The notes under the pieces: generated by a model
The model's input: the letters and a program-made list of their open reading frames with translations, nothing else
The model's database searches: none
Told to the model about the DNA's origin: nothing
Origin: Candidatus Kapaibacterium sp.
GTDB taxonomy: Bacteria; Bacteroidota; Ignavibacteria; Kapaibacteriales; UBA4661
Length of the DNA stretch: 64,000 nt
Direction of reading: 5' to 3'
NCBI GenBank assembly: GCA_004292595.1
Contig: RDXM01000087.1
Location: 1 to 64,000, forward strand
Shown here: in pieces, positions 1 to 64,000 of the stretch
Layout of the letters: each line of letters begins with the position of its first letter
Numbering within the stretch: the stretch's first letter is position 1
Position numbers and translations under genes: made by a program

Positions 1-2
1 AG

Positions 3-80
3 GGAAACAGTATCACCAAAGCACAGCGAATGGTAGCGAACAAAATTGACATACTGTTCGACTATTGTTCCAGTGCTTAG
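3..80 (+). CDS. Possible C-terminal end of an upstream gene (partial)
   Basis: One forward frame is open from the window edge to a TAG at 78-80 and reads as a hydrophilic tail ending FDYCSSA. It could be the last 25 residues of a gene beginning outside the window. The other two forward frames close sooner. Nothing in it is recognisable, and a chance open frame of this length is quite possible. Confidence 0.25.
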   Translation, partial: GNSITKAQRMVANKIDILFDYCSSA

Positions 81-90
81 GATGCAACAG

Positions 91-197
91 CCCTCCCCTT
101 GATAAAGGGGGAACGGGGGATTAAACGGCTTAACACCGCTTCAAATCTACTCGTTGCACGGAGCAAATCCCCCGTTCCCCCTTTGTCAAGGGGGCAA
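91..197. repeat. G/C-rich inverted-repeat element, copy 1 (upstream of murF)
   Basis: Two arms of about 30 bp, the left containing GATAAAGGGGGAACGGGGGA and the right its near-complement, flank a spacer of about 45 bp. A second copy lies at 49601-49712, with the shared spacer motif AACACCGCT. Read through in the murF frame it encodes a peptide beginning IKGERGI and ending SPVPPLSRG. The right end supplies an ATG (198-200) in frame with murF, so the element extends that open frame upstream without being part of the enzyme. Confidence 0.8.
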
Positions 198-254
198 ATG
201 AGTGAAGTTGCTGTGCTTTTCTCAGTAATTATCCCTCACCAACGCTATGAATAC

Positions 255-1727
255 ATGAGCAATTTCCCCCCACAGAATACCGCTTCTTTCACACGCAACG
301 ACCTTATTGAAATCTTTGGAACACAAGTAATGGCAAGCCTTCCAAAGAATTGTGCTGTTTCTGGTATTTCCACTGATACGCGCTCTTTGCACAAAGGAAA
401 TATCTTCGTCGCGCTTGTGGGAGAGCGGTTTGATGCCCATTCGCTTCTTGCCGAAGCCGTGCAGAAAGGCGCGTCCTTGCTCGTGGTCAATGAATCATTT
501 TTAGCAACAAATCCCAGTCTTGATGCGCCGTACATCGCTGTTCCGAACACGCTTCACGCGCTCGGCGCACTAGCGCATTTTCACCGATGTCGGTTTGAAA
601 TTCCCATTGTTGCCGTAGCGGGCGCGGCGGGAAAAACCACCACGAAAGAGCTGATTTCATGCGTGTTGGAGCGTGATTACACCGTTTTGAAAACCGAAGG
701 AAATTTCAACAATCAAGTCGGTGTGCCGCTTACGCTCTTGCGTTTGGAGGAATCACACACAGCAGCTGTTGTGGAAATTGGCACGAATGAGCCGGGCGAA
801 ATTGAGATTTTATCGAATATTGTTGCTCCAACGCATGGTATTATCACGAATATTGGCAAAGAGCATTTAGAAAAACTGATTGATTTGGATGGCGTAGAAC
901 GCGAAGAAACCGAGCTTTTCCGCTACTTGGAGCAAACAGGCGGCACAGGCATTTTGAATCTCGACGACGAGCGTTTGCGCAAACAAGCCGCGTACTTGCC
1001 CTCGCAATGTTCGTATTCGCTCGCGCCACGCTCGGAGCGTAAGGCAGATTTATCGGCATCGGTGCAACTGAGCGCAAGCGGCGAACCCGTTATGCGTTTT
1101 GCCTACAAACTCGGCAAACAACGCGCTACGGCTGATGTTCAGCTTCGTATTGTTGGCATGACAATGGCACAAAACGCGCTTGCGGCGGCGGCAGTCGGGT
1201 GTTCGCTCGGCGTGAGCTTGGGTAATATCGTTTCGGCACTGCGCAGCTTTGTTCCGACAAGCTCTGATGCGGGGTACGGGCGCATGGTTGTCGAAAAATT
1301 GAAAACGCAAGGACGAGAAATCACGCTGCTGAACGACTGCTACAACGCCAATCCAACCTCCATGGATGCTGCTCTCACCACACTTCGCACTTTACCAAAA
1401 GCACACGCAAAGCAGCGTAAAATCGCGGTTTTGGGCGATATGCGTGAACTCGGCAATTCTGCCCGCGAGGAACATTTGCGCTGCGTGAAAGAGTTGTACA
1501 CTGCATCGTGGCTTGATGTTGTCATACTTTTGGGTGAAGAAATGCGCATTGCTTTTGATACAATGAACCAAGCATCCGTGCGCTCTTCGGTGCAGTTTGC
1601 CGAAGATATTGCTGCCTGTGTTACGGCTTTACACGCCGTTATGCAGGAGGGTGATATTGTCCTCATCAAAGGTTCGCGTGGTATGAAGTTGGAACAAGTT
1701 ATAGAGCGGCTTACAAGCGATAATTGA
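255..1727 (+). CDS. murF: UDP-N-acetylmuramoyl-tripeptide--D-alanyl-D-alanine ligase
   Basis: MurF adds D-Ala-D-Ala to the UDP-MurNAc-tripeptide in the cytoplasm, the last soluble step of peptidoglycan precursor synthesis. The 490-residue product has the Mur-ligase ATP loop GAAGKTT at about 123-129, then NNQVGVP, EIGTNEPGE, the central-domain motif NDCYNANP at about 360-367, LGDMRELG, and a C-terminal KGSRGM. The open frame starts earlier (99), but the first 52 codons come from an inverted-repeat element and have no MurF character. I place the start at ATG 255, where family-like sequence (RNDLIEIFG) begins. It is followed 44 bp later by fabZ on the same strand, probably co-transcribed. The rest of the usual division and cell-wall cluster is not adjacent. 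Confidence 0.95.
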   Translation: MSNFPPQNTASFTRNDLIEIFGTQVMASLPKNCAVSGISTDTRSLHKGNIFVALVGERFDAHSLLAEAVQKGASLLVVNESFLATNPSLDAPYIAVPNTLHALGALAHFHRCRFEIPIVAVAGAAGKTTTKELISCVLERDYTVLKTEGNFNNQVGVPLTLLRLEESHTAAVVEIGTNEPGEIEILSNIVAPTHGIITNIGKEHLEKLIDLDGVEREETELFRYLEQTGGTGILNLDDERLRKQAAYLPSQCSYSLAPRSERKADLSASVQLSASGEPVMRFAYKLGKQRATADVQLRIVGMTMAQNALAAAAVGCSLGVSLGNIVSALRSFVPTSSDAGYGRMVVEKLKTQGREITLLNDCYNANPTSMDAALTTLRTLPKAHAKQRKIAVLGDMRELGNSAREEHLRCVKELYTASWLDVVILLGEEMRIAFDTMNQASVRSSVQFAEDIAACVTALHAVMQEGDIVLIKGSRGMKLEQVIERLTSDN

Positions 1728-1771
1728 CCATAGAATTACAAACATTTCCCTCACATTTTTTGCAACAATCT

Positions 1772-2230
1772 ATGATGGACATTAACCAAATTATGGCGGC
1801 TCTGCCGCACCGTTACCCGTTTTTGCTGGTGGATAGAATTACGGACGTACACCAAGAAACACAGACCATCACGGGCTACAAAAACGTTACTATCAACGAG
1901 CAGTTTTTTAACGGACATTTTCCCGGACGACCAATTATGCCAGGCGTTCTGATTGTCGAAGCAATGGCGCAAACAGGCGGTTTGCTGCTCCTGAACTCGC
2001 CCGCTTTTACAACGCCCGATGCAAACGGTGTTGTGAAAGAAAAGCTCGTTTTATTCATGGGAATTAACAATGCAAAATTCCGCAAACCCGTTGTTCCGGG
2101 CGATAAATTAGTCTTTCAAGTGAAAATGCTCCGCCAGCGTTTGGGAACATTCACGATGGAAGGCAAGGCGTTTGTGGACGATGTGCTTGTGGCTGAGGCG
2201 GAGCTTATGGCGGCAATCGTTGATAAATAA
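1772..2230 (+). CDS. fabZ: 3-hydroxyacyl-ACP dehydratase
   Basis: FabZ dehydrates 3-hydroxyacyl-ACP in type II fatty-acid synthesis, a hot-dog-fold cytoplasmic enzyme. The product of about 152 residues opens with the family N-terminus (ALPHRYPFLLVDRI) and carries the active-site segment NGHFPGRPIMPG, with catalytic His49, and the helix VEAMAQ with Glu63. The frame extends upstream to a TTG at 1724 overlapping the end of murF, but the ATG pair at 1772/1775 matches the normal FabZ start. In many Bacteroidota FabZ is fused to LpxC; here it stands alone. Its position after murF suggests a short envelope-precursor operon. Confidence 0.95.
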   Translation: MMDINQIMAALPHRYPFLLVDRITDVHQETQTITGYKNVTINEQFFNGHFPGRPIMPGVLIVEAMAQTGGLLLLNSPAFTTPDANGVVKEKLVLFMGINNAKFRKPVVPGDKLVFQVKMLRQRLGTFTMEGKAFVDDVLVAEAELMAAIVDK

Positions 2231-2357
2231 TTTCTTTGCACTACTGTGGAATTGCGCAAAAAACATCGCCCAGAAGCGAAACCACGCGGCACAAAAAAAC
2301 GTACATAAGCCTAGCATTTATCACAGATTCAGGCATTTACCATTTTCTTGAAAAGCA

Positions 2358-5300
2358 ATGAACTATCAAGCAGGAAATTATCAAACACTCTACAACACGC
2401 TCCGCGAGCGGCTTCTCAGCACACGCACGAAGGAATTGAACATTTCGCTGACATCGGGTTTGCTGCTCGCAGTGGCGTGTTCACTGGCGTTGCTACTTGT
2501 TTTGACGGGCATTGAAGCACTTGCTTTTTCGGGCGTTGTCTCGCGGACGAGTATGGTTGCGGTCTGGGGCGTAGGGACGCTTGCTGCCTTGTGGTATTTT
2601 GCTGGGAACCCGCTTGCTGTCGCGCTTGGCATAAAGAAAAAACAAACGGAAGAGGAAATCGCGCTCCGTGTGGGCAATGCGTTTCCCGACCTTGGCGATA
2701 AATTGTTGAATGCACTGCAGTTGTATAGCTCTCACACAAACACCTCATCAATACTTGGTTCGCAGGAATTAGCCTTAGCAAGTTTTGGTGCAATCGGAAC
2801 AAAAGCGGAAACGCTAGATTTCACTGCGATTGTCAACGAAGAACCCCGCAAGCGCGCGCTCATGCTCTTTGGTGGCGTTGCTGCGCTTGCAGCACTCATG
2901 TTTACAGTCTTTCCGACTGGCATGGGTTCTGCGTTGAAGCGTTTGCGGTACTTTTCGCAGTCGTTTATTCCGCCTGCGCCATTTGTCTTGGAAATTGCGC
3001 CATTGGAAGAAAAGATTGTACGCGGCGCAAATGCAGAGATTCGCGTTTTCACGAAGCCAAATAGCGAGGTTGCAAAATATGCTCCGCCGACGGAAATCAT
3101 GCTCCGCGTCCGCGAGCGCATGACGGATGCAAACGGCGTGGCAACAAGCGAAGGACAAGAAACCTTTGATTCCTTCACGCTTCGCGCCGATTCTGCGGGT
3201 GTGTTTCGCTATGAAGTTCCAGCAGTGAAACGCGGCGTGGAATTTTACGCCGAAGTGCCTTGGTACATAGATTTTGTGCGCTCTGCAACGGGGCGCATTT
3301 CCGTAGTCGATAAGCCCGATATTCGGTCGCTGACAGGCAATGTTATTCCGCCAAGCTACACCAAAAATCCGCCGCGCAGCCTTGATGAAAACACGGCTTC
3401 GGTGATGAGCGTTGCGGGTTCGCGGGTGGAATTGTCGGTTTTATCAAGCAAATCTCTCAAAACCGCACAGATAGTGCTGTTGAAGCGTCGTGGCAATGAT
3501 TCTACTCGCGTGGACACAGCATTTGTGCCGCTTTCGGTGAAATCCGACAACGACCGCCGCGCCACAGGCGGCTTCGCGGTCAATTTCAACGGCGAGTATT
3601 TTCTCCGCGTTACTGACCTTGCGGGCGAACAAAACGAAAATCCAATTCGTTATTCCGTGCTTGCGCTTCAGGACGGAATGCCGTCAATTACCATGTTACA
3701 GCCCAGTGGTGATGCGGAATTGACGGAATCTGCGCTCCTGCCAATGAAGTTCACCGTGAGCGACGATTACGGCTTTTCTGCCATGACCTTGCACTATCGC
3801 CGCACGGAATCGCGCTATTCGCCGCCGCAGAAGGATTTCGCCGTGCTGCGCCTCTCCACGCCGCTCGACAAAGCCGCAGAAGTGCCGTATTTGTGGGATT
3901 TGAACAAGCTCGGCATCGCGCCTGCGGACAAGTTTGAATTTTTCGTGCAAATCACGGACAACGACGTGGTAACGGGACCGAAATCTGCCCGCACACAAGT
4001 AATGACGGCGCGTTTGCCGTCGTTGGATGAAATTTTCAAAGAAGCAGACAAAACGCAGGATATTGCGCAAAAAGAATTGCAAAAAATCCTGAAAGAATCC
4101 GAGCAGATGAAGCGTGAAGCGGAGGAAGTAAGCCGCGAATTGCGCAAACAACAGGAAAAACCGCAAGCCGATTGGAAAGAAAAAAAGCGTTTGGAAGACC
4201 TTTTGAAAAAGCAGGAAGATTTCCAAAAGCGCGTGGAAGATGTGCAGAAGCAGTTGGAGCAGATGACCGACAAATTGCAGCAAAATCAGACCATTTCGCC
4301 CGAAACGCTGAAGCAATACATGGAGGTTCAAAAGCTCCTGAAGCAAGTAAACGCGCCAGAATTGCAAAAAGCAATGCAGCAAATGCAACGCGCAATGGAG
4401 CAGATGCAGCCCGAGCAAATGCAACAAGCATTGCAAAAATTTCAGTTCAATGAGGAAGATTTTAAGAAATCCATTGAGCGCACAATGAAGATTTTGCAAC
4501 GGGTTCAGGCGAATCAAAAAGCGGACGAACTCACCAAACGCGCACAGGAACTGGAAGAAAAGCAAGCCGACCTCGAAAAGCAAATGCAAAACGCCAACAT
4601 GAACGACAAGCAAAAGCGTGAAGAACTCGCGCAGCAACAAGAGCGTTTGAAGGAAGATTTGCAGAGCATGGACAAGGAAATGCAAGATTTGGAGAAGTTG
4701 ATGAAGGACATTCAGGAAAAAGGCGGACGCGATATGCCGATGGATGAACTCAAAAAAGCGCAAGAGGCGATGAATAAAGAAGAGACCGAAAAATCGATGC
4801 AGGACGCGAAAGAGGAAATGCAAAAAGGCGACCAACAACAAGCGCAAAAGCAGCAACAAAAGGCGCAACAGAACTTGCAGAAATTCGCTCAGCAAATGAA
4901 AAATTTGAAAAAGGAAATGCAGCGCAACGTCCAGCAAGAGGCGGTGCGGCAGATGCAAAAAGCCACGCAAAATATGCTCGAACTCTCGAAGCGGCAAGAG
5001 CAACTGAAGCAGCAAAGCCAAAATATGGATTACAATTCCACGCAGTTCCGCGACGCAGCGCAAGACCAAGTAAACGCGCTTCAGGACTTGAAAAACGTGA
5101 TTAGCCGTATGTCGGAATTGGCGCAGAAATCCTTCTCGGTTACGCCCGAAATGGGCAAGGAACTGGGCGAAGCGATGCAGCAAATGGAAAACGCCACACA
5201 AAGCCTCGAAGACCGCAACGCCCAACAGGCACAACAGCAGCAAAATGGCGCGATGTCGGCAATGAACCGCGCCGCCGCGCAGATGCAGCAAATGTTGGGG

Positions 5301-5966
5301 CAAATGCAAGGCAATGGCTCTGGCAACGGGCAACAGGGCGAGCAAGGCGACAGCATGGGGCAACAAGGCTCGTCGTCAGGGTTTATGGAGAGTTTGCAAC
5401 GGGCAGCCGCACAGCAACAGGCTTTGAACCAAGCCATGCAGCAAATGATGCAAGGTCAGCAACAGGGTCAAGGCGGACAACGCTTGCAGCAACAAGGTCA
5501 GGGACAAGGGCAACAACCAGGCGGCGAGCAGGCAGGGCGCATGGCGGGTCAGCAAGAGGCAATTCGCAAGCAGTTGGAGGAATTGAACAAGCAAAACCAA
5601 ACAGGCGGCAAAAAGGCACTCGGCAGCTTGGACAAACTCGCACAGGAAATGCAGGAAATTGTACAAGACTTAAAAAGTGGAAATATCACGGACGAAACCT
5701 TGCGCCGTCAAGAGCGCATATTATCTCGTCTCTTGGATGCGTCGCGCTCCACCCGCGAGCAGGATTTTGAAAAACAGCGCGAAGCAAAAACCTCTGCAAA
5801 CGTTGCTCGCACAAGCCCAACGGCGATTGACCTTTCCACGCAAGAAGGGAAAAATCGTGCGTTGCAAGAGCTGTTGCGCAATCTGAAACAAGGCTACACC
5901 AAAGACTACGAGGCACTTATTCGCAAGTATTTTGAGGCATTGCAGAAGACGGGCGCGAATCAGTAG
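2358..5966 (+). CDS. DUF4175-like coiled-coil membrane protein
   Basis: This 1202-residue protein has three hydrophobic segments near the N-terminus (about 31-58, 66-90 and 167-187). A beta-rich, Ig-like region follows to about 550, then some 600 residues of almost continuous Gln/Lys/Glu/Met-rich coiled coil with a Gly/Gln low-complexity stretch near 985-1070. The layout matches DUF4175-type proteins of Bacteroidota and low-complexity membrane proteins of Alphaproteobacteria, whose function is not established. The coiled coil probably lies in the periplasm and could span toward the wall or outer membrane. A long Leu-rich antisense frame runs opposite the coiled coil and is a compositional shadow. 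Start ATG 2358; the gene is 127 bp from fabZ. Confidence 0.75.
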   Translation: MNYQAGNYQTLYNTLRERLLSTRTKELNISLTSGLLLAVACSLALLLVLTGIEALAFSGVVSRTSMVAVWGVGTLAALWYFAGNPLAVALGIKKKQTEEEIALRVGNAFPDLGDKLLNALQLYSSHTNTSSILGSQELALASFGAIGTKAETLDFTAIVNEEPRKRALMLFGGVAALAALMFTVFPTGMGSALKRLRYFSQSFIPPAPFVLEIAPLEEKIVRGANAEIRVFTKPNSEVAKYAPPTEIMLRVRERMTDANGVATSEGQETFDSFTLRADSAGVFRYEVPAVKRGVEFYAEVPWYIDFVRSATGRISVVDKPDIRSLTGNVIPPSYTKNPPRSLDENTASVMSVAGSRVELSVLSSKSLKTAQIVLLKRRGNDSTRVDTAFVPLSVKSDNDRRATGGFAVNFNGEYFLRVTDLAGEQNENPIRYSVLALQDGMPSITMLQPSGDAELTESALLPMKFTVSDDYGFSAMTLHYRRTESRYSPPQKDFAVLRLSTPLDKAAEVPYLWDLNKLGIAPADKFEFFVQITDNDVVTGPKSARTQVMTARLPSLDEIFKEADKTQDIAQKELQKILKESEQMKREAEEVSRELRKQQEKPQADWKEKKRLEDLLKKQEDFQKRVEDVQKQLEQMTDKLQQNQTISPETLKQYMEVQKLLKQVNAPELQKAMQQMQRAMEQMQPEQMQQALQKFQFNEEDFKKSIERTMKILQRVQANQKADELTKRAQELEEKQADLEKQMQNANMNDKQKREELAQQQERLKEDLQSMDKEMQDLEKLMKDIQEKGGRDMPMDELKKAQEAMNKEETEKSMQDAKEEMQKGDQQQAQKQQQKAQQNLQKFAQQMKNLKKEMQRNVQQEAVRQMQKATQNMLELSKRQEQLKQQSQNMDYNSTQFRDAAQDQVNALQDLKNVISRMSELAQKSFSVTPEMGKELGEAMQQMENATQSLEDRNAQQAQQQQNGAMSAMNRAAAQMQQMLGQMQGNGSGNGQQGEQGDSMGQQGSSSGFMESLQRAAAQQQALNQAMQQMMQGQQQGQGGQRLQQQGQGQGQQPGGEQAGRMAGQQEAIRKQLEELNKQNQTGGKKALGSLDKLAQEMQEIVQDLKSGNITDETLRRQERILSRLLDASRSTREQDFEKQREAKTSANVARTSPTAIDLSTQEGKNRALQELLRNLKQGYTKDYEALIRKYFEALQKTGANQ

Positions 5967-5993
5967 GAAGTATCCGAAAGAGATTGGCGTGAA

Positions 5994-6199
5994 GAAATTT
6001 GAGTATGAAATTTGAGCATGAAATTTGAGTATGATAGGACTTTCGCAAACCTCACAGGCAAGAATGACTGTGCCACTACAAAACTGATAGATACTGGCTT
6101 TGGTGGCACAGACATTCCTGTCTGTGAGGTTCAAAAGCACATTTTGCGAAAGTCCTATATGAAATTTGAATATGAAATTTGAGCATGAAACTTGAGCAT
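5994..6199. repeat. 13-bp tandem repeat split by a palindromic element
   Basis: Three copies of a 13-bp unit (GAAATTTGAGTAT and one-base variants) occupy 5994-6032 and three more occupy 6161-6199. Between them lies the 123-bp inverted-repeat element at 6035-6157. The simplest reading is that an existing tandem array was split by insertion of the element. Confidence 0.8.
6035..6157. mobile_element. MITE-like element, family A copy 1
   Basis: The 123-bp element starts TAGGACTTTCGCAAA and ends with the inverted complement TTTGCGAAAGTCCTA, giving TA at both borders. The core holds two oppositely oriented copies of the GTGGCACAGACA-type palindrome. Family A copies with the same ends occur at 11533-11655 and 12876-12999. 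It encodes no protein. TA borders suggest a Tc1/mariner/IS630-type mechanism, which is an inference because no transposase is present in the window. Confidence 0.75.
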
Positions 6200-6222
6200 T
6201 ATTCTCGCACATTTTTTCAACT

Positions 6223-7986
6223 ATGAAACGTCCTTCGTGGCTTACTATCGGCATTCTGGCTGCTTTGGCGGTGTTTACCTTGCTCACGCTTGGTGTGCGC
6301 TCGGTTGCGGCAGATGAATTTTCAATGTACTGGGCTTCGGCGCAAACGCCATCGGATATTCTCGCGCTGTACTTTTCGCCGAAAGAAAATAATCCGCCTG
6401 GAGTGGCGTTGTTACAGCATTTTTGGGGTCAAGTTTTCGGCTATACGGATGTTCCTTTGCGTGTGTTGTCGCTGGTGTTGGTGGGTGCGGTGTTGTGGGT
6501 GTTGTGGCATTTCGCGCAGTACATGAGTTCGTACTCACTCGTTTCAAATGCAAGGAATCATCAGCCTTTCAGCGAATCGGGCGCACGTGTCCTTGCCGAT
6601 GTGCAGAATCGCGTCTTTCTTCTTGCCGCCACCACGCCGCTTGTGTGGATGAGCGCGAATATTGCCCGCTATCAAGCATTGGCGATGCTTCTCGGCGTTT
6701 CGGGTTTGTATGCGTACACGCGCTGGTTTCGGGAAAAAGAGCATCGGTTCTTGCTGGCGTACGCGCTCTGTGCGGGGCTGTTGTTTTATGTGCATTACCT
6801 CTCGGCAGCAGTATTTGCGCTGTGTGCAGGGCTGCATTATGTTGTGGTGATGGCGGTACAATTTGCCAAACAAGTATCATCGAAAAACAAACATTCTGCG
6901 CAAGAACATTCTGCGCAAGAATTGGCAAAAGAAAAGCCGTTTGAGTATCATGTTCAGCCTCGTGAAATCATGCTCTGGGCTTCGGCGCAAGTGGGAATTA
7001 TTCTGATGATTGTGCCGATTATTTTCACGATTCTGAATGCCTATTCGACTATCAATCTCGGCGTTTCCGCGCCTGTGCAATCAAACAAAATTGTTGCTGC
7101 GATTGCTTTTCTCTCTGCCACCTTGATTGGCGTAATGAATGGCTTCGCGGTTGCTCCTTACGCGCTTTGGGCGGTGGTGCCGATGGCGTTTATTATGCCC
7201 GTTTTGGCATTTATTGCGCTGCGTCGGTCGGATATTTTGAATAATCGGTATGGCTGGATGCTTGTTCTGATGCCGCTTTTGGTGATGTCGGCGGTGGTGG
7301 TGAAAATGTATCCGCCGCTGACGATGTATCTGATTCCATCGGTGCAGCGTGTTCCTTTTGTCGCACCTGTGCTGTGGGTGTTTCTGGGCTTCGCGCTGGT
7401 GCGCATTGCGAACAAACGGCTTCAAACCCTGCTTTTTGTCGTGATTCTCCTCTGCAATGCCTACGCGATTGCGGTGTGGGACTTAAACATCGTCGCAACC
7501 CAGCATACGCCGCCCTTGCAGGAATTACACACCTTTACGCGGCTGCACACCAAGGGCGACAGCAGCACGACGATTGCGCACACCGTGGCGTATCGGTATG
7601 GCATGGAGGGCGTAAATTCGACTTCTCCCAGTTCAAAAAACGCAGTGGAGCGGTATTTGCCCGAAATTCAGTCGTTGTATTGGGCAGAAACGGATATTGC
7701 AAAAGAAGTGAGCCTTGATTCGTGTAAAAACCTTGTACGCAGCATGAATACTCGGCACTGGGTGGTGTTTCAGCGTAATCGCTATGCCGTGAATGCGCAA
7801 CATTTAGCGGACGCACTCACGCAAGAAGGCTACTCAGAAACGGCAGCAATACCCGCACAACAACAGAGCGGGTTCGATGTGTGGATGAAATCAAAGATGA
7901 TGAAATTGTCGTTGCCGGGACTGAAGGATGATGCACTTCCGCAGCGATTTATCTATACGTTTCGGCATTTTGAGCGCGTGAAGTGA
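6223..7986 (+). CDS. GT-C (GT39/PMT-like) membrane glycosyltransferase
   Basis: A 587-residue polytopic membrane protein with about ten hydrophobic segments. The first loop after helix 1 carries the acidic pair Asp31-Glu32 (AADEF), the catalytic signature of GT-C enzymes such as the dolichyl-phosphate-mannose/ArnT families, followed by NNPPGVALLQHFWG, typical of bacterial GT39-type proteins. A soluble C-terminal segment follows. It probably transfers a sugar from a polyprenyl-phosphate donor on the periplasmic face; donor and acceptor cannot be read from sequence. A short in-frame duplication (HSAQE twice) sits in a loop near residue 225. Start ATG 6223, after the split 13-bp repeat array. 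Confidence 0.7.
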   Translation: MKRPSWLTIGILAALAVFTLLTLGVRSVAADEFSMYWASAQTPSDILALYFSPKENNPPGVALLQHFWGQVFGYTDVPLRVLSLVLVGAVLWVLWHFAQYMSSYSLVSNARNHQPFSESGARVLADVQNRVFLLAATTPLVWMSANIARYQALAMLLGVSGLYAYTRWFREKEHRFLLAYALCAGLLFYVHYLSAAVFALCAGLHYVVVMAVQFAKQVSSKNKHSAQEHSAQELAKEKPFEYHVQPREIMLWASAQVGIILMIVPIIFTILNAYSTINLGVSAPVQSNKIVAAIAFLSATLIGVMNGFAVAPYALWAVVPMAFIMPVLAFIALRRSDILNNRYGWMLVLMPLLVMSAVVVKMYPPLTMYLIPSVQRVPFVAPVLWVFLGFALVRIANKRLQTLLFVVILLCNAYAIAVWDLNIVATQHTPPLQELHTFTRLHTKGDSSTTIAHTVAYRYGMEGVNSTSPSSKNAVERYLPEIQSLYWAETDIAKEVSLDSCKNLVRSMNTRHWVVFQRNRYAVNAQHLADALTQEGYSETAAIPAQQQSGFDVWMKSKMMKLSLPGLKDDALPQRFIYTFRHFERVK

Positions 7987-8012
7987 TGCGGACTATTTCA
8001 CCGAAATTTTCC

Positions 8013-8126
8013 TAAGGAACGGTTCAAAAATAAAGTACCACTTTTTTGGCTTCAGTGGCACAGACATTCCTGTCTGTGAGTCCTGATGCGGCTTTGAAGA
8101 CTCACAGACAAGAATGTCTGTGCTAC
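8013..8126. mobile_element. MITE-like element, family B, right end lost
   Basis: It begins TAAGGAACGG and continues through two inverted GTGGCACAGACA-type palindromes, as in the copies at 26119, 57719 and 59930. The expected complementary right end is missing, and the sequence runs directly into a family C element at 8127. This looks like a nested or abutting insertion that truncated the older copy. Confidence 0.6.
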
Positions 8127-8256
8127 TAGTAGTCCATCAAATGAGTTTTAAGAGGAGCAGACAAGAGTGTCTGCTCTACCGAAGCCAGTATTGACGGTAG
8201 CGCAGACACTCTTGTCTGCGCTACGAGACGCTAAAAACTTGTTTGACGGACTACTA
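8127..8256. mobile_element. MITE-like element, family C
   Basis: A 130-bp element with ends TAGTAGTCCATCAAA and its near-complement TTTGACGGACTACTA, again with TA at both borders. The core is a variant palindrome pair (GCAGACAAGAGTGTCTGC and GCAGACACTCTTGTCTGC). It lies between the convergent glycosyltransferase and pseudouridine synthase genes. The ends differ from families A and B but the core is clearly related. Confidence 0.65.
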
Positions 8257-8275
8257 GTGAAGAAAACTCGCGCAT

Positions 8276-8875
8276 TTATTTCGACATCATTCCTAATACC
8301 AAATTACGCTCTTCCTCGCTCAATTCCCGCCAAACACCGCATCTGAGCTTGCTGTTTTCGTCCGATAGTGGGAGAAAAAGTGCGCCAATCTGCACACGCA
8401 CAAGGCGGAGCGTTGGGAAGCCACAGGCAGCCGTCATTCGGCGCACTTGGCGGTTTTTGCCTTCGCTGATCTCCAGAGCAATCCACGAGGCGGGGATATT
8501 TTTGCGAACACGAATAGGCGGAAGCCGCTCTGGAAGCCGCTCGGTTTCTTGCTCCGCGAGATGCCACGCTTTGCAGGGGCGTGTTGTGTAGTCCTGCACA
8601 CGAACACCGCCCGAAAGCCTCGCTACATCTTGTTCTGTGGGAATGCCTTCTACCTGAACCCAGTATCTGCGCGGGTGTGCATATTTTGGCTCAAGCAAAT
8701 ACTTCACAATACGTGCTTCGTCCGACAAAAGCAAAAAGCCCTCCGAATCAGCATCTAAGCGACCAACAGGATAAACATTTGGCGGAAAACCAAACTCCGC
8801 TAAGGTGCGATTCTGCGCGGCATCGCTTGTGAACTGCGAGAGTATGCCAAAGGGCTTGTAGAAGGCAAGAAGCAT
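8276..8875 (-). CDS. rluE: RsuA/RluE-family rRNA pseudouridine synthase
   Basis: A 199-residue cytoplasmic enzyme converting a uridine in rRNA to pseudouridine. It starts with the short RluE-type N-terminus (FYKPFGILSQF) without an S4 domain and carries the catalytic motif GRLDADSEGFLLL with Asp41. The C-terminal basic motif GKNRQVRRMTAACGFPTLRL is characteristic of the RsuA/RluB/RluE/RluF family. Length and lack of S4 favour RluE, which modifies 23S rRNA in E. coli; the exact target base is inferred. It is divergent from the sensor kinase gene at 9015, with a short AT-rich region between. Confidence 0.88.
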   Translation of the reverse strand: MLLAFYKPFGILSQFTSDAAQNRTLAEFGFPPNVYPVGRLDADSEGFLLLSDEARIVKYLLEPKYAHPRRYWVQVEGIPTEQDVARLSGGVRVQDYTTRPCKAWHLAEQETERLPERLPPIRVRKNIPASWIALEISEGKNRQVRRMTAACGFPTLRLVRVQIGALFLPLSDENSKLRCGVWRELSEEERNLVLGMMSK

Positions 8876-9014
8876 GAGAGAAAAGGAGATTTGTTATTGT
8901 GAAAAAAAAGGCGTTTCTTTGTTACAATTGATTATTTGATTATTGATTGTTTGAATTATATAAAGCTCAATGCGCTTCATGTCCTATCAATCATCATTGC
9001 TTGCATATCACATT

Positions 9015-10988
9015 ATGAAACCATTACTTTTACTTGCTCTCTTCTCGATTGCGCTGTGCCTTGGTGTGCGCGAGGGAACCGCCCAAACAGCGCGAAAAGA
9101 CTCGTTGGAAGCGGTGTTGTTGTCCTTGAAAACCAAGAGAAATGATTCCGCCAAAGTACAGATTCTCTGCGAGCTTTCAAAAGAGTATGAAGCCCGCGAT
9201 GCGGTGCGGGCTTTGGTGCTGGCACGGCAGGCATTGACGCTCGCCGATTCGCTGAAAGACCGTCTCGGTGCTGCAAAGGCGGAGCTACGGATGGGAACAG
9301 TACTATGGTCGCAGGGATTTTACGAGCAATCGGTGGAGTATTATTTTCGCGCCTTGAACCTTGCGTATAATCTCAAAGATAGCATCACGATTGCGCGGGC
9401 ATTGGGCGGGATTGGCGCGAATTATCGCAAGCAGGGAAACTATGCCAAAGCAAAAGATTATTACACGCAAGCCTTGACGCTCAGTACGTCTGTCCACGAC
9501 AAACGCGGTATGGAAGCCATGCTGAATAATCTTGGCGTGTTGCATTTTGGCGAAGCCGAGAACGACAGTGCGCTTGTGTGTTGGCAGCGAGCATTGGATT
9601 TGGACATAGAGTTGCGCGATTCGGCGAGTATTGCACTTGTGTCGGCGAATGTTGCGTGGGCGTATAATAATCTCGGCAAGACCGCCGTAGCTATGCGTTT
9701 TGCCGAAGACGCGCTTGCCATTGCAAACCGTATTGGCGACAAGCGCGATGCTGCCTTGGCGAATCATGTGCTGGGCGAGATACATTCCCACACGCAAAAC
9801 TACACGCTTGCCGAAAGCTACGAGCGAGAAGCACTGCGCCTTGCAGAGGAATATGGCGGAAAAGAAATCATGCGCTGGGTATATGAATCCCTCTCTTCGA
9901 TTGCCGAGCGGACAGGGCGACCTGTTCAGGCATTGGAGTATTACAAAGAGTTCAAAGAGTTTTCCGATTCCATGCACACCGCAGAAACTGCCGAGCGCAC
10001 TGCCGTTTTGACCACGCAATACCGCGACGAAGAGCGCGTGAAGGAAATTGCCCAGCTCAAAACCCGCGCCGAAGACCACGCAAAGGTTCGGAATCTTTTG
10101 CTTGTGGGGCTTGTGTTGCTTATTGGCTTGTTGGTTATTGCGGTGAATCGGTATCAATACCAACGCCGCACCGAGCAGGAACTCTTGCGCCGTCAGTGTA
10201 TTTTGGATGAGCAAGCAAGCGATATTGAGCTTGCTAATTCGCAGCTTGCCGAGCAGAATCAACAGCTTCAGCTCTTGGATAATGAAAAAAATGAAATGCT
10301 GGGAATTGTGGCGCATGACCTGAAAAACCCTATTGGTGCGGTGCGCAGCTATGCTGAGATGATTTGTTACAGCGAAATTCCACCAGAGGAAGCGCAGCGT
10401 TCGAGCGAAATGATTATCCAGACCAGCAATCGGATGTTGGATTTGGTCAATAATCTGTTGGATGCCAACGCGATAGAATCTGGGAAAATGAAGTTTTCTC
10501 TGGTGGTATTCGATGCTGCGCCGATTGTGGAGATGATGACGGAAAATATGATGAAGGCTGCGGCAATGAAAGAAATCCGCTTACATTTTTCTTTGTTGAA
10601 TGAAGCAAGTCGAACACAGGGCGCAACAACACTCCAAGCAGATGAAGTCGCATTTACGCAGATAGTGGAGAATATTCTTTCTAATGCCCTGAAATACTCG
10701 CCCTTTGGGAAAAACGTCTGGGTGCGTGCTGGTCGTATCTCTGCCAAAGGTGGTGATATGGTGCGGATAGAAATTCAAGACGAAGGTCCTGGATTTACCG
10801 ATACTGATAAAGAAAAACTTTTTGGTAAGTTCGCTCGTCTTTCAGCACGACCCACTGGTGGTGAGCATTCGACGGGGCTTGGTTTGTCAATCGTGAAAAA
10901 GCTCGTCGAACTCATGCACGGAACAGTGTGCTGCCAGAGCGAATCTGGACACGGCACGACGTTTATTGTCGAGTTTCCGGCGGTGTAA
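9015..10988 (+). CDS. TPR sensor histidine kinase
   Basis: A 657-residue membrane histidine kinase. A signal-peptide-like N-terminus (MKPLLLLALFSIALC) is followed by periplasmic tetratricopeptide repeats over about 80-305, one transmembrane helix near 361-378 and a short coiled coil. The HisKA domain has phospho-acceptor His434 in IVAHDLKNP, and the HATPase domain has N-box NILSNALKYSP, DEGPGF and STGLGLSIVKKL. No receiver domain or response-regulator gene is adjacent, so the partner is elsewhere. The frame is open from 8970, but ATG 9015 directly precedes the signal peptide and is preferred. TPR sensor kinases of this layout are common in Bacteroidota. Confidence 0.88.
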   Translation: MKPLLLLALFSIALCLGVREGTAQTARKDSLEAVLLSLKTKRNDSAKVQILCELSKEYEARDAVRALVLARQALTLADSLKDRLGAAKAELRMGTVLWSQGFYEQSVEYYFRALNLAYNLKDSITIARALGGIGANYRKQGNYAKAKDYYTQALTLSTSVHDKRGMEAMLNNLGVLHFGEAENDSALVCWQRALDLDIELRDSASIALVSANVAWAYNNLGKTAVAMRFAEDALAIANRIGDKRDAALANHVLGEIHSHTQNYTLAESYEREALRLAEEYGGKEIMRWVYESLSSIAERTGRPVQALEYYKEFKEFSDSMHTAETAERTAVLTTQYRDEERVKEIAQLKTRAEDHAKVRNLLLVGLVLLIGLLVIAVNRYQYQRRTEQELLRRQCILDEQASDIELANSQLAEQNQQLQLLDNEKNEMLGIVAHDLKNPIGAVRSYAEMICYSEIPPEEAQRSSEMIIQTSNRMLDLVNNLLDANAIESGKMKFSLVVFDAAPIVEMMTENMMKAAAMKEIRLHFSLLNEASRTQGATTLQADEVAFTQIVENILSNALKYSPFGKNVWVRAGRISAKGGDMVRIEIQDEGPGFTDTDKEKLFGKFARLSARPTGGEHSTGLGLSIVKKLVELMHGTVCCQSESGHGTTFIVEFPAV

Positions 10989-11013
10989 CGTTTTTTTATT
11001 TTTTGCTTCGGGT

Positions 11014-11508
11014 ATGCTGCACTATATCTTGGATGCACACAATATTATGCACAAAGACGCAACGATGAAGCGGCAAATGGATTCCTCGCTTACAACGGCG
11101 CGTCAAACCTTGCTTACGCTTGTGGAAGGCTACGCACGGCGGCGGCGTGATATTCTTTTTACCATAGTGTTTGATGGCGTAAATGCTGCCGTTCAACGCC
11201 AAGAGGTGAATGTAAACGTCCGCGAAACGCGGCGTTTTCAGGAAGCCGATGAGGTTATTAAAGATTTGGTGCGTTTGGAAGAGCAGACGCGGCGCGTAAC
11301 GGTGATTTCATCGGACACAGAAGTACACAACTTTGCAAAATTATCGGGCTGTTCTGTGAAATCAGCATCAGTGTTTCTGCGGGAACTCCGCTCAGATTCT
11401 GGCACGAAATCCACGCCAGAGGCTCGCCGCCTTGCTTCGACTGATAAGCCCGAAAATGTTTCCCGTGCTGAGATGGAAGCAATGAAGCGGATGTTTGGAT
11501 TGAAGTAA
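11014..11508 (+). CDS. YacP-like NYN-domain protein (putative RNase)
   Basis: A 164-residue cytoplasmic protein with PIN/NYN-fold features: YILDAHNIMH at the N-terminus, TIVFDGVNA in the middle, an acidic EADEVIKDL segment, and VISSDTEVHNFAKLSGCSV. These match the YacP/DUF901 group, whose founding member Rae1 is a ribosome-associated endoribonuclease. RNA cleavage here is inferred from the family. ATG 11014 starts the conserved core; the frame stays open upstream only across the end of the kinase gene. It begins 25 bp after the kinase stop and may be co-transcribed. Confidence 0.7.
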   Translation: MLHYILDAHNIMHKDATMKRQMDSSLTTARQTLLTLVEGYARRRRDILFTIVFDGVNAAVQRQEVNVNVRETRRFQEADEVIKDLVRLEEQTRRVTVISSDTEVHNFAKLSGCSVKSASVFLRELRSDSGTKSTPEARRLASTDKPENVSRAEMEAMKRMFGLK

Positions 11509-11532
11509 TAGACAAGTGTTTTTTTATATTCT

Positions 11533-11655
11533 TAGGACTTTCGCAGAATGTGCTTTTGAAGCTCACAGACAGGAATGTCTGTGCCACCAAAGCCAGTATC
11601 TATCAGTCTTGTAGTGGCACAGGCATTCTTGCCTGTGAGGTTTGTGAAAGTCCTA
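11533..11655. mobile_element. MITE-like element, family A copy 2
   Basis: Exactly 123 bp, as in copy 1. It begins TAGGACTTTCGCA and ends TGAAAGTCCTA, with one mismatch in the right arm. The core contains the same inverted pair of palindromes in the opposite overall orientation. It lies 25 bp after the NYN gene and just ahead of the RmlD-like reductase. Confidence 0.75.
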
Positions 11656-11680
11656 ATTCTGTCAATGTTATATTCTGTCA

Positions 11681-12751
11681 ATGATAGCAGCACATCCATC
11701 AACAATTCTCATTACGGGCGGAAGCGGTTTTTTCGGCACGAACGCCGCCGAATGGTTTCGCAAGGCGCAGGGAAGCCGTGTCGTTTGCACGTCGTCGCAC
11801 CCTGAAAAATATGCGGCATTTGCGCCTGTGCATCGTTCTTTACAGGACAACCCACTTATCAAAGCAGATGTTTTGGATGTGTCGTCATTGCTAGAATGTT
11901 TTGAAAAAATTGCACCAGAGTACATTATTCATGCCGCAGCATATTCCGTGCCTTTGCTCTGTGAAAAAGACCCAGAGCATACCTTTCGAGTAAATGTAGG
12001 CGGCACAGAGAATATTCTTCAGGCAGCAGAAAAACTGGATATTCCGCTTGTGTTTCTTTCAACGGATTTAGTGTTTAAGGGCGACCGCGCAGTTGAGCGC
12101 GAGGGTGCGTACACAGAACTCATGCCACTGGATGCAGAGATTGTGTATGGGAAAAGTAAAATTGCTGCCGAGCGCGTTTTGCAGGAAAGTAGCTTTAGAA
12201 AGTGGATAATTCTTCGCACATCGCTTATGTTTGGTGGACGGGTTGCATGGGCAAAAGGTTTTCCACAATTTGCGATTGATATGTTGAAAACTCAGCAACC
12301 AGCGACGTTATTTTATGACCAATACCGCACTCCTACATATATTGCAGATATTGCAGAGGCTATCCACTGTCTTGTGGAAAACTCTGTGGAAAACTCTGTG
12401 GAAATGTCGGATACACTGTGGAAATCGTGTGGAAAACATGATGAAAATGTTCTTGCTGGAGTCTGTACTCAAAAGAACCTAGCGATTGCGGGGGAAATTT
12501 TTCACTGCGGCGGAGCAGAGCGCATGAACCGCGTAGAATTTGTACGGCGATGCTGCGCGGTGCTTGGTGTGGACAGTGCGCAGATAGTAGTAAAAAGTAT
12601 GAACGATGTTCCCGATTATACAACGCGGGTATGTGATGTTTCGCTGGACTCTACCAAACTCACCACACGCATTCAATGGAAACAAACCGCTCTGGAATCA
12701 GCTTTCCAAGAGATGTCCTCAAGTTTTGACACTACATTTGACGATAAGTAG
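11681..12751 (+). CDS. RmlD-like SDR reductase/epimerase
   Basis: A 356-residue extended short-chain dehydrogenase. The NAD(P)-binding motif TGGSGFFG is at 12-19, a Ser/Thr-containing FLSTDLVFKG follows, and the catalytic pair Tyr156-xxx-Lys160 lies in VYGKSK. The STDxVF segment and overall layout resemble dTDP-4-dehydrorhamnose reductase, so it probably reduces or epimerises a nucleotide sugar. No rmlABC neighbours are present and the substrate is unknown. A low-complexity insertion (VENSVENSVE) near residue 228 is encoded by a 15-bp tandem repeat and probably forms a surface loop. It starts just after a palindromic element. Confidence 0.75.
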   Translation: MIAAHPSTILITGGSGFFGTNAAEWFRKAQGSRVVCTSSHPEKYAAFAPVHRSLQDNPLIKADVLDVSSLLECFEKIAPEYIIHAAAYSVPLLCEKDPEHTFRVNVGGTENILQAAEKLDIPLVFLSTDLVFKGDRAVEREGAYTELMPLDAEIVYGKSKIAAERVLQESSFRKWIILRTSLMFGGRVAWAKGFPQFAIDMLKTQQPATLFYDQYRTPTYIADIAEAIHCLVENSVENSVEMSDTLWKSCGKHDENVLAGVCTQKNLAIAGEIFHCGGAERMNRVEFVRRCCAVLGVDSAQIVVKSMNDVPDYTTRVCDVSLDSTKLTTRIQWKQTALESAFQEMSSSFDTTFDDK

Positions 12752-12771
12752 GCAACTGAATATAGCTGAAG

Positions 12772-12832
12772 ATGCTTCGACAAGCTCAGCATGAGGTCGG
12801 AAGCGATCTTGACCCTGAGCTTGTCGAAGGGT
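12772..12832. repeat. CTTCGACAAGCTCAG palindromic repeat, free core
   Basis: A perfect 15-bp inverted repeat (CTTCGACAAGCTCAG at 12775-12789 and its complement at 12815-12829) with a 25-bp spacer. The same core, with one change, forms the inside of the family A element at 12876-12999. This repeat type is dispersed in many environmental genomes and is often mistranslated into small hypothetical proteins. Confidence 0.8.
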
Positions 12833-12875
12833 ATAATGCAAACTATATTGAGCGACGTACTTAAAAGCAATGATT

Positions 12876-12999
12876 TAGGACTTTCGCAAAAAGCTATCGC
12901 TGAGGTGCTTCGACAGGCTCAGTATGAAGATTAAAGCGGTCTTGACCCTGAGCTTGTCGAAGGGTTTATGATATATAACGTACTTTTGCGAAAGTCCTA
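12876..12999. mobile_element. MITE-like element, family A copy 3 with a swapped core
   Basis: The ends (TAGGACTTTCGCAAA and TTTGCGAAAGTCCTA) are those of family A, but the inside is the CTTCGACAGGCTCAG/CTGAGCTTGTCGAAG palindrome instead of the CACAGACA one. The total length is 124 bp, so size is conserved although the core differs. The remaining stretch to 13283 holds nothing else I can recognise. Confidence 0.75.
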
Positions 13000-13283
13000 T
13001 GATTAAACTTTTCTGAAGGAATTGCTTTCCAAAAGTATGCAAGACAGCAAAGAACAAAGGTTTATCAATGAAGCCGCAAATTTAGATTTGCTTTTCTAGG
13101 AAAATCATGTAGTTTAGGGCGCACCTGTTTTTTGTGTGCATCTAGTTGTCTGTCTGTCACTATCCATGGAAAGCATTCGCGCATTGTTGTAGTGTGATAG
13201 ATACAGCAGTGCGATAAGAATAAAGATAGTTTCCCATAATTCGTTGTTCATATTCATTTTGATTTGTTCGAGGAGTGGTTTTC

Positions 13284-14408
13284 ATGTCCCGCTACGTTGT
13301 TGCTGTGATATGTTGTCTTATCGTCATTGCTCTAGAGAGCGTGAGTATGTCTGCACAAGGCAAAAAAAATGCAAAATCTGCAAAAGCCTCATCAGGAGTG
13401 CCTTCGGCAGGACAATCGTCAAACCCTTCTCAAACCAAAACTGCGTCCGCACTGCCAGAAGTCAAGCAAACTCCATTGCTGGATTCTGCGCAACTGCTTA
13501 TTCAACCGACATTTACTTCATTGGATGAGGCGTTGCGTCGTGCCGATAAAGTCTATAAGCTACGTTTAGATGAAAACAATCTGACCGCGCTGCCTGGAAC
13601 GATTGGTCGTTTGGTCAATTTGCAAGAGTTATCTTTAAATTTTAATCAACTTAGCACATTACCGCCAGAGATTGGGAAATTAACCAATTTGCAAGTATTG
13701 GTACTAGATAAGAATAAAATTAAGCGTTTGCCGACAGAGCTAAAAAGCTTGGTGAATCTTCAAAAGTTGTATTTAAATCATTACAATCAAATGGAAGATA
13801 GCGAAGTTCCACCAGATTACGAACCAGGCGTGGAGTTGCGTGCTTTGTGGCTTGCAGTTGATAGCTTGACGAAACTGGAGACACTTGGCTTAGGCGGTAA
13901 TCGTTTGAAGGAAATCCCACGAGGTTTGCTAAAAATTTCCAGCTTGAGACACTTGTATATCAATGATAATGCCTTAGCAGAATTATCTGAAGATATTTAC
14001 AAGTTACAAAATCTTGAACAGTTGGATATTAGTAATAACCAACTGAAAGGATTGCCAGCAGAAATTGGCAAAATGAAAACATTGCAAATGCTTGATTTGC
14101 GTTTGAACAGTCTTCTCAAGTTGCCGTCGGAGCTTGGTAATTGCTCGGCGATGACAGAGCTTGATGTAGGATTTAATATGTTAAAAGAGTTACCAGAGGA
14201 AATTGGAAATCTTACCAAGCTAGAGCGTATTAATATTAGCAATAATCGCTTATCTACAGTACCAGCAAGTATAGAACGTTGGGAAAAGTTGAAAAAGCTA
14301 AAAATGGTTGATAATCCGATTAAAGATGATGCCGATGTTGCTATGAAGCTCCGCAAACTACAAGTTCGCAGACCCGCACCTTCTATTGAGCGCGATATAA
14401 AGCGATAA
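13284..14408 (+). CDS. Secreted leucine-rich-repeat protein
   Basis: A 374-residue protein with an N-terminal signal peptide (hydrophobic to about residue 22), a Lys/Ser/Ala-rich linker, then roughly ten 23-residue leucine-rich repeats of the bacterial/Shoc2 type (consensus LPxEIGxLxxLxxLxLxxN) from about 90 to 350. A GAGGAG ribosome-binding site ends 8 bp before ATG 13284, which decides the start. LRR solenoids bind proteins; the ligand is unknown. It is followed by a terminator-like hairpin and then the GldM-like gene, so it is probably transcribed separately from the envelope block. Confidence 0.8.
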   Translation: MSRYVVAVICCLIVIALESVSMSAQGKKNAKSAKASSGVPSAGQSSNPSQTKTASALPEVKQTPLLDSAQLLIQPTFTSLDEALRRADKVYKLRLDENNLTALPGTIGRLVNLQELSLNFNQLSTLPPEIGKLTNLQVLVLDKNKIKRLPTELKSLVNLQKLYLNHYNQMEDSEVPPDYEPGVELRALWLAVDSLTKLETLGLGGNRLKEIPRGLLKISSLRHLYINDNALAELSEDIYKLQNLEQLDISNNQLKGLPAEIGKMKTLQMLDLRLNSLLKLPSELGNCSAMTELDVGFNMLKELPEEIGNLTKLERINISNNRLSTVPASIERWEKLKKLKMVDNPIKDDADVAMKLRKLQVRRPAPSIERDIKR

Positions 14409-14429
14409 AAACGTAGGAAAAATCAGGTA

Positions 14430-14476
14430 AAAACGCCTTATTTGCAGACAATAGTTCTGTAAGTAGGGCGTTTTTG
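14430..14476 (+). terminator. Probable rho-independent terminator after the LRR gene
   Basis: The arm AAAACGCCTTA is complemented by TAGGGCGTTTTT with a loop of about 20 nt, and the run of T completes the signal. It lies about 20 bp after the stop of the LRR gene. The loop is longer than ideal. Confidence 0.5.
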
Positions 14477-14685
14477 TCGCTGAGGTATTAGGCATATAAA
14501 TAAGTAGATATAATGTGTGTAGGGAATGGAAAAGCATACAATAGAAAAAATGTGCGGCGTGGGGAAAAAATGACAATTTTTTTGTTTTGTATTATGATTT
14601 TTGCATATTGGAATGTGATTCGCCAATCACACCCCTCATTCCTAGTGGATAATTCTCTGTTTTTGTAACTTTTTGGAAAAAGCAT

Positions 14686-17103
14686 ATGTCGAAGGGCAGT
14701 GCTGGTAAAGTGTACTTCGTGTTGTACCTTGCCGTAATTCTGGAACTTCTTATCATCATTGTAGAACGCGACGAAGCCGAGGAAGGTTTGCATAAAAAGA
14801 CCAAAGAGTCAATGAAAATTGTGCAAAATATCCTCTCTCAACTTCAGAGTGGCTCTGGTAATTATGACATGAATGTTAGTCCGAATGACCTTATTATCAT
14901 TCAGGACAAGTCAACCTTGGAAGCTCTTCCAAAAGAGCAGAGAATCAAGCGTCAGAAAACATATAGCGTAAAAGTGAGCGTGACTGACGTAACCGAAGCC
15001 AAATCTGGTGAAGGCGAGGAAGGTGGAGGTGAGGAGAAAAAAGACTATACGCTTACCAAACTTGCAAACGTGCAGGAATTGACGTATCAGCTTTTTTATA
15101 CCGAAACGCCGAAAGGTGAGGCGCAAGATATTGCACCACGTTTACCAGATAGTACCTATAACGGTAAGCGCTTGCGAGAGTTTAAGCCAGGTGAGGTCGC
15201 TACGTTTGCTGACCAAACACAAGGCGGCAAATCTACGAACTGGAATTTGTTGGACGTGCGCCAACTGAAGCTGGACGTAGCTGCAACATATGAGTACACA
15301 AAGCCTGAGGGTGGGTGGAAAAAGCCATTGTATAGTTTAACAGTAGCTGGTTCGCCTATTGAGCGCGGTGCGCAAGCAAAAGATACCACGTTTTTTTATG
15401 ATAGTGTAAAATCCGATAAAGATTTCGCTAATAACGGTAAACTTTCATCGCGGACTTTTACTGTGAACTTCGACCCAGGTGAAGAGCGCAAGGACGGTTG
15501 GTATAAGCTCCGCTTTTTCTCTAGCACAAACAAGATTCTTGGCGTAGATTTTGAGGCTGGTGCAAAGGAGATTAGCGATGAAGACCAAGTAAACGTGGGT
15601 GTTGTGAAGCTCAAAGTAAAAGCACTTCGCTCTGTGATGACTGAATTACAAAAAGAGCTTGATGGTAAAATGGAACTGCGTGGCGTGTGGTACGATGGCT
15701 CAGGAGATTTTAACGCGCGTCTCAAGGCAGTGGAAGAACTGGATGCAGCTCTGAAACTTGCGCGTGAGGTGAACAAAGATAATGAAGAAGTTGCAAGTAA
15801 ACTTACGTTGTACGAATATATTGTAAAGCTCACTACACCAGGCTTTTCGGCATTTCTTGACCAGAACCGCAGCACGATGGACATTGATGTGCAGGTGCGC
15901 AAACCCGATGCACAGCAGCCCGCACCTCGCGTGAGTGACCTTGAGCCGAAAATTATTACCTTCGATAAACTGAACAAAACAATTATCACATTTGTTTTGT
16001 CTCCAGCTTCGTACTTCAAGCCAGGCAATCCTGAAGTTGATATTAAAGGAACACCATCCCTTGTCGGACAATTCCGCGTTGAACCAGATGTTGCCACAGC
16101 CGACGCTGCTGCTGCGGCTGCTCCAACGGGAGCGGCAGCAAACCAGCCACGAAAATATCGTATAGTCTTTGATAAACCGATTGCGGCGGGAACATATAAC
16201 ATCAAGGTAAGCTACACTGGTGGCGGAAAAACGGATACAGCAACAAGCGAACTCAAAGTATTGCAGAGTATGCTCGATCCAAAAACTATGAAAGCAATTG
16301 CTGGACTGAAGTTATACTACGGCAAGCGTCTTGCTTTCCGTGCGAAATTACCACTTGAAGCAGAGTTACCATTGCAGCAGTTTAAGATTGATTATCAATT
16401 AGGCAATGAAAAGAAAATGCAGGATAACCCATTCTCGGAGTCATATGTTGGTCCGAATATCCCTGCATCAGCAAAGAAAGTGAAAATGGAGGTAGTCTGG
16501 ATTAACCCTGGAACGGGCGAACGCGTTCCTCTTCTCTCTAAAGAAGTAACGCCAGAGCAAACTGCGCCAGATATTGCTTGCCAAAGTGCGATTGCAGAGA
16601 TGAAATCTGATAACACGCAAGCTCCAAAGAAAAAGGCAGCAGGTAAAAAGCCTGTGCCGCCAGCAAACTTCCAAGTGACGATAAAGGGTATTTCCGTTGA
16701 TTATGAAGTACCGATTGACGCTGATAATAAAGATCCAAACGCAAGTAAGCCTATAAAAGCAACCTTGGGCGAGGTAGAAGCGGAAGGTCCAGCTGATATT
16801 GATTTTGGAGCAGCAGAAACCAAACTTACTATTTACAATGGTGATGAGCCCGATCCACTGGGTGCTTGGACTGCAAATGCAACAACATTCGGTATTACGA
16901 GTGGCGAGTTTGATGCAACAACTGGATCATTTCCCATTATAATTCAGGTAAAAGACTTGCCACCAAAACCACCGGGAGAAACTCGTATCTTACGTGGAAC
17001 AATTGCCGTAAAAGTTGGCGCAAAAATTGTTAATCGTAAAGCTGGTGTATCTAACAAGGTTTCTCAGTCGTGCATTATTCCGATTAATATTCCATACCCA
17101 TAG
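14686..17103 (+). CDS. Inner-membrane-anchored, GldM-like periplasmic protein
   Basis: This 805-residue protein has a single transmembrane helix at about 9-26 and then a long, beta-rich periplasmic part with Ig-like segments and an Ala-rich linker near 470. GldM, the type IX secretion/gliding motor protein, has the same plan: one N-terminal helix followed by stacked periplasmic beta domains. It is longer than classical GldM (about 510 residues), and I see no decisive GldM motif, so the name stays tentative. It heads a block with two possible outer-membrane proteins and precedes a VWA-OmpA protein, fitting an envelope-spanning assembly. No gldK, gldL or gldN is recognisable beside it. Start ATG 14686. 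Confidence 0.55.
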   Translation: MSKGSAGKVYFVLYLAVILELLIIIVERDEAEEGLHKKTKESMKIVQNILSQLQSGSGNYDMNVSPNDLIIIQDKSTLEALPKEQRIKRQKTYSVKVSVTDVTEAKSGEGEEGGGEEKKDYTLTKLANVQELTYQLFYTETPKGEAQDIAPRLPDSTYNGKRLREFKPGEVATFADQTQGGKSTNWNLLDVRQLKLDVAATYEYTKPEGGWKKPLYSLTVAGSPIERGAQAKDTTFFYDSVKSDKDFANNGKLSSRTFTVNFDPGEERKDGWYKLRFFSSTNKILGVDFEAGAKEISDEDQVNVGVVKLKVKALRSVMTELQKELDGKMELRGVWYDGSGDFNARLKAVEELDAALKLAREVNKDNEEVASKLTLYEYIVKLTTPGFSAFLDQNRSTMDIDVQVRKPDAQQPAPRVSDLEPKIITFDKLNKTIITFVLSPASYFKPGNPEVDIKGTPSLVGQFRVEPDVATADAAAAAAPTGAAANQPRKYRIVFDKPIAAGTYNIKVSYTGGGKTDTATSELKVLQSMLDPKTMKAIAGLKLYYGKRLAFRAKLPLEAELPLQQFKIDYQLGNEKKMQDNPFSESYVGPNIPASAKKVKMEVVWINPGTGERVPLLSKEVTPEQTAPDIACQSAIAEMKSDNTQAPKKKAAGKKPVPPANFQVTIKGISVDYEVPIDADNKDPNASKPIKATLGEVEAEGPADIDFGAAETKLTIYNGDEPDPLGAWTANATTFGITSGEFDATTGSFPIIIQVKDLPPKPPGETRILRGTIAVKVGAKIVNRKAGVSNKVSQSCIIPINIPYP

Positions 17104-17243
17104 TCTCTTTCAATCAAGGCTTTGGTATGCGTTCTTAAAAAATAAATGTTATATTTGAGTTGTTCTTTCGAGTTTATTTTTCGCGCCTACTGTTTTTTTT
17201 GTCTGACAACTCGTACATTGTTTAAGAGAATTTTATAGCTAGA

Positions 17244-17274
17244 GTTGTAGTCCACCTCAGAGGTGGACTACAAC
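17244..17274. repeat. Perfect 15-bp hairpin in the 17.1-17.4 kb gap
   Basis: GTTGTAGTCCACCTC and its exact complement are separated by one base. There is no T-run, so it is not an obvious terminator. A related hairpin lies at 33466-33498. The rest of the 345-bp gap between the GldM-like gene and the next gene shows nothing else recognisable. Confidence 0.75.
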
Positions 17275-17448
17275 TGCGACACTTACAACAACGTCATAAC
17301 AAAATGAAACTATAAAAATCAACTAAACAACCTACTAGTCGTGATTAAAATAACGTAGCGTGTGAGACTAATTACTCAAAACGTACATCATCAATTACTT
17401 TAGAAATTACTACTATTCATCATTTTACTGATTGTAAGGATGCTGTTT

Positions 17449-19239
17449 ATGCGTAGCCTACATCGTGGCATATTCGCAGGTTTGCTGGTTGCGGGAGTGT
17501 GGATGCCGTCAGCAAATAGTTCTGCACAAGAGCTTACGAAAGCCTTTTTGCGAAGAATGGATTGGTATAAATACTCCAATATTTCTATATTCGAGGCTGA
17601 TGGTGCTGCTGTGAAGCGTTTCAAAGAAACCTTTACACCCAGTTTGCCCCGCACTGCTGGACTGGAAGCTGCCGAACAGGAGTGTACCAATACCGATGAT
17701 ATTCGTAAGCGGATTACCAAGAAGCAACCTGTTCCGCAAGCATTGATTGATGAAGGTGGTAGCCCGCAAGACTGCGAAGTAGTCAAAACATATTATACTA
17801 GTCTGGCTGCGCTTGTGCAAATTGGCAAAGTGTACGTCATTACCGAACGTTACCAAGAAGGACAAGAAATAAATATTTTGGGCGTGATTCCTATTCAAGC
17901 ACCTTCAACGCCCGTGGCTGCAGCCGACCCTGATTTCTTGAAAAATTCCTTGAATGCTCCGCTCTCCACAGGTTTGATGGACGGTGCAGATTTGAGACAA
18001 TTCAAAACAAAAGAGTTTGAAAAGAATGATTCTACGGGGAACATGGATCCAGTAAAAGGTTCGATTGAGAGTACGGGTTCCGAGAATATGTATGATTACT
18101 TAAAAGCAATTATCAAGCAAAATCCGTCCGAGAAAACAAGCTCCATTCGACCTAGTGCGCAGGTAGCAATGAAGATTAATAAAGAAATTGTTACCAAAAT
18201 GATTGCTGAAGATAAAGTCAGCGATTACGTCATGATTAGTGAAGGCGAGCCACACAAAGCTGTTTCTAACGATAAAACTTTTTTGGATGAAGTAACTATT
18301 GGTGTTGCCGACTTGATTAGCTGGCGACACTATGAAGATCCCGCAAGTGTTCAAGGTGAACCAACGAATTTGCCCAAATATGGTGCGGAACTTCGTTTTG
18401 GTAATGATGATATTGGCTATCCGTCTCTTTGGACAGAGCGTGCTGCTCTCAATGCAATGTGGGACGGTGTAAAACTTGGTGTCATTCTTCCGTCGTCGCT
18501 TTGGGCACCCCAGTTGTTAAATTTAATGATGATGCCTCGTCGCCAATCTACCTTGCGAGAAATTGGTGGTGTAAACTTTGGCATTGATTTCCCCTTCAAA
18601 CTGATTGATAGAAGCGGTGTATTCAATGCTGGTGCCTCCTACATGATAGGCAACGGTGTCCAGTATAACTATGATGGTTTAATTGCAAATGAAGGTGAGA
18701 CACTGCCGACTGGCAGACCTGATTACACACGTTTGCGCCGCACATTCCTTATGCGTGCGCATGGTGCCGCTACGTATACTTTCTCTATCGGTATCAATGA
18801 TCCTGACAAAGACAATCAGGGTTATTTTATTCGCTTTAAAATTGGTATGGCAGGATATTCGATGGAAGAATTCCGTCGTACAAACGATTGGGCGCAAATT
18901 CAAGACTTGGCTGCGCCAAACGGTGTGCGTTGGCCCCGCATTGATGAAGACGTAGCTCCTATTATGGAGCGTACGGGACCTGCAATTCTAAAAGTTAGCC
19001 CTCTCTTCCGAATTGAATACATGGCTGCTGGTCTTTCTGCTCCATGGGGGGCATATGTGCAGTTTTTTGATGGTGCAGCTACAGGGCAAGGCTGGTTGCA
19101 GATACCAATTAGCGACACAGGATTTTTTACTGCTATCCGTCTGGACTGCCGTCTCTTCGCTCCTATTACGCGAGGTCGCTATCCTTGGGAGCATAACGTC
19201 ATTGCCATTCCTTCTGTGCGTTTTCTCTTCCGTTGGTAA
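17449..19239 (+). CDS. Putative outer-membrane protein, unknown family
   Basis: A 596-residue protein with a signal peptide (RSLHRGIFAGLLVAGVWMPS, mature from about residue 25). The N-terminal half is mixed alpha/beta and soluble-looking; from about 370 onward it alternates polar and hydrophobic residues with aromatic girdles, as in an outer-membrane beta-barrel, and ends RFLFRW. I do not recognise the family. The second half resembles the next gene product in layout and end motifs, suggesting paralogy. AAGGA at 17436-17440 is spaced correctly for ATG 17449, which I prefer to the ATG at 17440. Confidence 0.6.
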   Translation: MRSLHRGIFAGLLVAGVWMPSANSSAQELTKAFLRRMDWYKYSNISIFEADGAAVKRFKETFTPSLPRTAGLEAAEQECTNTDDIRKRITKKQPVPQALIDEGGSPQDCEVVKTYYTSLAALVQIGKVYVITERYQEGQEINILGVIPIQAPSTPVAAADPDFLKNSLNAPLSTGLMDGADLRQFKTKEFEKNDSTGNMDPVKGSIESTGSENMYDYLKAIIKQNPSEKTSSIRPSAQVAMKINKEIVTKMIAEDKVSDYVMISEGEPHKAVSNDKTFLDEVTIGVADLISWRHYEDPASVQGEPTNLPKYGAELRFGNDDIGYPSLWTERAALNAMWDGVKLGVILPSSLWAPQLLNLMMMPRRQSTLREIGGVNFGIDFPFKLIDRSGVFNAGASYMIGNGVQYNYDGLIANEGETLPTGRPDYTRLRRTFLMRAHGAATYTFSIGINDPDKDNQGYFIRFKIGMAGYSMEEFRRTNDWAQIQDLAAPNGVRWPRIDEDVAPIMERTGPAILKVSPLFRIEYMAAGLSAPWGAYVQFFDGAATGQGWLQIPISDTGFFTAIRLDCRLFAPITRGRYPWEHNVIAIPSVRFLFRW

Positions 19240-19404
19240 TCGTTTCTTGAGGCGGTTAAATTGGCACACTCTGTGTGTGCCATAAATATGTGTCGCATTT
19301 CGCACAATGTGCTGCACTTCACACACTTTTCAGAATAATCTTTTGAACTTGAATTTTGATTATTGAGAAATCCTTCTCATTCAATGATTTCAGACCGTAA
19401 TCCT

Positions 19405-20961
19405 ATGAAAAAACTTTCTTTGGCTCTGGGTTCGTGCTTTGCGATTGCTTTTGGCGCATCCACGTTATCGGTACAGGCACAGTCTCCTGCCCCTGATTCT
19501 TCTGGTGGTGGAGGTAACGGTATTCCGAAAGCCTTGACACAAATTGATGACCGAGCTTTGCCTTTCCTAAGCCGTTGGACGGTGTGCGAAGCACAGGTGC
19601 AAAAGCTCATTCAGCAATACTTCAAAACTATCGGTAAAGAACCTGGACCAGATTTGGCAAAAATATCCATTTTGGGAGAACCCAAAAAGGGGGGAGGAAA
19701 GTACGAGCTTTATAGAATCCAGTGTGGAAGTGCTGTTGCGGTTAAAAAAGAACTTGATGACACTATGCTGCAAGGCGTTCGAGACCTCATTGCGATGCCT
19801 GTTGGTGCTGAAGGCGAAGAATCGTATTGCCACGACTTTACCAATGTGTCGGCAGTAGGTGGTAAAGTTTCGACCGATATTGACAAAAAAGTTGGTGTGG
19901 GCGAAAATAACTTTCGTATGCCAACTGGCGGTCGTCAGTATATTTCTTTGTCGTTATTTGAGCAGTATCTTCGCGTGGGCAATACAAACTGGTGGATTCA
20001 GAACATTATTGGGAATGATCCAGCAGGCTATATGTTCTACCACGCTGGCGAAGCAAAGATTCTCGCTCGTCGTCCACTTATTGATAATTACGATAACAAC
20101 ACACGCCGTGTCGTTCCGAATCTCTTAAAATTTCATGCTGGACTTGTGTACCGTCTGACGGATAATGTCGGCAACCCGAACCCACGTTTTGCTGAAGGTT
20201 TGCTGGGCAGTCGCCGAATCAGCATGGGACCCGAACCCAAACTTGCTGCGGGTCTTGAAGGGTGCTTGACCCTGGGCGAAGATAATAAAACTAGTGTCAT
20301 GGGTGTTGCTCTTAATGTGGAGCTTCCTATTGGTAGTCTGAATGAATCTGTTCCCGTCAGCGACCCTGACTCTTACGCTCGTATTGCTTTACCGCGTGGA
20401 CGGAGTTTGAATTTTAACGGTTCGAGTGATTTAGAAATATTGCCAACGCTTCCGCGTGCCGATGGTGCGCCAGCTAATGAGCTTATCAGCCCACTTTTGC
20501 GCCGTAACGGACAGTTCACCTTCTATTACACATGGTGGTTGGATACCGAAGGCGACAATCCACCAGATAATATCTTCCGCGTTGATGCGGGGATTAACGT
20601 TACTGAAATTCAAGAAGTTGCGCTTGTTCGTCAGCGCAGCACGGGGTTCGTGTTCTTAAACTCTAGCAACATCCGTCCTGCCACAGTTGGCGGACCAAGT
20701 TTGCAGACGTATTTGCCAACAAGCGTTCTTGATTGGGTCTATGCTCGTTTTGAATATCGTAATGAAACAACGTTCCCTTTCGGATTTTATGCGCAATACT
20801 CAAACCAAATTGTCATGGCAGGAACGTATCTGCCGCTTGCAGGAAACTGGCTGTATTTGGAAGCAAAGGTTGCGTTCCCCGTGCGTGAGGTAGCGCGTGG
20901 ATATGAGCTTCCCGTTTATGCAATGCTTTCGCCCGTCTTCCGCATCCAGATTCCGCGCTAA
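19405..20961 (+). CDS. Putative outer-membrane protein, possible paralogue of the preceding one
   Basis: A 518-residue protein with a clear signal peptide (MKKLSLALGSCFAIAFGAS, cleavage near QAQS), a Ser/Gly-rich linker, an N-terminal globular part with conserved-looking Cys residues, and a barrel-like C-terminal half ending FRIQIPR. Segments such as RFEYRNETTFPFGFYAQY and LYLEAKVAFPVRE echo FRIEYM...AYVQF and IRLDCRLFAPITR in the preceding gene. The frame is open from 19363, but the signal peptide begins at ATG 19405. It ends the block, with a strong terminator at 21053-21084. Function unknown; an OM partner of the GldM-like protein is a guess from context. Confidence 0.6.
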   Translation: MKKLSLALGSCFAIAFGASTLSVQAQSPAPDSSGGGGNGIPKALTQIDDRALPFLSRWTVCEAQVQKLIQQYFKTIGKEPGPDLAKISILGEPKKGGGKYELYRIQCGSAVAVKKELDDTMLQGVRDLIAMPVGAEGEESYCHDFTNVSAVGGKVSTDIDKKVGVGENNFRMPTGGRQYISLSLFEQYLRVGNTNWWIQNIIGNDPAGYMFYHAGEAKILARRPLIDNYDNNTRRVVPNLLKFHAGLVYRLTDNVGNPNPRFAEGLLGSRRISMGPEPKLAAGLEGCLTLGEDNKTSVMGVALNVELPIGSLNESVPVSDPDSYARIALPRGRSLNFNGSSDLEILPTLPRADGAPANELISPLLRRNGQFTFYYTWWLDTEGDNPPDNIFRVDAGINVTEIQEVALVRQRSTGFVFLNSSNIRPATVGGPSLQTYLPTSVLDWVYARFEYRNETTFPFGFYAQYSNQIVMAGTYLPLAGNWLYLEAKVAFPVREVARGYELPVYAMLSPVFRIQIPR

Positions 20962-21052
20962 ATGCCTTATGTTGAGTTCCGTTTGTAAAGAGTATTTGCA
21001 CTGTGTCTGTTTGTTTCATCTTGTCTGCTCTTCGTAATTGTTGTAATTTAAG

Positions 21053-21084
21053 CCCGTACAATCACCCCTTGTACGGGTTTTTTT
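21053..21084 (+). terminator. Strong rho-independent terminator
   Basis: CCCGTACAA and TTGTACGGG form a perfect 9-bp stem with a 7-nt loop, followed by seven T. It separates the GldM-like/outer-membrane block from the VWA-OmpA gene. Confidence 0.9.
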
Positions 21085-21160
21085 ATTCTTTGTGGAGGAC
21101 GACCTTGTCGGTGTTCGACCGAATACTGAAAATTCTCCTCCTGACTTATTTCTTGAATAT

Positions 21161-22684
21161 ATGACATTTGTGTCTTCGTTTGCTCAATCTTTGTGGTGGA
21201 AGTGTATAAGTGGTGGTATTATGTGTATAATGATACACACCTCGTCGCTACTTGTGTATTCGCTGTGCGCACAAGTACCGTCATCAAGCAAAACCCAGCC
21301 AATGAATCCAACAACCACACAACCTACAACAAAAGATCCAGCACAGCGCGTGGGAGGAACACAAAAGGCTGCCCCTCCTGCTTTGCCGTCAAATCTTTTT
21401 CGTCGTGAAATTGAAATTGCAGATTCGATTAAAAAAGCAAGTATCTTGCAGGGCGTACAGCAAGGCGCACGAATTCAAGCGAAAGACGACCGTCTGAAGC
21501 TCTTTATCCAAAATGTTGATATTACGCGCTTTCCTGAAGTAGGGTTGGTTGTCGAGGCAATGAGCAATGACACTGCTGCTTTTGAAGCACTGGAAAACCA
21601 AAAACTTTCTGTGCTGGAAAACGGTAAAGCACGCCAAGTGATTTCGGTCAAGAAAATTTCGGCAGAAAAGCGTATCCCGATGGATTTTGTCTTTGTGTTG
21701 GATATTACCGCCACAATGCAAGACCACATTAACGCTGTTCGTGATAATGTGGATGCCTTTGCGAAAAATCTTCTTGCCAAAGGGATTGATTTCCGTTTGG
21801 GCTTGGTTATGTATTCCGATTCTGTTGAAGTTGTCAAGCAGCCTACGGGCGATGTACAGGAGTTTCTTTGGTGGTTGCGCGATGTACAGGCTCGCGGTGG
21901 CAAAGACGAAAAAGAAAACTCGCTTGATGCGCTTGCTGCCGCTTCCAATCGCATTAAATACCGTCCCTCAGCAAGCAAAATGGCGTTGCTCATTACCGAT
22001 GCGCCCTATCATCAAAAAGGCGAAGACGGCGACGGAACAACTTCCTACACGACGCAAAGCATCATTGACACGCTCGTAAAACGCGAAATGAAAGTTGTAC
22101 CAATCACGAAAACGGTCTTTCAGCAATACAATAAAATTGCTACTGCTACTCGTGGCACAACCTTCGATATTAGCAAGCCTTTTGCGACAATTTTGGATAC
22201 GTACTCGCGGAATCTGACCAATATGTACGCTATTACATACCGCTCAGAAGAACCCGCATTGCCTGATTCCATCAATGTTGCAGTGGTGAATGAGCAAAAC
22301 TACGAACTGGTACGTCGCACCATTCCCATCTTGCAGATTGGACGCAAGCTCATCATTGAAGATTTGCTGTTTGCCACAAATAAGGCTATCCCCGTAACAA
22401 CCTTCCAGCCACAATTAGAGCGCATTGCAGAATTTATGATGAATCGCAAAACGGTCGTTATTCGTGTAGAAGGGCATACCGACGGCATTGGTGGTGCAGA
22501 ATATAATTTACGCCTTTCTATGCAACGCGCCGAAGCCGTCAAAACGTACCTCATCCAGCGCACCGTAGCTGCACATCGGATTCATACATTGGGTTTTGGC
22601 AAATCGCGCCCTATTGCAACCAATGATACCGATATTGGTCGCCGTTTGAATAGGCGCACGGAAATCGTGATTTTAGAAAAGTAA
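21161..22684 (+). CDS. VWA-domain OmpA-family protein
   Basis: About 507 residues: a signal-like hydrophobic N-terminus, a Pro/Thr/Gln linker, a von Willebrand A domain with a metal-site motif DITAT at about 181-185 (a DxSxS variant with Thr), and a C-terminal OmpA peptidoglycan-binding domain with the motif VEGHTDGIGGAEYNLRLS and a closing RRLNRRTEIVIL. The OmpA domain should bind meso-DAP peptidoglycan and anchor a complex to the wall, while VWA domains mediate metal-dependent protein contacts. The frame is open back to a GTG at 21092, and the exact start between 21161 and the ATGs near 21220 is uncertain. Position suggests a link to the upstream envelope block, though a terminator separates them. 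Confidence 0.8.
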   Translation: MTFVSSFAQSLWWKCISGGIMCIMIHTSSLLVYSLCAQVPSSSKTQPMNPTTTQPTTKDPAQRVGGTQKAAPPALPSNLFRREIEIADSIKKASILQGVQQGARIQAKDDRLKLFIQNVDITRFPEVGLVVEAMSNDTAAFEALENQKLSVLENGKARQVISVKKISAEKRIPMDFVFVLDITATMQDHINAVRDNVDAFAKNLLAKGIDFRLGLVMYSDSVEVVKQPTGDVQEFLWWLRDVQARGGKDEKENSLDALAAASNRIKYRPSASKMALLITDAPYHQKGEDGDGTTSYTTQSIIDTLVKREMKVVPITKTVFQQYNKIATATRGTTFDISKPFATILDTYSRNLTNMYAITYRSEEPALPDSINVAVVNEQNYELVRRTIPILQIGRKLIIEDLLFATNKAIPVTTFQPQLERIAEFMMNRKTVVIRVEGHTDGIGGAEYNLRLSMQRAEAVKTYLIQRTVAAHRIHTLGFGKSRPIATNDTDIGRRLNRRTEIVILEK

Positions 22685-22861
22685 TTGGTATGTAATCCTA
22701 ACTGGTTACGCCGTCATCGCAAGTAAAATAGATGCATTCTTGATAGCCGCATCCTTTTCTTGCTCGAAAGCTGTCGTATTCGCCATATTTCTTGCGCAAG
22801 TATCGTTCTTGTGATACTGCGCTTTGGCACAACACTCAAAACTTTAACATCTTCTCATTGT

Positions 22862-24586
22862 ATGAATATTCTCGGAATGTTTGCCCCCGGACCCAATCCC
22901 AGTGCGGCGTTGCTCGTGGATGGAAAACTCGTCGCGTGGGCAGAAGAAGAACGCTTTAATCGCATCAAAACCTCGCCCGATAATTTTCCCTTTCAAGCGG
23001 CAAAATTCTGTTTGGAAAAAGCAGGCTTGCATCTCGACCAAATCGACCACATCGCCTACGGTTGGGATTGTACGCGCTATGCCTTGCAAGCACCTGTTTT
23101 CTACGAAGAGCAGCATACCAAATATCCCGACACGCACGCCTACAACAAGCTCCAACAGGCATACCGCCTGAACTTGTACCATCCCGACCGCATTGAACAA
23201 ACCTTGCGTTTGGGCTTACGTGCATTGTCGCCGACGAACAGCGTTCCGCCCGTGAAATATTACTCGCATCACTTGTCCCATGCGGCTTCGGCGTTTTATG
23301 CGTCGGGTTTTGAAGAAGCAAATATCATCAGCATTGACGGCTCTGGCGAGGAAATTACCACGCTTCTCGCATATGGAAAAGGCACTCACCTTGAAACGCT
23401 CGACACCTACAAGCTCCCGCATTCGCTCGGCGGCGTGTATGCGACGTTCACCGAGTTTCTTGGTTTTAAGCCCTACATGGACGAAGGCAAAGTAACGGGG
23501 CTTGCTGCCTACGGCAAATACGACCAAACCTTGCAAGACAAACTCGATAAAGTTTTGTCCTTCGACGCGGAAACAGGTCATTACGCCGTGAATCCGTATA
23601 TGCGCTTTATCGGCAAACACAGCTACGGACGGCGTTTTACCGATGAATTTATTGAACTCTTCGGCAAGCCGCGAAGCAAGCAAACATCAGCCCTTGATGC
23701 ACCATATCCCGACCTCGCGTTTGCGGTGCAATGGCGGTTGGAGCAAGTCGTGATGGGGCTTGCAAAGCGAATGCACCATAAAACAGGCTCGAAAAATTTC
23801 TGTCTGGCAGGCGGCGTAGCCATGAACTGCGCAATGAACGGCAAAGTGGCGCAAATGGACATCGTGCAGAAACTCTTCGTCCAGCCCGCAGCGACGGATA
23901 ACGGCGTTTCGCTGGGCGCAGCAATGCTTTCGGCAAATGAGGCGGGAGAAAACGTCCGCTTCCAGATGGCGCATACCAACTGGGGTTCGAGCTATTCCGA
24001 TGAAGAAATCGAACGCGCCTTGAAGAATGCAAAAGTGCAGTATCGCAAAAGCACGAATCTTGCCGCAGAAACCGCACAAATGCTTGCTGCGGGGAAAATC
24101 GTGGCATGGATGCAGGGTGCAATGGAAGTGGGCGCACGTGCCTTAGGAGCGCGGTCAATCCTTGCTTCGCCGATATTTCCCGATATGAAAGACAAACTCA
24201 ATCTCGAAGTAAAACACCGTGAAACTTGGCGACCCTTTTGCCCGTCTATCAAAGCAGAAAGCTACGAGCGATTCATTCCAAGCGGCGTAGATTCAGCGTT
24301 TATGGTGGTTGCTTTGCCCTTTTCCGAGAAAGAAAAATCAAACGTGCCGTCGTGCGTCCATGTAGATGGAACGGCTCGCACACAGCGCGTTACAAAGGAT
24401 GTACAGCCCTTGTTCTGGAGCGTTTTGGACGAGTTTGAAACATTAACAGGCTACGGAATTTTGATAAACACCTCCTTCAATGTGCAAGGCGAACCAACGG
24501 TTTGTACGCCCCAAGACGCGCTTCGGTGCTACTTCTCGACGGGTTTGGATGCGCTTGTGATGGGTAGTTTTATTTTGACGAAGTAA
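22862..24586 (+). CDS. NodU/CmcH-type carbamoyltransferase
   Basis: A 574-residue enzyme with the two-part architecture of O-carbamoyltransferases: an N-terminal Kae1-like domain (starting NILGMFAPGPNPSAALL, with HHLSHAASAFYASGF and SIDGSGEE metal/ATP-site segments) and a C-terminal YrdC-like domain (AAGKIVAWMQGAMEVGARAL, NTSFNVQGEP). The family transfers a carbamoyl group from carbamoyl phosphate via an adenylate to a hydroxyl of a sugar or antibiotic. No biosynthetic cluster surrounds it, so the acceptor is unknown; surface polysaccharide is plausible. The frame extends to 22760, but ATG 22862 starts the conserved sequence. The 177 bp before it show no clear signal. Confidence 0.88.
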   Translation: MNILGMFAPGPNPSAALLVDGKLVAWAEEERFNRIKTSPDNFPFQAAKFCLEKAGLHLDQIDHIAYGWDCTRYALQAPVFYEEQHTKYPDTHAYNKLQQAYRLNLYHPDRIEQTLRLGLRALSPTNSVPPVKYYSHHLSHAASAFYASGFEEANIISIDGSGEEITTLLAYGKGTHLETLDTYKLPHSLGGVYATFTEFLGFKPYMDEGKVTGLAAYGKYDQTLQDKLDKVLSFDAETGHYAVNPYMRFIGKHSYGRRFTDEFIELFGKPRSKQTSALDAPYPDLAFAVQWRLEQVVMGLAKRMHHKTGSKNFCLAGGVAMNCAMNGKVAQMDIVQKLFVQPAATDNGVSLGAAMLSANEAGENVRFQMAHTNWGSSYSDEEIERALKNAKVQYRKSTNLAAETAQMLAAGKIVAWMQGAMEVGARALGARSILASPIFPDMKDKLNLEVKHRETWRPFCPSIKAESYERFIPSGVDSAFMVVALPFSEKEKSNVPSCVHVDGTARTQRVTKDVQPLFWSVLDEFETLTGYGILINTSFNVQGEPTVCTPQDALRCYFSTGLDALVMGSFILTK

Positions 24587-24623
24587 ACGTTTGTTGAATA
24601 CTAAAGTTTCACAAATATGTCAT

Positions 24624-24703
24624 CAGTGGCACAGACTTCTTGTCTGTGTTTTCCACCTGAATACCGCACCAATACTCACAGACAAGAATGTCTGTGCCAT
24701 TGT
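24624..24703. repeat. CACAGACA-type palindromic pair
   Basis: Two oppositely oriented copies of the CAGTGGCACAGACTTCTTGT-type palindrome separated by about 35 bp, lacking terminal repeats that I can match to families A-D. It sits between the carbamoyltransferase and the M50 protease and accounts for a spurious upstream extension of the latter's open frame. Confidence 0.7.
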
Positions 24704-24767
24704 CAGAATGTTTTCACATTCCTTTAAATTTTCACCACGCTCCCAGTCAATCATTCCCAAAAACATC

Positions 24768-25427
24768 ATGGATTTTCAAGCAATCTTCCAAAATCTGCTC
24801 GTAACGATGCCGATTTTCCTTCTCTCGCTCTCGGTTCACGAAGCCGCGCACGCAGCAACGGCGTACTATCTCGGCGACCCAACCGCGCGAGACTTGGGGC
24901 GCGTTACCATCAACCCAGTGCCGCATATTGACCCCATCGGCACGATTCTCATGCCGATTATTTCCTCGCTCATGGGCGGTTTCGCAATGATTGGCTGGGC
25001 AAAACCCGTCCCGATTGACTGGCGAAACTTGCGCAATATCAAACGCGACGATACCTTGATTGCCGTTGCAGGACCCGCATCAAATCTTGTCTTGGCGTTT
25101 GTTTTTGTGGCAGGATTAGCCATTGTCGGCTCTGGCGTTATTGATACTGCACCCGGCACGGCTGGCGAGCTTCTCTACCGCTTTTCGCGCTACGGCTTGA
25201 TTATCAACGTCGCGCTTGCCATGTTCAATATGATTCCCATTCCGCCTCTGGACGGCTCTCACGTGCTTGCAAACGCGCTTCCGAACGACCTTGCCGAAAA
25301 GTATCGCTCCTTCAGTATGTACGGCATTTTCCTTTTGCTGATTTTGCTGAATTTCACGCCGCTTAATCGTATTTTGAATACAGTGATTGGTAGCGTCGTA
25401 AGCCTGTATTTGCGCCTTGTTCCGTAA
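24768..25427 (+). CDS. Site-2 protease-like M50 metalloprotease
   Basis: A 219-residue polytopic membrane protein of the Rv2869/YwhC-type minimal M50 group. The zinc motif HEAAH is at 24-28 within the first hydrophobic segment. The typical NPVPHIDPIGT follows, then GWAKPVPI, AGPASNLVLAF and the third zinc-ligand motif PPLDGSHV. These proteases cut substrates inside the membrane; no substrate such as an anti-sigma factor is adjacent. The frame is open upstream to 24591 through a repeat, and the family N-terminus starts at ATG 24768. It ends 36 bp before pdxH and may be co-transcribed with it. Confidence 0.88.
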   Translation: MDFQAIFQNLLVTMPIFLLSLSVHEAAHAATAYYLGDPTARDLGRVTINPVPHIDPIGTILMPIISSLMGGFAMIGWAKPVPIDWRNLRNIKRDDTLIAVAGPASNLVLAFVFVAGLAIVGSGVIDTAPGTAGELLYRFSRYGLIINVALAMFNMIPIPPLDGSHVLANALPNDLAEKYRSFSMYGIFLLLILLNFTPLNRILNTVIGSVVSLYLRLVP

Positions 25428-25463
25428 AATTCTCTCGTTTCATTGATATTTATTTACCACACC

Positions 25464-26111
25464 ATGAACCGCGACGATATTTCCCAAATGCGGCGTTCTT
25501 ACACGCTTGCAGGACTTGACGAACACGCAGTTGCACCTTCGCCGTTTGCACAGTTTTCCGATTGGTTCGCCGAAGCACGGGCAAGTATTTCTGGCGAAGC
25601 AAATGCGATGACGCTTTCCACCGTGAACCCAGATAATACGCCATCGGCAAGGATTGTTTTGCTGAAAGATATGGACGAGCGCGGCTTTGTTTTTTACACC
25701 AATTACGACAGCGCAAAAGGGCAAGCAATCGCTCACAACCCGCACGTTTGCTTGAATTTCTTTTGGTCGGAATTGGAACGCCAAGTGCGTATTGTGGGAA
25801 AAGCAGAAAAAATTTCGCCAGAAGAATCGGATGCGTATTTTCAATCCCGCCCTTTAGAAAGCCGCTTAGGAGCATGGGCATCGGCGCAAAGCAGTGTCAT
25901 TGCGGGTCGTGCGGTATTGGAAGAACGCTTTGCCGCATTGCAAGAAGAGTATGCTGAGAAGCCCGTTCCTTTACCGCCCTTTTGGGGTGGATACCGCGTC
26001 GTTCCTTACGAAATGGAGTTTTGGCAAGGGCGCGTGGGGCGCTTGCACGACCGCATCGTCTATCGTCTCGCAGAAGCTGGAGAATGGCGTATTTCCAGAC
26101 GTGCGCCGTAA
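25464..26111 (+). CDS. pdxH: Pyridoxamine 5'-phosphate oxidase
   Basis: PdxH oxidises pyridoxine or pyridoxamine phosphate to pyridoxal phosphate using FMN. The 215-residue product shows the family signatures NAMTLSTVN, SARIVLLKDMDERGFVFYTN, FFWSELERQVRI (FMN and substrate contacts), SRPLESRLGAWAS, PPFWGGYRV, MEFWQGR-RLHDR and the usual C-terminus with RRAP in place of the common RLAP. ATG 25464 gives the normal length. A family B palindromic element begins 8 bp after the stop. Confidence 0.95.
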   Translation: MNRDDISQMRRSYTLAGLDEHAVAPSPFAQFSDWFAEARASISGEANAMTLSTVNPDNTPSARIVLLKDMDERGFVFYTNYDSAKGQAIAHNPHVCLNFFWSELERQVRIVGKAEKISPEESDAYFQSRPLESRLGAWASAQSSVIAGRAVLEERFAALQEEYAEKPVPLPPFWGGYRVVPYEMEFWQGRVGRLHDRIVYRLAEAGEWRISRRAP

Positions 26112-26118
26112 GATTCGC

Positions 26119-26274
26119 TAAGGAACGGGCAAAAATTAAGTAGATAAACTTTTTTGACTTCAGTGGCACAGACATTCTTGTCTGTGAGTGTTAGTGCGGG
26201 CTTCAGGCGACAAACACAGACAAGAAGTCTCAAGCCACTACTGACTTTAACCGCTTGTTTTTTTACGATTCCTA
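26119..26274. mobile_element. MITE-like element, family B (intact)
   Basis: A 156-bp element beginning TAAGGAACGGGCAAAAATTA and ending TTTTTTTACGATTCCTA, with TA borders and an inverted palindrome pair inside. The second palindrome is damaged (CAAGAAGTCTCAAGCCACT). It lies between the convergent pdxH and mnmE genes. The copy at 57719 is the same element in the opposite orientation. Confidence 0.75.
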
Positions 26275-26300
26275 AGAAGGCTTCGTTGAGGCAAGGTTTT

Positions 26301-27668
26301 TTACTTCCCAATACAAAACTTCGCAAAGACGCTGTTCAAGATTTCCTCATTCCAGACCTCGCCCGTAATCTCGCCAATGCGCTTCAATGCTTCGCGGAGG
26401 TCTATGGCGGCAAATTCATTCGACGCGCCTGCCTGTACCGCTTCTCGCGCCTTCGCTAGCGATGATGCGGCTTGCGTGAGCAATGAGGCTTGCCGCGCAT
26501 TGATGAGCGCGTCGCTGACGGTCTGAACTGCTCTTTGTGCCTCGCGTTCAATGAAGTGTTTGAGTTCTTTTATGCCGCGCTCTTCTTTGACCGAAAGGTG
26601 TAATCCTTCAAAAATTGCGTCTTTACTCGCTTCTGGCGTGTTTTCTAACAAATCAATCTTCGTCTGCACGCATTCCACACGCGCCTCCAGAAATTTCCCG
26701 CGAAGGCTGTTAACAAGCGGGTTTGAATGCTCCCAGCCTTCTGCACTATCGTTCAGCACGAGTATCAAGTGGCATTCTTCCAAAAGCGTTTCGGCAAGTT
26801 GGATGCCCGCCACTTCAATAACATCGCTGCTTGCGCGAAAGCCCGCCGTATCAATGATGCGCACAGCCATTGAACCAATTTGCAAAGTTTCTTCGATGTA
26901 ATCCCGCGTCGTTCCTGCAATCTCGCTCACAATAGCGCGGTTCTTGCCCAAGAGCGCGTTCAAAAGCGAGGATTTACCTGCATTTGGATACCCAACAATT
27001 CCCACGCTAAAACCAGAGCGCAAAATCTCCGAAGAGCGATGCGCCGAAGCCAGTTCCAAGCAGTATTCACGCGCTTCGTGGATGCGACGCGCTAAAACGG
27101 TTTTGTCAATAAGTTCGATGTCTTCTTGGCTAAAATCCAGTTCCAATTCCAGCAAGCCGCATAATTCCAAGAGTTTTTCGCGTAATTCCGCCAAACGCCG
27201 CGTAAAACCGCCCATCAGTTGCCGCGCAGCCGTGTGACTGCCTTGCGTGGAAACCGCATGGATGATATCGCCGACGGCTTCTGCTTGCGTGAGGTCGAGC
27301 TTGCGATTCAAAAATGCTCGCTTGGTGAATTCCCCAGGCTCGGCGTGCCGCGCACCCGCTTCAATCAAGGCTTGCACGACTTCATGCGCCACAATCGTTC
27401 CGCCATGACAGCCAAACTCAACAACATCTTCGCCTGTGTAGGAATGCGGCGCGCGATAGACAAACGCCGTTACTTGATCAATCGCCTGTCCGCCGCTCCA
27501 AAATGCGCCATACAGAATCGTATGGCTGCGAGCCTCTTCAATACTGGTTTTTCCGCGAAAACAGGTATCCGCAATGGTGAAGCAAGAATCGCCTGAAAGC
27601 CTTATGATTGCTAGTCCGGCAGCACCTGGTGGCGTGGCAATGGCGCAAATGGGGTCGAAGGTGAGCAT
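26301..27668 (-). CDS. mnmE: tRNA modification GTPase MnmE
   Basis: MnmE, with MnmG, installs carboxymethylaminomethyl (or related) groups at U34 of certain tRNAs. The 455-residue product has the N-terminal tetrahydrofolate-binding domain (DPICAIATPPGAAGLAIIRL), the helical domain, an inserted Ras-like GTPase with the P-loop GYPNAGKSS, IAGTTRD and DTAGFR, and the catalytic C-terminus FCIGK. Full length. mnmG is not in the window. It is divergent from the Lrp-type regulator, sharing about 125 bp of AT-rich upstream DNA. Confidence 0.97.
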   Translation of the reverse strand: MLTFDPICAIATPPGAAGLAIIRLSGDSCFTIADTCFRGKTSIEEARSHTILYGAFWSGGQAIDQVTAFVYRAPHSYTGEDVVEFGCHGGTIVAHEVVQALIEAGARHAEPGEFTKRAFLNRKLDLTQAEAVGDIIHAVSTQGSHTAARQLMGGFTRRLAELREKLLELCGLLELELDFSQEDIELIDKTVLARRIHEAREYCLELASAHRSSEILRSGFSVGIVGYPNAGKSSLLNALLGKNRAIVSEIAGTTRDYIEETLQIGSMAVRIIDTAGFRASSDVIEVAGIQLAETLLEECHLILVLNDSAEGWEHSNPLVNSLRGKFLEARVECVQTKIDLLENTPEASKDAIFEGLHLSVKEERGIKELKHFIEREAQRAVQTVSDALINARQASLLTQAASSLAKAREAVQAGASNEFAAIDLREALKRIGEITGEVWNEEILNSVFAKFCIGK

Positions 27669-27795
27669 GAGTAAAAATTGAGTGTATTTTTCAAAAAATT
27701 TGGAAACGAAACTTAAAAGTTTTATGTTTGTATTAGGTTTTACTTAACAAGTTTAGTCTTTCTGCTTTTTATTCTACTTTCTTTTTGTGTTCACC

Positions 27796-28344
27796 ATGGC
27801 TGTACCAATACTGAATGACGTTGATAGAAAAATTTGCGACATCCTCCAGCGCAATGGTCGTGCGCACTTCAACGAACTCGCTGAAGTCGTGCATTTATCC
27901 GTGCCGGCGGTGTCGGAGCGCGTTCGCAAGCTCGAAGAAAAGGGCATCATTCGGGGCTACACCGCAAAGCTGCATCCTGAAGCCTTTGGGCTGAACATTG
28001 CGGCGTTTATTTGGGTGACGGTTGAAGGAAGCCATAATTACAAAAAATTTCTGGATAATTGCACAAACGAACCCGAAATTATGGACTGCCACGCCATTAC
28101 GGGCGATTCGTCGCACCTCGTGAAAGTCCGCACCACAAGCCCCGCCTCGCTCGAACGCTTACTCTCGCGGATTCAGGAATGGAGCGGCGTAAAGAAAACC
28201 TTGACCAATATCATTCTTTCGACGCATTACGAATCGCTCACAATTGACACAGGAGCGACCATACCCGCTGGAGGCGATGTGCCGCAAAAAGAGATTCCCA
28301 AAGAAGTGCATAAAAACGGGAATGGTAAAAAAGCGGCGGCGTAA
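27796..28344 (+). CDS. Lrp/AsnC-family transcriptional regulator
   Basis: A 182-residue regulator with an N-terminal helix-turn-helix (DRKICDILQRNGRAHFNELA, then SVPAVSERVRKLEEKGII) and a C-terminal RAM ligand-binding domain (GLNIAAFIWVTVEG, DCHAITGDSSHLVKV). A Lys/Gly-rich tail ends the protein. Such regulators sense amino acids. Its place 183 bp ahead of glnN suggests that it controls, or responds to, glutamine or nitrogen status; this is inferred. A small dyad (AAACTT-AA-AAGTTT, 27709-27722) in its upstream region could be an autoregulatory site but is weak. The start is the ATG at 27796. Confidence 0.88.
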   Translation: MAVPILNDVDRKICDILQRNGRAHFNELAEVVHLSVPAVSERVRKLEEKGIIRGYTAKLHPEAFGLNIAAFIWVTVEGSHNYKKFLDNCTNEPEIMDCHAITGDSSHLVKVRTTSPASLERLLSRIQEWSGVKKTLTNIILSTHYESLTIDTGATIPAGGDVPQKEIPKEVHKNGNGKKAAA

Positions 28345-28367
28345 TCTGTTCAGAATTCTTCAGGCTT

Positions 28368-28447
28368 CAGTGGCACAGACATTCTTGTCTGTGTTTCCCA
28401 CCTGAAACCTGCACCAACACTCACAGACAGGAATGTCTGTGCCACTA
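28368..28447. repeat. CACAGACA-type palindromic pair between the lrp-like gene and glnN
   Basis: Two inverted copies of the palindrome (CACAGACATTCTTGTCTGTG and a variant with AGGAAT in the middle) occupy most of the space between the regulator and the glutamine synthetase. No matching terminal repeats are visible. The leader RNA of glnN could fold here if transcription begins upstream. Confidence 0.7.
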
Positions 28448-28527
28448 AATACAGATGTTTTTTGCCTAAAATATTCAACTCGAAACAATTTCCATTTTTT
28501 TCAAACATTCACATTCAAGTTTTACCA

Positions 28528-30750
28528 ATGGCACAAACAGCACCCCGCCGTTACAGCGTTGTTGCGGCAGCAAAAAAAGGAGTCGTGAACGGCTCGAATG
28601 GTCATTCTAACGGTCATTCTAACGGATATAGCAACGGCTACAAAGCCCCCGCATCGGATGAAATCTTCGGCGAAGATACGTTCAGCATTGACGTAATGCG
28701 CCAAAAATTGCCCAAAGATGTCTTCAATGGTGTCATGGCGACGATTGAGCTTGGCAAAGCGATTGACCCGAAAATTGCCGACATCGTTGCGGTGGCAATG
28801 AAAGATTGGGCAGTGGAAAAAGGCGCGACGCACTTTACGCACTGGTTCCAGCCGCTCACTGGCTCGACCGCAGAAAAGCACGATAGCTTCATCACGCCAA
28901 ACTCTGGCGGTGGCGCGATTGCTCGCTTCTCTGGCAAAGAACTCATTCAAGGCGAACCCGATGCGTCGTCCTTCCCCTCAGGCGGCATCCGTGCTACCTT
29001 CGAGGCGCGTGGCTACACCGCTTGGGACGTAACCTCGCCAGCTTTCATCATGAAAAACCCACGTGGCGCAACCTTGTGCATCCCGACTGCGTTTGCATCG
29101 TGGACGGGCGAGGCTCTTGACCACAAAACACCGCTTTTGCGCTCAATGGAATCCCTCAACAAGCAGGCTCTTCGCGCACTTGAACTTTTCGGCGTGAAGA
29201 ACGTGAGCAAGGTGTATTCGACCGTTGGCGCGGAACAAGAGTATTTCCTCATTGATGAAGAATTTGCCTACAACCGCCCTGATTTGCTCCTCGCTGGACG
29301 CACCCTCATTGGCGCGAAGCCGCCGCGTGGACAGGAATTGGAAGACCACTATTTTGGTTCAATCCCCGACCGTGTGCTTGCGTACATGACCGACGTTGAA
29401 GAGCAGCTCTACCGCTTGGGTGTACCCATCAAAACCCGTCACAACGAGGTTGCGCCAGCGCAGTACGAGATTGCGCCGATTTTTGAAAACACCAACATTG
29501 CTGCCGACCACCAGCAATTAACCATGCAAGTTTTGCGCACAACAGCGCGTAAATACGGTCTTTTCTGCATTTTGCATGAAAAACCATTTGCGGGCGTAAA
29601 CGGAAGCGGAAAGCACGTGAATTGGTCAATGTCGTCGAATACAGGCATGAACTTGCTTGAGCCGGGCGACACGCCGCACGACAATATGCAGTTCCTTTTC
29701 TTCTGTGCTGCTGTTATTCGCGCCGTGGATAAACACCAAGATTTGCTCCGTCTCAGCATCGCTACTGCCGCAAACGACCACCGTTTGGGCGCGAACGAAG
29801 CTCCTCCGGCGATTATCTCCATTTTCTTGGGCGACCAGTTGGAGAAAATTTTCGTACAACTTGAAAAAGGCAAACCGAAAAAAGGCGAAACCAAAGACCT
29901 CTTGGGCTTGGGAACTCCTGTATTGCCGCCCTTGCCGCTCCACGCTGGCGACCGCAATCGCACCTCGCCCTTTGCCTTCACGGGTAATAAATTCGAGTTC
30001 CGCGCCGTTGGTTCGAGCCAGTCTATTTCCTTCCCGCTCGTTGTTTTGAACACGATTGCAGCAGAAGCGATTGACGATCTTTCAACCGAAATCGAAAAAC
30101 TCTTGAAGCAAAAGAAAACCTTCGAGGAAGCTCTTCAAACCGTGCTTCAGAACGTGGTAAAAGAACACAAACGCATCATTTTCGGCGGCGACGGCTACAG
30201 CGACGAATGGAAAGCAGAAGCGAAAAAACGTGGTTTGTACATGAAAAGCACCGCACTTGAGGCGTACAGTGCATTTCATGACAAGAAAAACGTTGCAGTC
30301 TTCAGCAAATACGAGGTGTTCAACGAGCGCGAGTGGATGGCGCGGGAAGAAATCATGCTCGACCAATACTTCAAAACCATCAACATCGAAGGCGAAACAA
30401 CTGCGTCGTTGGCGCAGCGCGTTGTGCTTCCAGCAGCTATTCGCTACTTGCGCGAACTGACCGCAACGGCAGAATCATCAAAGGTTGCGGGCATTAAGTC
30501 GTCGGGCGTGGAAAAAACCACCAAAGACGTAAATGAGCTTGTTGATAGCCTACGCAGCGCGTTGGACAAACTCGTTGCCGTAAACGCTGACGAAGGCGGC
30601 AAAGACCTCCACAGCAAATGTAAGCATATGTACGGCAAAGTTATTCCAGCAATGGCGAAAGTACGCGAGTACTCAGACGAATTGGAAAAAGTCATCCCCG
30701 ATGACGTATGGCATTTGCCGACGTATCAGGAAATGTTGTTTGTGAAGTAA
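28528..30750 (+). CDS. glnN: Glutamine synthetase type III
   Basis: GSIII makes glutamine from glutamate, ammonia and ATP. The 740-residue length, the GSIII N-terminal domain ([39 protein letters not shown]), the catalytic-domain segments [38 protein letters not shown] and the C-terminal helical region all match the Bacteroides-type enzyme. The N-terminus carries an unusual [15 protein letters not shown] repeat (about 25-40), probably a disordered extension from a 12-bp tandem repeat. ATG 28528 follows 22 codons of unrelated open frame. The adjacent Lrp-type gene is a likely regulator. A bidirectional terminator lies at 30915-30950. Confidence 0.96.
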
Positions 30751-30759
30751 GTTTTTGCG

Positions 30760-30900
30760 CCATACAACAATCTTCAGTAGTGGCACAGACATTCTTGTCT
30801 GTGAGTGTTGGTGCAAGATTCAGGTGGAGAACACAGACAAGAATGTCTGTGCCACTGATACTTACTGGCTTCGGTAGCGCAGACACTCTTGTCTGTGCCA
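30760..30900. repeat. Palindromic repeat cluster after glnN
   Basis: It starts CCATACAACAATCTTC and contains a pair of CACAGACA-type palindromes followed by a third variant palindrome (GCAGACACTCTTGTCTGTGC). The left end resembles that of the element at 31171-31309, implying a common family E. Confidence 0.65.
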
Positions 30901-30914
30901 TCAACAAAAACTAA

Positions 30915-30950
30915 AAAAGAGACGTTGCCCCAAAAGGCAACGTCTCTTTT
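30915..30950. terminator. Bidirectional terminator between glnN and the DUF2256 gene
   Basis: AAAAGAGACGTTGCC and its perfect complement form a 15-bp stem with a 6-nt loop. A run of A precedes it and TTTT follows, so it can stop transcription from both convergent genes. Confidence 0.9.
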
Positions 30951-30953
30951 CTT

Positions 30954-31139
30954 TTACCGACCTTTTGTACTGTGAGCTGTGTTGTGAGCTGTGGTGTGAG
31001 CAATTTTCCCGCTCCGACACGCATCGCTACAATACTTCACTTCGTCCCAGACTTTTTCCCATTTCTTGCGCCAGGCGAAGGGTCGTCCGCAGTTTGCACA
31101 AATTTTTGTGGGGAAGTCAGATTTTTTGCGCATTTTCAT
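30954..31139 (-). CDS. DUF2256 small zinc-ribbon protein
   Basis: A 61-residue basic protein with KICANCGRPFAWRKKWEKVW followed by YCSDACRSGK, the four-cysteine pattern of DUF2256. That family is widespread in bacteria, often near photolyase/cryptochrome genes, and has no proven role. The C-terminal tail TTAHNTAHSTKGR comes from a short tandem duplication. The frame extends upstream through a dispersed repeat, but the conserved sequence begins at the ATG at 31139 (complement). It converges on glnN. The DNA-repair gene uvrB follows on the opposite strand. Confidence 0.85.
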   Translation of the reverse strand: MKMRKKSDFPTKICANCGRPFAWRKKWEKVWDEVKYCSDACRSGKIAHTTAHNTAHSTKGR

Positions 31140-31170
31140 AGTCTGTAATTTTTGTAAAGTTTGTTTCAGC

Positions 31171-31309
31171 ACCATACAAAAAATCTTCCGTAGTGGCACA
31201 GACATTCTTGTCTGTGAGTGTTGGTGTAGGATTCAGGTGGAAAACACAGACAAGAATGTCTGTGCCACTGAAGTCTGATTCTATGAGACTTGCAAAAATT
31301 TTGTATGGT
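31171..31309. mobile_element. MITE-like element, family E
   Basis: A 139-bp element with perfect 11-bp ends ACCATACAAAA and TTTTGTATGGT around a pair of inverted CACAGACA-type palindromes. Unlike the other families, no TA is visible at both borders. It fills the divergent region between the DUF2256 gene and uvrB, so their promoters must lie within or beside it. Confidence 0.6.
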
Positions 31310-31352
31310 ACAAAGTGCTAAAATCTCTCTCTCCCCAAAACACCAAATCGCT

Positions 31353-33389
31353 ATGGAACGTTTCAAACTCGTCTCAAACTACAAACCAATGGGCGACCAG
31401 CCCGAAGCCATACGGCAGCTCGCCGAAGGGCTTGAGCGCGGCGACCGCACGCAAGTTTTGCTCGGCGTTACTGGCTCTGGCAAAACGTTTACGATGGCGA
31501 ATGTGATTGAACAAGTGCAAAAACCTACGCTGATTATTTCGCACAATAAAACGCTTGCTGCTCAGTTGTATGCGGAGTTTAAGCAGTTTTTTCCGCAAAA
31601 TGCCGTTGAGTTTTTCATTAGTTATTACGATTATTATCAGCCAGAAGCCTACGTGCCGACGACGGACACCTATATCGAAAAAGATTTCGCTATCAATGAC
31701 GAAATAGACCGTTTGCGCCTTCGCGCCACGAGCGCACTCGTGGAAGATAGGCGGGATGTGATTGTCGTTTCGTCGGTGTCGTGCATTTACGGTTTGGGGC
31801 GCAAAGAGTCCTTCAAGCAAATGCTGATGCCGCTTCGCAAGGGAATGCGCATTGACCGCCAAATGCTGATTCGCCGCCTCGCGGACTTGTATTATTCCCG
31901 CAACGACTTTGAATTCACGCGCGGAACGTTTCGTGTTCGCGGCGACGTTGTTGATATTATGCCCGCTTTCGAGGACAGTTCCGCGATTCGCGTCGAGCTT
32001 TTTGGCGATGAAATTGACCGCCTCAGTCTCATCACGCCGATTGACGGCAAGGTTATTGACACGCTGGAAGCCACAACGCTCTATCCTGCGCGGCTTTTCG
32101 CCACCACCGAGCGCGAATTGGAGCAAGCGGTTATTCTCATTCAAAACGAACTCCGCGACCGCTTAAAAGAACTCTACGACATGGGAAAGCTCTTGGAGGC
32201 GCAGCGTTTGGAGCAGCGCACGATGTTCGACCTTGAAATGATGCGCGAGGTAGGCTATTGTTCGGGCATTGAGAATTATTCCATGCACCTTTCGGGGCGC
32301 ACCTTTGGCGAGCGTCCGACGTGTTTGCTGGATTATTTTCCCGATGATTATTTGCTCATCATTGACGAAAGCCACGTAACAATTCCGCAAATTCGCGCCA
32401 TGTACACCGGCGACCGTGTGCGCAAGGGAACACTCGTGGAACACGGATTCCGCCTGCCTTCGGCGATGGAAAACCGTCCGCAGCAGTTCGATGAATTTAA
32501 CAAAATTGCTGGGCAACTCGTGTACGTAAGCGCGACTCCGGGCGATTACGAATTGGAGCAGTCTGGCGGCGTGGTTGTCGAGCAGGTGATTCGCCCGACG
32601 GGACTGCTTGACCCAGAAATTAGCGTGCGTCCCATCAAAACGCAGATTGATGATTTGCTGAGTGAAATTCGCATTCGGCAGAAGAAGCAAGAGCGGGTGC
32701 TGGTTACAACGCTCACTAAGCGCATGGCGGAGGATTTGTCGGACTACTTGCGCAATTTGAACGTGGAAGTGGCGTACATTCACTCCGACGTGGATGCGCT
32801 GGAGCGGGTCGAGATTTTGCGCGACTTGCGCTTGGGAAAACACGAAGTATTGGTCGGCGTAAACCTGCTCCGCGAGGGCTTGGATATGCCTGAAGTCTCG
32901 CTTGTAGCGATTTTGGATGCTGACAAAGAAGGCTTCTTGCGCTCGGAGCGGTCGCTGCTGCAAACGGCGGGCAGAACGGCGCGTAACGCGGAAGGTTTGG
33001 TGATTTTGTATGCGGATAAAATCACGAAATCCATGCAGAAATTGATTGACGAAACCAATCGCCGCCGCGCATTGCAAACGGCGTACAACGTGAAACACGG
33101 CATCAATCCGAAAACGGTGTATAAATCGCTGGAGGAAATTCTGCAAGGCACGTCGATTGCGGACATCAATGCCAAGCGCACCGAAAAACGCCGCGATGCA
33201 GAGATGGCGGAAATTCGCAGGAAAACCGCACCAATCCTAAAGCAAATGACCACCGAACAGCGTACCGAGCTTGTGCAGCAACTCAAAGATGAAATGAAAA
33301 CAGCAGCCCGCAACCTTGATTTTGAGCGAGCTGCAGAACTGCGCGATGAAATCAAGCGTTTGGAAGACGCTGGTACGATGCTGGTGTGA
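31353..33389 (+). CDS. uvrB: UvrABC excinuclease subunit B
   Basis: UvrB is the DNA-damage-verifying helicase of nucleotide excision repair. The 678-residue product has the Walker A loop GVTGSGKT (38-45), the beta-hairpin region [20 protein letters not shown], the DEAD-like [10 protein letters not shown], helicase motifs [20 protein letters not shown] and QTAGRTARN, and the C-terminal UVR motif ([17 protein letters not shown]). Full length and standard. The ATG at 31353 begins the family sequence; the frame extends to 31290 without homology. Followed by a non-coding stretch of about 440 bp. Confidence 0.98.
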
Positions 33390-33465
33390 TGATGATGCAA
33401 ATGTGTTCTATTGTATTCTATGCTAAAAATGGGTAAAAATTGCATATTGAAAAGTGGAGGAGTTG

Positions 33466-33498
33466 AGATGTAGTCCACCTTCAAGGTGGACTACATCT
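33466..33498. repeat. Perfect 16-bp hairpin in the 33.4-33.8 kb gap
   Basis: AGATGTAGTCCACCTT and its exact complement, separated by one base. The central GTAGTCCACCT is shared with the hairpin at 17244-17274. No T-run follows. The remaining gap up to 33828 is AT-rich, with open frames that resemble nothing known. Confidence 0.75.
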
Positions 33499-33828
33499 GA
33501 AGCAACAAACCTGTTTCAGTATATTGTGTTCTATCACCGTCAGGAGTGGCACAGAAACATTCATAGAGGAACAGGCAACGTTTTCTGAAAAAATTTTCAT
33601 TTTTTCCTGCAATACATCAAGATTCTACGAACATTTTTATATCTTTGCGCCTGTGTTCAGAAAATGTGCGACAAGGTTCGTCGAAATGCCGTTACAATTC
33701 TGTTCAGAATTATGCGTCGATCTTCTGTACGCCGCATTTTTCTTGTGTTTGCAAGACAAAACGAAGCAAAAGTTAGGTCATTCAAATCACAGTTCTTCTT
33801 ATTCTTTTTTTACGCAAAGGTTTCTCTC

Positions 33829-34809
33829 ATGAAAGTCATTGGTTTGCTCTTTGGAATGGAACAATCCTTCCCGCCCGCGCTTGTTGAGCGCATTAACAGC
33901 ACTGCTCCAGACGGCATCCGTGCTGAGTTTGTGAAAATTGGTGGTGTGAAAATGGCAGATTTGATGAAGTATGATGTCATTCTCGACCGCATTTCGCAAG
34001 ATATTCCCTTCTACCGCTCCATGCTGAAAAATGCGATGTTGAACGGTACGCGCGTCGTGAATAACCCCTTTTGGTGGAGCGCGGACGATAAATTTTTCAA
34101 CTACGCAATGGCTTCGCAAATCGGTGTGCCAATTCCCAATACCGTGCTTTTGCCCACAAAAGACCATCCGCCGACCACAACCAGCGAATCTATGCGGAAT
34201 CTCATGTTTCCGCTCAACTGGGAAGAAATTTTTGAGTACGTCGGCTTTCCAGCATTCTTGAAACCGCATGACGGCGGCGGTTGGAAGCACGTGTACAAAG
34301 TGAACAATGCCCAAGAATTTTTCGAGGCATATCACAAAACCGCCGATATTTGTATGACCTTGCAGGCGGGCGTGGACTTCACCGAATACTACCGTTGCTA
34401 CGCGATTGGCAAAAAGTATTTCCACATCATGCCATATGAACCCCGCAACCCGCACCATCTGCGCTATGTAGCGGATTTCACCCTCACGCCGGCTCGCAAA
34501 ACACAACTCGAAGAACTCTGCGCAAAAATTGTGAACTCGCTCGGCTATGACTTTGATACGATTGAATTTGCTGTGCAAGATGATGTTCCATATGCGATTG
34601 ACTTCTTGAACCCTGCGCCCGACGCAGAAGCATCATCGGTTCAGCCAGAAAACTTCGAGTGGGTGCTGGAACACGCTGCGAAATACTTGATTGAATTGGC
34701 GCAAGAAGGTCGTAAAATGCCGCAAGATTATACGTGGTCGGAATTCCTCGCTGGCAATACAGGCGGCGCAGCTCCAGCAAAAAAAGCGGCTTCAGCAAAG
34801 AAAAAATAA
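33829..34809 (+). CDS. ATP-grasp domain protein
   Basis: A 326-residue protein with the fold of RimK/glutathione-synthetase-like ATP-grasp ligases: an N-terminal Rossmann-like part (KVIGLLFGMEQSF), a nucleotide-binding core around GFPAFLKPHDGGGWKHVYKV, a late metal-site segment FDTIEFAVQDDVPYAIDFLN, and a hydrophilic C-terminal tail rich in Ala and Lys (AAPAKKAASAKKK). Such enzymes form carboxylate-amine bonds; the substrate is unknown. The N-terminus is taken at ATG 33829, because the preceding 55 codons of the frame look non-coding. A hairpin terminator follows the gene. Confidence 0.75.
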   Translation: MKVIGLLFGMEQSFPPALVERINSTAPDGIRAEFVKIGGVKMADLMKYDVILDRISQDIPFYRSMLKNAMLNGTRVVNNPFWWSADDKFFNYAMASQIGVPIPNTVLLPTKDHPPTTTSESMRNLMFPLNWEEIFEYVGFPAFLKPHDGGGWKHVYKVNNAQEFFEAYHKTADICMTLQAGVDFTEYYRCYAIGKKYFHIMPYEPRNPHHLRYVADFTLTPARKTQLEELCAKIVNSLGYDFDTIEFAVQDDVPYAIDFLNPAPDAEASSVQPENFEWVLEHAAKYLIELAQEGRKMPQDYTWSEFLAGNTGGAAPAKKAASAKKK

Positions 34810-34851
34810 GCAGAGAATACGGCGTTGAGAATTGACGAAAAAATGCTCAAC

Positions 34852-34903
34852 ACAAGGGATATTGCGGGTTGCAGCCGTGCAGTATCCCTTGTTTGTTTTC
34901 AGT
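34852..34903 (+). terminator. Hairpin terminator after the ATP-grasp gene
   Basis: ACAAGGGATA and TATCCCTTGT pair, with additional TGC/GCA pairing inside and a loop of about 13 nt, followed by the T-rich GTTTGTTTTC. Confidence 0.75.
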
Positions 34904-35003
34904 TTTTCTTTTTCAAGTGCCACAATTTTGCTATCTTGAGCCTGACCATTTTTGCTCTTAGCAATTCTTTTTTATGTTCTTGTTGAAGATTTCTCCCAAA
35001 GCT

Positions 35004-35684
35004 ATGGAAAGCGCATCATTCCTCACTTCTTTAGATACCGTCATTTTGGAACGCAAAATGCTGGAGCATCCCTTTTATCAAATGTGGAACGAAGGAACGC
35101 TGACGATGGAAATGCTGCGCGAATACGCAAAGCAATACTACTGGCAAGTCTATTATTTCCCAACGTTTGTAAGCGCGACCCACGCCAACTGCGAAGATAT
35201 GGACGTGCGGCAAATGCTCTTGGAAAATCTCATCGAAGAAGAACACGGACCGAATAATCACCCTGAATTATGGTTGCGTTTTGCCGAATCGCTCGGCGTG
35301 TCGCGTGAGGAAGTACAATCGGCAAAGTATCTGCCCACGACCAAAGAATCCGTGCGGATTCTCCGCGAGCTTTCTGGACGAAAAAACCCCGCAGAGGGCT
35401 TGGCAGCGTTGTATGCATATGAAATGCAAATCCCCGATGTTGCAAAAACGAAAATTCATGGCTTGCAAACCCGCTACGGTCTCACGTCCGACAACGCGCT
35501 CACGTTCTTCCGTGTCCACGAAGAAGCAGACGTGATTCACAGCCGCGTAACCCGCGAGGCACTGGTGCGGATGTGTCCGACCGAAAAAGAACAAACCATT
35601 GCGCTGGATGCCGCACGGGAAGCCGCCGACGCTATCAATCTACTTTTGGATGGTGTTTACGAAACCTACTGCGTGGCTGCGTAA
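35004..35684 (+). CDS. CADD-family (TenA/PqqC fold) protein, putative p-aminobenzoate synthase
   Basis: A 226-residue all-helical haem-oxygenase-like protein related to Chlamydia CADD, which makes p-aminobenzoate by sacrificing its own tyrosine at a dimetal centre. The N-terminal MLEHPFYQMW carries Tyr25, in the place of the sacrificial Tyr27 of CADD. Putative metal ligands are visible in NLIEEEHG, YAYEMQIPDVAKTKIHG (with a candidate Lys) and HEEADVIHS. This suggests a folate precursor route independent of PabABC; the function is inferred. The frame also allows ATG 34974, ten codons earlier. Terminators isolate it from the ATP-grasp gene. Confidence 0.8.
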   Translation: MESASFLTSLDTVILERKMLEHPFYQMWNEGTLTMEMLREYAKQYYWQVYYFPTFVSATHANCEDMDVRQMLLENLIEEEHGPNNHPELWLRFAESLGVSREEVQSAKYLPTTKESVRILRELSGRKNPAEGLAALYAYEMQIPDVAKTKIHGLQTRYGLTSDNALTFFRVHEEADVIHSRVTREALVRMCPTEKEQTIALDAAREAADAINLLLDGVYETYCVAA

Positions 35685-35874
35685 AAAACACGTTCACACG
35701 CCTCAACACAAGATTCTATCAGGGCTACACGCCTGTTTTTTGATTTTTGCACTTTTGGACATTATTCCCTGTACACGTGATTGTACCTGCCTTTTGAGCC
35801 TTTTTCTTATTGCGCTCGGTGCGTCTGTATATCGCCCGAGATAATCGTACAATCTTCATCGTACAATCTTCTTT

Positions 35875-37215
35875 CTACGCCGCTTCAACGCTTGCTCGGA
35901 AGTGCTTTAGTCCAAACGAATACAAACCCACCGCGAGCGATAAACTTCCGAGCGCGACCGTCGCAATCGAATACTTGAGAAGAAGCGGATTTCCATAGAC
36001 ATAATCTGTCAAAGCTGCAACAATGTTGGGTCCGAGGCTGCCGCCCAGAATGTTGATAGTAAGTAGATACAACGCGCCCGCCTGACCGCGCATTTGGTTC
36101 GGAAAAAGCTGCTGAATCGCGGCTGGAGCGGCTCCGTAGGGCATAAACCCAAAAAAGCCTGTGGCAATGAAAAAGGGCGCAGCAAGATTCCCCGATGGCA
36201 TAAACGGCATCATCACGGCAAAGGGCAGCAACCCTGCGGCGGCAATGAGCATCACGCGCATATTTGCATCGTTTTTGCCGCGCTCGAAAAAGTATTTTGC
36301 CAAGCGGCTGCCCACCCACAAGCCCAGCGTTCCCATGATGATACTCGTACTGCCTTGCCAAACGCCGATGTCTGCTTTCTTCCAGGCAAAGGTGCGCACA
36401 AAAAATTCGGGAAACCAAAAGCCCACACCTTGATTGAAAATTGAGAACATTCCAAAGCCAACAACATGGCAGAAAACCGCCGTTTTATGCCGCTTCACGT
36501 GCTGAAAAAAATCAGAGAGCGTCGCGCCCTCAGCACCTGCCTCCACGCCAAGCCGCTTGGGTTCTCGCACCGTGAGCATGAGCGCGGCAACGGCAAGTCC
36601 GGGCAAGCCGACCATGAAGAAAATAAGTTGCCAAGCGTGAATTGCGCCTAGCACGGGAAGCTGCATCATTCCTGCTCCGGCGGCAAATCCCGCTATGCTT
36701 CCCGCCAGCATCACCGCCGTTCCATTGCCAATCGAAATGCCCATCGAATACACGCTCATCGCGGTTGTGCGCTTTTTAGGTGGGAAATAATCGGCAATGA
36801 GCGAATACGCCGCCGGACTCAGCGTCGCCTCACCAAAGCCCACCGCTACGCGTCCGATGAACAGCTGCACATACGATGCCGCCAAACCGCAATACGCCGT
36901 CGCTAGCGACCACAGCGTAATTCCCACCGCCGCAAAACTCCTACGATTCAGCCTATCCGCCAGCCTGCCCGCAGGAACGCCCAGCACCGAGTAAAATAGC
37001 GTAAAGGCGATGCCCATAAGCAAACTCATTTGTGAGTCGTTGATGCGAAAGGTTGCTTTGATTGGTCCCACCAAATAGCTGATAATCACGCGGTCAATCA
37101 TGGACGAGGTGTAGGCGAGAACGAGAATGCCGACGGCGTACCATGCCGCCGAAGAGCGTGGATACTGGGTTTCATTGGAAGGATGTGAAGAAGAAGTGTG
37201 CGATTGTTCTTGCAT
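35875..37215 (-). CDS. MFS transporter (spinster-like)
   Basis: A 446-residue polytopic membrane protein with twelve predicted helices. The MFS signature between helices 2 and 3 reads GVPAGRLADRLNRRSFAA, and RVAVGFGEATLSPAAYSLIADYFPPKKR in helices 4-5 is typical of the spinster/hexuronate-like branch. The substrate is unknown. The start is ATG 37215 (complement); the frame runs further upstream into the next gene without homology. It follows the cytochrome b-like gene on the same strand by 32 bp and could be co-transcribed. It converges on the CADD gene. Confidence 0.85.
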   Translation of the reverse strand: MQEQSHTSSSHPSNETQYPRSSAAWYAVGILVLAYTSSMIDRVIISYLVGPIKATFRINDSQMSLLMGIAFTLFYSVLGVPAGRLADRLNRRSFAAVGITLWSLATAYCGLAASYVQLFIGRVAVGFGEATLSPAAYSLIADYFPPKKRTTAMSVYSMGISIGNGTAVMLAGSIAGFAAGAGMMQLPVLGAIHAWQLIFFMVGLPGLAVAALMLTVREPKRLGVEAGAEGATLSDFFQHVKRHKTAVFCHVVGFGMFSIFNQGVGFWFPEFFVRTFAWKKADIGVWQGSTSIIMGTLGLWVGSRLAKYFFERGKNDANMRVMLIAAAGLLPFAVMMPFMPSGNLAAPFFIATGFFGFMPYGAAPAAIQQLFPNQMRGQAGALYLLTINILGGSLGPNIVAALTDYVYGNPLLLKYSIATVALGSLSLAVGLYSFGLKHFRASVEAA

Positions 37216-37247
37216 GACGGGTTTTAAGTTTTGAATAATGGTGATTT

Positions 37248-38675
37248 TTACGCTGATTTCCTCTTCAAGGCAAGCAATATTGCGGCATTGACGAGTGTAA
37301 GAATAATGGTAACAATGATTGTTTCTTGCACATTTTCTCGAATGGATAAATGCGAGCCGCCCATCAACGCTAGATGTTGTACGATTCCCCACAACGACAG
37401 CACTGACCACGCAGCAATACAAACCAGCAATGCAGCATCAATACTGCGTTGCACAGCACGAGGAATGGAAAGTATTGTTGAAAAAATAAGCACCGCGCCA
37501 CACAGCAATACCGCACCAATACTTGCTCCCAGAACAAAATTTGCAGGGAACATCTTCAACGCCAGATATGCTGGATAGGCGTACCACGCGGGTACATCGG
37601 CGGGCGTGTGCAGGGGTGCTTGCGTGAGGTCGGCGGGAAGAGTTGGCGCGAGGCTTGTTGCATAGCCCGCCCAGCACACACACGCGCATGTGAGCGCACA
37701 AGCAATGATGCCGTGTTCCAGTTTTTTACTTCCAAAATACATTTCAAAATAATTCCCTTGTTTGAAGTGCCGTATTGCCCAAAAGCAAGCAATGGTCAGG
37801 CTTGGGAGCAGAATAAAATGTAACGTCGTCATTTTGAGAAGCGTTGCTGTGCCAAGTGCGCTACCGCCGCGTAGTATTCCTGCTAGCGCATTACCCAGTA
37901 GTGGTGCGGATTGTAGCGTGGAAAGCGCAATTTCCAGTGCTGCAAACGAGCGCGTGTCGAAGGGCAGAATATAGCCTGTGATGCCGCTTCCCAGCACACA
38001 CGCTGCGCCCAAGCACACGAGAGCGGCTTGTTTGCTGGTCTGTTCATTGCTGTTTTGTATCATTATTCGCAGTGTGCAAACACACAACGCTGCGAGCAAA
38101 ATTGATGCGACAAGGATATTCGCTGCCGCTTGGTGGATGCCGCGCACAAGCCAGCCGTAGTCTGCACCTCGCATGATTGCTTGCTCTACGGAGAAATATG
38201 CTGCGTTGGGCAGTAATGCTTGTTTGCTGTCAGGATGAGTAATGATGCGGCTTGCGGAGCGAAGCGTGTCAAGTGCGTAGATTGGTGCGTTTGTAGCGGT
38301 GTCGTATTCCGCAAAAAGCAGTTCCGATGCGGTGTAGGTGGTTTTTGTTGGTGCGTGGCGAAGTGTTTTTGTGATTTCAAGCATTACCACATTTCGCCCC
38401 GTCGCGCTTTCTGCGGGACGCACGGAAGGTTCGTACTGCGTCATCAGCAGAATCCCCGTCAGGCATTGCAGCACAAAACTTTGTATGCCGAGAGCAAAAC
38501 TAAATGCCGCCAAGCGAGCAATGATGCGTTGAAGCGTGTGATTGAACGTATTGACCAAGTGTGTGTGAAGTGGATTCAGAATCAATTTGTTATCAGCACC
38601 AAATATACAAAATATCCTCGTTGTCCAGTGATTACCGTGCGTTCTTACAAATTCTTTGTAAATAATTTTTCTCAT
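37248..38675 (-). CDS. Divergent cytochrome b-like protein lacking one haem-ligand pair
   Basis: A polytopic protein of about 475 residues resembling cytochrome b of bc/b6f complexes: LTGILLMTQYEPS (helix A end), GADYGWLVRGIHQAAANILV (helix B), GYILPFDTRSFAALE (PEWY/Qo-like region), LRGGSALGTATLLKMTTLHFILLPS (helix D), and further helices. His181 and His286 match the two low-potential haem ligands. The residues 14 further along each helix, normally His for the high-potential haem, are Ala195 and Ala300. A long insertion separates helices A and B. No Rieske or cytochrome c gene is adjacent. The start is uncertain (ATG at 38675 or 38753, complement). Confidence 0.65.
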   Translation of the reverse strand: MRKIIYKEFVRTHGNHWTTRIFCIFGADNKLILNPLHTHLVNTFNHTLQRIIARLAAFSFALGIQSFVLQCLTGILLMTQYEPSVRPAESATGRNVVMLEITKTLRHAPTKTTYTASELLFAEYDTATNAPIYALDTLRSASRIITHPDSKQALLPNAAYFSVEQAIMRGADYGWLVRGIHQAAANILVASILLAALCVCTLRIMIQNSNEQTSKQAALVCLGAACVLGSGITGYILPFDTRSFAALEIALSTLQSAPLLGNALAGILRGGSALGTATLLKMTTLHFILLPSLTIACFWAIRHFKQGNYFEMYFGSKKLEHGIIACALTCACVCWAGYATSLAPTLPADLTQAPLHTPADVPAWYAYPAYLALKMFPANFVLGASIGAVLLCGAVLIFSTILSIPRAVQRSIDAALLVCIAAWSVLSLWGIVQHLALMGGSHLSIRENVQETIIVTIILTLVNAAILLALKRKSA

Positions 38676-38848
38676 CACATAATTTGTTGCATAATCCCCA
38701 CCGATGCAATATCTTCGCCGCAGCCCAAGAACGTGTTCAGAAAAGTACGGCAATAAGAATGTGCTACAATGTAGATAAAATCAAGTGTTCAGCGTTTTGT
38801 TTCTTTTCACAATTATCTTTCACAATTATCTCAAAAGGATGAAAAAAC

Positions 38849-39577
38849 ATGAATAGAGAAATTCACTCCTGGTGGAGTCCTCGTTTGGACAAGCAAATGG
38901 AAATCGCTGTGTACGGACACTACGGACCAGCACTGCTGATGTTTCCAAGTGCGGCGGCAGATTATCTTGAGTACGAGCGTTTTTACATGATTGATTCCAT
39001 CGCGCCGTACATCGAAGCGGGCAAAGTAAAGGTGTTTTCGATTAACAGCATCAATTCCGAAAGCTGGCTCAATCGCAAAATGGCTCCGCATCACAAGGCA
39101 ATCCGCCACCAGTCGTACAATTACTACATTTTCGATGAAGTTGTGCCGTTTATCCATGCGCATTGCCAAACCCGCGTACCGATTCTCACAACGGGCGTTT
39201 CGCTGGGTGCATTCCACGCTGTGAACGTCTTTTTCCGCCGTCCCGACCTCTTTGCGGGAACCTGCGGCATGAGCGGCGTGTACGACCTCAGCCAATACAG
39301 CGACGGCTTCTGGAACGAAGATTGCTACTTCAATTCGCCGATGCACTATATGCCGAATCACACCGACCACTATCAACTTGAACAAATGCGCCGCAGCAGC
39401 ATTACGATTATGAGCGGACAAGGCGCGTACGAGGCTCCCGATGCTTCTCGTGCGTTCTCGAATGTACTGAATAGCAAATCTATTCCGAATGAGTTGGATG
39501 TCTGGGGCTACGATATGCGCCACGACTGGCCCACATGGCGAGCGATGTTGCCGTATTACTTAGAAACACATTTCTGA
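38849..39577 (+). CDS. Putative esterase (alpha/beta hydrolase)
   Basis: A 242-residue cytoplasmic alpha/beta hydrolase of the esterase-D/antigen 85-like group (PF00756 type). The nucleophile elbow TTGVSLGAFHA contains Ser118, CGMSGVYDLSQY follows, and a C-terminal RHDWPTWRAMLPYYL contains the likely catalytic His. The family hydrolyses small acyl esters; the substrate is unknown. AAAGGA precedes ATG 38849 at a good distance, fixing the start. It is divergent from the cytochrome b-like gene and ends at a strong terminator. Confidence 0.82.
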   Translation: MNREIHSWWSPRLDKQMEIAVYGHYGPALLMFPSAAADYLEYERFYMIDSIAPYIEAGKVKVFSINSINSESWLNRKMAPHHKAIRHQSYNYYIFDEVVPFIHAHCQTRVPILTTGVSLGAFHAVNVFFRRPDLFAGTCGMSGVYDLSQYSDGFWNEDCYFNSPMHYMPNHTDHYQLEQMRRSSITIMSGQGAYEAPDASRAFSNVLNSKSIPNELDVWGYDMRHDWPTWRAMLPYYLETHF

Positions 39578-39626
39578 AGTATAAAGCTCAAAAGCCTGAT
39601 AAATACACGCTTTTAGCATAAAAAAT

Positions 39627-39678
39627 GTGAGGCTTTTCCTTCAATACAATAAACGAAGGAAAAGCCTCACTTTCTTTT
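39627..39678 (+). terminator. Strong terminator after the esterase gene
   Basis: GTGAGGCTTTTCCTTC and its perfect complement form a 16-bp stem with a 12-nt loop, followed by TTTCTTTT. Confidence 0.92.
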
Positions 39679-39813
39679 AAACTACTTTCCTGATTCAAAC
39701 CCAGTATGTATCCTGCCTTCGCGCCCGAAACACCTTGTATTTCCCTGCAACCCATTTTCTGCTATTGACTTCTTCCTCTTTTTCCCTTACCTTTGTTACT
39801 CTTAAAGAAATAA

Positions 39814-39864
39814 GCGAAATTTCGCCAAAACCTAAAAAAATACATTATTTCGCTGCTAGCGAAA
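39814..39864 (+). promoter_or_regulatory. Paired GCGAAA palindromes upstream of gltB
   Basis: GCGAAATTTCGC at 39814-39825 is a perfect 12-bp palindrome. TTTCGCT-GCT-AGCGAAA at 39848-39864 reuses the same half-site in the other arrangement. They lie 41-91 bp before the gltB start, in an otherwise AT-rich stretch, as expected for operator sites. The regulator is unknown. Confidence 0.45.
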
Positions 39865-39904
39865 CAAAATTTTAAGAATAACGCCATACATTTGAGGAAT
39901 CGTT

Positions 39905-42900
39905 ATGAATTCTTCCCAACACTCTCTGTCTGAGCAAATCCCAACAATCGCAGGACTGCCACCAAAGCAAGGCTTGTACGACCCCGCATTCGAGCGCGAT
40001 GCCTGCGGTGTGGGCTTTGTGGCAAATATGAACGGCACTGCCTCGCGGGACATTGTTACCAAAGGCTTGCAAATCCTGAAAAACCTCAAGCATCGCGGCG
40101 CGACAGGCTGCGACCCGCATACGGGCGACGGTGCAGGCATTCTCATCCAGATACCGCATGAATTCTTCATCCGCGTCTGTCGAGAGCCACAAAACCTGAT
40201 TGATGGCGGCTTCGAGCTGCCCGATCGCGGACAATACGGCGTTGGAATGATGTTTTTGCCAAGCCTTCCCGAAGAACGCAAACGCTGCGAAAGCCTTATC
40301 ACATCTCGCTTGAAGGCGGAAGGCTTGACCGTCCTTGGTTGGCGGAATCCTCCCGTGAACGAGCAAGTTGCGGGCGATGTGGCGCGTACCACACAGCCTG
40401 CCATTCGCCAAGTGTTTGTATCTGCGCCGCATTTGACGCAGGAACAGCTTGAAATCAAGCTCTACGTTGCGCGGCAGATGATGTCGAAGGAAATTGTGCG
40501 TTTGGGTTTGGAGCAGGGAAATTATTTTTACGTGCCGAGTTTTTCCACGCGCACCATTTGTTACAAGGGCTTGCTTCAGCCCGAACAGATGGATTCGTAC
40601 TTCATTGACCTGAAAGCAAACGACTTTATTTCCGCGCTCGCGCTCGTGCATCAGCGTTTTAGCACGAACACGTTCCCCACGTGGGGTTTGGCGCACCCCT
40701 TCCGCTATTTGGCGCACAACGGCGAAATCAACACGCTGCGCGGCAACGTAAACTGGATGCGGGCGCGTGAAGCGATGCTGGAATCGCCCTTGTTTGGTGC
40801 GGATATTAAAAAAATCAAACCGATTATCACCGAAAGCGGCTCGGATTCCGCAATCCTCGACAACGCGCTTGAACTCTTGGTTCTGAGCGGTCGCTCCGTT
40901 CCCCACGCGCTGATGATGCTCGTGCCAGAAGCATGGGAAGCAAAAGCTGACATGAGCGAGGAACTACGCGCCTTCTACCAATATCACTCGACGCTTTCTG
41001 AGCCGTGGGACGGTCCTGCCGCACTGTCCTTCACCGACGGCACAATTATCGGAACTGCGCTAGATAGAAATGGTCTCCGACCCGCACGGTATCTCGTTAC
41101 GGAGGATGGAATCGTTGCACTGGCTTCGGAAGCGGGTGTGCTGGATTTCCCGCCCGAAACGATTGTCCGCAAAGGGCGCGTCGAGCCTGGAAGCATGATG
41201 GTTGCTGACCTCACGGCTGGTCGTATTTTGGAAAACGAGGAAATCAAACGCACGATTGCAACGCGGCAAACCTACGCCGAATACGTGAAAGCCCACGTTA
41301 TTCGCCTTGAGCATTTGCCAGAAGCCTCATCGGAACTGGCTTCGCTGCCAAATCTTGCCGACAAAGAAACGCTTGTCGAACAGCAACAAGCCTTCGGTTA
41401 TTCCGACGAAGATGTGCGCGTAATTTTGCAACCAATGTCACAAAACGGCGAAGAACCTATCGGCTCGATGGGAACCGACACGCCGCTTGCAGTCTTGTCC
41501 GAGAAGCCGCAACTACTCTCGAATTATTTCAAACAGCTTTTCGCACAAGTTACGAACCCGCCTATTGACCCGCTTCGTGAGCGGTCGGTGATGTCGCTGA
41601 AAATCTACACGGGACGGCGCGGCAAGTTTTTGAACGAAGAATTTGATCCGCTCCGCTGTGATTTGGAGCTGGATTCACCGATTTTGACCGACGACGAATT
41701 AGCAAAAATCAAAGCTCTGGGCGACAATGCTGAACTTTCGCGCGGCATGAGTTCCGCAACGCTTTCCACCTTGTTCCACGTTGCCAAAGGCGCGGAAGGC
41801 TTGGTAAAAGCTCTCACCAGCCTGTGCGAGCAAGCCGAAGCGGTGATTGAAGAAGGACACGCGCTGCTCATCCTCAGCGACAGAGGCGTAAACAAGACAA
41901 TGGCTCCCATTCCCGCGCTCTTGGCGGTCTCGGCGGTGCATCATCATCTCATCAAAACTGGCAAACGGACGCTGGTGGGCTTGGTGGTGGAGTCGGGCGA
42001 GCCGCGTGAAGTCATGCACTTCGCGCTTTTGATTGGCTACGGCGCGAGCGCAATCAATCCGTATCTCGCGTTGGGGACAATCAAGCATTCTTTCGCAGCC
42101 GCAAACGCAGTGGCGACGGTGCATGGAGCGGAATTGTCCGCATTAGGCAGCATCAAGGCTTTGACCGAAAATTACCGCAAAGCGATTGGAAAAGGCTTGT
42201 TGAAAATTATGAGCAAAATGGGGATTTCGACGCTGATGTCGTATCGCGGTGCGCAAATTTTCGAGGCTGTTGGACTTAGTTCGCAGCTCATTGACAACTA
42301 CTTCCCCCGCACCCCGTCTCGCTTGGAGGGCATTGACCTTCGCCACATCGTGCGCGACGTGGAAATCTTCCACAAACACGCTTTCCCAGCAAAGCCAGTC
42401 CTGAAGGCGCGTTCAAGCGCGTCGCTGCGTCGGTCGGGCTTGTACCAATGGCAGCGCGATGGCGAGTTTCATGCCTACAACCCCGCATCAATCCACAAAC
42501 TTCAGCAAGCAACGGCGCAGGGCGACTATGCGGCGTTCAAGGAATATTCCGCTCTTGTGAACTCAATTCAGAAAAAAACGGCGATGTTGCGCGGGTTGCT
42601 GGAGTTCAAGAAGGCAGATTCTATCCCGCTTTCAGAGGTCGAACCCGTTGAAGAAATCATGAAACGCTTCGCAACGGGCGCGATGTCGTTTGGTTCCATC
42701 AGCAAAGAAGCGCATGAAACCTTGGCGGAAGCCATGAACACGATTGGCGGCAAAAGCAACACGGGCGAAGGCGGCGAGGATTCGGAACGCTTCGGGACAA
42801 ATCGCCGCTCGGCTATCAAGCAAGTAGCGTCGGGGCGTTTCGGCGTTACGTCGCATTATTTGGTGAATGCTGAGGAGTTGCAAATCAAGGTGGCGCAAGG

Positions 42901-44578
42901 CGCGAAGCCAGGCGAAGGCGGACAACTGCCAGGACACAAGGTGGATGCAACGATTGCGCGGGTGCGGCATTCCGTGCCAGGCGTGACGCTGATTTCGCCG
43001 CCGCCGCACCACGATATTTACTCGATTGAAGACCTTGCGCAGCTTATTTACGACCTCAAAAATGCGAATAGCAAAGCTGATATTTCCGTGAAACTTGTCT
43101 CGGAAGTAGGCGTGGGCGTAGTAGCGGCGGGCGTTGCGAAGGCACACGCGGACATGATTTTGATTTCTGGCTACGACGGCGGCACGGGCGCGTCGCCGAT
43201 AAGTTCCACGCGGCACGCAGGCATTCCTTGGGAAATTGGCTTGGCGGAAACCCAGCAAACACTTGTGCTGAACGACCTTCGCGGGCGTGTGCGTGTGCAG
43301 GTGGACGGGCAACTAAAAACTGGGCGCGATGTCGTCGTAGCCGCGCTTTTGGGTGCAGAAGAATTTGGCTTCTCGACCGCACCGTTAGTGGTCTCTGGCT
43401 GTATCTTGATGCGCAAATGCCACTTGAACACCTGTCCTGTCGGCATTGCGACGCAAAAGCCTGAACTCCGCGCAAAATATACGGGCAAAGCAGAACACAT
43501 TATCAATTTCTTCCGTTTTATTGCCGAAGAAGTGCGTGAATTGATGTCGGAATTGGGTTTCCGCACCATGAACGAAATGATTGGTCGCTCGGACGCGCTG
43601 AAACCCGCATTAGACCTTGCGGGTAAGGCGGCAACGCTGGATTTATCGGCAATTTTGTACAATCCTGGCGTACAAACAAACAAACTTGACCTCGCCCAAA
43701 CACCGCTTCGCTGCGTGTCTGCACAAGAGCATGGCTTGGAAGACGCATTAGACCACGAGTTGATTGCGCTAGCCCGCCCCGCGCTAGAATCCAAGCGGTC
43801 TGTATCGTTTGATATTCGTATCCGCAATGTTCACCGCACAGTCGGCACATTGCTTGGAAGCGAGATTTCACGCCGCTTTGGGGAAGAAGGTTTGCCGGAA
43901 AATACCATCAACGCTACGTTCACGGGAACGGCGGGGCAAAGTTTTGGTGCATTCGTCCCGAAGGGCGTAACGATGCGGCTTGTGGGCGAAGGAAATGATT
44001 ATGTTGGAAAAGGCTTGTCGGGCGGAACAATTATTGTTGTACCAAACCCCGCAGCCCGCTTCAATGCTGAGGAAAACGTCATTGCGGGCAATACAATTCT
44101 CTATGGCGCGACGAGCGGCACAGCGTTCATTCGCGGGCAGGTTGGCGAACGCTTTGCGGTGCGCAATTCTGGCGCGACCGTTGTCGTGGAGGGCGTTGGC
44201 GACCACGCTTGCGAGTACATGACGGGCGGAACGGTGGTGGTGCTTGGCAAAACGGGGCATAACTTCGCGGCAGGAATGAGCGGTGGTGTGGCATTCGTCT
44301 ATGACCCGCATCGCGCCTTCCCTCTGCGCTGCAATCACGAAATGGTGGATGTGATAAATGTACTGGATGCCGAGCAGCAAGAACGCTTGCATAGCCTGAT
44401 TTCACGCCACGTTGAGCAGACTGGCAGCGCGATTGGCAAGCGTATTTTGGAGTCGTGGAATACGGCGGTGCAAGATTTCGCGCTCGTCTTCCCACACGAG
44501 TACCGAAAATACTTGCAGCGCACTCGCCCACAACCCGCACAAACACTGGTGGAATTAAGTAAAGAACTTGCGGTGTAA
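39905..44578 (+). CDS. gltB: Glutamate synthase large subunit
   Basis: GltB makes two glutamates from glutamine and 2-oxoglutarate. The 1557-residue protein begins with a propeptide of about 33 residues before the Ntn nucleophile Cys34 (RDACGVGFVANMNGT). It then has the glutaminase domain (LAHNGEINTLRGNVNWM), the central domain, the FMN/synthase domain (GGKSNTGEGGEDSERF, ISGYDGGTGASP), the 3Fe-4S cysteines in CILMRKCHLNTCPVGIATQ, and the GXGXG C-terminal beta-helix repeats. Full length. gltD lies 1.5 kb downstream rather than adjacent. Regulation is probably by nitrogen status through the upstream palindromes, an inference. Confidence 0.98.
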   Translation: MNSSQHSLSEQIPTIAGLPPKQGLYDPAFERDACGVGFVANMNGTASRDIVTKGLQILKNLKHRGATGCDPHTGDGAGILIQIPHEFFIRVCREPQNLIDGGFELPDRGQYGVGMMFLPSLPEERKRCESLITSRLKAEGLTVLGWRNPPVNEQVAGDVARTTQPAIRQVFVSAPHLTQEQLEIKLYVARQMMSKEIVRLGLEQGNYFYVPSFSTRTICYKGLLQPEQMDSYFIDLKANDFISALALVHQRFSTNTFPTWGLAHPFRYLAHNGEINTLRGNVNWMRAREAMLESPLFGADIKKIKPIITESGSDSAILDNALELLVLSGRSVPHALMMLVPEAWEAKADMSEELRAFYQYHSTLSEPWDGPAALSFTDGTIIGTALDRNGLRPARYLVTEDGIVALASEAGVLDFPPETIVRKGRVEPGSMMVADLTAGRILENEEIKRTIATRQTYAEYVKAHVIRLEHLPEASSELASLPNLADKETLVEQQQAFGYSDEDVRVILQPMSQNGEEPIGSMGTDTPLAVLSEKPQLLSNYFKQLFAQVTNPPIDPLRERSVMSLKIYTGRRGKFLNEEFDPLRCDLELDSPILTDDELAKIKALGDNAELSRGMSSATLSTLFHVAKGAEGLVKALTSLCEQAEAVIEEGHALLILSDRGVNKTMAPIPALLAVSAVHHHLIKTGKRTLVGLVVESGEPREVMHFALLIGYGASAINPYLALGTIKHSFAAANAVATVHGAELSALGSIKALTENYRKAIGKGLLKIMSKMGISTLMSYRGAQIFEAVGLSSQLIDNYFPRTPSRLEGIDLRHIVRDVEIFHKHAFPAKPVLKARSSASLRRSGLYQWQRDGEFHAYNPASIHKLQQATAQGDYAAFKEYSALVNSIQKKTAMLRGLLEFKKADSIPLSEVEPVEEIMKRFATGAMSFGSISKEAHETLAEAMNTIGGKSNTGEGGEDSERFGTNRRSAIKQVASGRFGVTSHYLVNAEELQIKVAQGAKPGEGGQLPGHKVDATIARVRHSVPGVTLISPPPHHDIYSIEDLAQLIYDLKNANSKADISVKLVSEVGVGVVAAGVAKAHADMILISGYDGGTGASPISSTRHAGIPWEIGLAETQQTLVLNDLRGRVRVQVDGQLKTGRDVVVAALLGAEEFGFSTAPLVVSGCILMRKCHLNTCPVGIATQKPELRAKYTGKAEHIINFFRFIAEEVRELMSELGFRTMNEMIGRSDALKPALDLAGKAATLDLSAILYNPGVQTNKLDLAQTPLRCVSAQEHGLEDALDHELIALARPALESKRSVSFDIRIRNVHRTVGTLLGSEISRRFGEEGLPENTINATFTGTAGQSFGAFVPKGVTMRLVGEGNDYVGKGLSGGTIIVVPNPAARFNAEENVIAGNTILYGATSGTAFIRGQVGERFAVRNSGATVVVEGVGDHACEYMTGGTVVVLGKTGHNFAAGMSGGVAFVYDPHRAFPLRCNHEMVDVINVLDAEQQERLHSLISRHVEQTGSAIGKRILESWNTAVQDFALVFPHEYRKYLQRTRPQPAQTLVELSKELAV

Positions 44579-44644
44579 AGGAAATTGTGTAGTTTATGAG
44601 GAGTTCCGTTTAAGCATTCTTTGTTCACTTTTTTGTTCAGTATT

Positions 44645-44878
44645 ATGGCTTCCATCATTCATTCCGACCCCGACATTCTTGGCGGAACGCCCGTTTTTCG
44701 TGGTACTCGTGTTCCCGTCGAAAGCCTTTTTGACCATTTGACTGAAGGCATTTCTTTGGATGAATTTCTGGATGATTTTCCAACGGTTTCTCGTGAACAG
44801 GCTGTATCTGTGCTGGAATCAAGTTCACGGCTTCTCCAATCTTTGACGGCATTGCACGATGAAAATCTTGTTGGATGA
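44645..44878 (+). CDS. DUF433 antitoxin
   Basis: A 77-residue protein with the DUF433 signature IIHSDPDILGGTPVFRGTRV followed by VESLFDHLTEGISLDEFLDDFP, a small DNA-binding-like domain found as the antitoxin partner of PIN-like toxins. Its 3' end overlaps the next gene by 20 bp, typical of a toxin-antitoxin operon. ATG 44645 begins the conserved part. It is inserted between gltB and gltD. Confidence 0.88.
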   Translation: MASIIHSDPDILGGTPVFRGTRVPVESLFDHLTEGISLDEFLDDFPTVSREQAVSVLESSSRLLQSLTALHDENLVG

Positions 44879-45179
44879 AAATTTACCGAAGAAACTCAAG
44901 CAGGAGTTTCCTCACCATGAAGTTTGGACAGCACGTGAAAAAGGCTGGAATGGCAAGAAAAATGGCGAGTTATTGCGTCTTATGCAGCAGGATGGAATTG
45001 AGGTTTTGCTGACCTTCGACAAGAATTTACAGCATCAGCAAAATTTTTCCCGATACCCAATTACGGTTATTGTTTTGACTGCGTACAAAAACTCGTATCC
45101 CCTTTTGAAGCCACTCATGCTCAAGGTTCATAGTGTGTTGGACAATTCGCCACAGGCAGGAGCGATAATGATTTCGTAA
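44859..45179 (+). CDS. DUF5615 PIN-like toxin
   Basis: A 106-residue PIN-fold protein starting MKILLDENLPKKLKQEFP, with LLTFDKNLQHQQNF and TVIVLTAYKNSY, the layout of DUF5615 (Mut7-C/VapC-like). Acidic residues Asp7, Glu8 and Asp53 could form the metal site. Expected to be an RNase inhibited by the DUF433 protein encoded just upstream; this is inferred from the family and the 20-bp overlap. No second copy is visible in the window. Confidence 0.85.
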   Translation: MKILLDENLPKKLKQEFPHHEVWTAREKGWNGKKNGELLRLMQQDGIEVLLTFDKNLQHQQNFSRYPITVIVLTAYKNSYPLLKPLMLKVHSVLDNSPQAGAIMIS

Positions 45180-45231
45180 CAGTTCAGAATCCATATCAGT
45201 CAGGTTTTTCTTCACTTTTCTCATTCGCAGT

Positions 45232-45765
45232 ATGAAAACTTTTTTTACCAATCTCGGTAGTGCTGTCGCGCTTGCAGCCCTTATGTTTGCTTGTGCGCCC
45301 ACGCCACCAACACCACCCGCAGACTTTATTGCTGGCGATTCTAACTTGGTCAATGTTGCCTCTTCGTGGACGCGCATTGTTGGACCGCTCGTCGGCACGG
45401 CTGGAGCAGACGGCTCATTTCTTGGTGCAGCACACCGCGTTACGGACACAACCGCGCATCGCACCGTGTATTCGCGGAATAATTTTGTAAGCATTACAAA
45501 AAATGCAACAAGCGGACGCTATCCCATCGGCACGATGCTCGTGAAGCTCATTCGCCGTCGCACGGACAGCACGGTTATTGGTGGCGCAATGATGGTGAAG
45601 CGCGGTGGCGACTTTGCTGCGGCAAACGCAACGGGCTGGGAATGGATTAACTTGAGTGCGAGCGGTCAGGTTGCAAGCCGCTTCCGCAGCGATAGTGCTG
45701 CTGCTGCTTGCGTGGGTTGCCATCGGACGCGGATGTCGAATGATTATTCTTTTTCGTTGAAGTAA
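45232..45765 (+). CDS. Cytochrome P460-like haem lipoprotein
   Basis: A 177-residue protein with a lipoprotein signal (LMFAC, lipidated Cys21), then a beta-rich domain with RYPIGTMLVKLIRR and GGAMMVKRGGDF, and a C-terminal haem c motif CVGCH at 160-164 preceded by ATGWEWINL. This arrangement matches the cytochrome P460/cytochrome c'-beta family, which oxidises hydroxylamine or binds NO. The diagnostic Lys cross-link cannot be verified by eye. It is probably tethered to a membrane in the periplasm. The neighbouring gltD gives no functional link that I can see. Confidence 0.7.
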   Translation: MKTFFTNLGSAVALAALMFACAPTPPTPPADFIAGDSNLVNVASSWTRIVGPLVGTAGADGSFLGAAHRVTDTTAHRTVYSRNNFVSITKNATSGRYPIGTMLVKLIRRRTDSTVIGGAMMVKRGGDFAAANATGWEWINLSASGQVASRFRSDSAAAACVGCHRTRMSNDYSFSLK

Positions 45766-45858
45766 AGCAGAAAAATACGGTAAGTGTTTGCGTTCAGGAT
45801 ACTTTACGCAGGCACTTTTTTGTAAAAATCTACAACGTGCTGCAAAACGCCTAAGAGT

Positions 45859-46035
45859 TCAGGCAATGCCCGGAGTTGATACACTTCTGTATTCATGGTT
45901 CATTGCAAGCGTTTCGGTCAGCCACGCGCTTGATTCGACGGGCATGACTGGCTTTGGGAACAATGTTTCACGCCGATAGTCGATGCCAAGCGCATCAAGG
46001 TCAGCGAAGGAAAAACCAGAATCGGAAGTAGCCAT
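45859..46035 (-). CDS. Small hypothetical protein (58 aa), possibly a fragment
   Basis: A short frame on the reverse strand beginning MATSDSGFSFADLDALGIDY and containing ETLFPKPVMPVESSAWLTE. The amino-acid composition looks protein-like, but I recognise no family. It lies in the 364-bp space between the P460-like gene and gltD. It may be a real small protein, the remnant of a larger one, or chance. The rest of that space shows only AT-rich leader sequence. Confidence 0.35.
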   Translation of the reverse strand: MATSDSGFSFADLDALGIDYRRETLFPKPVMPVESSAWLTETLAMNHEYRSVSTPGIA

Positions 46036-46129
46036 GCGAGTTTGAAGAAAATAGAACAAATATCCTCATTTCAAATCTACGCAATTTGCAGCACAAATTT
46101 TCACAACGCTAACGTTATGGGTAAACCAA

Positions 46130-47617
46130 ATGGGTAAACCAACAGGATTCCTCGAATACACGCGGCAAACGCCGCCCAAGCAAGATAAAACCGACCGCCT
46201 GAAGCATTTTGGCGAGTTCGAGTACGCGCTGCCCGTCGTGCAGGCGCAGGAACAAGGCGCACGCTGTATGGACTGTGGTACGCCGTTCTGTATGTCTGGC
46301 TGTCCTCTTGGGAACCTCATTCCCACGTGGAACGACCTCGTGTACAAAAACGATTGGCTGGAAGCAATCGACCAGCTCCACGCCACTAATAACTTTCCCG
46401 AATTCACAGGACGTACTTGTCCCGCGCCTTGCGAGTCCTCATGCGTCTTAGCAATCAACGAACCTGCCGTTACGATAAAATCTATCGAAAATGCCATTAT
46501 TGAGCGGGCATTTCAAGAAGGTTGGGTAAAACCCGAGCCGCCAGCGTTTCGGACGGGAAAGCGTGTTGCTATCATCGGTTCAGGACCAGCAGGTCTGGCA
46601 GCCGCACAGCAGCTTAATCGGGCGGGGCATTCGGTGACGGTTTTTGAAAAATCTGACCGTTTGGGCGGGTTGCTCACTTACGGCATTCCAAACTTCAAGC
46701 TCGAAAAGCAAGCAGTGGAGCGGCGTTTGGAGCAGCTTCGGGCTGAGGGCGTGAAGTTTTTGACAAATACCGAAGTGGGAGGAAACTTTCCCTCATGGCG
46801 GCTGAAGCGCGAGTTTGAGGCAGTGATTCTTGCCGTCGGCTCGACGGTGCAGCGCGATGTTCCGATTGAAGGGCGCGAATTTGGTGGAATTTATCCTGCA
46901 ATGGAATATCTCACACAACAAAACCGCATAGATTGTGGCGATGCACCACCAGAGAATTTTATCAATGCTAAAGGCAAGCACGTGGTGGTAATTGGCGGTG
47001 GAGACACAGGCTCTGACTGCGTTGGAACGGCGAATCGTCAGGGTGCGAAGTCGGTGACGCAGTTTGATATTCACGTGCGCCCGCCCGATGCAGACCCGCA
47101 CAACCCCGCATGGCCTCTTGCTCCGACGGTGTATATGGATTCTTCCTCGCACGAAGAAGGCTGCAAGCGAATGTTTACGATGGTGACGCAGCGTTTTATG
47201 GGCGATGATGACGATAATGTTTGTGCAATTGAAGCTGCACGATTAAACCGTCCTGTGCGCTCGGAAGAACGCGCTACGCCGCATCTTATCAGGTCGGAGA
47301 AGGTGATTATTCCTGCGGACTTGGTGCTGATTTCCGTTGGCTTTGCGTACCCTGAATATCAGCTTTTGCGCCAGTTGGAAGTAGAAACAACAAAGCGCGG
47401 CACACTGCACGTCTCGAAGCGTGGTGAAACCTCGCAATCTGGCATATTTGCCGCAGGTGATTGCTCGCGGGGCGCGTCGCTTGTTGTCTGGGCAATTGCT
47501 GAAGGTCGCGCCGTTGCTCGCACAGTGGATGAATACTTGATGGGCGAAAGCAGCCTCCCTGACCCGCTTCAGGACACGGTTGTCATTGATTATCAGGAAG
47601 TAATCACATTGGCGTAA
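46130..47617 (+). CDS. gltD: Glutamate synthase small subunit
   Basis: GltD passes electrons from NADPH via FAD and 4Fe-4S clusters to GltB. The 495-residue product has the cluster cysteines in ARCMDCGTPFCMSGCPLGN and TCPAPCESSC, the FAD motif IIGSGPAGLAAAQQL, the NADPH motif VIGGGDTGSDCVG and the C-terminal FAAGDCSRGASLVVWAIAEG. Full length. The start region carries a direct duplication: ATGGGTAAACCAA occurs at 46117 and again at 46130, the first opening only a six-codon frame. The second copy is the functional start. It is separated from gltB by 1.5 kb of accessory genes. Confidence 0.97.
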   Translation: MGKPTGFLEYTRQTPPKQDKTDRLKHFGEFEYALPVVQAQEQGARCMDCGTPFCMSGCPLGNLIPTWNDLVYKNDWLEAIDQLHATNNFPEFTGRTCPAPCESSCVLAINEPAVTIKSIENAIIERAFQEGWVKPEPPAFRTGKRVAIIGSGPAGLAAAQQLNRAGHSVTVFEKSDRLGGLLTYGIPNFKLEKQAVERRLEQLRAEGVKFLTNTEVGGNFPSWRLKREFEAVILAVGSTVQRDVPIEGREFGGIYPAMEYLTQQNRIDCGDAPPENFINAKGKHVVVIGGGDTGSDCVGTANRQGAKSVTQFDIHVRPPDADPHNPAWPLAPTVYMDSSSHEEGCKRMFTMVTQRFMGDDDDNVCAIEAARLNRPVRSEERATPHLIRSEKVIIPADLVLISVGFAYPEYQLLRQLEVETTKRGTLHVSKRGETSQSGIFAAGDCSRGASLVVWAIAEGRAVARTVDEYLMGESSLPDPLQDTVVIDYQEVITLA

Positions 47618-47638
47618 TGACGGTAGTATTAAGAAAAC

Positions 47639-47676
47639 AAAAAAGGCTGTTCTTCAATCGAAGAACAGCCTTTTTT
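47639..47676. terminator. Bidirectional terminator after gltD
   Basis: AAAAAAGGCTGTTCTTC and its complement make a 17-bp stem with a 4-nt loop, A-rich on one side and T-rich on the other. It serves gltD and the convergent small gene at 47756-47926. Confidence 0.92.
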
Positions 47677-47755
47677 GATATTTTTAGAAGCAAGAATCTT
47701 GGCGTGAGACGCTTTGTGAGCGGATGCACTCCGAAGAGAAAAGCAAAGGTCGGGA

Positions 47756-47926
47756 TTAGTGACCTTCTTTTTTCTCTTCTTTCTTGTCTTCTTTTTTCTT
47801 GTCTTCTTTTTTGCCTTTTTTCTCTTTTTTCTCTTCTTTCTTCTCTTCTTTTTTCTCTTGAGCGAAAACAGGAGAGATAGCAGCAAATGTGAATGCTGCG
47901 AGCAATGCGAATGCGAACTTACGCAT
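47756..47926 (-). CDS. Tiny secreted Lys/Glu-rich protein (56 aa)
   Basis: This short gene reads MRKFAFALLAAFTFAAISPV followed by FAQ, a clean signal peptide with an expected cut after Ala22. The mature part has about 34 residues of almost only Lys and Glu with a few Asp, Gly and a final His. A GGAG ribosome-binding site sits about 8 bp before the ATG (47926, complement), supporting a real gene. Mature charge is near neutral but extremely dense, so it is likely disordered and periplasmic or secreted. No family is recognised; function unknown. It faces gltD with a shared terminator. Confidence 0.72.
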   Translation of the reverse strand: MRKFAFALLAAFTFAAISPVFAQEKKEEKKEEKKEKKGKKEDKKKEDKKEEKKEGH

Positions 47927-48122
47927 AATTAAACTCCAAAGATAGTTGGATAAAATAAAATAATCATCACTACTGAAAATTTATTGAATATAGCGATGTC
48001 GAAGGATTAGAAAAGGGATATGTGAAAAAGGTTTAATCACAGATAATTTTTTCACTTCATCCCCAAAAATACAAATGGCAAGAGTATTACGGTGAATATT
48101 CCTGCCATCTTCAGTGTATATT

Positions 48123-48542
48123 TTAGTTTGTTTTGCCCGTTGCTACTGCCGCTTTTTTGCGGGTTTTGGTGCGCATTTGGCGTTCGGTCATGCCGCGAAG
48201 GTAGTACAACTTCGAGCGACGCACCGAACCTTCAGAAACAACCGTGATGCCTTGAATAATGGGCGAGAAGAGCGGGAAAATACGCTCTACGCCAACGCCA
48301 TTCGAGATTTTACGCACACGGAATGTCGCGCCAGTACCGATGCCACGACGAGCAATCACGATGCCTTGATAGTTCTGAACACGCTCTTTATCACCCTCAA
48401 TAACGCGCACAGCAACGCTTACCGTATCGCCCGGCTTAAAAGACGGAACGACAACAGCTTCGCCATTATTTTTTTTCTTGCGAAGGTCAGCAGCTTCTGC
48501 AATCGCCATCGTTTCGATGAGTTGCAATTCTTTCTTCATCAT
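48123..48542 (-). CDS. rplS: 50S ribosomal protein L19
   Basis: A 139-residue protein located at the 30S-50S interface. It carries the L19 core [53 protein letters not shown] and [10 protein letters not shown], plus a basic C-terminal extension. The N-terminus begins [10 protein letters not shown]. In many bacteria it follows rpsP-rimM-trmD; here none of these is adjacent and it appears to be transcribed alone, with about 270 bp upstream containing the terminator of the preceding gene. Confidence 0.97.
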
Positions 48543-48732
48543 AGTCTTTGTCTTGAAATAAATGTGAACGTACTAATAACGTACTAAAGTGTATTCGTGG
48601 TAAGGATTTTTTCGAGTACAGCCTACAAAAATACATTGGAATCATTTTTTGTGCAAGTTTTTTGTTGTAAACTTTCTTGTTGTAAACTTTGTATTATCAA
48701 TACGACCCTTCCGCAATCTTCTCTTCTCACAT

Positions 48733-48775
48733 AAAAAAAGCCGACCAACACTCTGTTGCAAGTGCGTGGGCGGCT
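48733..48775 (-). terminator. Rho-independent terminator (reverse strand)
   Basis: Read on the reverse strand, AGCCGCCCACGCAC pairs imperfectly with GTGTTGGTCGGCT, followed by seven T. It ends the gene at 48816-49373 and isolates rplS. Confidence 0.75.
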
Positions 48776-48815
48776 GCAAAAGGACTCTGATGAGATAACC
48801 TGTCGGAAAATAGAC

Positions 48816-49373
48816 CTACGATAGTATTTCAAGCCGTGTTGCGTGTTGTTCCGAAGCAGTTGAGGTAAAAATATGGTCGTGTGAACTGGGTGAATGTTGT
48901 TTGGTAGTGTTGGATTCGCCAAAAAGCTGCTCCATTGGTGGAAGCTGAATACCGCTTAAAAGCTGCTCTTCAAGCAAATCTGCCCATGTTTCCATATACA
49001 GAACAACGTCCTCGCGGCGATTATATTGTAAAGCACGGCGTTCAGGTGCAAGGCGCATCAACACTGCGTTGTCGGACAAACGCTCCAAGCGACCAATATC
49101 CTCGCGCGTCATGCCCATTTCGAGCATCGTCGTGATAATGCTGTCAATGTGATGACCGCTCGTGGGGCAGTAATCTTCGGCGTGGTCTTCCCAATCGCCG
49201 TAGCGTTCAATCGCAAAACGATGAATCTCTACTTTCGAGAACTGCGTAATTGTTTGCGCCAAATGCCCGCAATTACAGCTTCCTTGATGACTCCAATAAT
49301 ATTCTACCTCCGTGCGAAGACGCTTTGCTGTTACGCGCAGAGCCTGCACCAATTCAAGAGTTGGACGTGCCAT
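48816..49373 (-). CDS. Conserved hypothetical protein with a CNCGHLAQ motif
   Basis: A 185-residue soluble, mainly helical protein. The notable segment is VEYYWSHQGSCNCGHLAQTI, with paired Cys and His residues that could bind a metal, then DHAEDYCPTSGHHIDSIITT. A Ser/His-rich tail follows. I do not recognise a named family. AAAGGA before the ATG at 49373 (complement) decides the start over an upstream in-frame ATG. It stands alone between a terminator and a divergent outer-membrane protein gene. Confidence 0.7.
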   Translation of the reverse strand: MARPTLELVQALRVTAKRLRTEVEYYWSHQGSCNCGHLAQTITQFSKVEIHRFAIERYGDWEDHAEDYCPTSGHHIDSIITTMLEMGMTREDIGRLERLSDNAVLMRLAPERRALQYNRREDVVLYMETWADLLEEQLLSGIQLPPMEQLFGESNTTKQHSPSSHDHIFTSTASEQHATRLEILS

Positions 49374-49600
49374 ACTGACATCCTTTGCTAAAGGTGAAAT
49401 GAAATTTGATGTGGAATTTGAATTTCGAGAGATACAAAACATAACGCTGCACGAAATAAATTAGTTCCGTATTTTACGGTCTGAATTTCGCAATACTCTT
49501 TCCCAATTTCTCAGAATGTAGCAAAAAAATTTCTTGTGCCAAAACATTCTCGCACATATTACATTTTTCCTAATTGGTCAGCTATCCTGAGCAATGTCGT

Positions 49601-49712
49601 ATTCGCCCTCTTGATAAAGGGGGAACGGGGGATTATGGCGGCTCAACACCGCTCTATTGCAAGTCTTGCGCGTGTTCAATCCCCCGTTCCCCCTTTATCA
49701 AGGGGGCGAATG
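49601..49712. repeat. G/C-rich inverted-repeat element, copy 2
   Basis: The arms, left with GATAAAGGGGGAACGGGGGA and right its near-perfect complement, extend to ATTCGCCC/GGGGCGAAT. The spacer shares AACACCGCT with copy 1. The right end generates the ATG at 49710 used as the likely start of the downstream surface-protein gene. The rest of the 336-bp gap from 49374 holds AT-rich promoter-like sequence. Confidence 0.8.
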
Positions 49713-51794
49713 AGTGGAGTTGCACCAACGCCTCGAAAGCAACAATACGCTCTCCCGCGTTTTCTGCGGTGGCTGCTTTTCCTCTTCACCATTCTTCTGC
49801 CTAACCCAAACACCGCACAAACACTCCCCTTCACATTTCTCACTGATTCCCTTGCAGGACAAATTTCCCCACAACCCGCTCTGCGCTTGGGTTCGGACAA
49901 AATTGCCAATACCTTTTTGTTTCGTGGTGAGTTTGCGGGAATCTTCTCCGTGCCGCTTGGCACCTTGCTTTTACGCACACAGTACAGAGGCAGCACGATT
50001 CGCTCTGGCGCGGCAAATGCCCGCAACACCACTAACGCCAGCCGCGACGATGCCGATGCGCTCATGCGCTACCTCGCGCCGATAGATTCTACGCTGTCTT
50101 TCATCATGCTGAATAATTTTTTGCTCTCGCAAGATTCGCGTTCTATTGGGCTGAACCGCTTACTCCAAGTGGGCGCAAATGCTGGGCTGGAATGGAAACC
50201 GCGCACGGGCTTTGCCCAGATGTTTGAAACGGTGCGCCTCTCTGCGCTGTTTGGTGGCGAATACAACGAGCAACTGAGCGTTGCCGATAGAGGCTGGACG
50301 CTCATGGGCGCAGGAAGCGCACAAAATCTACGTTTGGACGATTATTTGCTGAGTTTAGACGGCGGCGGATTTCTCACAAATTTATCCAACACCCGCACCA
50401 ATCAACAGTGGAATGCGCGTTTGAGCGTCTTCAAAACATTTGAAGCTCCTTCGGCGCAGCAAAATTCATCACAAAGCCCATCACAACTAGAGTTTTCGGC
50501 ACAATACACCACCTTGCAACGCGATTTCTACACCACCTTCCAGCAGCAACTCCCGCAAGGTCTCACGAACACGCTCGCCCTAGAGCGGCGTTTGGAGCGG
50601 CTTCTGCGCATCAATACACGATTTGCTACGTCGCTGGGAAACGGCATAGATGCTGACTTGGCGGGCTTTATCGAAAACTGGGCAGTGCGCCGCGAGTACC
50701 GCGAACCCATTGAACGGGTCTCTCTGACGGCTGCGCAGCGCGATGTGGACCAGTTGCGCTTTTCGCTGAACGCTACGGTGCGAGCATCGGTGCGGCTTGC
50801 AGGTTTTGCTGAGACGAATAATTCTGCGGGAATTATCGTGGATAACCGCGAAGAAACCAATACCATTCGCGAGCGTTTCCCGCTTGTGGATTCCGAATTG
50901 CAAATCTTGCGCAACGCTGAACGCCAGCGCGATAACGTTGGTTTACGCACAACACTTTGGTGGCAAACCGCATGGAATCTGGCTTCTGGCGATTCTGTGC
51001 GTGTGGATTATTCCACCTCGCTTCTCCGCTACGACACGCCTAGCCCGCTCAACAACGACGACCGCGACGAACTTGCCACCAACGTCAGTGCCGCCTACAC
51101 GCACGTTTTCTCGCATTTCCTTCTCGGCACGATTCTTGCAGACGTACGCTTGGCGCATTTGGTGTTTATCAAAGCACAGCGCAGTGCGCAAAATAACTGG
51201 AATCGCGTGTTTCGTCTTGTGCCGTCGGTGCTGGTGAATACTGGTGCGGTGGTGCTGCGTCCGCAGTTTGAGGTGCTGGCGAATTATACAAGTTTTGATT
51301 TTGAAGATTTGCTTGGAACGGCACAAAGTTTTAGTTTACGGCAGGTTGCATACCGCGATTCGATTACGATTCACCTCAATTCCAACACGCTGCTTGAATC
51401 TCGCATGATATTTCGCTATTTTGAGCGCGGCGAATTTCGCTGGCGCGAATTTTCCGAAACCCCACGCGACCGCAACATCGAAGCATTTGCGCGGCTTCTG
51501 TGCATTGCTTCATCGGAATCGTTTTTTGGCGAAGGCGCAGGAACGCTTGTTCGTAAAGCTCGCTACGGTGCGGGCGGGCGGATATACATTTTGTCGCAAT
51601 CGCCATCAGGACTAGGTTTTGTACGGGTAAATGAATTCTTAAACCAAGCCATCGCGCCCGAAACGCTGATAGATATTGAGTTCCGCTCTGGTACGCTGCT
51701 TCGCTGCAATGGCTGGTTGGAGTTTCAATCCGATAGAACCTCACTTCTGCGCATTGTGCCGAATTTCCTTTTTTCTGTGGCAATGCAGTTGTAA
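49710..51794 (+). CDS. Putative outer-membrane beta-barrel protein
   Basis: About 694 residues with a signal peptide (FLRWLLFLFTILLPNPNTAQ) and then a long run of amphipathic beta-strand-like sequence with many Arg, Asn and aromatic residues, as in large outer-membrane barrels. I do not recognise the family. The open frame begins at 49536, but codons 23-58 are encoded by the inverted-repeat element. The ATG at 49710 is in frame just before the signal peptide and is itself formed by the element's end. No TonB plug or box is visible. It is followed by an RsbW-like gene. Confidence 0.6.
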   Translation: MSGVAPTPRKQQYALPRFLRWLLFLFTILLPNPNTAQTLPFTFLTDSLAGQISPQPALRLGSDKIANTFLFRGEFAGIFSVPLGTLLLRTQYRGSTIRSGAANARNTTNASRDDADALMRYLAPIDSTLSFIMLNNFLLSQDSRSIGLNRLLQVGANAGLEWKPRTGFAQMFETVRLSALFGGEYNEQLSVADRGWTLMGAGSAQNLRLDDYLLSLDGGGFLTNLSNTRTNQQWNARLSVFKTFEAPSAQQNSSQSPSQLEFSAQYTTLQRDFYTTFQQQLPQGLTNTLALERRLERLLRINTRFATSLGNGIDADLAGFIENWAVRREYREPIERVSLTAAQRDVDQLRFSLNATVRASVRLAGFAETNNSAGIIVDNREETNTIRERFPLVDSELQILRNAERQRDNVGLRTTLWWQTAWNLASGDSVRVDYSTSLLRYDTPSPLNNDDRDELATNVSAAYTHVFSHFLLGTILADVRLAHLVFIKAQRSAQNNWNRVFRLVPSVLVNTGAVVLRPQFEVLANYTSFDFEDLLGTAQSFSLRQVAYRDSITIHLNSNTLLESRMIFRYFERGEFRWREFSETPRDRNIEAFARLLCIASSESFFGEGAGTLVRKARYGAGGRIYILSQSPSGLGFVRVNEFLNQAIAPETLIDIEFRSGTLLRCNGWLEFQSDRTSLLRIVPNFLFSVAMQL

Positions 51795-51881
51795 CAAAGC
51801 AGTTGCAGCAAAAGCGTGTATTCAAGCGTTGTCCAGCCTTTATCCCTTTGCCCTTATCCTTTTGCCTTGTTTTTTCGCTGT

Positions 51882-52307
51882 ATGGTAAAAACTCTCATTC
51901 TTCAAAGCAATACCAAGAATTTGCGCTATGTTGAGCCATTTTTGACCGAAATTGTTCACGGTCGAAATATAGATGAAACGCGCTATCACAATGTTGTCAT
52001 TGCGCTTACCGAAGGCGTGAATAACGCGATTGTGCATGGCAATAAACGCGATGAGACAAAATCTGTTACCATCACGGGCGAGGTTATTGGCGAAACACCT
52101 GATGAAACCTTGGTTGTAACGATTGAAGATAGCGGCGGCGGATTCAATCCCGACACGCTCCCCGACCCGCTCGCGCCAGAAAATCTGCTCCGCGACGGCG
52201 GACGCGGTGTTTTCCTCATGCGCTCTCTGTGCGATGTGGCAGAATTTGACAATACCGAAACAGGATGCCGTACCACCTTGAAAACACGTTTGCAGGAAAA
52301 AAGCTAG
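51882..52307 (+). CDS. RsbW-like anti-sigma serine kinase
   Basis: A 141-residue cytoplasmic protein with a single GHKL ATPase domain: N-box TEGVNNAIVHGNK, G1 IEDSGGGFNPD, and the G2-like GGRGVFLMRSLCD. This is the HATPase_c_2 form used by anti-sigma factors and regulators of partner-switching systems (RsbW/SpoIIAB type). No anti-anti-sigma or sigma gene is adjacent, so the partner is elsewhere. ATG 51882 gives the standard length; the frame extends upstream without homology. Confidence 0.85.
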   Translation: MVKTLILQSNTKNLRYVEPFLTEIVHGRNIDETRYHNVVIALTEGVNNAIVHGNKRDETKSVTITGEVIGETPDETLVVTIEDSGGGFNPDTLPDPLAPENLLRDGGRGVFLMRSLCDVAEFDNTETGCRTTLKTRLQEKS

Positions 52308-52362
52308 GCGGTAAGGACTTTGTAGTACGTTCAGCCCTCATAATTCAGTCTTTAGCCGTTAT

Positions 52363-53172
52363 TCACACCTTCGGAATAAACTCCTGCGCATACAAAGGAA
52401 CAAAGTCCGAAGAGCGCACAAATGCTTGCTCAGAGAGAATATGCACTGCATAGTCAGCAATCATGCGCGGCGTAATACGGCAATACTCTTCCAGTCTGGG
52501 AAACGAGGATTGATGCGCTTCTGAAGCATTTTGAGAGAAAATACCTTCTACGGCAAAATAGCTTCCAGCATAGAAAATATCAGCACTCTGAGGAATTTGG
52601 CTTGTAGGAATAAGACGGAGAGAATCGCCAGAAGGAGCATCATTGCTGAATGTTTCATTGCTGAATACTTGGCAATACACAAGGTCTTTGTGCGAAGGAA
52701 TGAGAACACAAATTTGCTGAAAACCGAGCATTTGCGCACTCTTTCGAGCAGCAAAGGCAATCGCATTCATCGTTGGAACGGGCAGAAGGCGTGGTGTTTT
52801 TTCCAAAGAATGTTCCAAAGAATTTTCAAGCGAATCTTCAAAACAAAAAGCTTTTGCAAATGCCGCACCAATGCGCAGCCCAGTAAATGAGCCAGGTCCA
52901 GATGAAACTGCCACCACCTGAACGTGAGACGCGGTGCGCTCAGTAAGCTGCAACAGCGTCCGCACACCTTCGGCGAGAACGCGGTCGTGTTGAAACGGTT
53001 CAAAAAAAGACAACTCGGCTACAAGCGAGCATTGATGAGGTGTTGAAGGATTTGAGATGATGTCCGCAAGCGCGATTCCACAGACTGTGCCAGAGGTTTC
53101 GAGAGCAAGAAGGGTGGTTTTTTGGGACGGCGAGTTGGGCGCAGAAGCGCGTGATTGTTTGGGTTGAGGCAT
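52363..53172 (-). CDS. tsaB: tRNA threonylcarbamoyladenosine biosynthesis protein TsaB
   Basis: TsaB partners TsaD and TsaE in making t6A37 of ANN-decoding tRNAs. The 269-residue product has the ASKHA-fold segments LLALETSGTVCGIAL and FFEPFQHDRVLAEGV, and the family hallmark VAVSSGPGSFTGLRIGAAFAKAF. Two low-complexity insertions stand out: SLENSLEHSLE (about 115-125) and SNETFSN (about 173), each from a short tandem DNA duplication. tsaD and tsaE are not in the window. It is followed upstream by a small palindromic element. Confidence 0.93.
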   Translation of the reverse strand: MPQPKQSRASAPNSPSQKTTLLALETSGTVCGIALADIISNPSTPHQCSLVAELSFFEPFQHDRVLAEGVRTLLQLTERTASHVQVVAVSSGPGSFTGLRIGAAFAKAFCFEDSLENSLEHSLEKTPRLLPVPTMNAIAFAARKSAQMLGFQQICVLIPSHKDLVYCQVFSNETFSNDAPSGDSLRLIPTSQIPQSADIFYAGSYFAVEGIFSQNASEAHQSSFPRLEEYCRITPRMIADYAVHILSEQAFVRSSDFVPLYAQEFIPKV

Positions 53173-53195
53173 GAACGGAGAGGAATAACGTACAT

Positions 53196-53286
53196 TAGAC
53201 TTTATTCCGAATAGACTTTTTTACGAAACAAGGCAGCATGCTGCCTTGCTCCAAAACCCTAAAAACCTTATTCGAGATAAACTCTA
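53196..53286. mobile_element. MITE-like element, family D
   Basis: A 91-bp element with imperfect terminal repeats of about 27 bp (TAGACTTTATTCCGAATAG and, inverted, TAGAGTTTATCTCGAATAA), TA at both borders, and a perfect palindrome CAAGGCAGCATGCTGCCTTG at 53229-53248 in the middle. The core is unlike the CACAGACA family. Confidence 0.65.
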
Positions 53287-53307
53287 TTCAAGAGCGGTAA
53301 ACAAATC

Positions 53308-53565
53308 TTACTCAGCAACGATTTCGTAATCGGAAAGCATTTCGTCAATAACGAGATTTGGCGTTCCAAACTCGGTTGGAAAGCGGTTCAAATCGAGCTT
53401 CTTTGCATTCAAGCCCTTTAGCTGCGCCTCTTCTAGGCGAATTTCCTTTAGCCATTGAAAGAGTGTTGGCGAGACGTAGAGCTTCTCTGGCGGCTTCCCA
53501 CCATGCGTTTTCGCAAAATCTTGAATGCTTTCGTAGAGTTCTTCGTTAGCATCAAAATATTCCAT
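53308..53565 (-). CDS. Small hypothetical protein (85 aa)
   Basis: A soluble acidic protein starting MEYFDANEELYESIQDFAKT, with LYVSPTLFQWLKEIRLEEAQ and a C-terminal PNLVIDEMLSDYEIVAE. The composition and length suggest a genuine small gene, but I recognise no family. The frame extends upstream through a dispersed repeat, which is ignored. It lies between two palindromic elements, so it may be an isolated transcription unit. Confidence 0.6.
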   Translation of the reverse strand: MEYFDANEELYESIQDFAKTHGGKPPEKLYVSPTLFQWLKEIRLEEAQLKGLNAKKLDLNRFPTEFGTPNLVIDEMLSDYEIVAE

Positions 53566-53631
53566 CTCGGTATGCTCCGTTTTGCGTTTGGGTGTAAAAA
53601 TTGCAAATCTCAGTACACAAAATTCCTTCAA

Positions 53632-53712
53632 TAGTGGTACAGACATTCTTGTCTGTGAGTGTTGGTACGGGTTTTAGGCGACAAACACAGACAAGAATTT
53701 CTGTGCCACTGA
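53632..53712. repeat. CACAGACA-type palindromic pair
   Basis: Two oppositely oriented, slightly mutated copies (GGTACAGACATTCTTGTCTG and GACAAGAATTTCTGTGCCAC). No matching terminal repeats are visible. Confidence 0.7.
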
Positions 53713-53882
53713 GGACTTTGGTTCACTTATTTTTCAGAAATATTGTTGTGCATCAAATGGCGAGCAATATCACACACGCTTTTCAAAAATTGGGCTTTTG
53801 AATGTCGCATAAATACGCATTTTGGGCGTGGTGTGCAATGAAAATATGAACAATGCTGATAAACAACATATGGTTTCCCGCT

Positions 53883-54773
53883 ATGAATAAATCTTTCAAA
53901 CCCGCGCAAATACTTATTTTTGCGCTTTTTCTTGGTAGCTTCGCCACGTCAATACTTCGTGGGCAAAATGAGCAAACAAGCAGCGATTGGGCAAATCAAG
54001 TCCGTTTCAAACTCTTCGGCGGCGTGGCTGCGAACCAGCATCAAATCAATGCGCCAGAACTGACGGGCTACCCAATTTTTACCCCACGCGATAGCTTTAA
54101 TGCGGGTCCAGCAAATTTCCAAACAACCGTTGCGCTCGGCTGGTGGGGCGGAATCGGCGTAGATGTGCCGCTTGCAAACACGCTCGCTCTCAGCCTTGCT
54201 GCAAGCGCACAGCCACACAATGTGCTGCTGACCACCAGCGAACAAACCCGCGTGGGAACACTTACAGGAACAAGCATTGATGCGCGTATTGGCTATGTCT
54301 ATGATATTCGCTTGCTTGCGGCGGGCTTGGACGCGCTGCTTGCGTGGCGACCGATTGAAAGCGCGGGACTGAGCATTTGTGCCGGTGCGCGTGGCGCGTG
54401 GCTTGTAGAGCGGCGCATTACGCAGCGTGAAGAATTGTTAGAACCAAACTTTGGGGGCTTCACGCCAAGCGGCGAGCGGGTGCGCAATCTTCGGCAAGAA
54501 ATGCTAGAAAGCGCACAACAACTGCAAGTTCACGCTTTAGGCGCGTTACGCTACGATGCCGCGATTCCGCTTCAAGGCGCGTGGTTGCTCATTTCTCCCG
54601 AAATACAAGTTGGCTATCCGATTACTCGAATAACCCGCCAAGACGCATGGCAGCTTGCGTTTGCGCGGGCTGGCATTGCAATTGGTTTTGCCGCTCGCCC
54701 CGAACCGAAAGTTGAACCAGTTGTGTATCCGCCATTGCCGCCTGGCTACACTGCGCCTAGCAGCAAGCAGTAA
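53883..54773 (+). CDS. Putative secreted/outer-membrane protein
   Basis: A 296-residue protein with a signal peptide (QILIFALFLGSFATSIL). Alternating beta-type sequence follows (FKLFGGVAANQHQINAPELT, ALGWWGGIGVDVPLANTLAL, GARGAWLVERRITQRE), ending with Pro-rich VYPPLPPGYTAPSSKQ. The pattern resembles an 8-12-stranded outer-membrane barrel with a flexible tail, perhaps an OmpA-like barrel without the peptidoglycan domain. No family recognised. ATG 53883 begins the signal peptide. It converges on the NmrA-like gene with a 19-bp gap. Confidence 0.6.
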   Translation: MNKSFKPAQILIFALFLGSFATSILRGQNEQTSSDWANQVRFKLFGGVAANQHQINAPELTGYPIFTPRDSFNAGPANFQTTVALGWWGGIGVDVPLANTLALSLAASAQPHNVLLTTSEQTRVGTLTGTSIDARIGYVYDIRLLAAGLDALLAWRPIESAGLSICAGARGAWLVERRITQREELLEPNFGGFTPSGERVRNLRQEMLESAQQLQVHALGALRYDAAIPLQGAWLLISPEIQVGYPITRITRQDAWQLAFARAGIAIGFAARPEPKVEPVVYPPLPPGYTAPSSKQ

Positions 54774-54792
54774 AGCAGACATTAAGCAGACA

Positions 54793-55698
54793 TTAAGCAG
54801 ACAACTCAAGATTTTTTAAAGATGTGGCAACCTCGCGGAAGTAGGCTAACAAACGGTGTTCCGTCGAAACGGCAGGTGCGACGCAATCTTGTGTTGCGAC
54901 GATTGCACCAAATTCGACTAATTCTCCCAAACGCCGATTAAAGGGGCGCGTTATCTGGCTGCCAAACTTTATCATTCCAAACGGCACGGCGGAAATACGT
55001 GCTTTCTTGCCGAGTGCTGCAAAAGCTAATTCGGTGACTTCTTTTCGTGTAAAGGTTTCTGCTCCGCCGATATTTACGCGCTTCTCATTGCTAGAAAGCC
55101 CGTCCACACAGGCTTTGGCGACATCTGCTTCGTGAATGGGATTTGTTCGAGCCGAGCCATCGCCGATAATCATTGCCCGCCCACGCTTTGCCATTGCGAC
55201 AAATTCCGCATTCACATAGAAAAAGCCTGTTGGTTGAATAATTGAGTAATCAAGCCCACTTGCAGCAAGTTTCTGTGCAAATGCCTCGTGTTCACTCATG
55301 TACGGCGTTTTCACTTTTTCCGCTCCAAAGGCTGATAAATACACGAATTTCTGAACCGCGCTTCGTTTTGCTTCGTGGAGGAGATTGCAGTTTGCGGTAA
55401 AATCAATGTCGTGGAAAGAGCGTCGGTCTGAAAAATCGTATAAGTCCAATGACGCGCCAAGCGTTGAAATCACAGCGTCTGCGCCATCACAAGCATTCTT
55501 CAGGCTGTTTGGGTTTGTCGCATCGCCTTCGATAATGTGCAGATTGCTCATAGAGCATAGGCGTGGCTGCCGTGCAAGCATTTGTGCGGTGTTGCGGGTG
55601 AGCAGCCGAATAGTATAGCCTTGCTCATGCAGAAGTGGAATGATGTGTGCGCCTGTGTGTCCGCCTGCGCCAGCGAGAAATATCGTTTTGGTGTGCAT
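54793..55698 (-). CDS. NmrA-like NAD(P)-binding SDR protein
   Basis: A 301-residue atypical short-chain dehydrogenase. The N-terminus has the glycine motif FLAGAGGHTGAHIIPLL, then EGDATNPNSLKNACDGADAV, KFVYLSAFGA and a substrate part without the classical YxxxK. This is the NmrA/complex I NDUFA9-like group, often redox sensors or isomerases. GGAGAG precedes the ATG (55698, complement). It is divergent from a TetR-type regulator with two inverted-repeat operators between them, so it is almost certainly the regulator's target. Substrate unknown. Confidence 0.82.
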   Translation of the reverse strand: MHTKTIFLAGAGGHTGAHIIPLLHEQGYTIRLLTRNTAQMLARQPRLCSMSNLHIIEGDATNPNSLKNACDGADAVISTLGASLDLYDFSDRRSFHDIDFTANCNLLHEAKRSAVQKFVYLSAFGAEKVKTPYMSEHEAFAQKLAASGLDYSIIQPTGFFYVNAEFVAMAKRGRAMIIGDGSARTNPIHEADVAKACVDGLSSNEKRVNIGGAETFTRKEVTELAFAALGKKARISAVPFGMIKFGSQITRPFNRRLGELVEFGAIVATQDCVAPAVSTEHRLLAYFREVATSLKNLELSA

Positions 55699-55761
55699 GG
55701 TAAATCTCTCCAGATAAGTATTTATGCGGCTTTTGGATGCAGCCAAGAAGTGTGTTTGGAA

Positions 55762-55781
55762 AATAGAACGTTTGTTCTATT
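55762..55781. promoter_or_regulatory. TetR operator 1
   Basis: AATAGAAC-GTTT-GTTCTATT is a perfect inverted repeat with 8-bp arms and a 4-bp centre. It shares the AGAAC-N4-GTTCT half-sites with the palindrome at 55807-55830. It lies close to the NmrA-like gene start. Confidence 0.8.
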
Positions 55782-55806
55782 TTTGTGCAATATACAAAAA
55801 AGATTA

Positions 55807-55830
55807 TTTTTAGAACAAATGTTCTAAAAA
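55807..55830. promoter_or_regulatory. TetR operator 2
   Basis: TTTTTAGAAC-AAAT-GTTCTAAAAA, a perfect inverted repeat with 10-bp arms, 14 bp before the TetR-type start codon. The spacing of 45 bp between the centres of the two sites is about four helical turns, allowing two dimers to bind the same face and control both divergent genes. Confidence 0.82.
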
Positions 55831-55843
55831 ATATATTTTAAAA

Positions 55844-56548
55844 ATGCTTGAAACACATCTGATGAAAATCACGAAAAAAACTGCCAAACCAACGCACAAA
55901 GAGCCTTCCCAAGGACTTCCTGAAGCCAAGCTGGGTACAAAAGAGCGTATTGTCGAAACCTCGCGCATTCTTTTCAACGAACATGGCGTAGAAGCAGTAA
56001 CGGTGAGGCATATAGCCGATGCTGTTGGTATTAGTCATGGAAATTTGTGCTATCATTTTCCGCGCAAAGAAGATATTATTTTGCGGCACTATCATGCTGT
56101 TGTCGAGGGCATGAATGCTCAGGTTGCTGCTTGGAATCCTGAACATTTGAATCTATCAATGATACTGGACGCGCTGCTCAAAAGCTATGAACTTCAATAT
56201 CACCATAAATTTTTAATGGTGGAATTTGTGAATATCATGCGGCGTATTCCCGAAATACGCGAGCATTTTCGCTCTCTTTTTGCGGTGCGGAAACAGCAGT
56301 TTGGTTTTGCGTTAATGCTGCTTCAGCATAAAAACATTATCAAAGAAATGTCGGATGTTGAACGTGAGCGCATCTCGCTGCATAATTACCTCATGGGTGA
56401 TTTTTGGATGTCGGAGGCGGAGATTTTGTACGCAGGAGAAGAATCGGAAAAATGTAGGTTTTATGCGCATTTGGCGAGTGCTTTGTTGTATCCGTATTTG
56501 ACGGCGCGTGGACGGAAGGAATTTGATGCGTTTTGGGAGAGCGAGTAG
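55844..56548 (+). CDS. TetR-family transcriptional regulator
   Basis: A 234-residue regulator. The N-terminal extension is basic; the helix-turn-helix spans TKERIVETSRILFNEHGVEA, VTVRHIADAVGISHGNLCYH and FPRKEDII (about 32-80), the standard TetR pattern. The C-terminal ligand domain is helical and unassigned. It is divergent from the NmrA-like gene with two matching operators, indicating autoregulation plus control of that gene. The start may be ATG 55844 or ATG 55862. Inducer unknown. Confidence 0.9.
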   Translation: MLETHLMKITKKTAKPTHKEPSQGLPEAKLGTKERIVETSRILFNEHGVEAVTVRHIADAVGISHGNLCYHFPRKEDIILRHYHAVVEGMNAQVAAWNPEHLNLSMILDALLKSYELQYHHKFLMVEFVNIMRRIPEIREHFRSLFAVRKQQFGFALMLLQHKNIIKEMSDVERERISLHNYLMGDFWMSEAEILYAGEESEKCRFYAHLASALLYPYLTARGRKEFDAFWESE

Positions 56549-56686
56549 CAAGAATAGAAAGCTCATTTTCATAATGAAAAGTTTTGTATTTTTGTAAACT
56601 GAATTCAAACAGACGTTCAACAGTGTACAACGTGATACTTCACGCCATACACTGTCGTCGCATTTATTCATTATTCTCAACGTTCT

Positions 56687-57721
56687 ATGTCTGCTATTCG
56701 TAATATTATGAAAAAAAGTACGGTAATGAATATGACCGTTGATACCGTGCGTTTTTTGCGTGCCATCCGCACCTATAATCAAGGTGGCGAAACCCCCATC
56801 GAAGGCGTACACAGCGCGAGACACCTGTTTTTTTCAACGAATCAGGCATCGCACAAAATTTTCACCTCCGTTCAAAACTTTCTCAGCCGTAATAACACCG
56901 TTGAGCTTGGTCAAAAACGAGGTATTTTGGGCGATATGAGCAAAGCTGCTGCACTCCAAGAAGCAACCCGAAATGTCCAAGAAGTAGGCTACCATATTTT
57001 TGATGCGAAACTCTCATCGGAAGAATGCGCCGAGCTTGTCGAATACGCACGAACAACGCCGAGCAAGCCTCGTATTGCAGACCAAGTTGAGAAAATTCCC
57101 TACGATAGAAATAATCTGAAGGCAAATTTGTATGATTTTGCGCCACAAGATTTGCTTGAAAATCCTATTATTCAGCGTTTAATTACCGATGAGTCTATCC
57201 TTACTTTTGCACGAGAGCTTCTGGGACCGAGTGTGCGTCTGCATAATGTAACAATGTGGTGGAGCAATGCTGATTTTCACAATGTTTCAAAAAATACCGC
57301 CGCGCAGCTCTATCATGTTGATATGGATACGATTAAATGGATAAAAATTTTCTTTTATTTGACCGATGTCGGTCCAGAGAATGGTCCGCATTGCTATATC
57401 GCAAAATCGCATCGCAACGCACCGAAAGCCGTGTACCGCGAGGGTCGTATTGAGGATGAAGAGATAGCAGCGCATTTTCCCAAAGAGGATATTAAAGAAA
57501 TAACGGGCGCAGCAGGAACAATTTTAGCAGCAGACACCGTCGGTTTGCACAAAGGCAAGCCGCTTACCAAAGGCGAGCGTTTGTTGTTTCAACTAACCTT
57601 TGGCATTACTGGTTTCGGATATGACCCGCCACGAAAAATTACGGTGAACGAGAAGTTTTCTCCAGAATTTTTAGCAAAAATTGACAAAAATCCAACCGTC
57701 TATAAAGGTGGGTATTTCTAA
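56687..57721 (+). CDS. Phytanoyl-CoA dioxygenase-family protein
   Basis: A 344-residue Fe(II)/2-oxoglutarate oxygenase. The facial triad is visible as YHVDMD (His-x-Asp) and the distal His in TVGLHKGKP, with the 2-oxoglutarate-binding Arg in KGERLLFQL. The N-terminal 80 residues are less conserved. The family hydroxylates small molecules, including sugars and lipids. Its stop codon TAA (57719-57721) is the first bases of a family B palindromic element; without that element its stop would overlap the start of the next gene (TAATG), so it belongs to the same operon as the sugar genes. Substrate unknown. Confidence 0.85.
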   Translation: MSAIRNIMKKSTVMNMTVDTVRFLRAIRTYNQGGETPIEGVHSARHLFFSTNQASHKIFTSVQNFLSRNNTVELGQKRGILGDMSKAAALQEATRNVQEVGYHIFDAKLSSEECAELVEYARTTPSKPRIADQVEKIPYDRNNLKANLYDFAPQDLLENPIIQRLITDESILTFARELLGPSVRLHNVTMWWSNADFHNVSKNTAAQLYHVDMDTIKWIKIFFYLTDVGPENGPHCYIAKSHRNAPKAVYREGRIEDEEIAAHFPKEDIKEITGAAGTILAADTVGLHKGKPLTKGERLLFQLTFGITGFGYDPPRKITVNEKFSPEFLAKIDKNPTVYKGGYF

Positions 57722-57873
57722 GGAATGGTAAAAAACAAGCGGTTAAAGTCAGTAGTGGCACAGACATTCTTGTCTGTGTTTGTCGCCTGAAGCCCGTACT
57801 AACACTCACAGACAAGAATGTCTGTGCCACTGAAGTCAAAAAAGTTTATCCATTTAATTTTTGCCCGTTCCTA
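57719..57873. mobile_element. MITE-like element, family B, inserted in a gene overlap
   Basis: A 155-bp element from TAAGGAATGG to CCCGTTCCTA, with TA at both ends and two inverted CACAGACA-type palindromes inside. It separates the PhyH stop codon from the GNAT start codon. Deleting the element and one TA joins the flanks as TTC-TAATG-CGC, regenerating both signals. Confidence 0.8.
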
Positions 57874-58395
57874 ATGCGCCTTCAAGGAAACCACATTTAT
57901 TTACGTCTGCTGACTCCCGAAGATGTCGGCAACGACTATGTTTCATGGATGAACGACAGCGAAATAACGCAGTACCTTGAAAGCCGTTGGTCGGCATACA
58001 CCCTTGAAACAGTACGTGCGTTTGTCAAAGCAATGTGCGACAGCCCGAAGGATTTTCTTTTTGGAATGTTCCTCAACGCAACGAATCAGCACATTGGGAA
58101 TATCAAAATTGGGAATGTGAACGCCATTCACCGGTACGGTGATGTTGGTCTTATTATTGGCGATAAGGCTTCGTGGGGCAAGGGCATTGCCTCCGAAGCC
58201 ATTTCTCTCGTTACCCAATACGGCTTTGAAGAACTCAATCTGCATAAACTTATTGCAGGAATGTATGAGCAAAATGTGGGTTCGTACAAAGCCTTTCTCA
58301 AATCTGGTTATCAGGATGCAGGACGCTACAAGGCGCATTTTTTCTATCAAGGGCGATATGTTGATGCTCGCTTCGTAGAAAAATGCCGCGAATAA
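57874..58395 (+). CDS. GNAT acetyltransferase, candidate PseH
   Basis: A 173-residue N-acetyltransferase of the RimJ/sugar-acetyltransferase type. The acetyl-CoA-binding loop is VGLIIGDKASWGKGIASEAI, followed by NLHKLIAGMYEQNVGSYKAF and SGYQDAGRYKAHF. Next to pseB, pseC and pseG, the obvious missing step is the N-acetylation of the 4-amino sugar by PseH; this assignment rests mainly on context. Its ATG lies directly at the right border of a palindromic element and would overlap the upstream stop if the element were absent. Confidence 0.7.
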   Translation: MRLQGNHIYLRLLTPEDVGNDYVSWMNDSEITQYLESRWSAYTLETVRAFVKAMCDSPKDFLFGMFLNATNQHIGNIKIGNVNAIHRYGDVGLIIGDKASWGKGIASEAISLVTQYGFEELNLHKLIAGMYEQNVGSYKAFLKSGYQDAGRYKAHFFYQGRYVDARFVEKCRE

Positions 58396-58411
58396 TTCAC
58401 TACCACGAGCT

Positions 58412-59932
58412 ATGACGAACACCAAACAGCACATTGCGCTTTTCACAACGCATCCTCTTTTCCAACGCCATTTTGCGACCGATTTAGAACTTATCCAAAA
58501 TCACGTCGATGCCGGAGATGATGTAACGGTACTCTATTGCGATGCCTCACTTCTTGCCTGTGATATTAACACCTATCATGAGCCTGCGCAGTGCTATCTT
58601 TGTCAAAAAACCCGCTCTATTGGCTTGTCGTTGCTGAATGATAATGGTAAGGGCAATATCACGCAACAGCAGTACTTGCGCCTGACAGAGCAAGACAAGG
58701 CGGACATTGCGACCTTGCGCACGACATTCACCAGCACCGCCGACCTCCAAGCCTACACCGTTGATAATTATGATATTGGCATGGCAGTGTTGTCGTCTAT
58801 TGTCAGCTACGTGATGAATGCAGATTTAGATGTGAAAGCGCACGCGCCTCTTATTCGGCACTACATTATTTCAGGTTTTATGGCGTATCGCTCGGTGCAG
58901 AATTTTTTACGCGAAACCAAGATTGACAAATTCTATTTGTTTAATGGTCGAATGGCAATCGTGCGAGCAATTATGCGAGCCTGCCAAAGCGAAGGCGTAC
59001 AGTTTACCATCCATGAATCGGGTGCGACGAATAATTCCTATTCGCTCTTTGACAATTCTTTGCCGCATAATATCCAGCATACAACCGATATGATGCGCCA
59101 ACACTGGGAGCAAGCCTCCACCGCCGCCAGCGAGCGATTGCGCATTGCCGAAGAATGGTATAAGAATCGCGCTCAAGGCAGGAAAGTAAACGGCTATTCG
59201 TTTATTGAACATCAACAGCAGGGTTTATTGCCATCGGATTGGAATCCGAACAAACAAAACATCGTCATTTTTAATTCCGCCGATTTTGAATTTGTGTGGG
59301 TGAGCGAAGAATATCAGCATCATATTTACCAAAGCCAATTAGACGGTATTACTTCTGTGATTGACTCACTTTTGCCGCATAAAGAACGCTATCACGTGTA
59401 TTTGCGCATCCACCCGAATCTCGCAAAAATTGAGAACGAACTACGCCCCTTGTTGCAATTTCAGAGCGAAAATCTCACGACAATTTTGCCGAATGATAAA
59501 ATCAGCAGCTACGCGCTTATCGAACACGCGAGCAAAGTTGTTACCTTTGGCTCAACAGTCGGTATTGAGTCCGCGTATTGGGGGAAACCTTCTATTTTGG
59601 GTGGGAAAGCACTCTATCAGCATTTAGAATCGGTCTATACGCCCAATTCCCATGCAGAAGTCATGGACTTGCTTTTACGCGAAGATTTACCGCCTCTGTC
59701 TTCGCAAGGAGCATTGCAATACGGATATTTCTACAATTCTTTTGGTATTCCTCTGAAAAATTATCAAGCAAAAAACTTCTTTGCAGGAACATACAAAAAT
59801 CAAAGCCTCTTTCCCAGTAAATGGCTGTTTCGATTGTTCACTGCGTACAAGCGTTTTGTACCCAAGTCCGTGCAGGATTCTATCAACAAAAACTCTATTG
59901 TACGTACCTTTGAGAACAATCTCAGCCGATAA
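58412..59932 (+). CDS. Capsule-type GT-B glycosyltransferase
   Basis: A 506-residue cytoplasmic protein with a two-domain GT-B look. The N-terminal half carries FTTHPLFQRHFATDLELIQN and a cluster of Cys residues in ACDINTYHEPAQCYLCQKTR; the C-terminal half has YLRIHPNLAKIENELRPLL and HASKVVTFGSTVGIESAYWG, the signature of capsule/Kdo-type transferases (KpsS/KpsC-like). The role is probably adding sugars to a surface glycan, perhaps the pseudaminic acid made by the neighbours. Spacing from the GNAT gene is 16 bp. Its stop TAA is formed by the left border of the next palindromic element. Confidence 0.7.
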   Translation: MTNTKQHIALFTTHPLFQRHFATDLELIQNHVDAGDDVTVLYCDASLLACDINTYHEPAQCYLCQKTRSIGLSLLNDNGKGNITQQQYLRLTEQDKADIATLRTTFTSTADLQAYTVDNYDIGMAVLSSIVSYVMNADLDVKAHAPLIRHYIISGFMAYRSVQNFLRETKIDKFYLFNGRMAIVRAIMRACQSEGVQFTIHESGATNNSYSLFDNSLPHNIQHTTDMMRQHWEQASTAASERLRIAEEWYKNRAQGRKVNGYSFIEHQQQGLLPSDWNPNKQNIVIFNSADFEFVWVSEEYQHHIYQSQLDGITSVIDSLLPHKERYHVYLRIHPNLAKIENELRPLLQFQSENLTTILPNDKISSYALIEHASKVVTFGSTVGIESAYWGKPSILGGKALYQHLESVYTPNSHAEVMDLLLREDLPPLSSQGALQYGYFYNSFGIPLKNYQAKNFFAGTYKNQSLFPSKWLFRLFTAYKRFVPKSVQDSINKNSIVRTFENNLSR

Positions 59933-60086
59933 GGAATGGTAAAAAATTAAGTGGTCAAAGTCAGTAGTGGCTTGAGAATTCTTGTCTGTGTTTGTCGCCT
60001 GAAGCCCGCACTAACACTCACAGACAAGAATGTCTGTGCCACTAAATATTTCTGAAGTTTATCCATTTAATTTTGAGCCTTCCCTA
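59930..60086. mobile_element. MITE-like element, family B, in a stop codon
   Basis: A 157-bp element from TAAGGAATGG to GCCTTCCCTA. One of the two palindromes is damaged (GTGGCTTGAGAATTCTTGTC). TA borders. It begins within the glycosyltransferase stop codon and lies between that gene and pseB. Confidence 0.75.
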
Positions 60087-60135
60087 ATCTCAGCAAATAA
60101 ATTCCATTTCACCTCATTTTGTGTCAAATATTCTC

Positions 60136-61149
60136 ATGTTTCCTTACAAATCCATTCTTATTACTGGCGGAACAGGCTCATTTGGTAAAACCTTCGTTCA
60201 ACGTATTTTGAGCCAATTTCCCGAAGTGAAGCGCTTGGTGGTTTTCTCACGCGACGAATTGAAGCAATTTGAAATGGCGCAAGATTTTTCCATGGAAAAA
60301 TTTGACCAACTCCGCTACTTCATCGGCGATGTGCGCGACGAAGCCCGCTTGCTCAGTGCCTTTGAAGGTATTGATGTTGTTGTTCATGCGGCTGCGCTCA
60401 AGCAAGTTCCGACGGCAGAATACAACCCGATGGAGTGCATCAAAACAAATGTGTTAGGTGCAGAAAATGTTATCAATGCCGCAATCAAGGCAGGTGTGAA
60501 GCGCGTTGTAGCACTTTCGACCGATAAAGCAGCCGCGCCGATTAACCTCTACGGCGCATCAAAGCTGTGTTCGGATAAACTTTTCGTTGCGGCAAATAAC
60601 TTTCGCGGAGCGCATGATATAAGTTTCTCGGTTGTGCGCTACGGCAATGTGATTGGCTCGCGCGGCTCGGTGATGCCGTTCTTTCTGAACAAGCGCAAAG
60701 ACGGCGTACTGCCTATCACGCACGACGAAATGACGCGCTTCAATATCTCGCTCGAAGAGGGCGTAGATTTGGTGCTGTACGCCATTCACAATGCGTGGGG
60801 CGGTGAGATTTTTGTTCCGAAAATTCCGTCATATCGCATTTTGGATGTGGCAGAAGCCATTGCGCCAAGCTGCAAGCACGAAATTATCGGCATTCGCCCG
60901 GGCGAGAAACTGCACGAGGAAATGATTACCGAAATGGATTCCTTTAATACCTTGGAACTTGATAAATACTACGTTATTGCACCGTCGGTGCCGCTTTGGG
61001 CGCATGACGACTACTGCAAAGCGTTCAACGGCAAAAAAGTAGCACAAGGTTTTAAGTATAATTCTGGCACAAACCCAGATTTTATGAGCGTTGAAGATAT
61101 TCGCGCTTCTATTCGTGAGCATATTGACCCGAATTTTCAAGCGCAGTAA
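60136..61149 (+). CDS. pseB: UDP-N-acetylglucosamine 4,6-dehydratase (inverting)
   Basis: PseB starts pseudaminic acid synthesis by dehydrating and C5-epimerising UDP-GlcNAc. The 337-residue SDR product has ILITGGTGSFGKTFVQRIL at the N-terminus, DVVVHAAALKQVPTAEYNPM, LSTDKAAAPINLYGASKLCS (where the Met/Lys pair of retaining enzymes is replaced, the family pattern of inverting dehydratases) and VVRYGNVIGSRGSVMPFF. Full length. A GTG at 60121 is an alternative start. It begins an operon with pseC and pseG. A weak hairpin at 61177-61207 separates it from pseC. Confidence 0.93.
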   Translation: MFPYKSILITGGTGSFGKTFVQRILSQFPEVKRLVVFSRDELKQFEMAQDFSMEKFDQLRYFIGDVRDEARLLSAFEGIDVVVHAAALKQVPTAEYNPMECIKTNVLGAENVINAAIKAGVKRVVALSTDKAAAPINLYGASKLCSDKLFVAANNFRGAHDISFSVVRYGNVIGSRGSVMPFFLNKRKDGVLPITHDEMTRFNISLEEGVDLVLYAIHNAWGGEIFVPKIPSYRILDVAEAIAPSCKHEIIGIRPGEKLHEEMITEMDSFNTLELDKYYVIAPSVPLWAHDDYCKAFNGKKVAQGFKYNSGTNPDFMSVEDIRASIREHIDPNFQAQ

Positions 61150-61176
61150 GACAAGAATAATGTGCAACAGCAAAAG

Positions 61177-61207
61177 CCCGCAAACCAGATTACATCAGGC
61201 TTGCGGG
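61177..61207 (+). terminator. Weak hairpin between pseB and pseC
   Basis: CCCGCAA and TTGCGGG pair, with partial inner pairing (GAT/ATC) and only a short T-rich tail (TTATGCGTTTAT). It may attenuate rather than stop transcription. Confidence 0.4.
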
Positions 61208-61260
61208 TTATGCGTTTATAGCTCAGTTCAATCATTTTTCCACTATCAAGCATTTCAAAA

Positions 61261-62442
61261 ATGTCTTCTTTCATTCCTACCAAACCCATTTCCTACGGTC
61301 GCCAAACTATCACCGAATCAGATATTGCGGCGGTTGTGGACGTGTTGCAATCGGATTATCTGACGCAAGGTCCGAAGCCACAAGAATTTGAAACTGCCTT
61401 CGCGGAATATATTGGCTCGAAGTATGCGTCCGTGATGTCGAGCGGCGCGGCGGCACTGCATTTATGCGCTCTGGCGCTGGATGTGAAGCCAGGCGACAAG
61501 GTGATTACTACGCCGATTACCTTTACTGCCTCCGCAAATTGTGTGCGCTATTGTGGTGGCGAGGTCGTCTTTTCTGATATTGACGAAAGCACGTATTTGC
61601 TTGATATTCACAAGGTTCGTGCGCTGTTGGAACATACTCCCAAAGCCGAGCGCAGCGCGTACAAAGGTGTTGTGCCTGTGGATTTTGCTGGCTTGCCCGT
61701 AGATATGCAGGCGTGGCGCGAATTAGCAGATGAGTTTGGTTTGTGGATTTTGGAAGATTCTTGCCATTCTCCGGGCGCATCGTTTCTCGACAAACAAGGT
61801 ACAGAGCGTCGTGCAGGCGATGGTTCGCTTGCCGACCTTGCTATTTTTTCGTTTCATCCCGTCAAGCACATCGCAACAGCCGAAGGTGGCGCAGTGACGA
61901 CGAATCGGCAGGAGTATTACGAAAAAATCTGTCGCTTGCGGACGCATGGAATCACCCGCGACCCCGCTATGTTGCTGGAAAATCACGGCGGCTGGTACTA
62001 CGAAATGCACGAACTCGGCTACAATTATCGCCTAAACGACGTGCAGGCTGCGCTCGGCATTGAGCAACTGAAACGCGCCGCACAAGGATTAGAGAGACGA
62101 CGCGCCATTGCTCGCCGTTACGAAGAAGCATTTGCTGGAACGCCAGTAATGGTGCGCCCTGTGCCAGAAGGCTTCCACCATGCGTATCATTTGTTTGTTG
62201 TTGAAGTTGAGAAGCGGCTTGAATGCTACAACTTCCTGCGCGAACACAAGATTTTTGCCCAAGTGCATTACATTCCCGTTCATTTGCAGCCGTATTATCG
62301 TGGTTTTGGCTGGAAGCGAGGCGATATGCCTGTTGCAGAGCGGTATTACGACCGTTGCCTCAGCTTGCCAATGTTTCCCGCGCTTACGGGTGAAGAGCAG
62401 GAATACGTGATTGGCAAGGTGCTGGAGTTTGTTGGTGCATGA
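61261..62442 (+). CDS. pseC: UDP-4-keto-6-deoxy-sugar 4-aminotransferase PseC
   Basis: PseC transaminates the PseB product with glutamate and pyridoxal phosphate. The 393-residue product has the DegT/DnrJ aminotransferase segments SYGRQTITESDIAAV, ASVMSSGAAALHLCALAL, FADxDIDESTYLLD-like VVFSDIDESTYLLD, WILEDSCHSPGAS and the PLP lysine in FHPVKHIATAEGGAVTT. The C-terminus GDMPVAERYYDRCLSLPMFP is typical. It overlaps pseG by 4 bp (ATGA), so the two are translationally coupled. Confidence 0.93.
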   Translation: MSSFIPTKPISYGRQTITESDIAAVVDVLQSDYLTQGPKPQEFETAFAEYIGSKYASVMSSGAAALHLCALALDVKPGDKVITTPITFTASANCVRYCGGEVVFSDIDESTYLLDIHKVRALLEHTPKAERSAYKGVVPVDFAGLPVDMQAWRELADEFGLWILEDSCHSPGASFLDKQGTERRAGDGSLADLAIFSFHPVKHIATAEGGAVTTNRQEYYEKICRLRTHGITRDPAMLLENHGGWYYEMHELGYNYRLNDVQAALGIEQLKRAAQGLERRRAIARRYEEAFAGTPVMVRPVPEGFHHAYHLFVVEVEKRLECYNFLREHKIFAQVHYIPVHLQPYYRGFGWKRGDMPVAERYYDRCLSLPMFPALTGEEQEYVIGKVLEFVGA

Positions 62443-63566
62443 TAGGTTCACCGAAAATAATGGTCATACGCGCCGATGCAGCCGTCCACATCGGAAGCGG
62501 ACACGTGATGCGCTGCTTGACGCTTGCCGATGAACTCCGCACACGTGGCGCGGAAATAACGTTCATTTGCCGCGATTGGGAAGGACATTTGCAAAAGCAT
62601 ATTGTGGCAAAAGGGTACAGGTGCATACTGCTGAAACGCCCTAGCGAAGCCTACTCTGAGCCGAACAACGAATATGCTGCGTGGCTTGGCGTAAGCCAAG
62701 CGCAAGATGCCGCAGAAACGCTTGCTGCAATCGCAGAACATATCCCTGAACAGCTTGTCGATTGGTGCATTACCGACCATTACGGCATTGATGCTACTTG
62801 GCACGGGATTATCCGCCAGAGGGCGCACCAAATCATGGTGATAGACGACATTGCTAATCGGCAGCACGATTGCGATGTTTTGCTCGACCAAAATTTGTAC
62901 GATAATCCGCACAACCGCTATACATCTCGCATTCCGAGCGATTGCCGTTTGCTGCTTGGTCCCGAATACGCACTTTTGCGCCCAGAGTTCCGCGAGGCGC
63001 GTGAACGCTTGGGTTCACGGCTTATTCGCACTGGCACTGTTCAGCGCATTATGGTCTTTTTCGGTGGCTCCGACCCGTCAAATGAAACGGCAAAAGCTGT
63101 GAAAGCATTGCAAATACTTGGTTCTGAGAAGAATACAGCAGATATTCAGGCAGATATTATCGTTGGTATTGCGAATCCACATCGTGCGGAAGTTGAGCAA
63201 TTATGCGCCCTTTCGCCTAATTTGCACTTTCATTGCCACGTTCCGAATATGGCAGATTTTATGTGCAATGCAGATCTCGCGCTGGGTGCAGGCGGCTCTA
63301 CGACGTGGGAACGCTGCGCACTGGGCTTGCCGACGCTGGCGGTGATTATCGCAGAAAATCAAGCAGAAATGACCGAGACCGCAGCACGACATGGTTTGCA
63401 GTGGAATGGCGGTTGGTATCACACCGTAACGGCGGAAACGATTGCTGAAAAGCTACGCACCATCATTGCATCGAACAACATTCAAGCAATGAGTTCGCGG
63501 GTGCAAACGGTTGTGGATGGCTTTGGCGCAGAGCGCGTTGCGGAATCTCTTGTGAAACACTCGTGA
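62439..63566 (+). CDS. pseG: UDP-2,4-diacetamido-2,4,6-trideoxy-altropyranose hydrolase
   Basis: PseG removes UDP to free the altrose precursor of pseudaminic acid. The 375-residue GT-B-like product has the characteristic N-terminus with catalytic His in IGSGHVMRCLTLADELR, VDWCITDHYGID, VIDDIANRQHDCDVLLDQN, FFGGSDPSNET and the C-terminal GAGGSTTWERCALGLPTL. Full length. It overlaps pseC by 4 bp. PseI and PseF, expected next, are not in the window. Confidence 0.92.
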   Translation: MIGSPKIMVIRADAAVHIGSGHVMRCLTLADELRTRGAEITFICRDWEGHLQKHIVAKGYRCILLKRPSEAYSEPNNEYAAWLGVSQAQDAAETLAAIAEHIPEQLVDWCITDHYGIDATWHGIIRQRAHQIMVIDDIANRQHDCDVLLDQNLYDNPHNRYTSRIPSDCRLLLGPEYALLRPEFREARERLGSRLIRTGTVQRIMVFFGGSDPSNETAKAVKALQILGSEKNTADIQADIIVGIANPHRAEVEQLCALSPNLHFHCHVPNMADFMCNADLALGAGGSTTWERCALGLPTLAVIIAENQAEMTETAARHGLQWNGGWYHTVTAETIAEKLRTIIASNNIQAMSSRVQTVVDGFGAERVAESLVKHS

Positions 63567-63589
63567 AATGAAGAAAGGAAATAATTATT

Positions 63590-64000
63590 ATGAAACCAAG
63601 CGAAGAAACGGTCTTCCACGCGCCTCACGAGGCGTGGACGGCGGAAGATATACGCCCTGATATTGATATTCGCACATCGAAACGGAGGATGACGCGCCAG
63701 TGGATAATATTTTTTCAGAAAAACAGATGCGTTTGCTCACCGAAACGCTCTACGCCTCGTGGCACCGCGAACAGCCGTTCTTGGCAATGGCTGATGTGGG
63801 CTTGTTTTATGCGCGGCGCAAGCCAGCACTGGTGCCAGATGTGATGCTGAGTTTGGACGTGGAGGCAGCAGAGGACTGGTTTCAAAAGGAGAATCGTTCC
63901 TACTTTATTTGGGAATTTGGCAAGCCGCCAGAAGTAGTGATTGAGATTGTTTCCCATTTCAAAGGTGAAGAATTAGGCGCAAAAATGGAAAAATATGCGG
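63590..64000 (+). pseudogene. Uma2-family nuclease gene, frameshifted and cut by the window edge
   Basis: It starts at ATG 63590 with a good ribosome-binding site (AAAGGA) and reads about 30 residues. The frame then shifts near 63677-63684, and Uma2-like sequence continues in another frame (ETEDDAPVDNIFSEKQMRLL, ADVGLFYARRKPALVPDVML, YFIWEFGKPPEVVIEIVSHF) to the end of the window. One base appears to be missing. Uma2 proteins are PD-(D/E)XK-type nucleases common in many bacteria. This could be a true pseudogene or a sequencing error. The downstream end lies outside the window. Confidence 0.75.

Follow-up and report, generated by a model that had tools for sequence, protein, structure and literature searches.

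Closest described systems

Several described systems resemble the element analyzed here. In Coxiella burnetii, copies of QMITE1 and QMITE2 extend into the ends of several genes by a few bases (PMC5896051). Like our element, these are short hairpin MITEs at gene ends, but they belong to another family, and no empty TAATG junction is described in the available text of that report. The GTAG REPs, which often supply the TAG stop to flanking ORFs (PMC3733652), are likewise dispersed small repeats that lie next to stop codons or supply them. There the end of the repeat gives the stop, whereas here the original stop is restored by duplication of the target. REPINs, or GTAG-type REP dimers (PMC3116915, PMC3733652), share with the inner part of our element an inverted hairpin pair, a 5' tag, and dispersal without a shell. 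They differ in the tag, which is GTAG there and GTGG in the core here, GTGG being a reported variant of GTAG (PMC3733652); moreover, the hairpin pair here rides inside a MITE, and a RAYT gene flanked by the core repeat is not demonstrated.

The fourth relevant group, the ISAzo13 family (PF07592), is reported to generate 3-bp target-site duplications (PMC10045372). Its transposase-side end in genome G001, a relative of the same genus, matches the ends of our MITE, which likewise has 3-bp duplications, and the two right ends found there are followed by TAA and TTA, but the element considered here encodes no transposase, is 150 bp long, and has a hairpin pair as its interior. Thus MITEs overlapping gene ends are already known, and what is added here is a junction whose state before the insertion is cleanly seen, the number of stop codons among the insertion sites, the connection with ISAzo13, and the nested REPIN.

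The PhyH–GNAT junction

The window, that is, the whole stretch of 64,000 nucleotides that was analyzed, is part of the 4.6 Mb draft genome G000 of Candidatus Kapaibacterium sp., an uncultured member of the Kapabacteria/Ignavibacteria. The gene of a PhyH-like dioxygenase (positions 56687–57721, forward strand; Pfam PhyH, E=1e-5), orthologs of which occur in five further genomes of the genus, ends in TTC TAA, with the stop codon at 57719–57721. As judged from the empty sites of genomes G005 and G003, this TAA is at the same time the left target-site duplication. It is followed by the 150-bp MITE body (57722–57871, forward strand), reading GGAATGG...CCGTTCC and bounded by imperfect terminal inverted repeats of about 28 bp, and by the right duplication, TAA at 57872–57874. 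The final A of the latter is the first base of the intact ATG (57874–57876) of a GNAT acetyltransferase gene (57874–58395, forward strand; Pfam Acetyltransf_3, 5.6e-23). These positions of the PhyH stop and the GNAT start agree with the original prediction. Deletion of the element together with one TAA gives the junction ATTTCTAATGCGC (also written TTCTAATGCGC). The prediction had removed the element with one TA; the unit is TAA, and the one-base overlap of the two genes that it expected does result.

This overlap is observed in relatives without the element. In G005, which carries the closest PhyH ortholog (81% identity), the junction is ATTTCTAATGAAG, that is, GGATATTTC[TAA]TGAAGCTG or, in a longer form, GGATATTTC[TAA]TGAAGCTGCAC (JAAFIV010000003.1); the PhyH stop and the GNAT start share one base, and this empty site lies inside a long syntenic stretch and was confirmed on record L129. 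In G003 (59% identity) the junction ATTTCTAATGCGA, that is, GGATATTTC[TAA]TGCGACTG or, longer, GGATATTTC[TAA]TGCGACTGTGT, also has the one-base overlap and lacks the element. A normal spacer in element-free relatives would speak against a pre-existing overlap, and spacers between the PhyH stop and the GNAT start are indeed present in G001 (17 nt), G004 (20 nt), and G006 (11 nt). This objection fails because the closest relative and one more genome have the overlap. One further record, L130, contains the GNAT gene without an adjoining PhyH end. Since G005 and G003 retain the exact one-base overlap without the element, a pre-existing TAATG overlap appears to have been split by the element in the G000 lineage, and the precise insertion into a stop-start overlap that had been proposed from the window is borne out.

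Both genes appear to remain under strong constraint. The dN/dS ratios relative to G005 are about 0.07 for PhyH and 0.06 for GNAT, these values being rough because dS exceeds 1.5.

Target-site duplication and parentage

The copy at 57719 on its own is compatible with a duplication of either TA or TAA. Full-length copies elsewhere have the structure TAA-GGAA...TTCC-TAA or, in many cases, TTA-GGAA...TTCC-TTA, and ATA, AAA, CAA, AAT, and CTA are also found on both sides. Exact 3-bp duplications were identified for 44 copies in four genomes of the genus, drawn from searches and fetched stretches, and are TAA or TTA in 33 of them. Because these flanks extend beyond TA, the duplication is 3 bp, preferably TAA or TTA, and the element itself is GGAATGG...CCGTTCC. 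The earlier assignment of TA targeting, with element ends starting with A, therefore has to be replaced. Its main consequence still holds: once TAA within TAATG is duplicated, the left flank of the element ends in TAA and the right flank begins with TAATG.

The ends of the MITE point to an ISAzo13-type parent. At two loci of G001 (L117 and L200), the terminal sequence GGAACGGC..AAAAATAAG directly follows the C-terminus of a transposase matching DDE_Tnp_ISAZ013 (PF07592; E=1.6e-38 and 3.1e-36, respectively), and it is followed in turn by TAA and TTA. The shared termini, together with the 3-bp target duplication, are those expected of an ISAzo13-derived MITE, the comparison of termini covering right ends only, with no complete autonomous ISAzo13 copy seen. 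Of the two G001 elements, the right end and the C-terminal part of the transposase were recovered, and the left end is unseen because both contigs break inside the insertion sequence. A decayed, interrupted PF07592-like transposase fragment is present in G000 itself (L211/L046, C168). The latter fragment adjoins an interrupted gene for a DDE_Tnp_1-type transposase and integrase-like sequence.

Two other parents were considered. Subgroups of the IS5 family have TNA duplications and GGAAGG-type ends, so that both the termini and the 3-bp target of the shell could be read as a sign of IS5 ancestry. However, no ends matching the MITE were found at the transposase loci of PF01609 and PF13340 that were retrieved from ten genomes, whereas the ISAzo13 element does match, which makes an IS5-family parent improbable. 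Still less can be said for a TA-targeting MITE of the IS630/Tc1 type with ends starting with A. The 57719 junction, taken alone, would suit it, but the duplications include TTA, ATA, AAA, CAA, AAT, and CTA beside GGAA...TTCC rather than being 2-bp TA repeats, and the ends are common to an ISAzo13 element. The 3-bp duplications rule out a TA-target IS630 origin, and we give this reading hardly any credence. Thus the junction is very probably the product of a MITE with ISAzo13-type ends, a 3-bp duplication, and a preference for TAA or TTA, which inserted into an existing TAATG overlap.

Composite architecture

The element has the usual features of MITEs: it is short (about 150 bp) and non-coding, has terminal inverted repeats of about 28 bp and a target duplication, occurs in many copies, and is absent from the equivalent site of relatives (at 57719, G005 and G003). 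Its interior is of another kind. The core (57755–57830, forward strand) consists of two hairpins in inverted arrangement, GTGG-CACAGACATTCTTGTCTGTG ... CACAGACAAGAATGTCTGTG-CCAC. They are separated by about 28 nt, and each carries the conserved GTGG tag on its 5' side. The core thus has the inverted REP hairpins, 5' tetranucleotide tag, and dispersed occurrence of REPINs. Matches to Y1_Tnp, as candidate RAYT transposases, were found in each of five genomes.

The core also occurs without the shell. In G005, core-only copies of 76–80 bp (L163–L176) lose conservation at the GTGG tag. Since the core has dispersed independently of the MITE shell, the composite is, as far as can be read from its sequence, one small mobile DNA nested in another of a different kind, a REPIN-like core in a MITE shell. 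The reciprocal form was found as well. A shell without core, 76 bp long and flanked by a TTA duplication, is present in G001 (L152, positions 1632–1707 of contig C37), and another, with unequal flanks, in G000 (L052). The existence of the 76-bp core-less shell in G001 suggests that a REPIN-like core entered a shorter MITE.

Related repeats show further variation. Among the cores L140, L142, L147, and L155–L157 (G001 and G006), some contain an extra GAGCGCCGCGCTC-type palindrome inside a hairpin arm. At 5981–6215 in the window, short tandem units GAAATTTGAGYAT near 6000 and 6160 surround another hairpin repeat, which is related to 11533–11655 (96% inverted match). At 8030–8220 and 30779–30897, hairpins of two related kinds (CACAGACATTC.. 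and CGCAGACACTC..) stand next to one another in clusters of three.

Other copies in the window and the genome

Pattern searches of G000 gave 35 left-arm and 34 right-arm matches, many of them at breaks in the assembly that terminate contigs. Two further full copies lie in the window. One (26122–26272, reverse strand) has TAA on both sides, at 26119–26121 and 26273–26275. The other, of 151 bp (59933–60083, forward strand), is preceded by the TAA stop of a Capsule_synth-like gene (59930–59932), which forms its left duplication, and has one additional C before the TAA on its right. G005 lacks the element at the equivalent site, and in the relatives this gene stops at a TAA followed by ATT, the counterpart of which in the window lies beyond the second copy, at 60098–60100. 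The flanks of this copy contain a 13-bp near-duplicate, AATCTCAGCCGAT and AATCTCAGCAAAT, from which we infer that the insertion was probably preceded by a short tandem duplication or occurred together with it. Given this near-duplicate, the stop now used at 59930 is lineage-specific. The proposal that this copy, too, rebuilt a stop codon therefore holds only formally: an in-frame TAA does precede the element, but it has no counterpart among the conserved stops of the relatives.

Stop codons among insertion sites

Stop codons are over-represented about two-fold among the insertion sites. The flanks of every copy that has an exact duplication were rejoined by a script, ORFs were called mechanically, and the null set consisted of all identical trinucleotides on either strand of the same locus outside ORFs. 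Any overlap with a stop codon was found for 12–13 of 37–39 copies, compared to 4.5–7 expected (P from 0.0002 to 0.008 over all ORF thresholds tried), the calls being mechanical, the sample modest, and the expectation dependent on the threshold. Of the 39 usable copies, 10 have a duplication that coincides exactly with a stop codon, where 4.2 would be expected locally (P=0.002, approximately), in agreement with the tolerance of insertions at stop codons proposed in the original prediction, which had called for such a count. Comparison of flanks between copies revealed short and weak similarities only, and the copies were therefore counted as independent. The excess is best explained by a TAA-like target combined with survival of harmless insertions. 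It is as expected if insertions harmful to genes or promoters are lost, and active targeting of stop codons is unnecessary.

Possible effect on GNAT translation

At the PhyH–GNAT junction, the non-autonomous element would have been moved by an ISAzo13 transposase acting in trans, with the TAA of TAATG at 57719 as its target. The duplication leaves TAA to the left, where it serves as the PhyH stop, and, to the right, TAA followed by TG, which contains the intact ATG. Both proteins are unchanged, as had been predicted, because the 3-bp duplication of TAA restores both the stop and the start, and for the same reason the insertion may have been tolerated. The GNAT start, formerly in a one-base overlap, now lies 152 bp beyond the PhyH stop, and the RNA structure predicted for the region with the insert is very stable (-72 kcal/mol, z -8.2). 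The distance and the predicted hairpin would weaken or end close translational coupling between PhyH and GNAT, and loss of this coupling is a plausible outcome of the model. Shine-Dalgarno-like motifs precede 7 of 40 starts in the window, compared to 2 in a control stretch, and are thus only moderately common. No promoter or intrinsic terminator consensus was found inside the element on either strand. We rejected the possibility that the element adds coding sequence to GNAT: the GNAT frame is open through this copy, but it contains no ATG, GTG, or TTG before the known start, and most copies have no open frame.

Two further explanations concern placement rather than parentage. The stop-codon excess could be an artefact of gene calling or of the small sample, with neutral placement among non-coding TAA and TTA sites, as its two-fold size and an expectation that shifts between 4.5 and 7 with the ORF thresholds might suggest. 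Its persistence at every threshold tried and the result of the exact-register test argue otherwise, and we regard this explanation as doubtful, though clearly less far-fetched than the other. The latter supposes adaptive placement, the element being kept because it uncouples GNAT from PhyH and so adjusts GNAT expression. The highly stable structure predicted between two conserved genes would suit such a role, but the same family occupies many unrelated stop codons and intergenic sites, and no sign of selection was seen for the copy at 57722–57871. We consider adaptive placement very unlikely, and prefer survival of harmless insertions into a TAA-like target.

Biological significance

The junction offers a clean before-and-after view of a mobile element that splits a stop-start overlap and touches neither protein. 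The 3-bp duplication of TAA makes stop codons safe insertion sites, an effect that can be counted in any genome. In addition, a large MITE family tied to ISAzo13 and carrying a nested REPIN provides an example, open to testing, of how two types of small mobile DNA are joined in one element. We tentatively propose, as a broader possibility that falls somewhat short of an even chance, that a composite of an ISAzo13-type MITE shell and a REPIN is genus-wide and has stop codons as its preferred safe harbor, and that by repeated insertion at gene ends, with the stop rebuilt each time, it may have converted overlapping genes of operons into hairpin-spaced ones.
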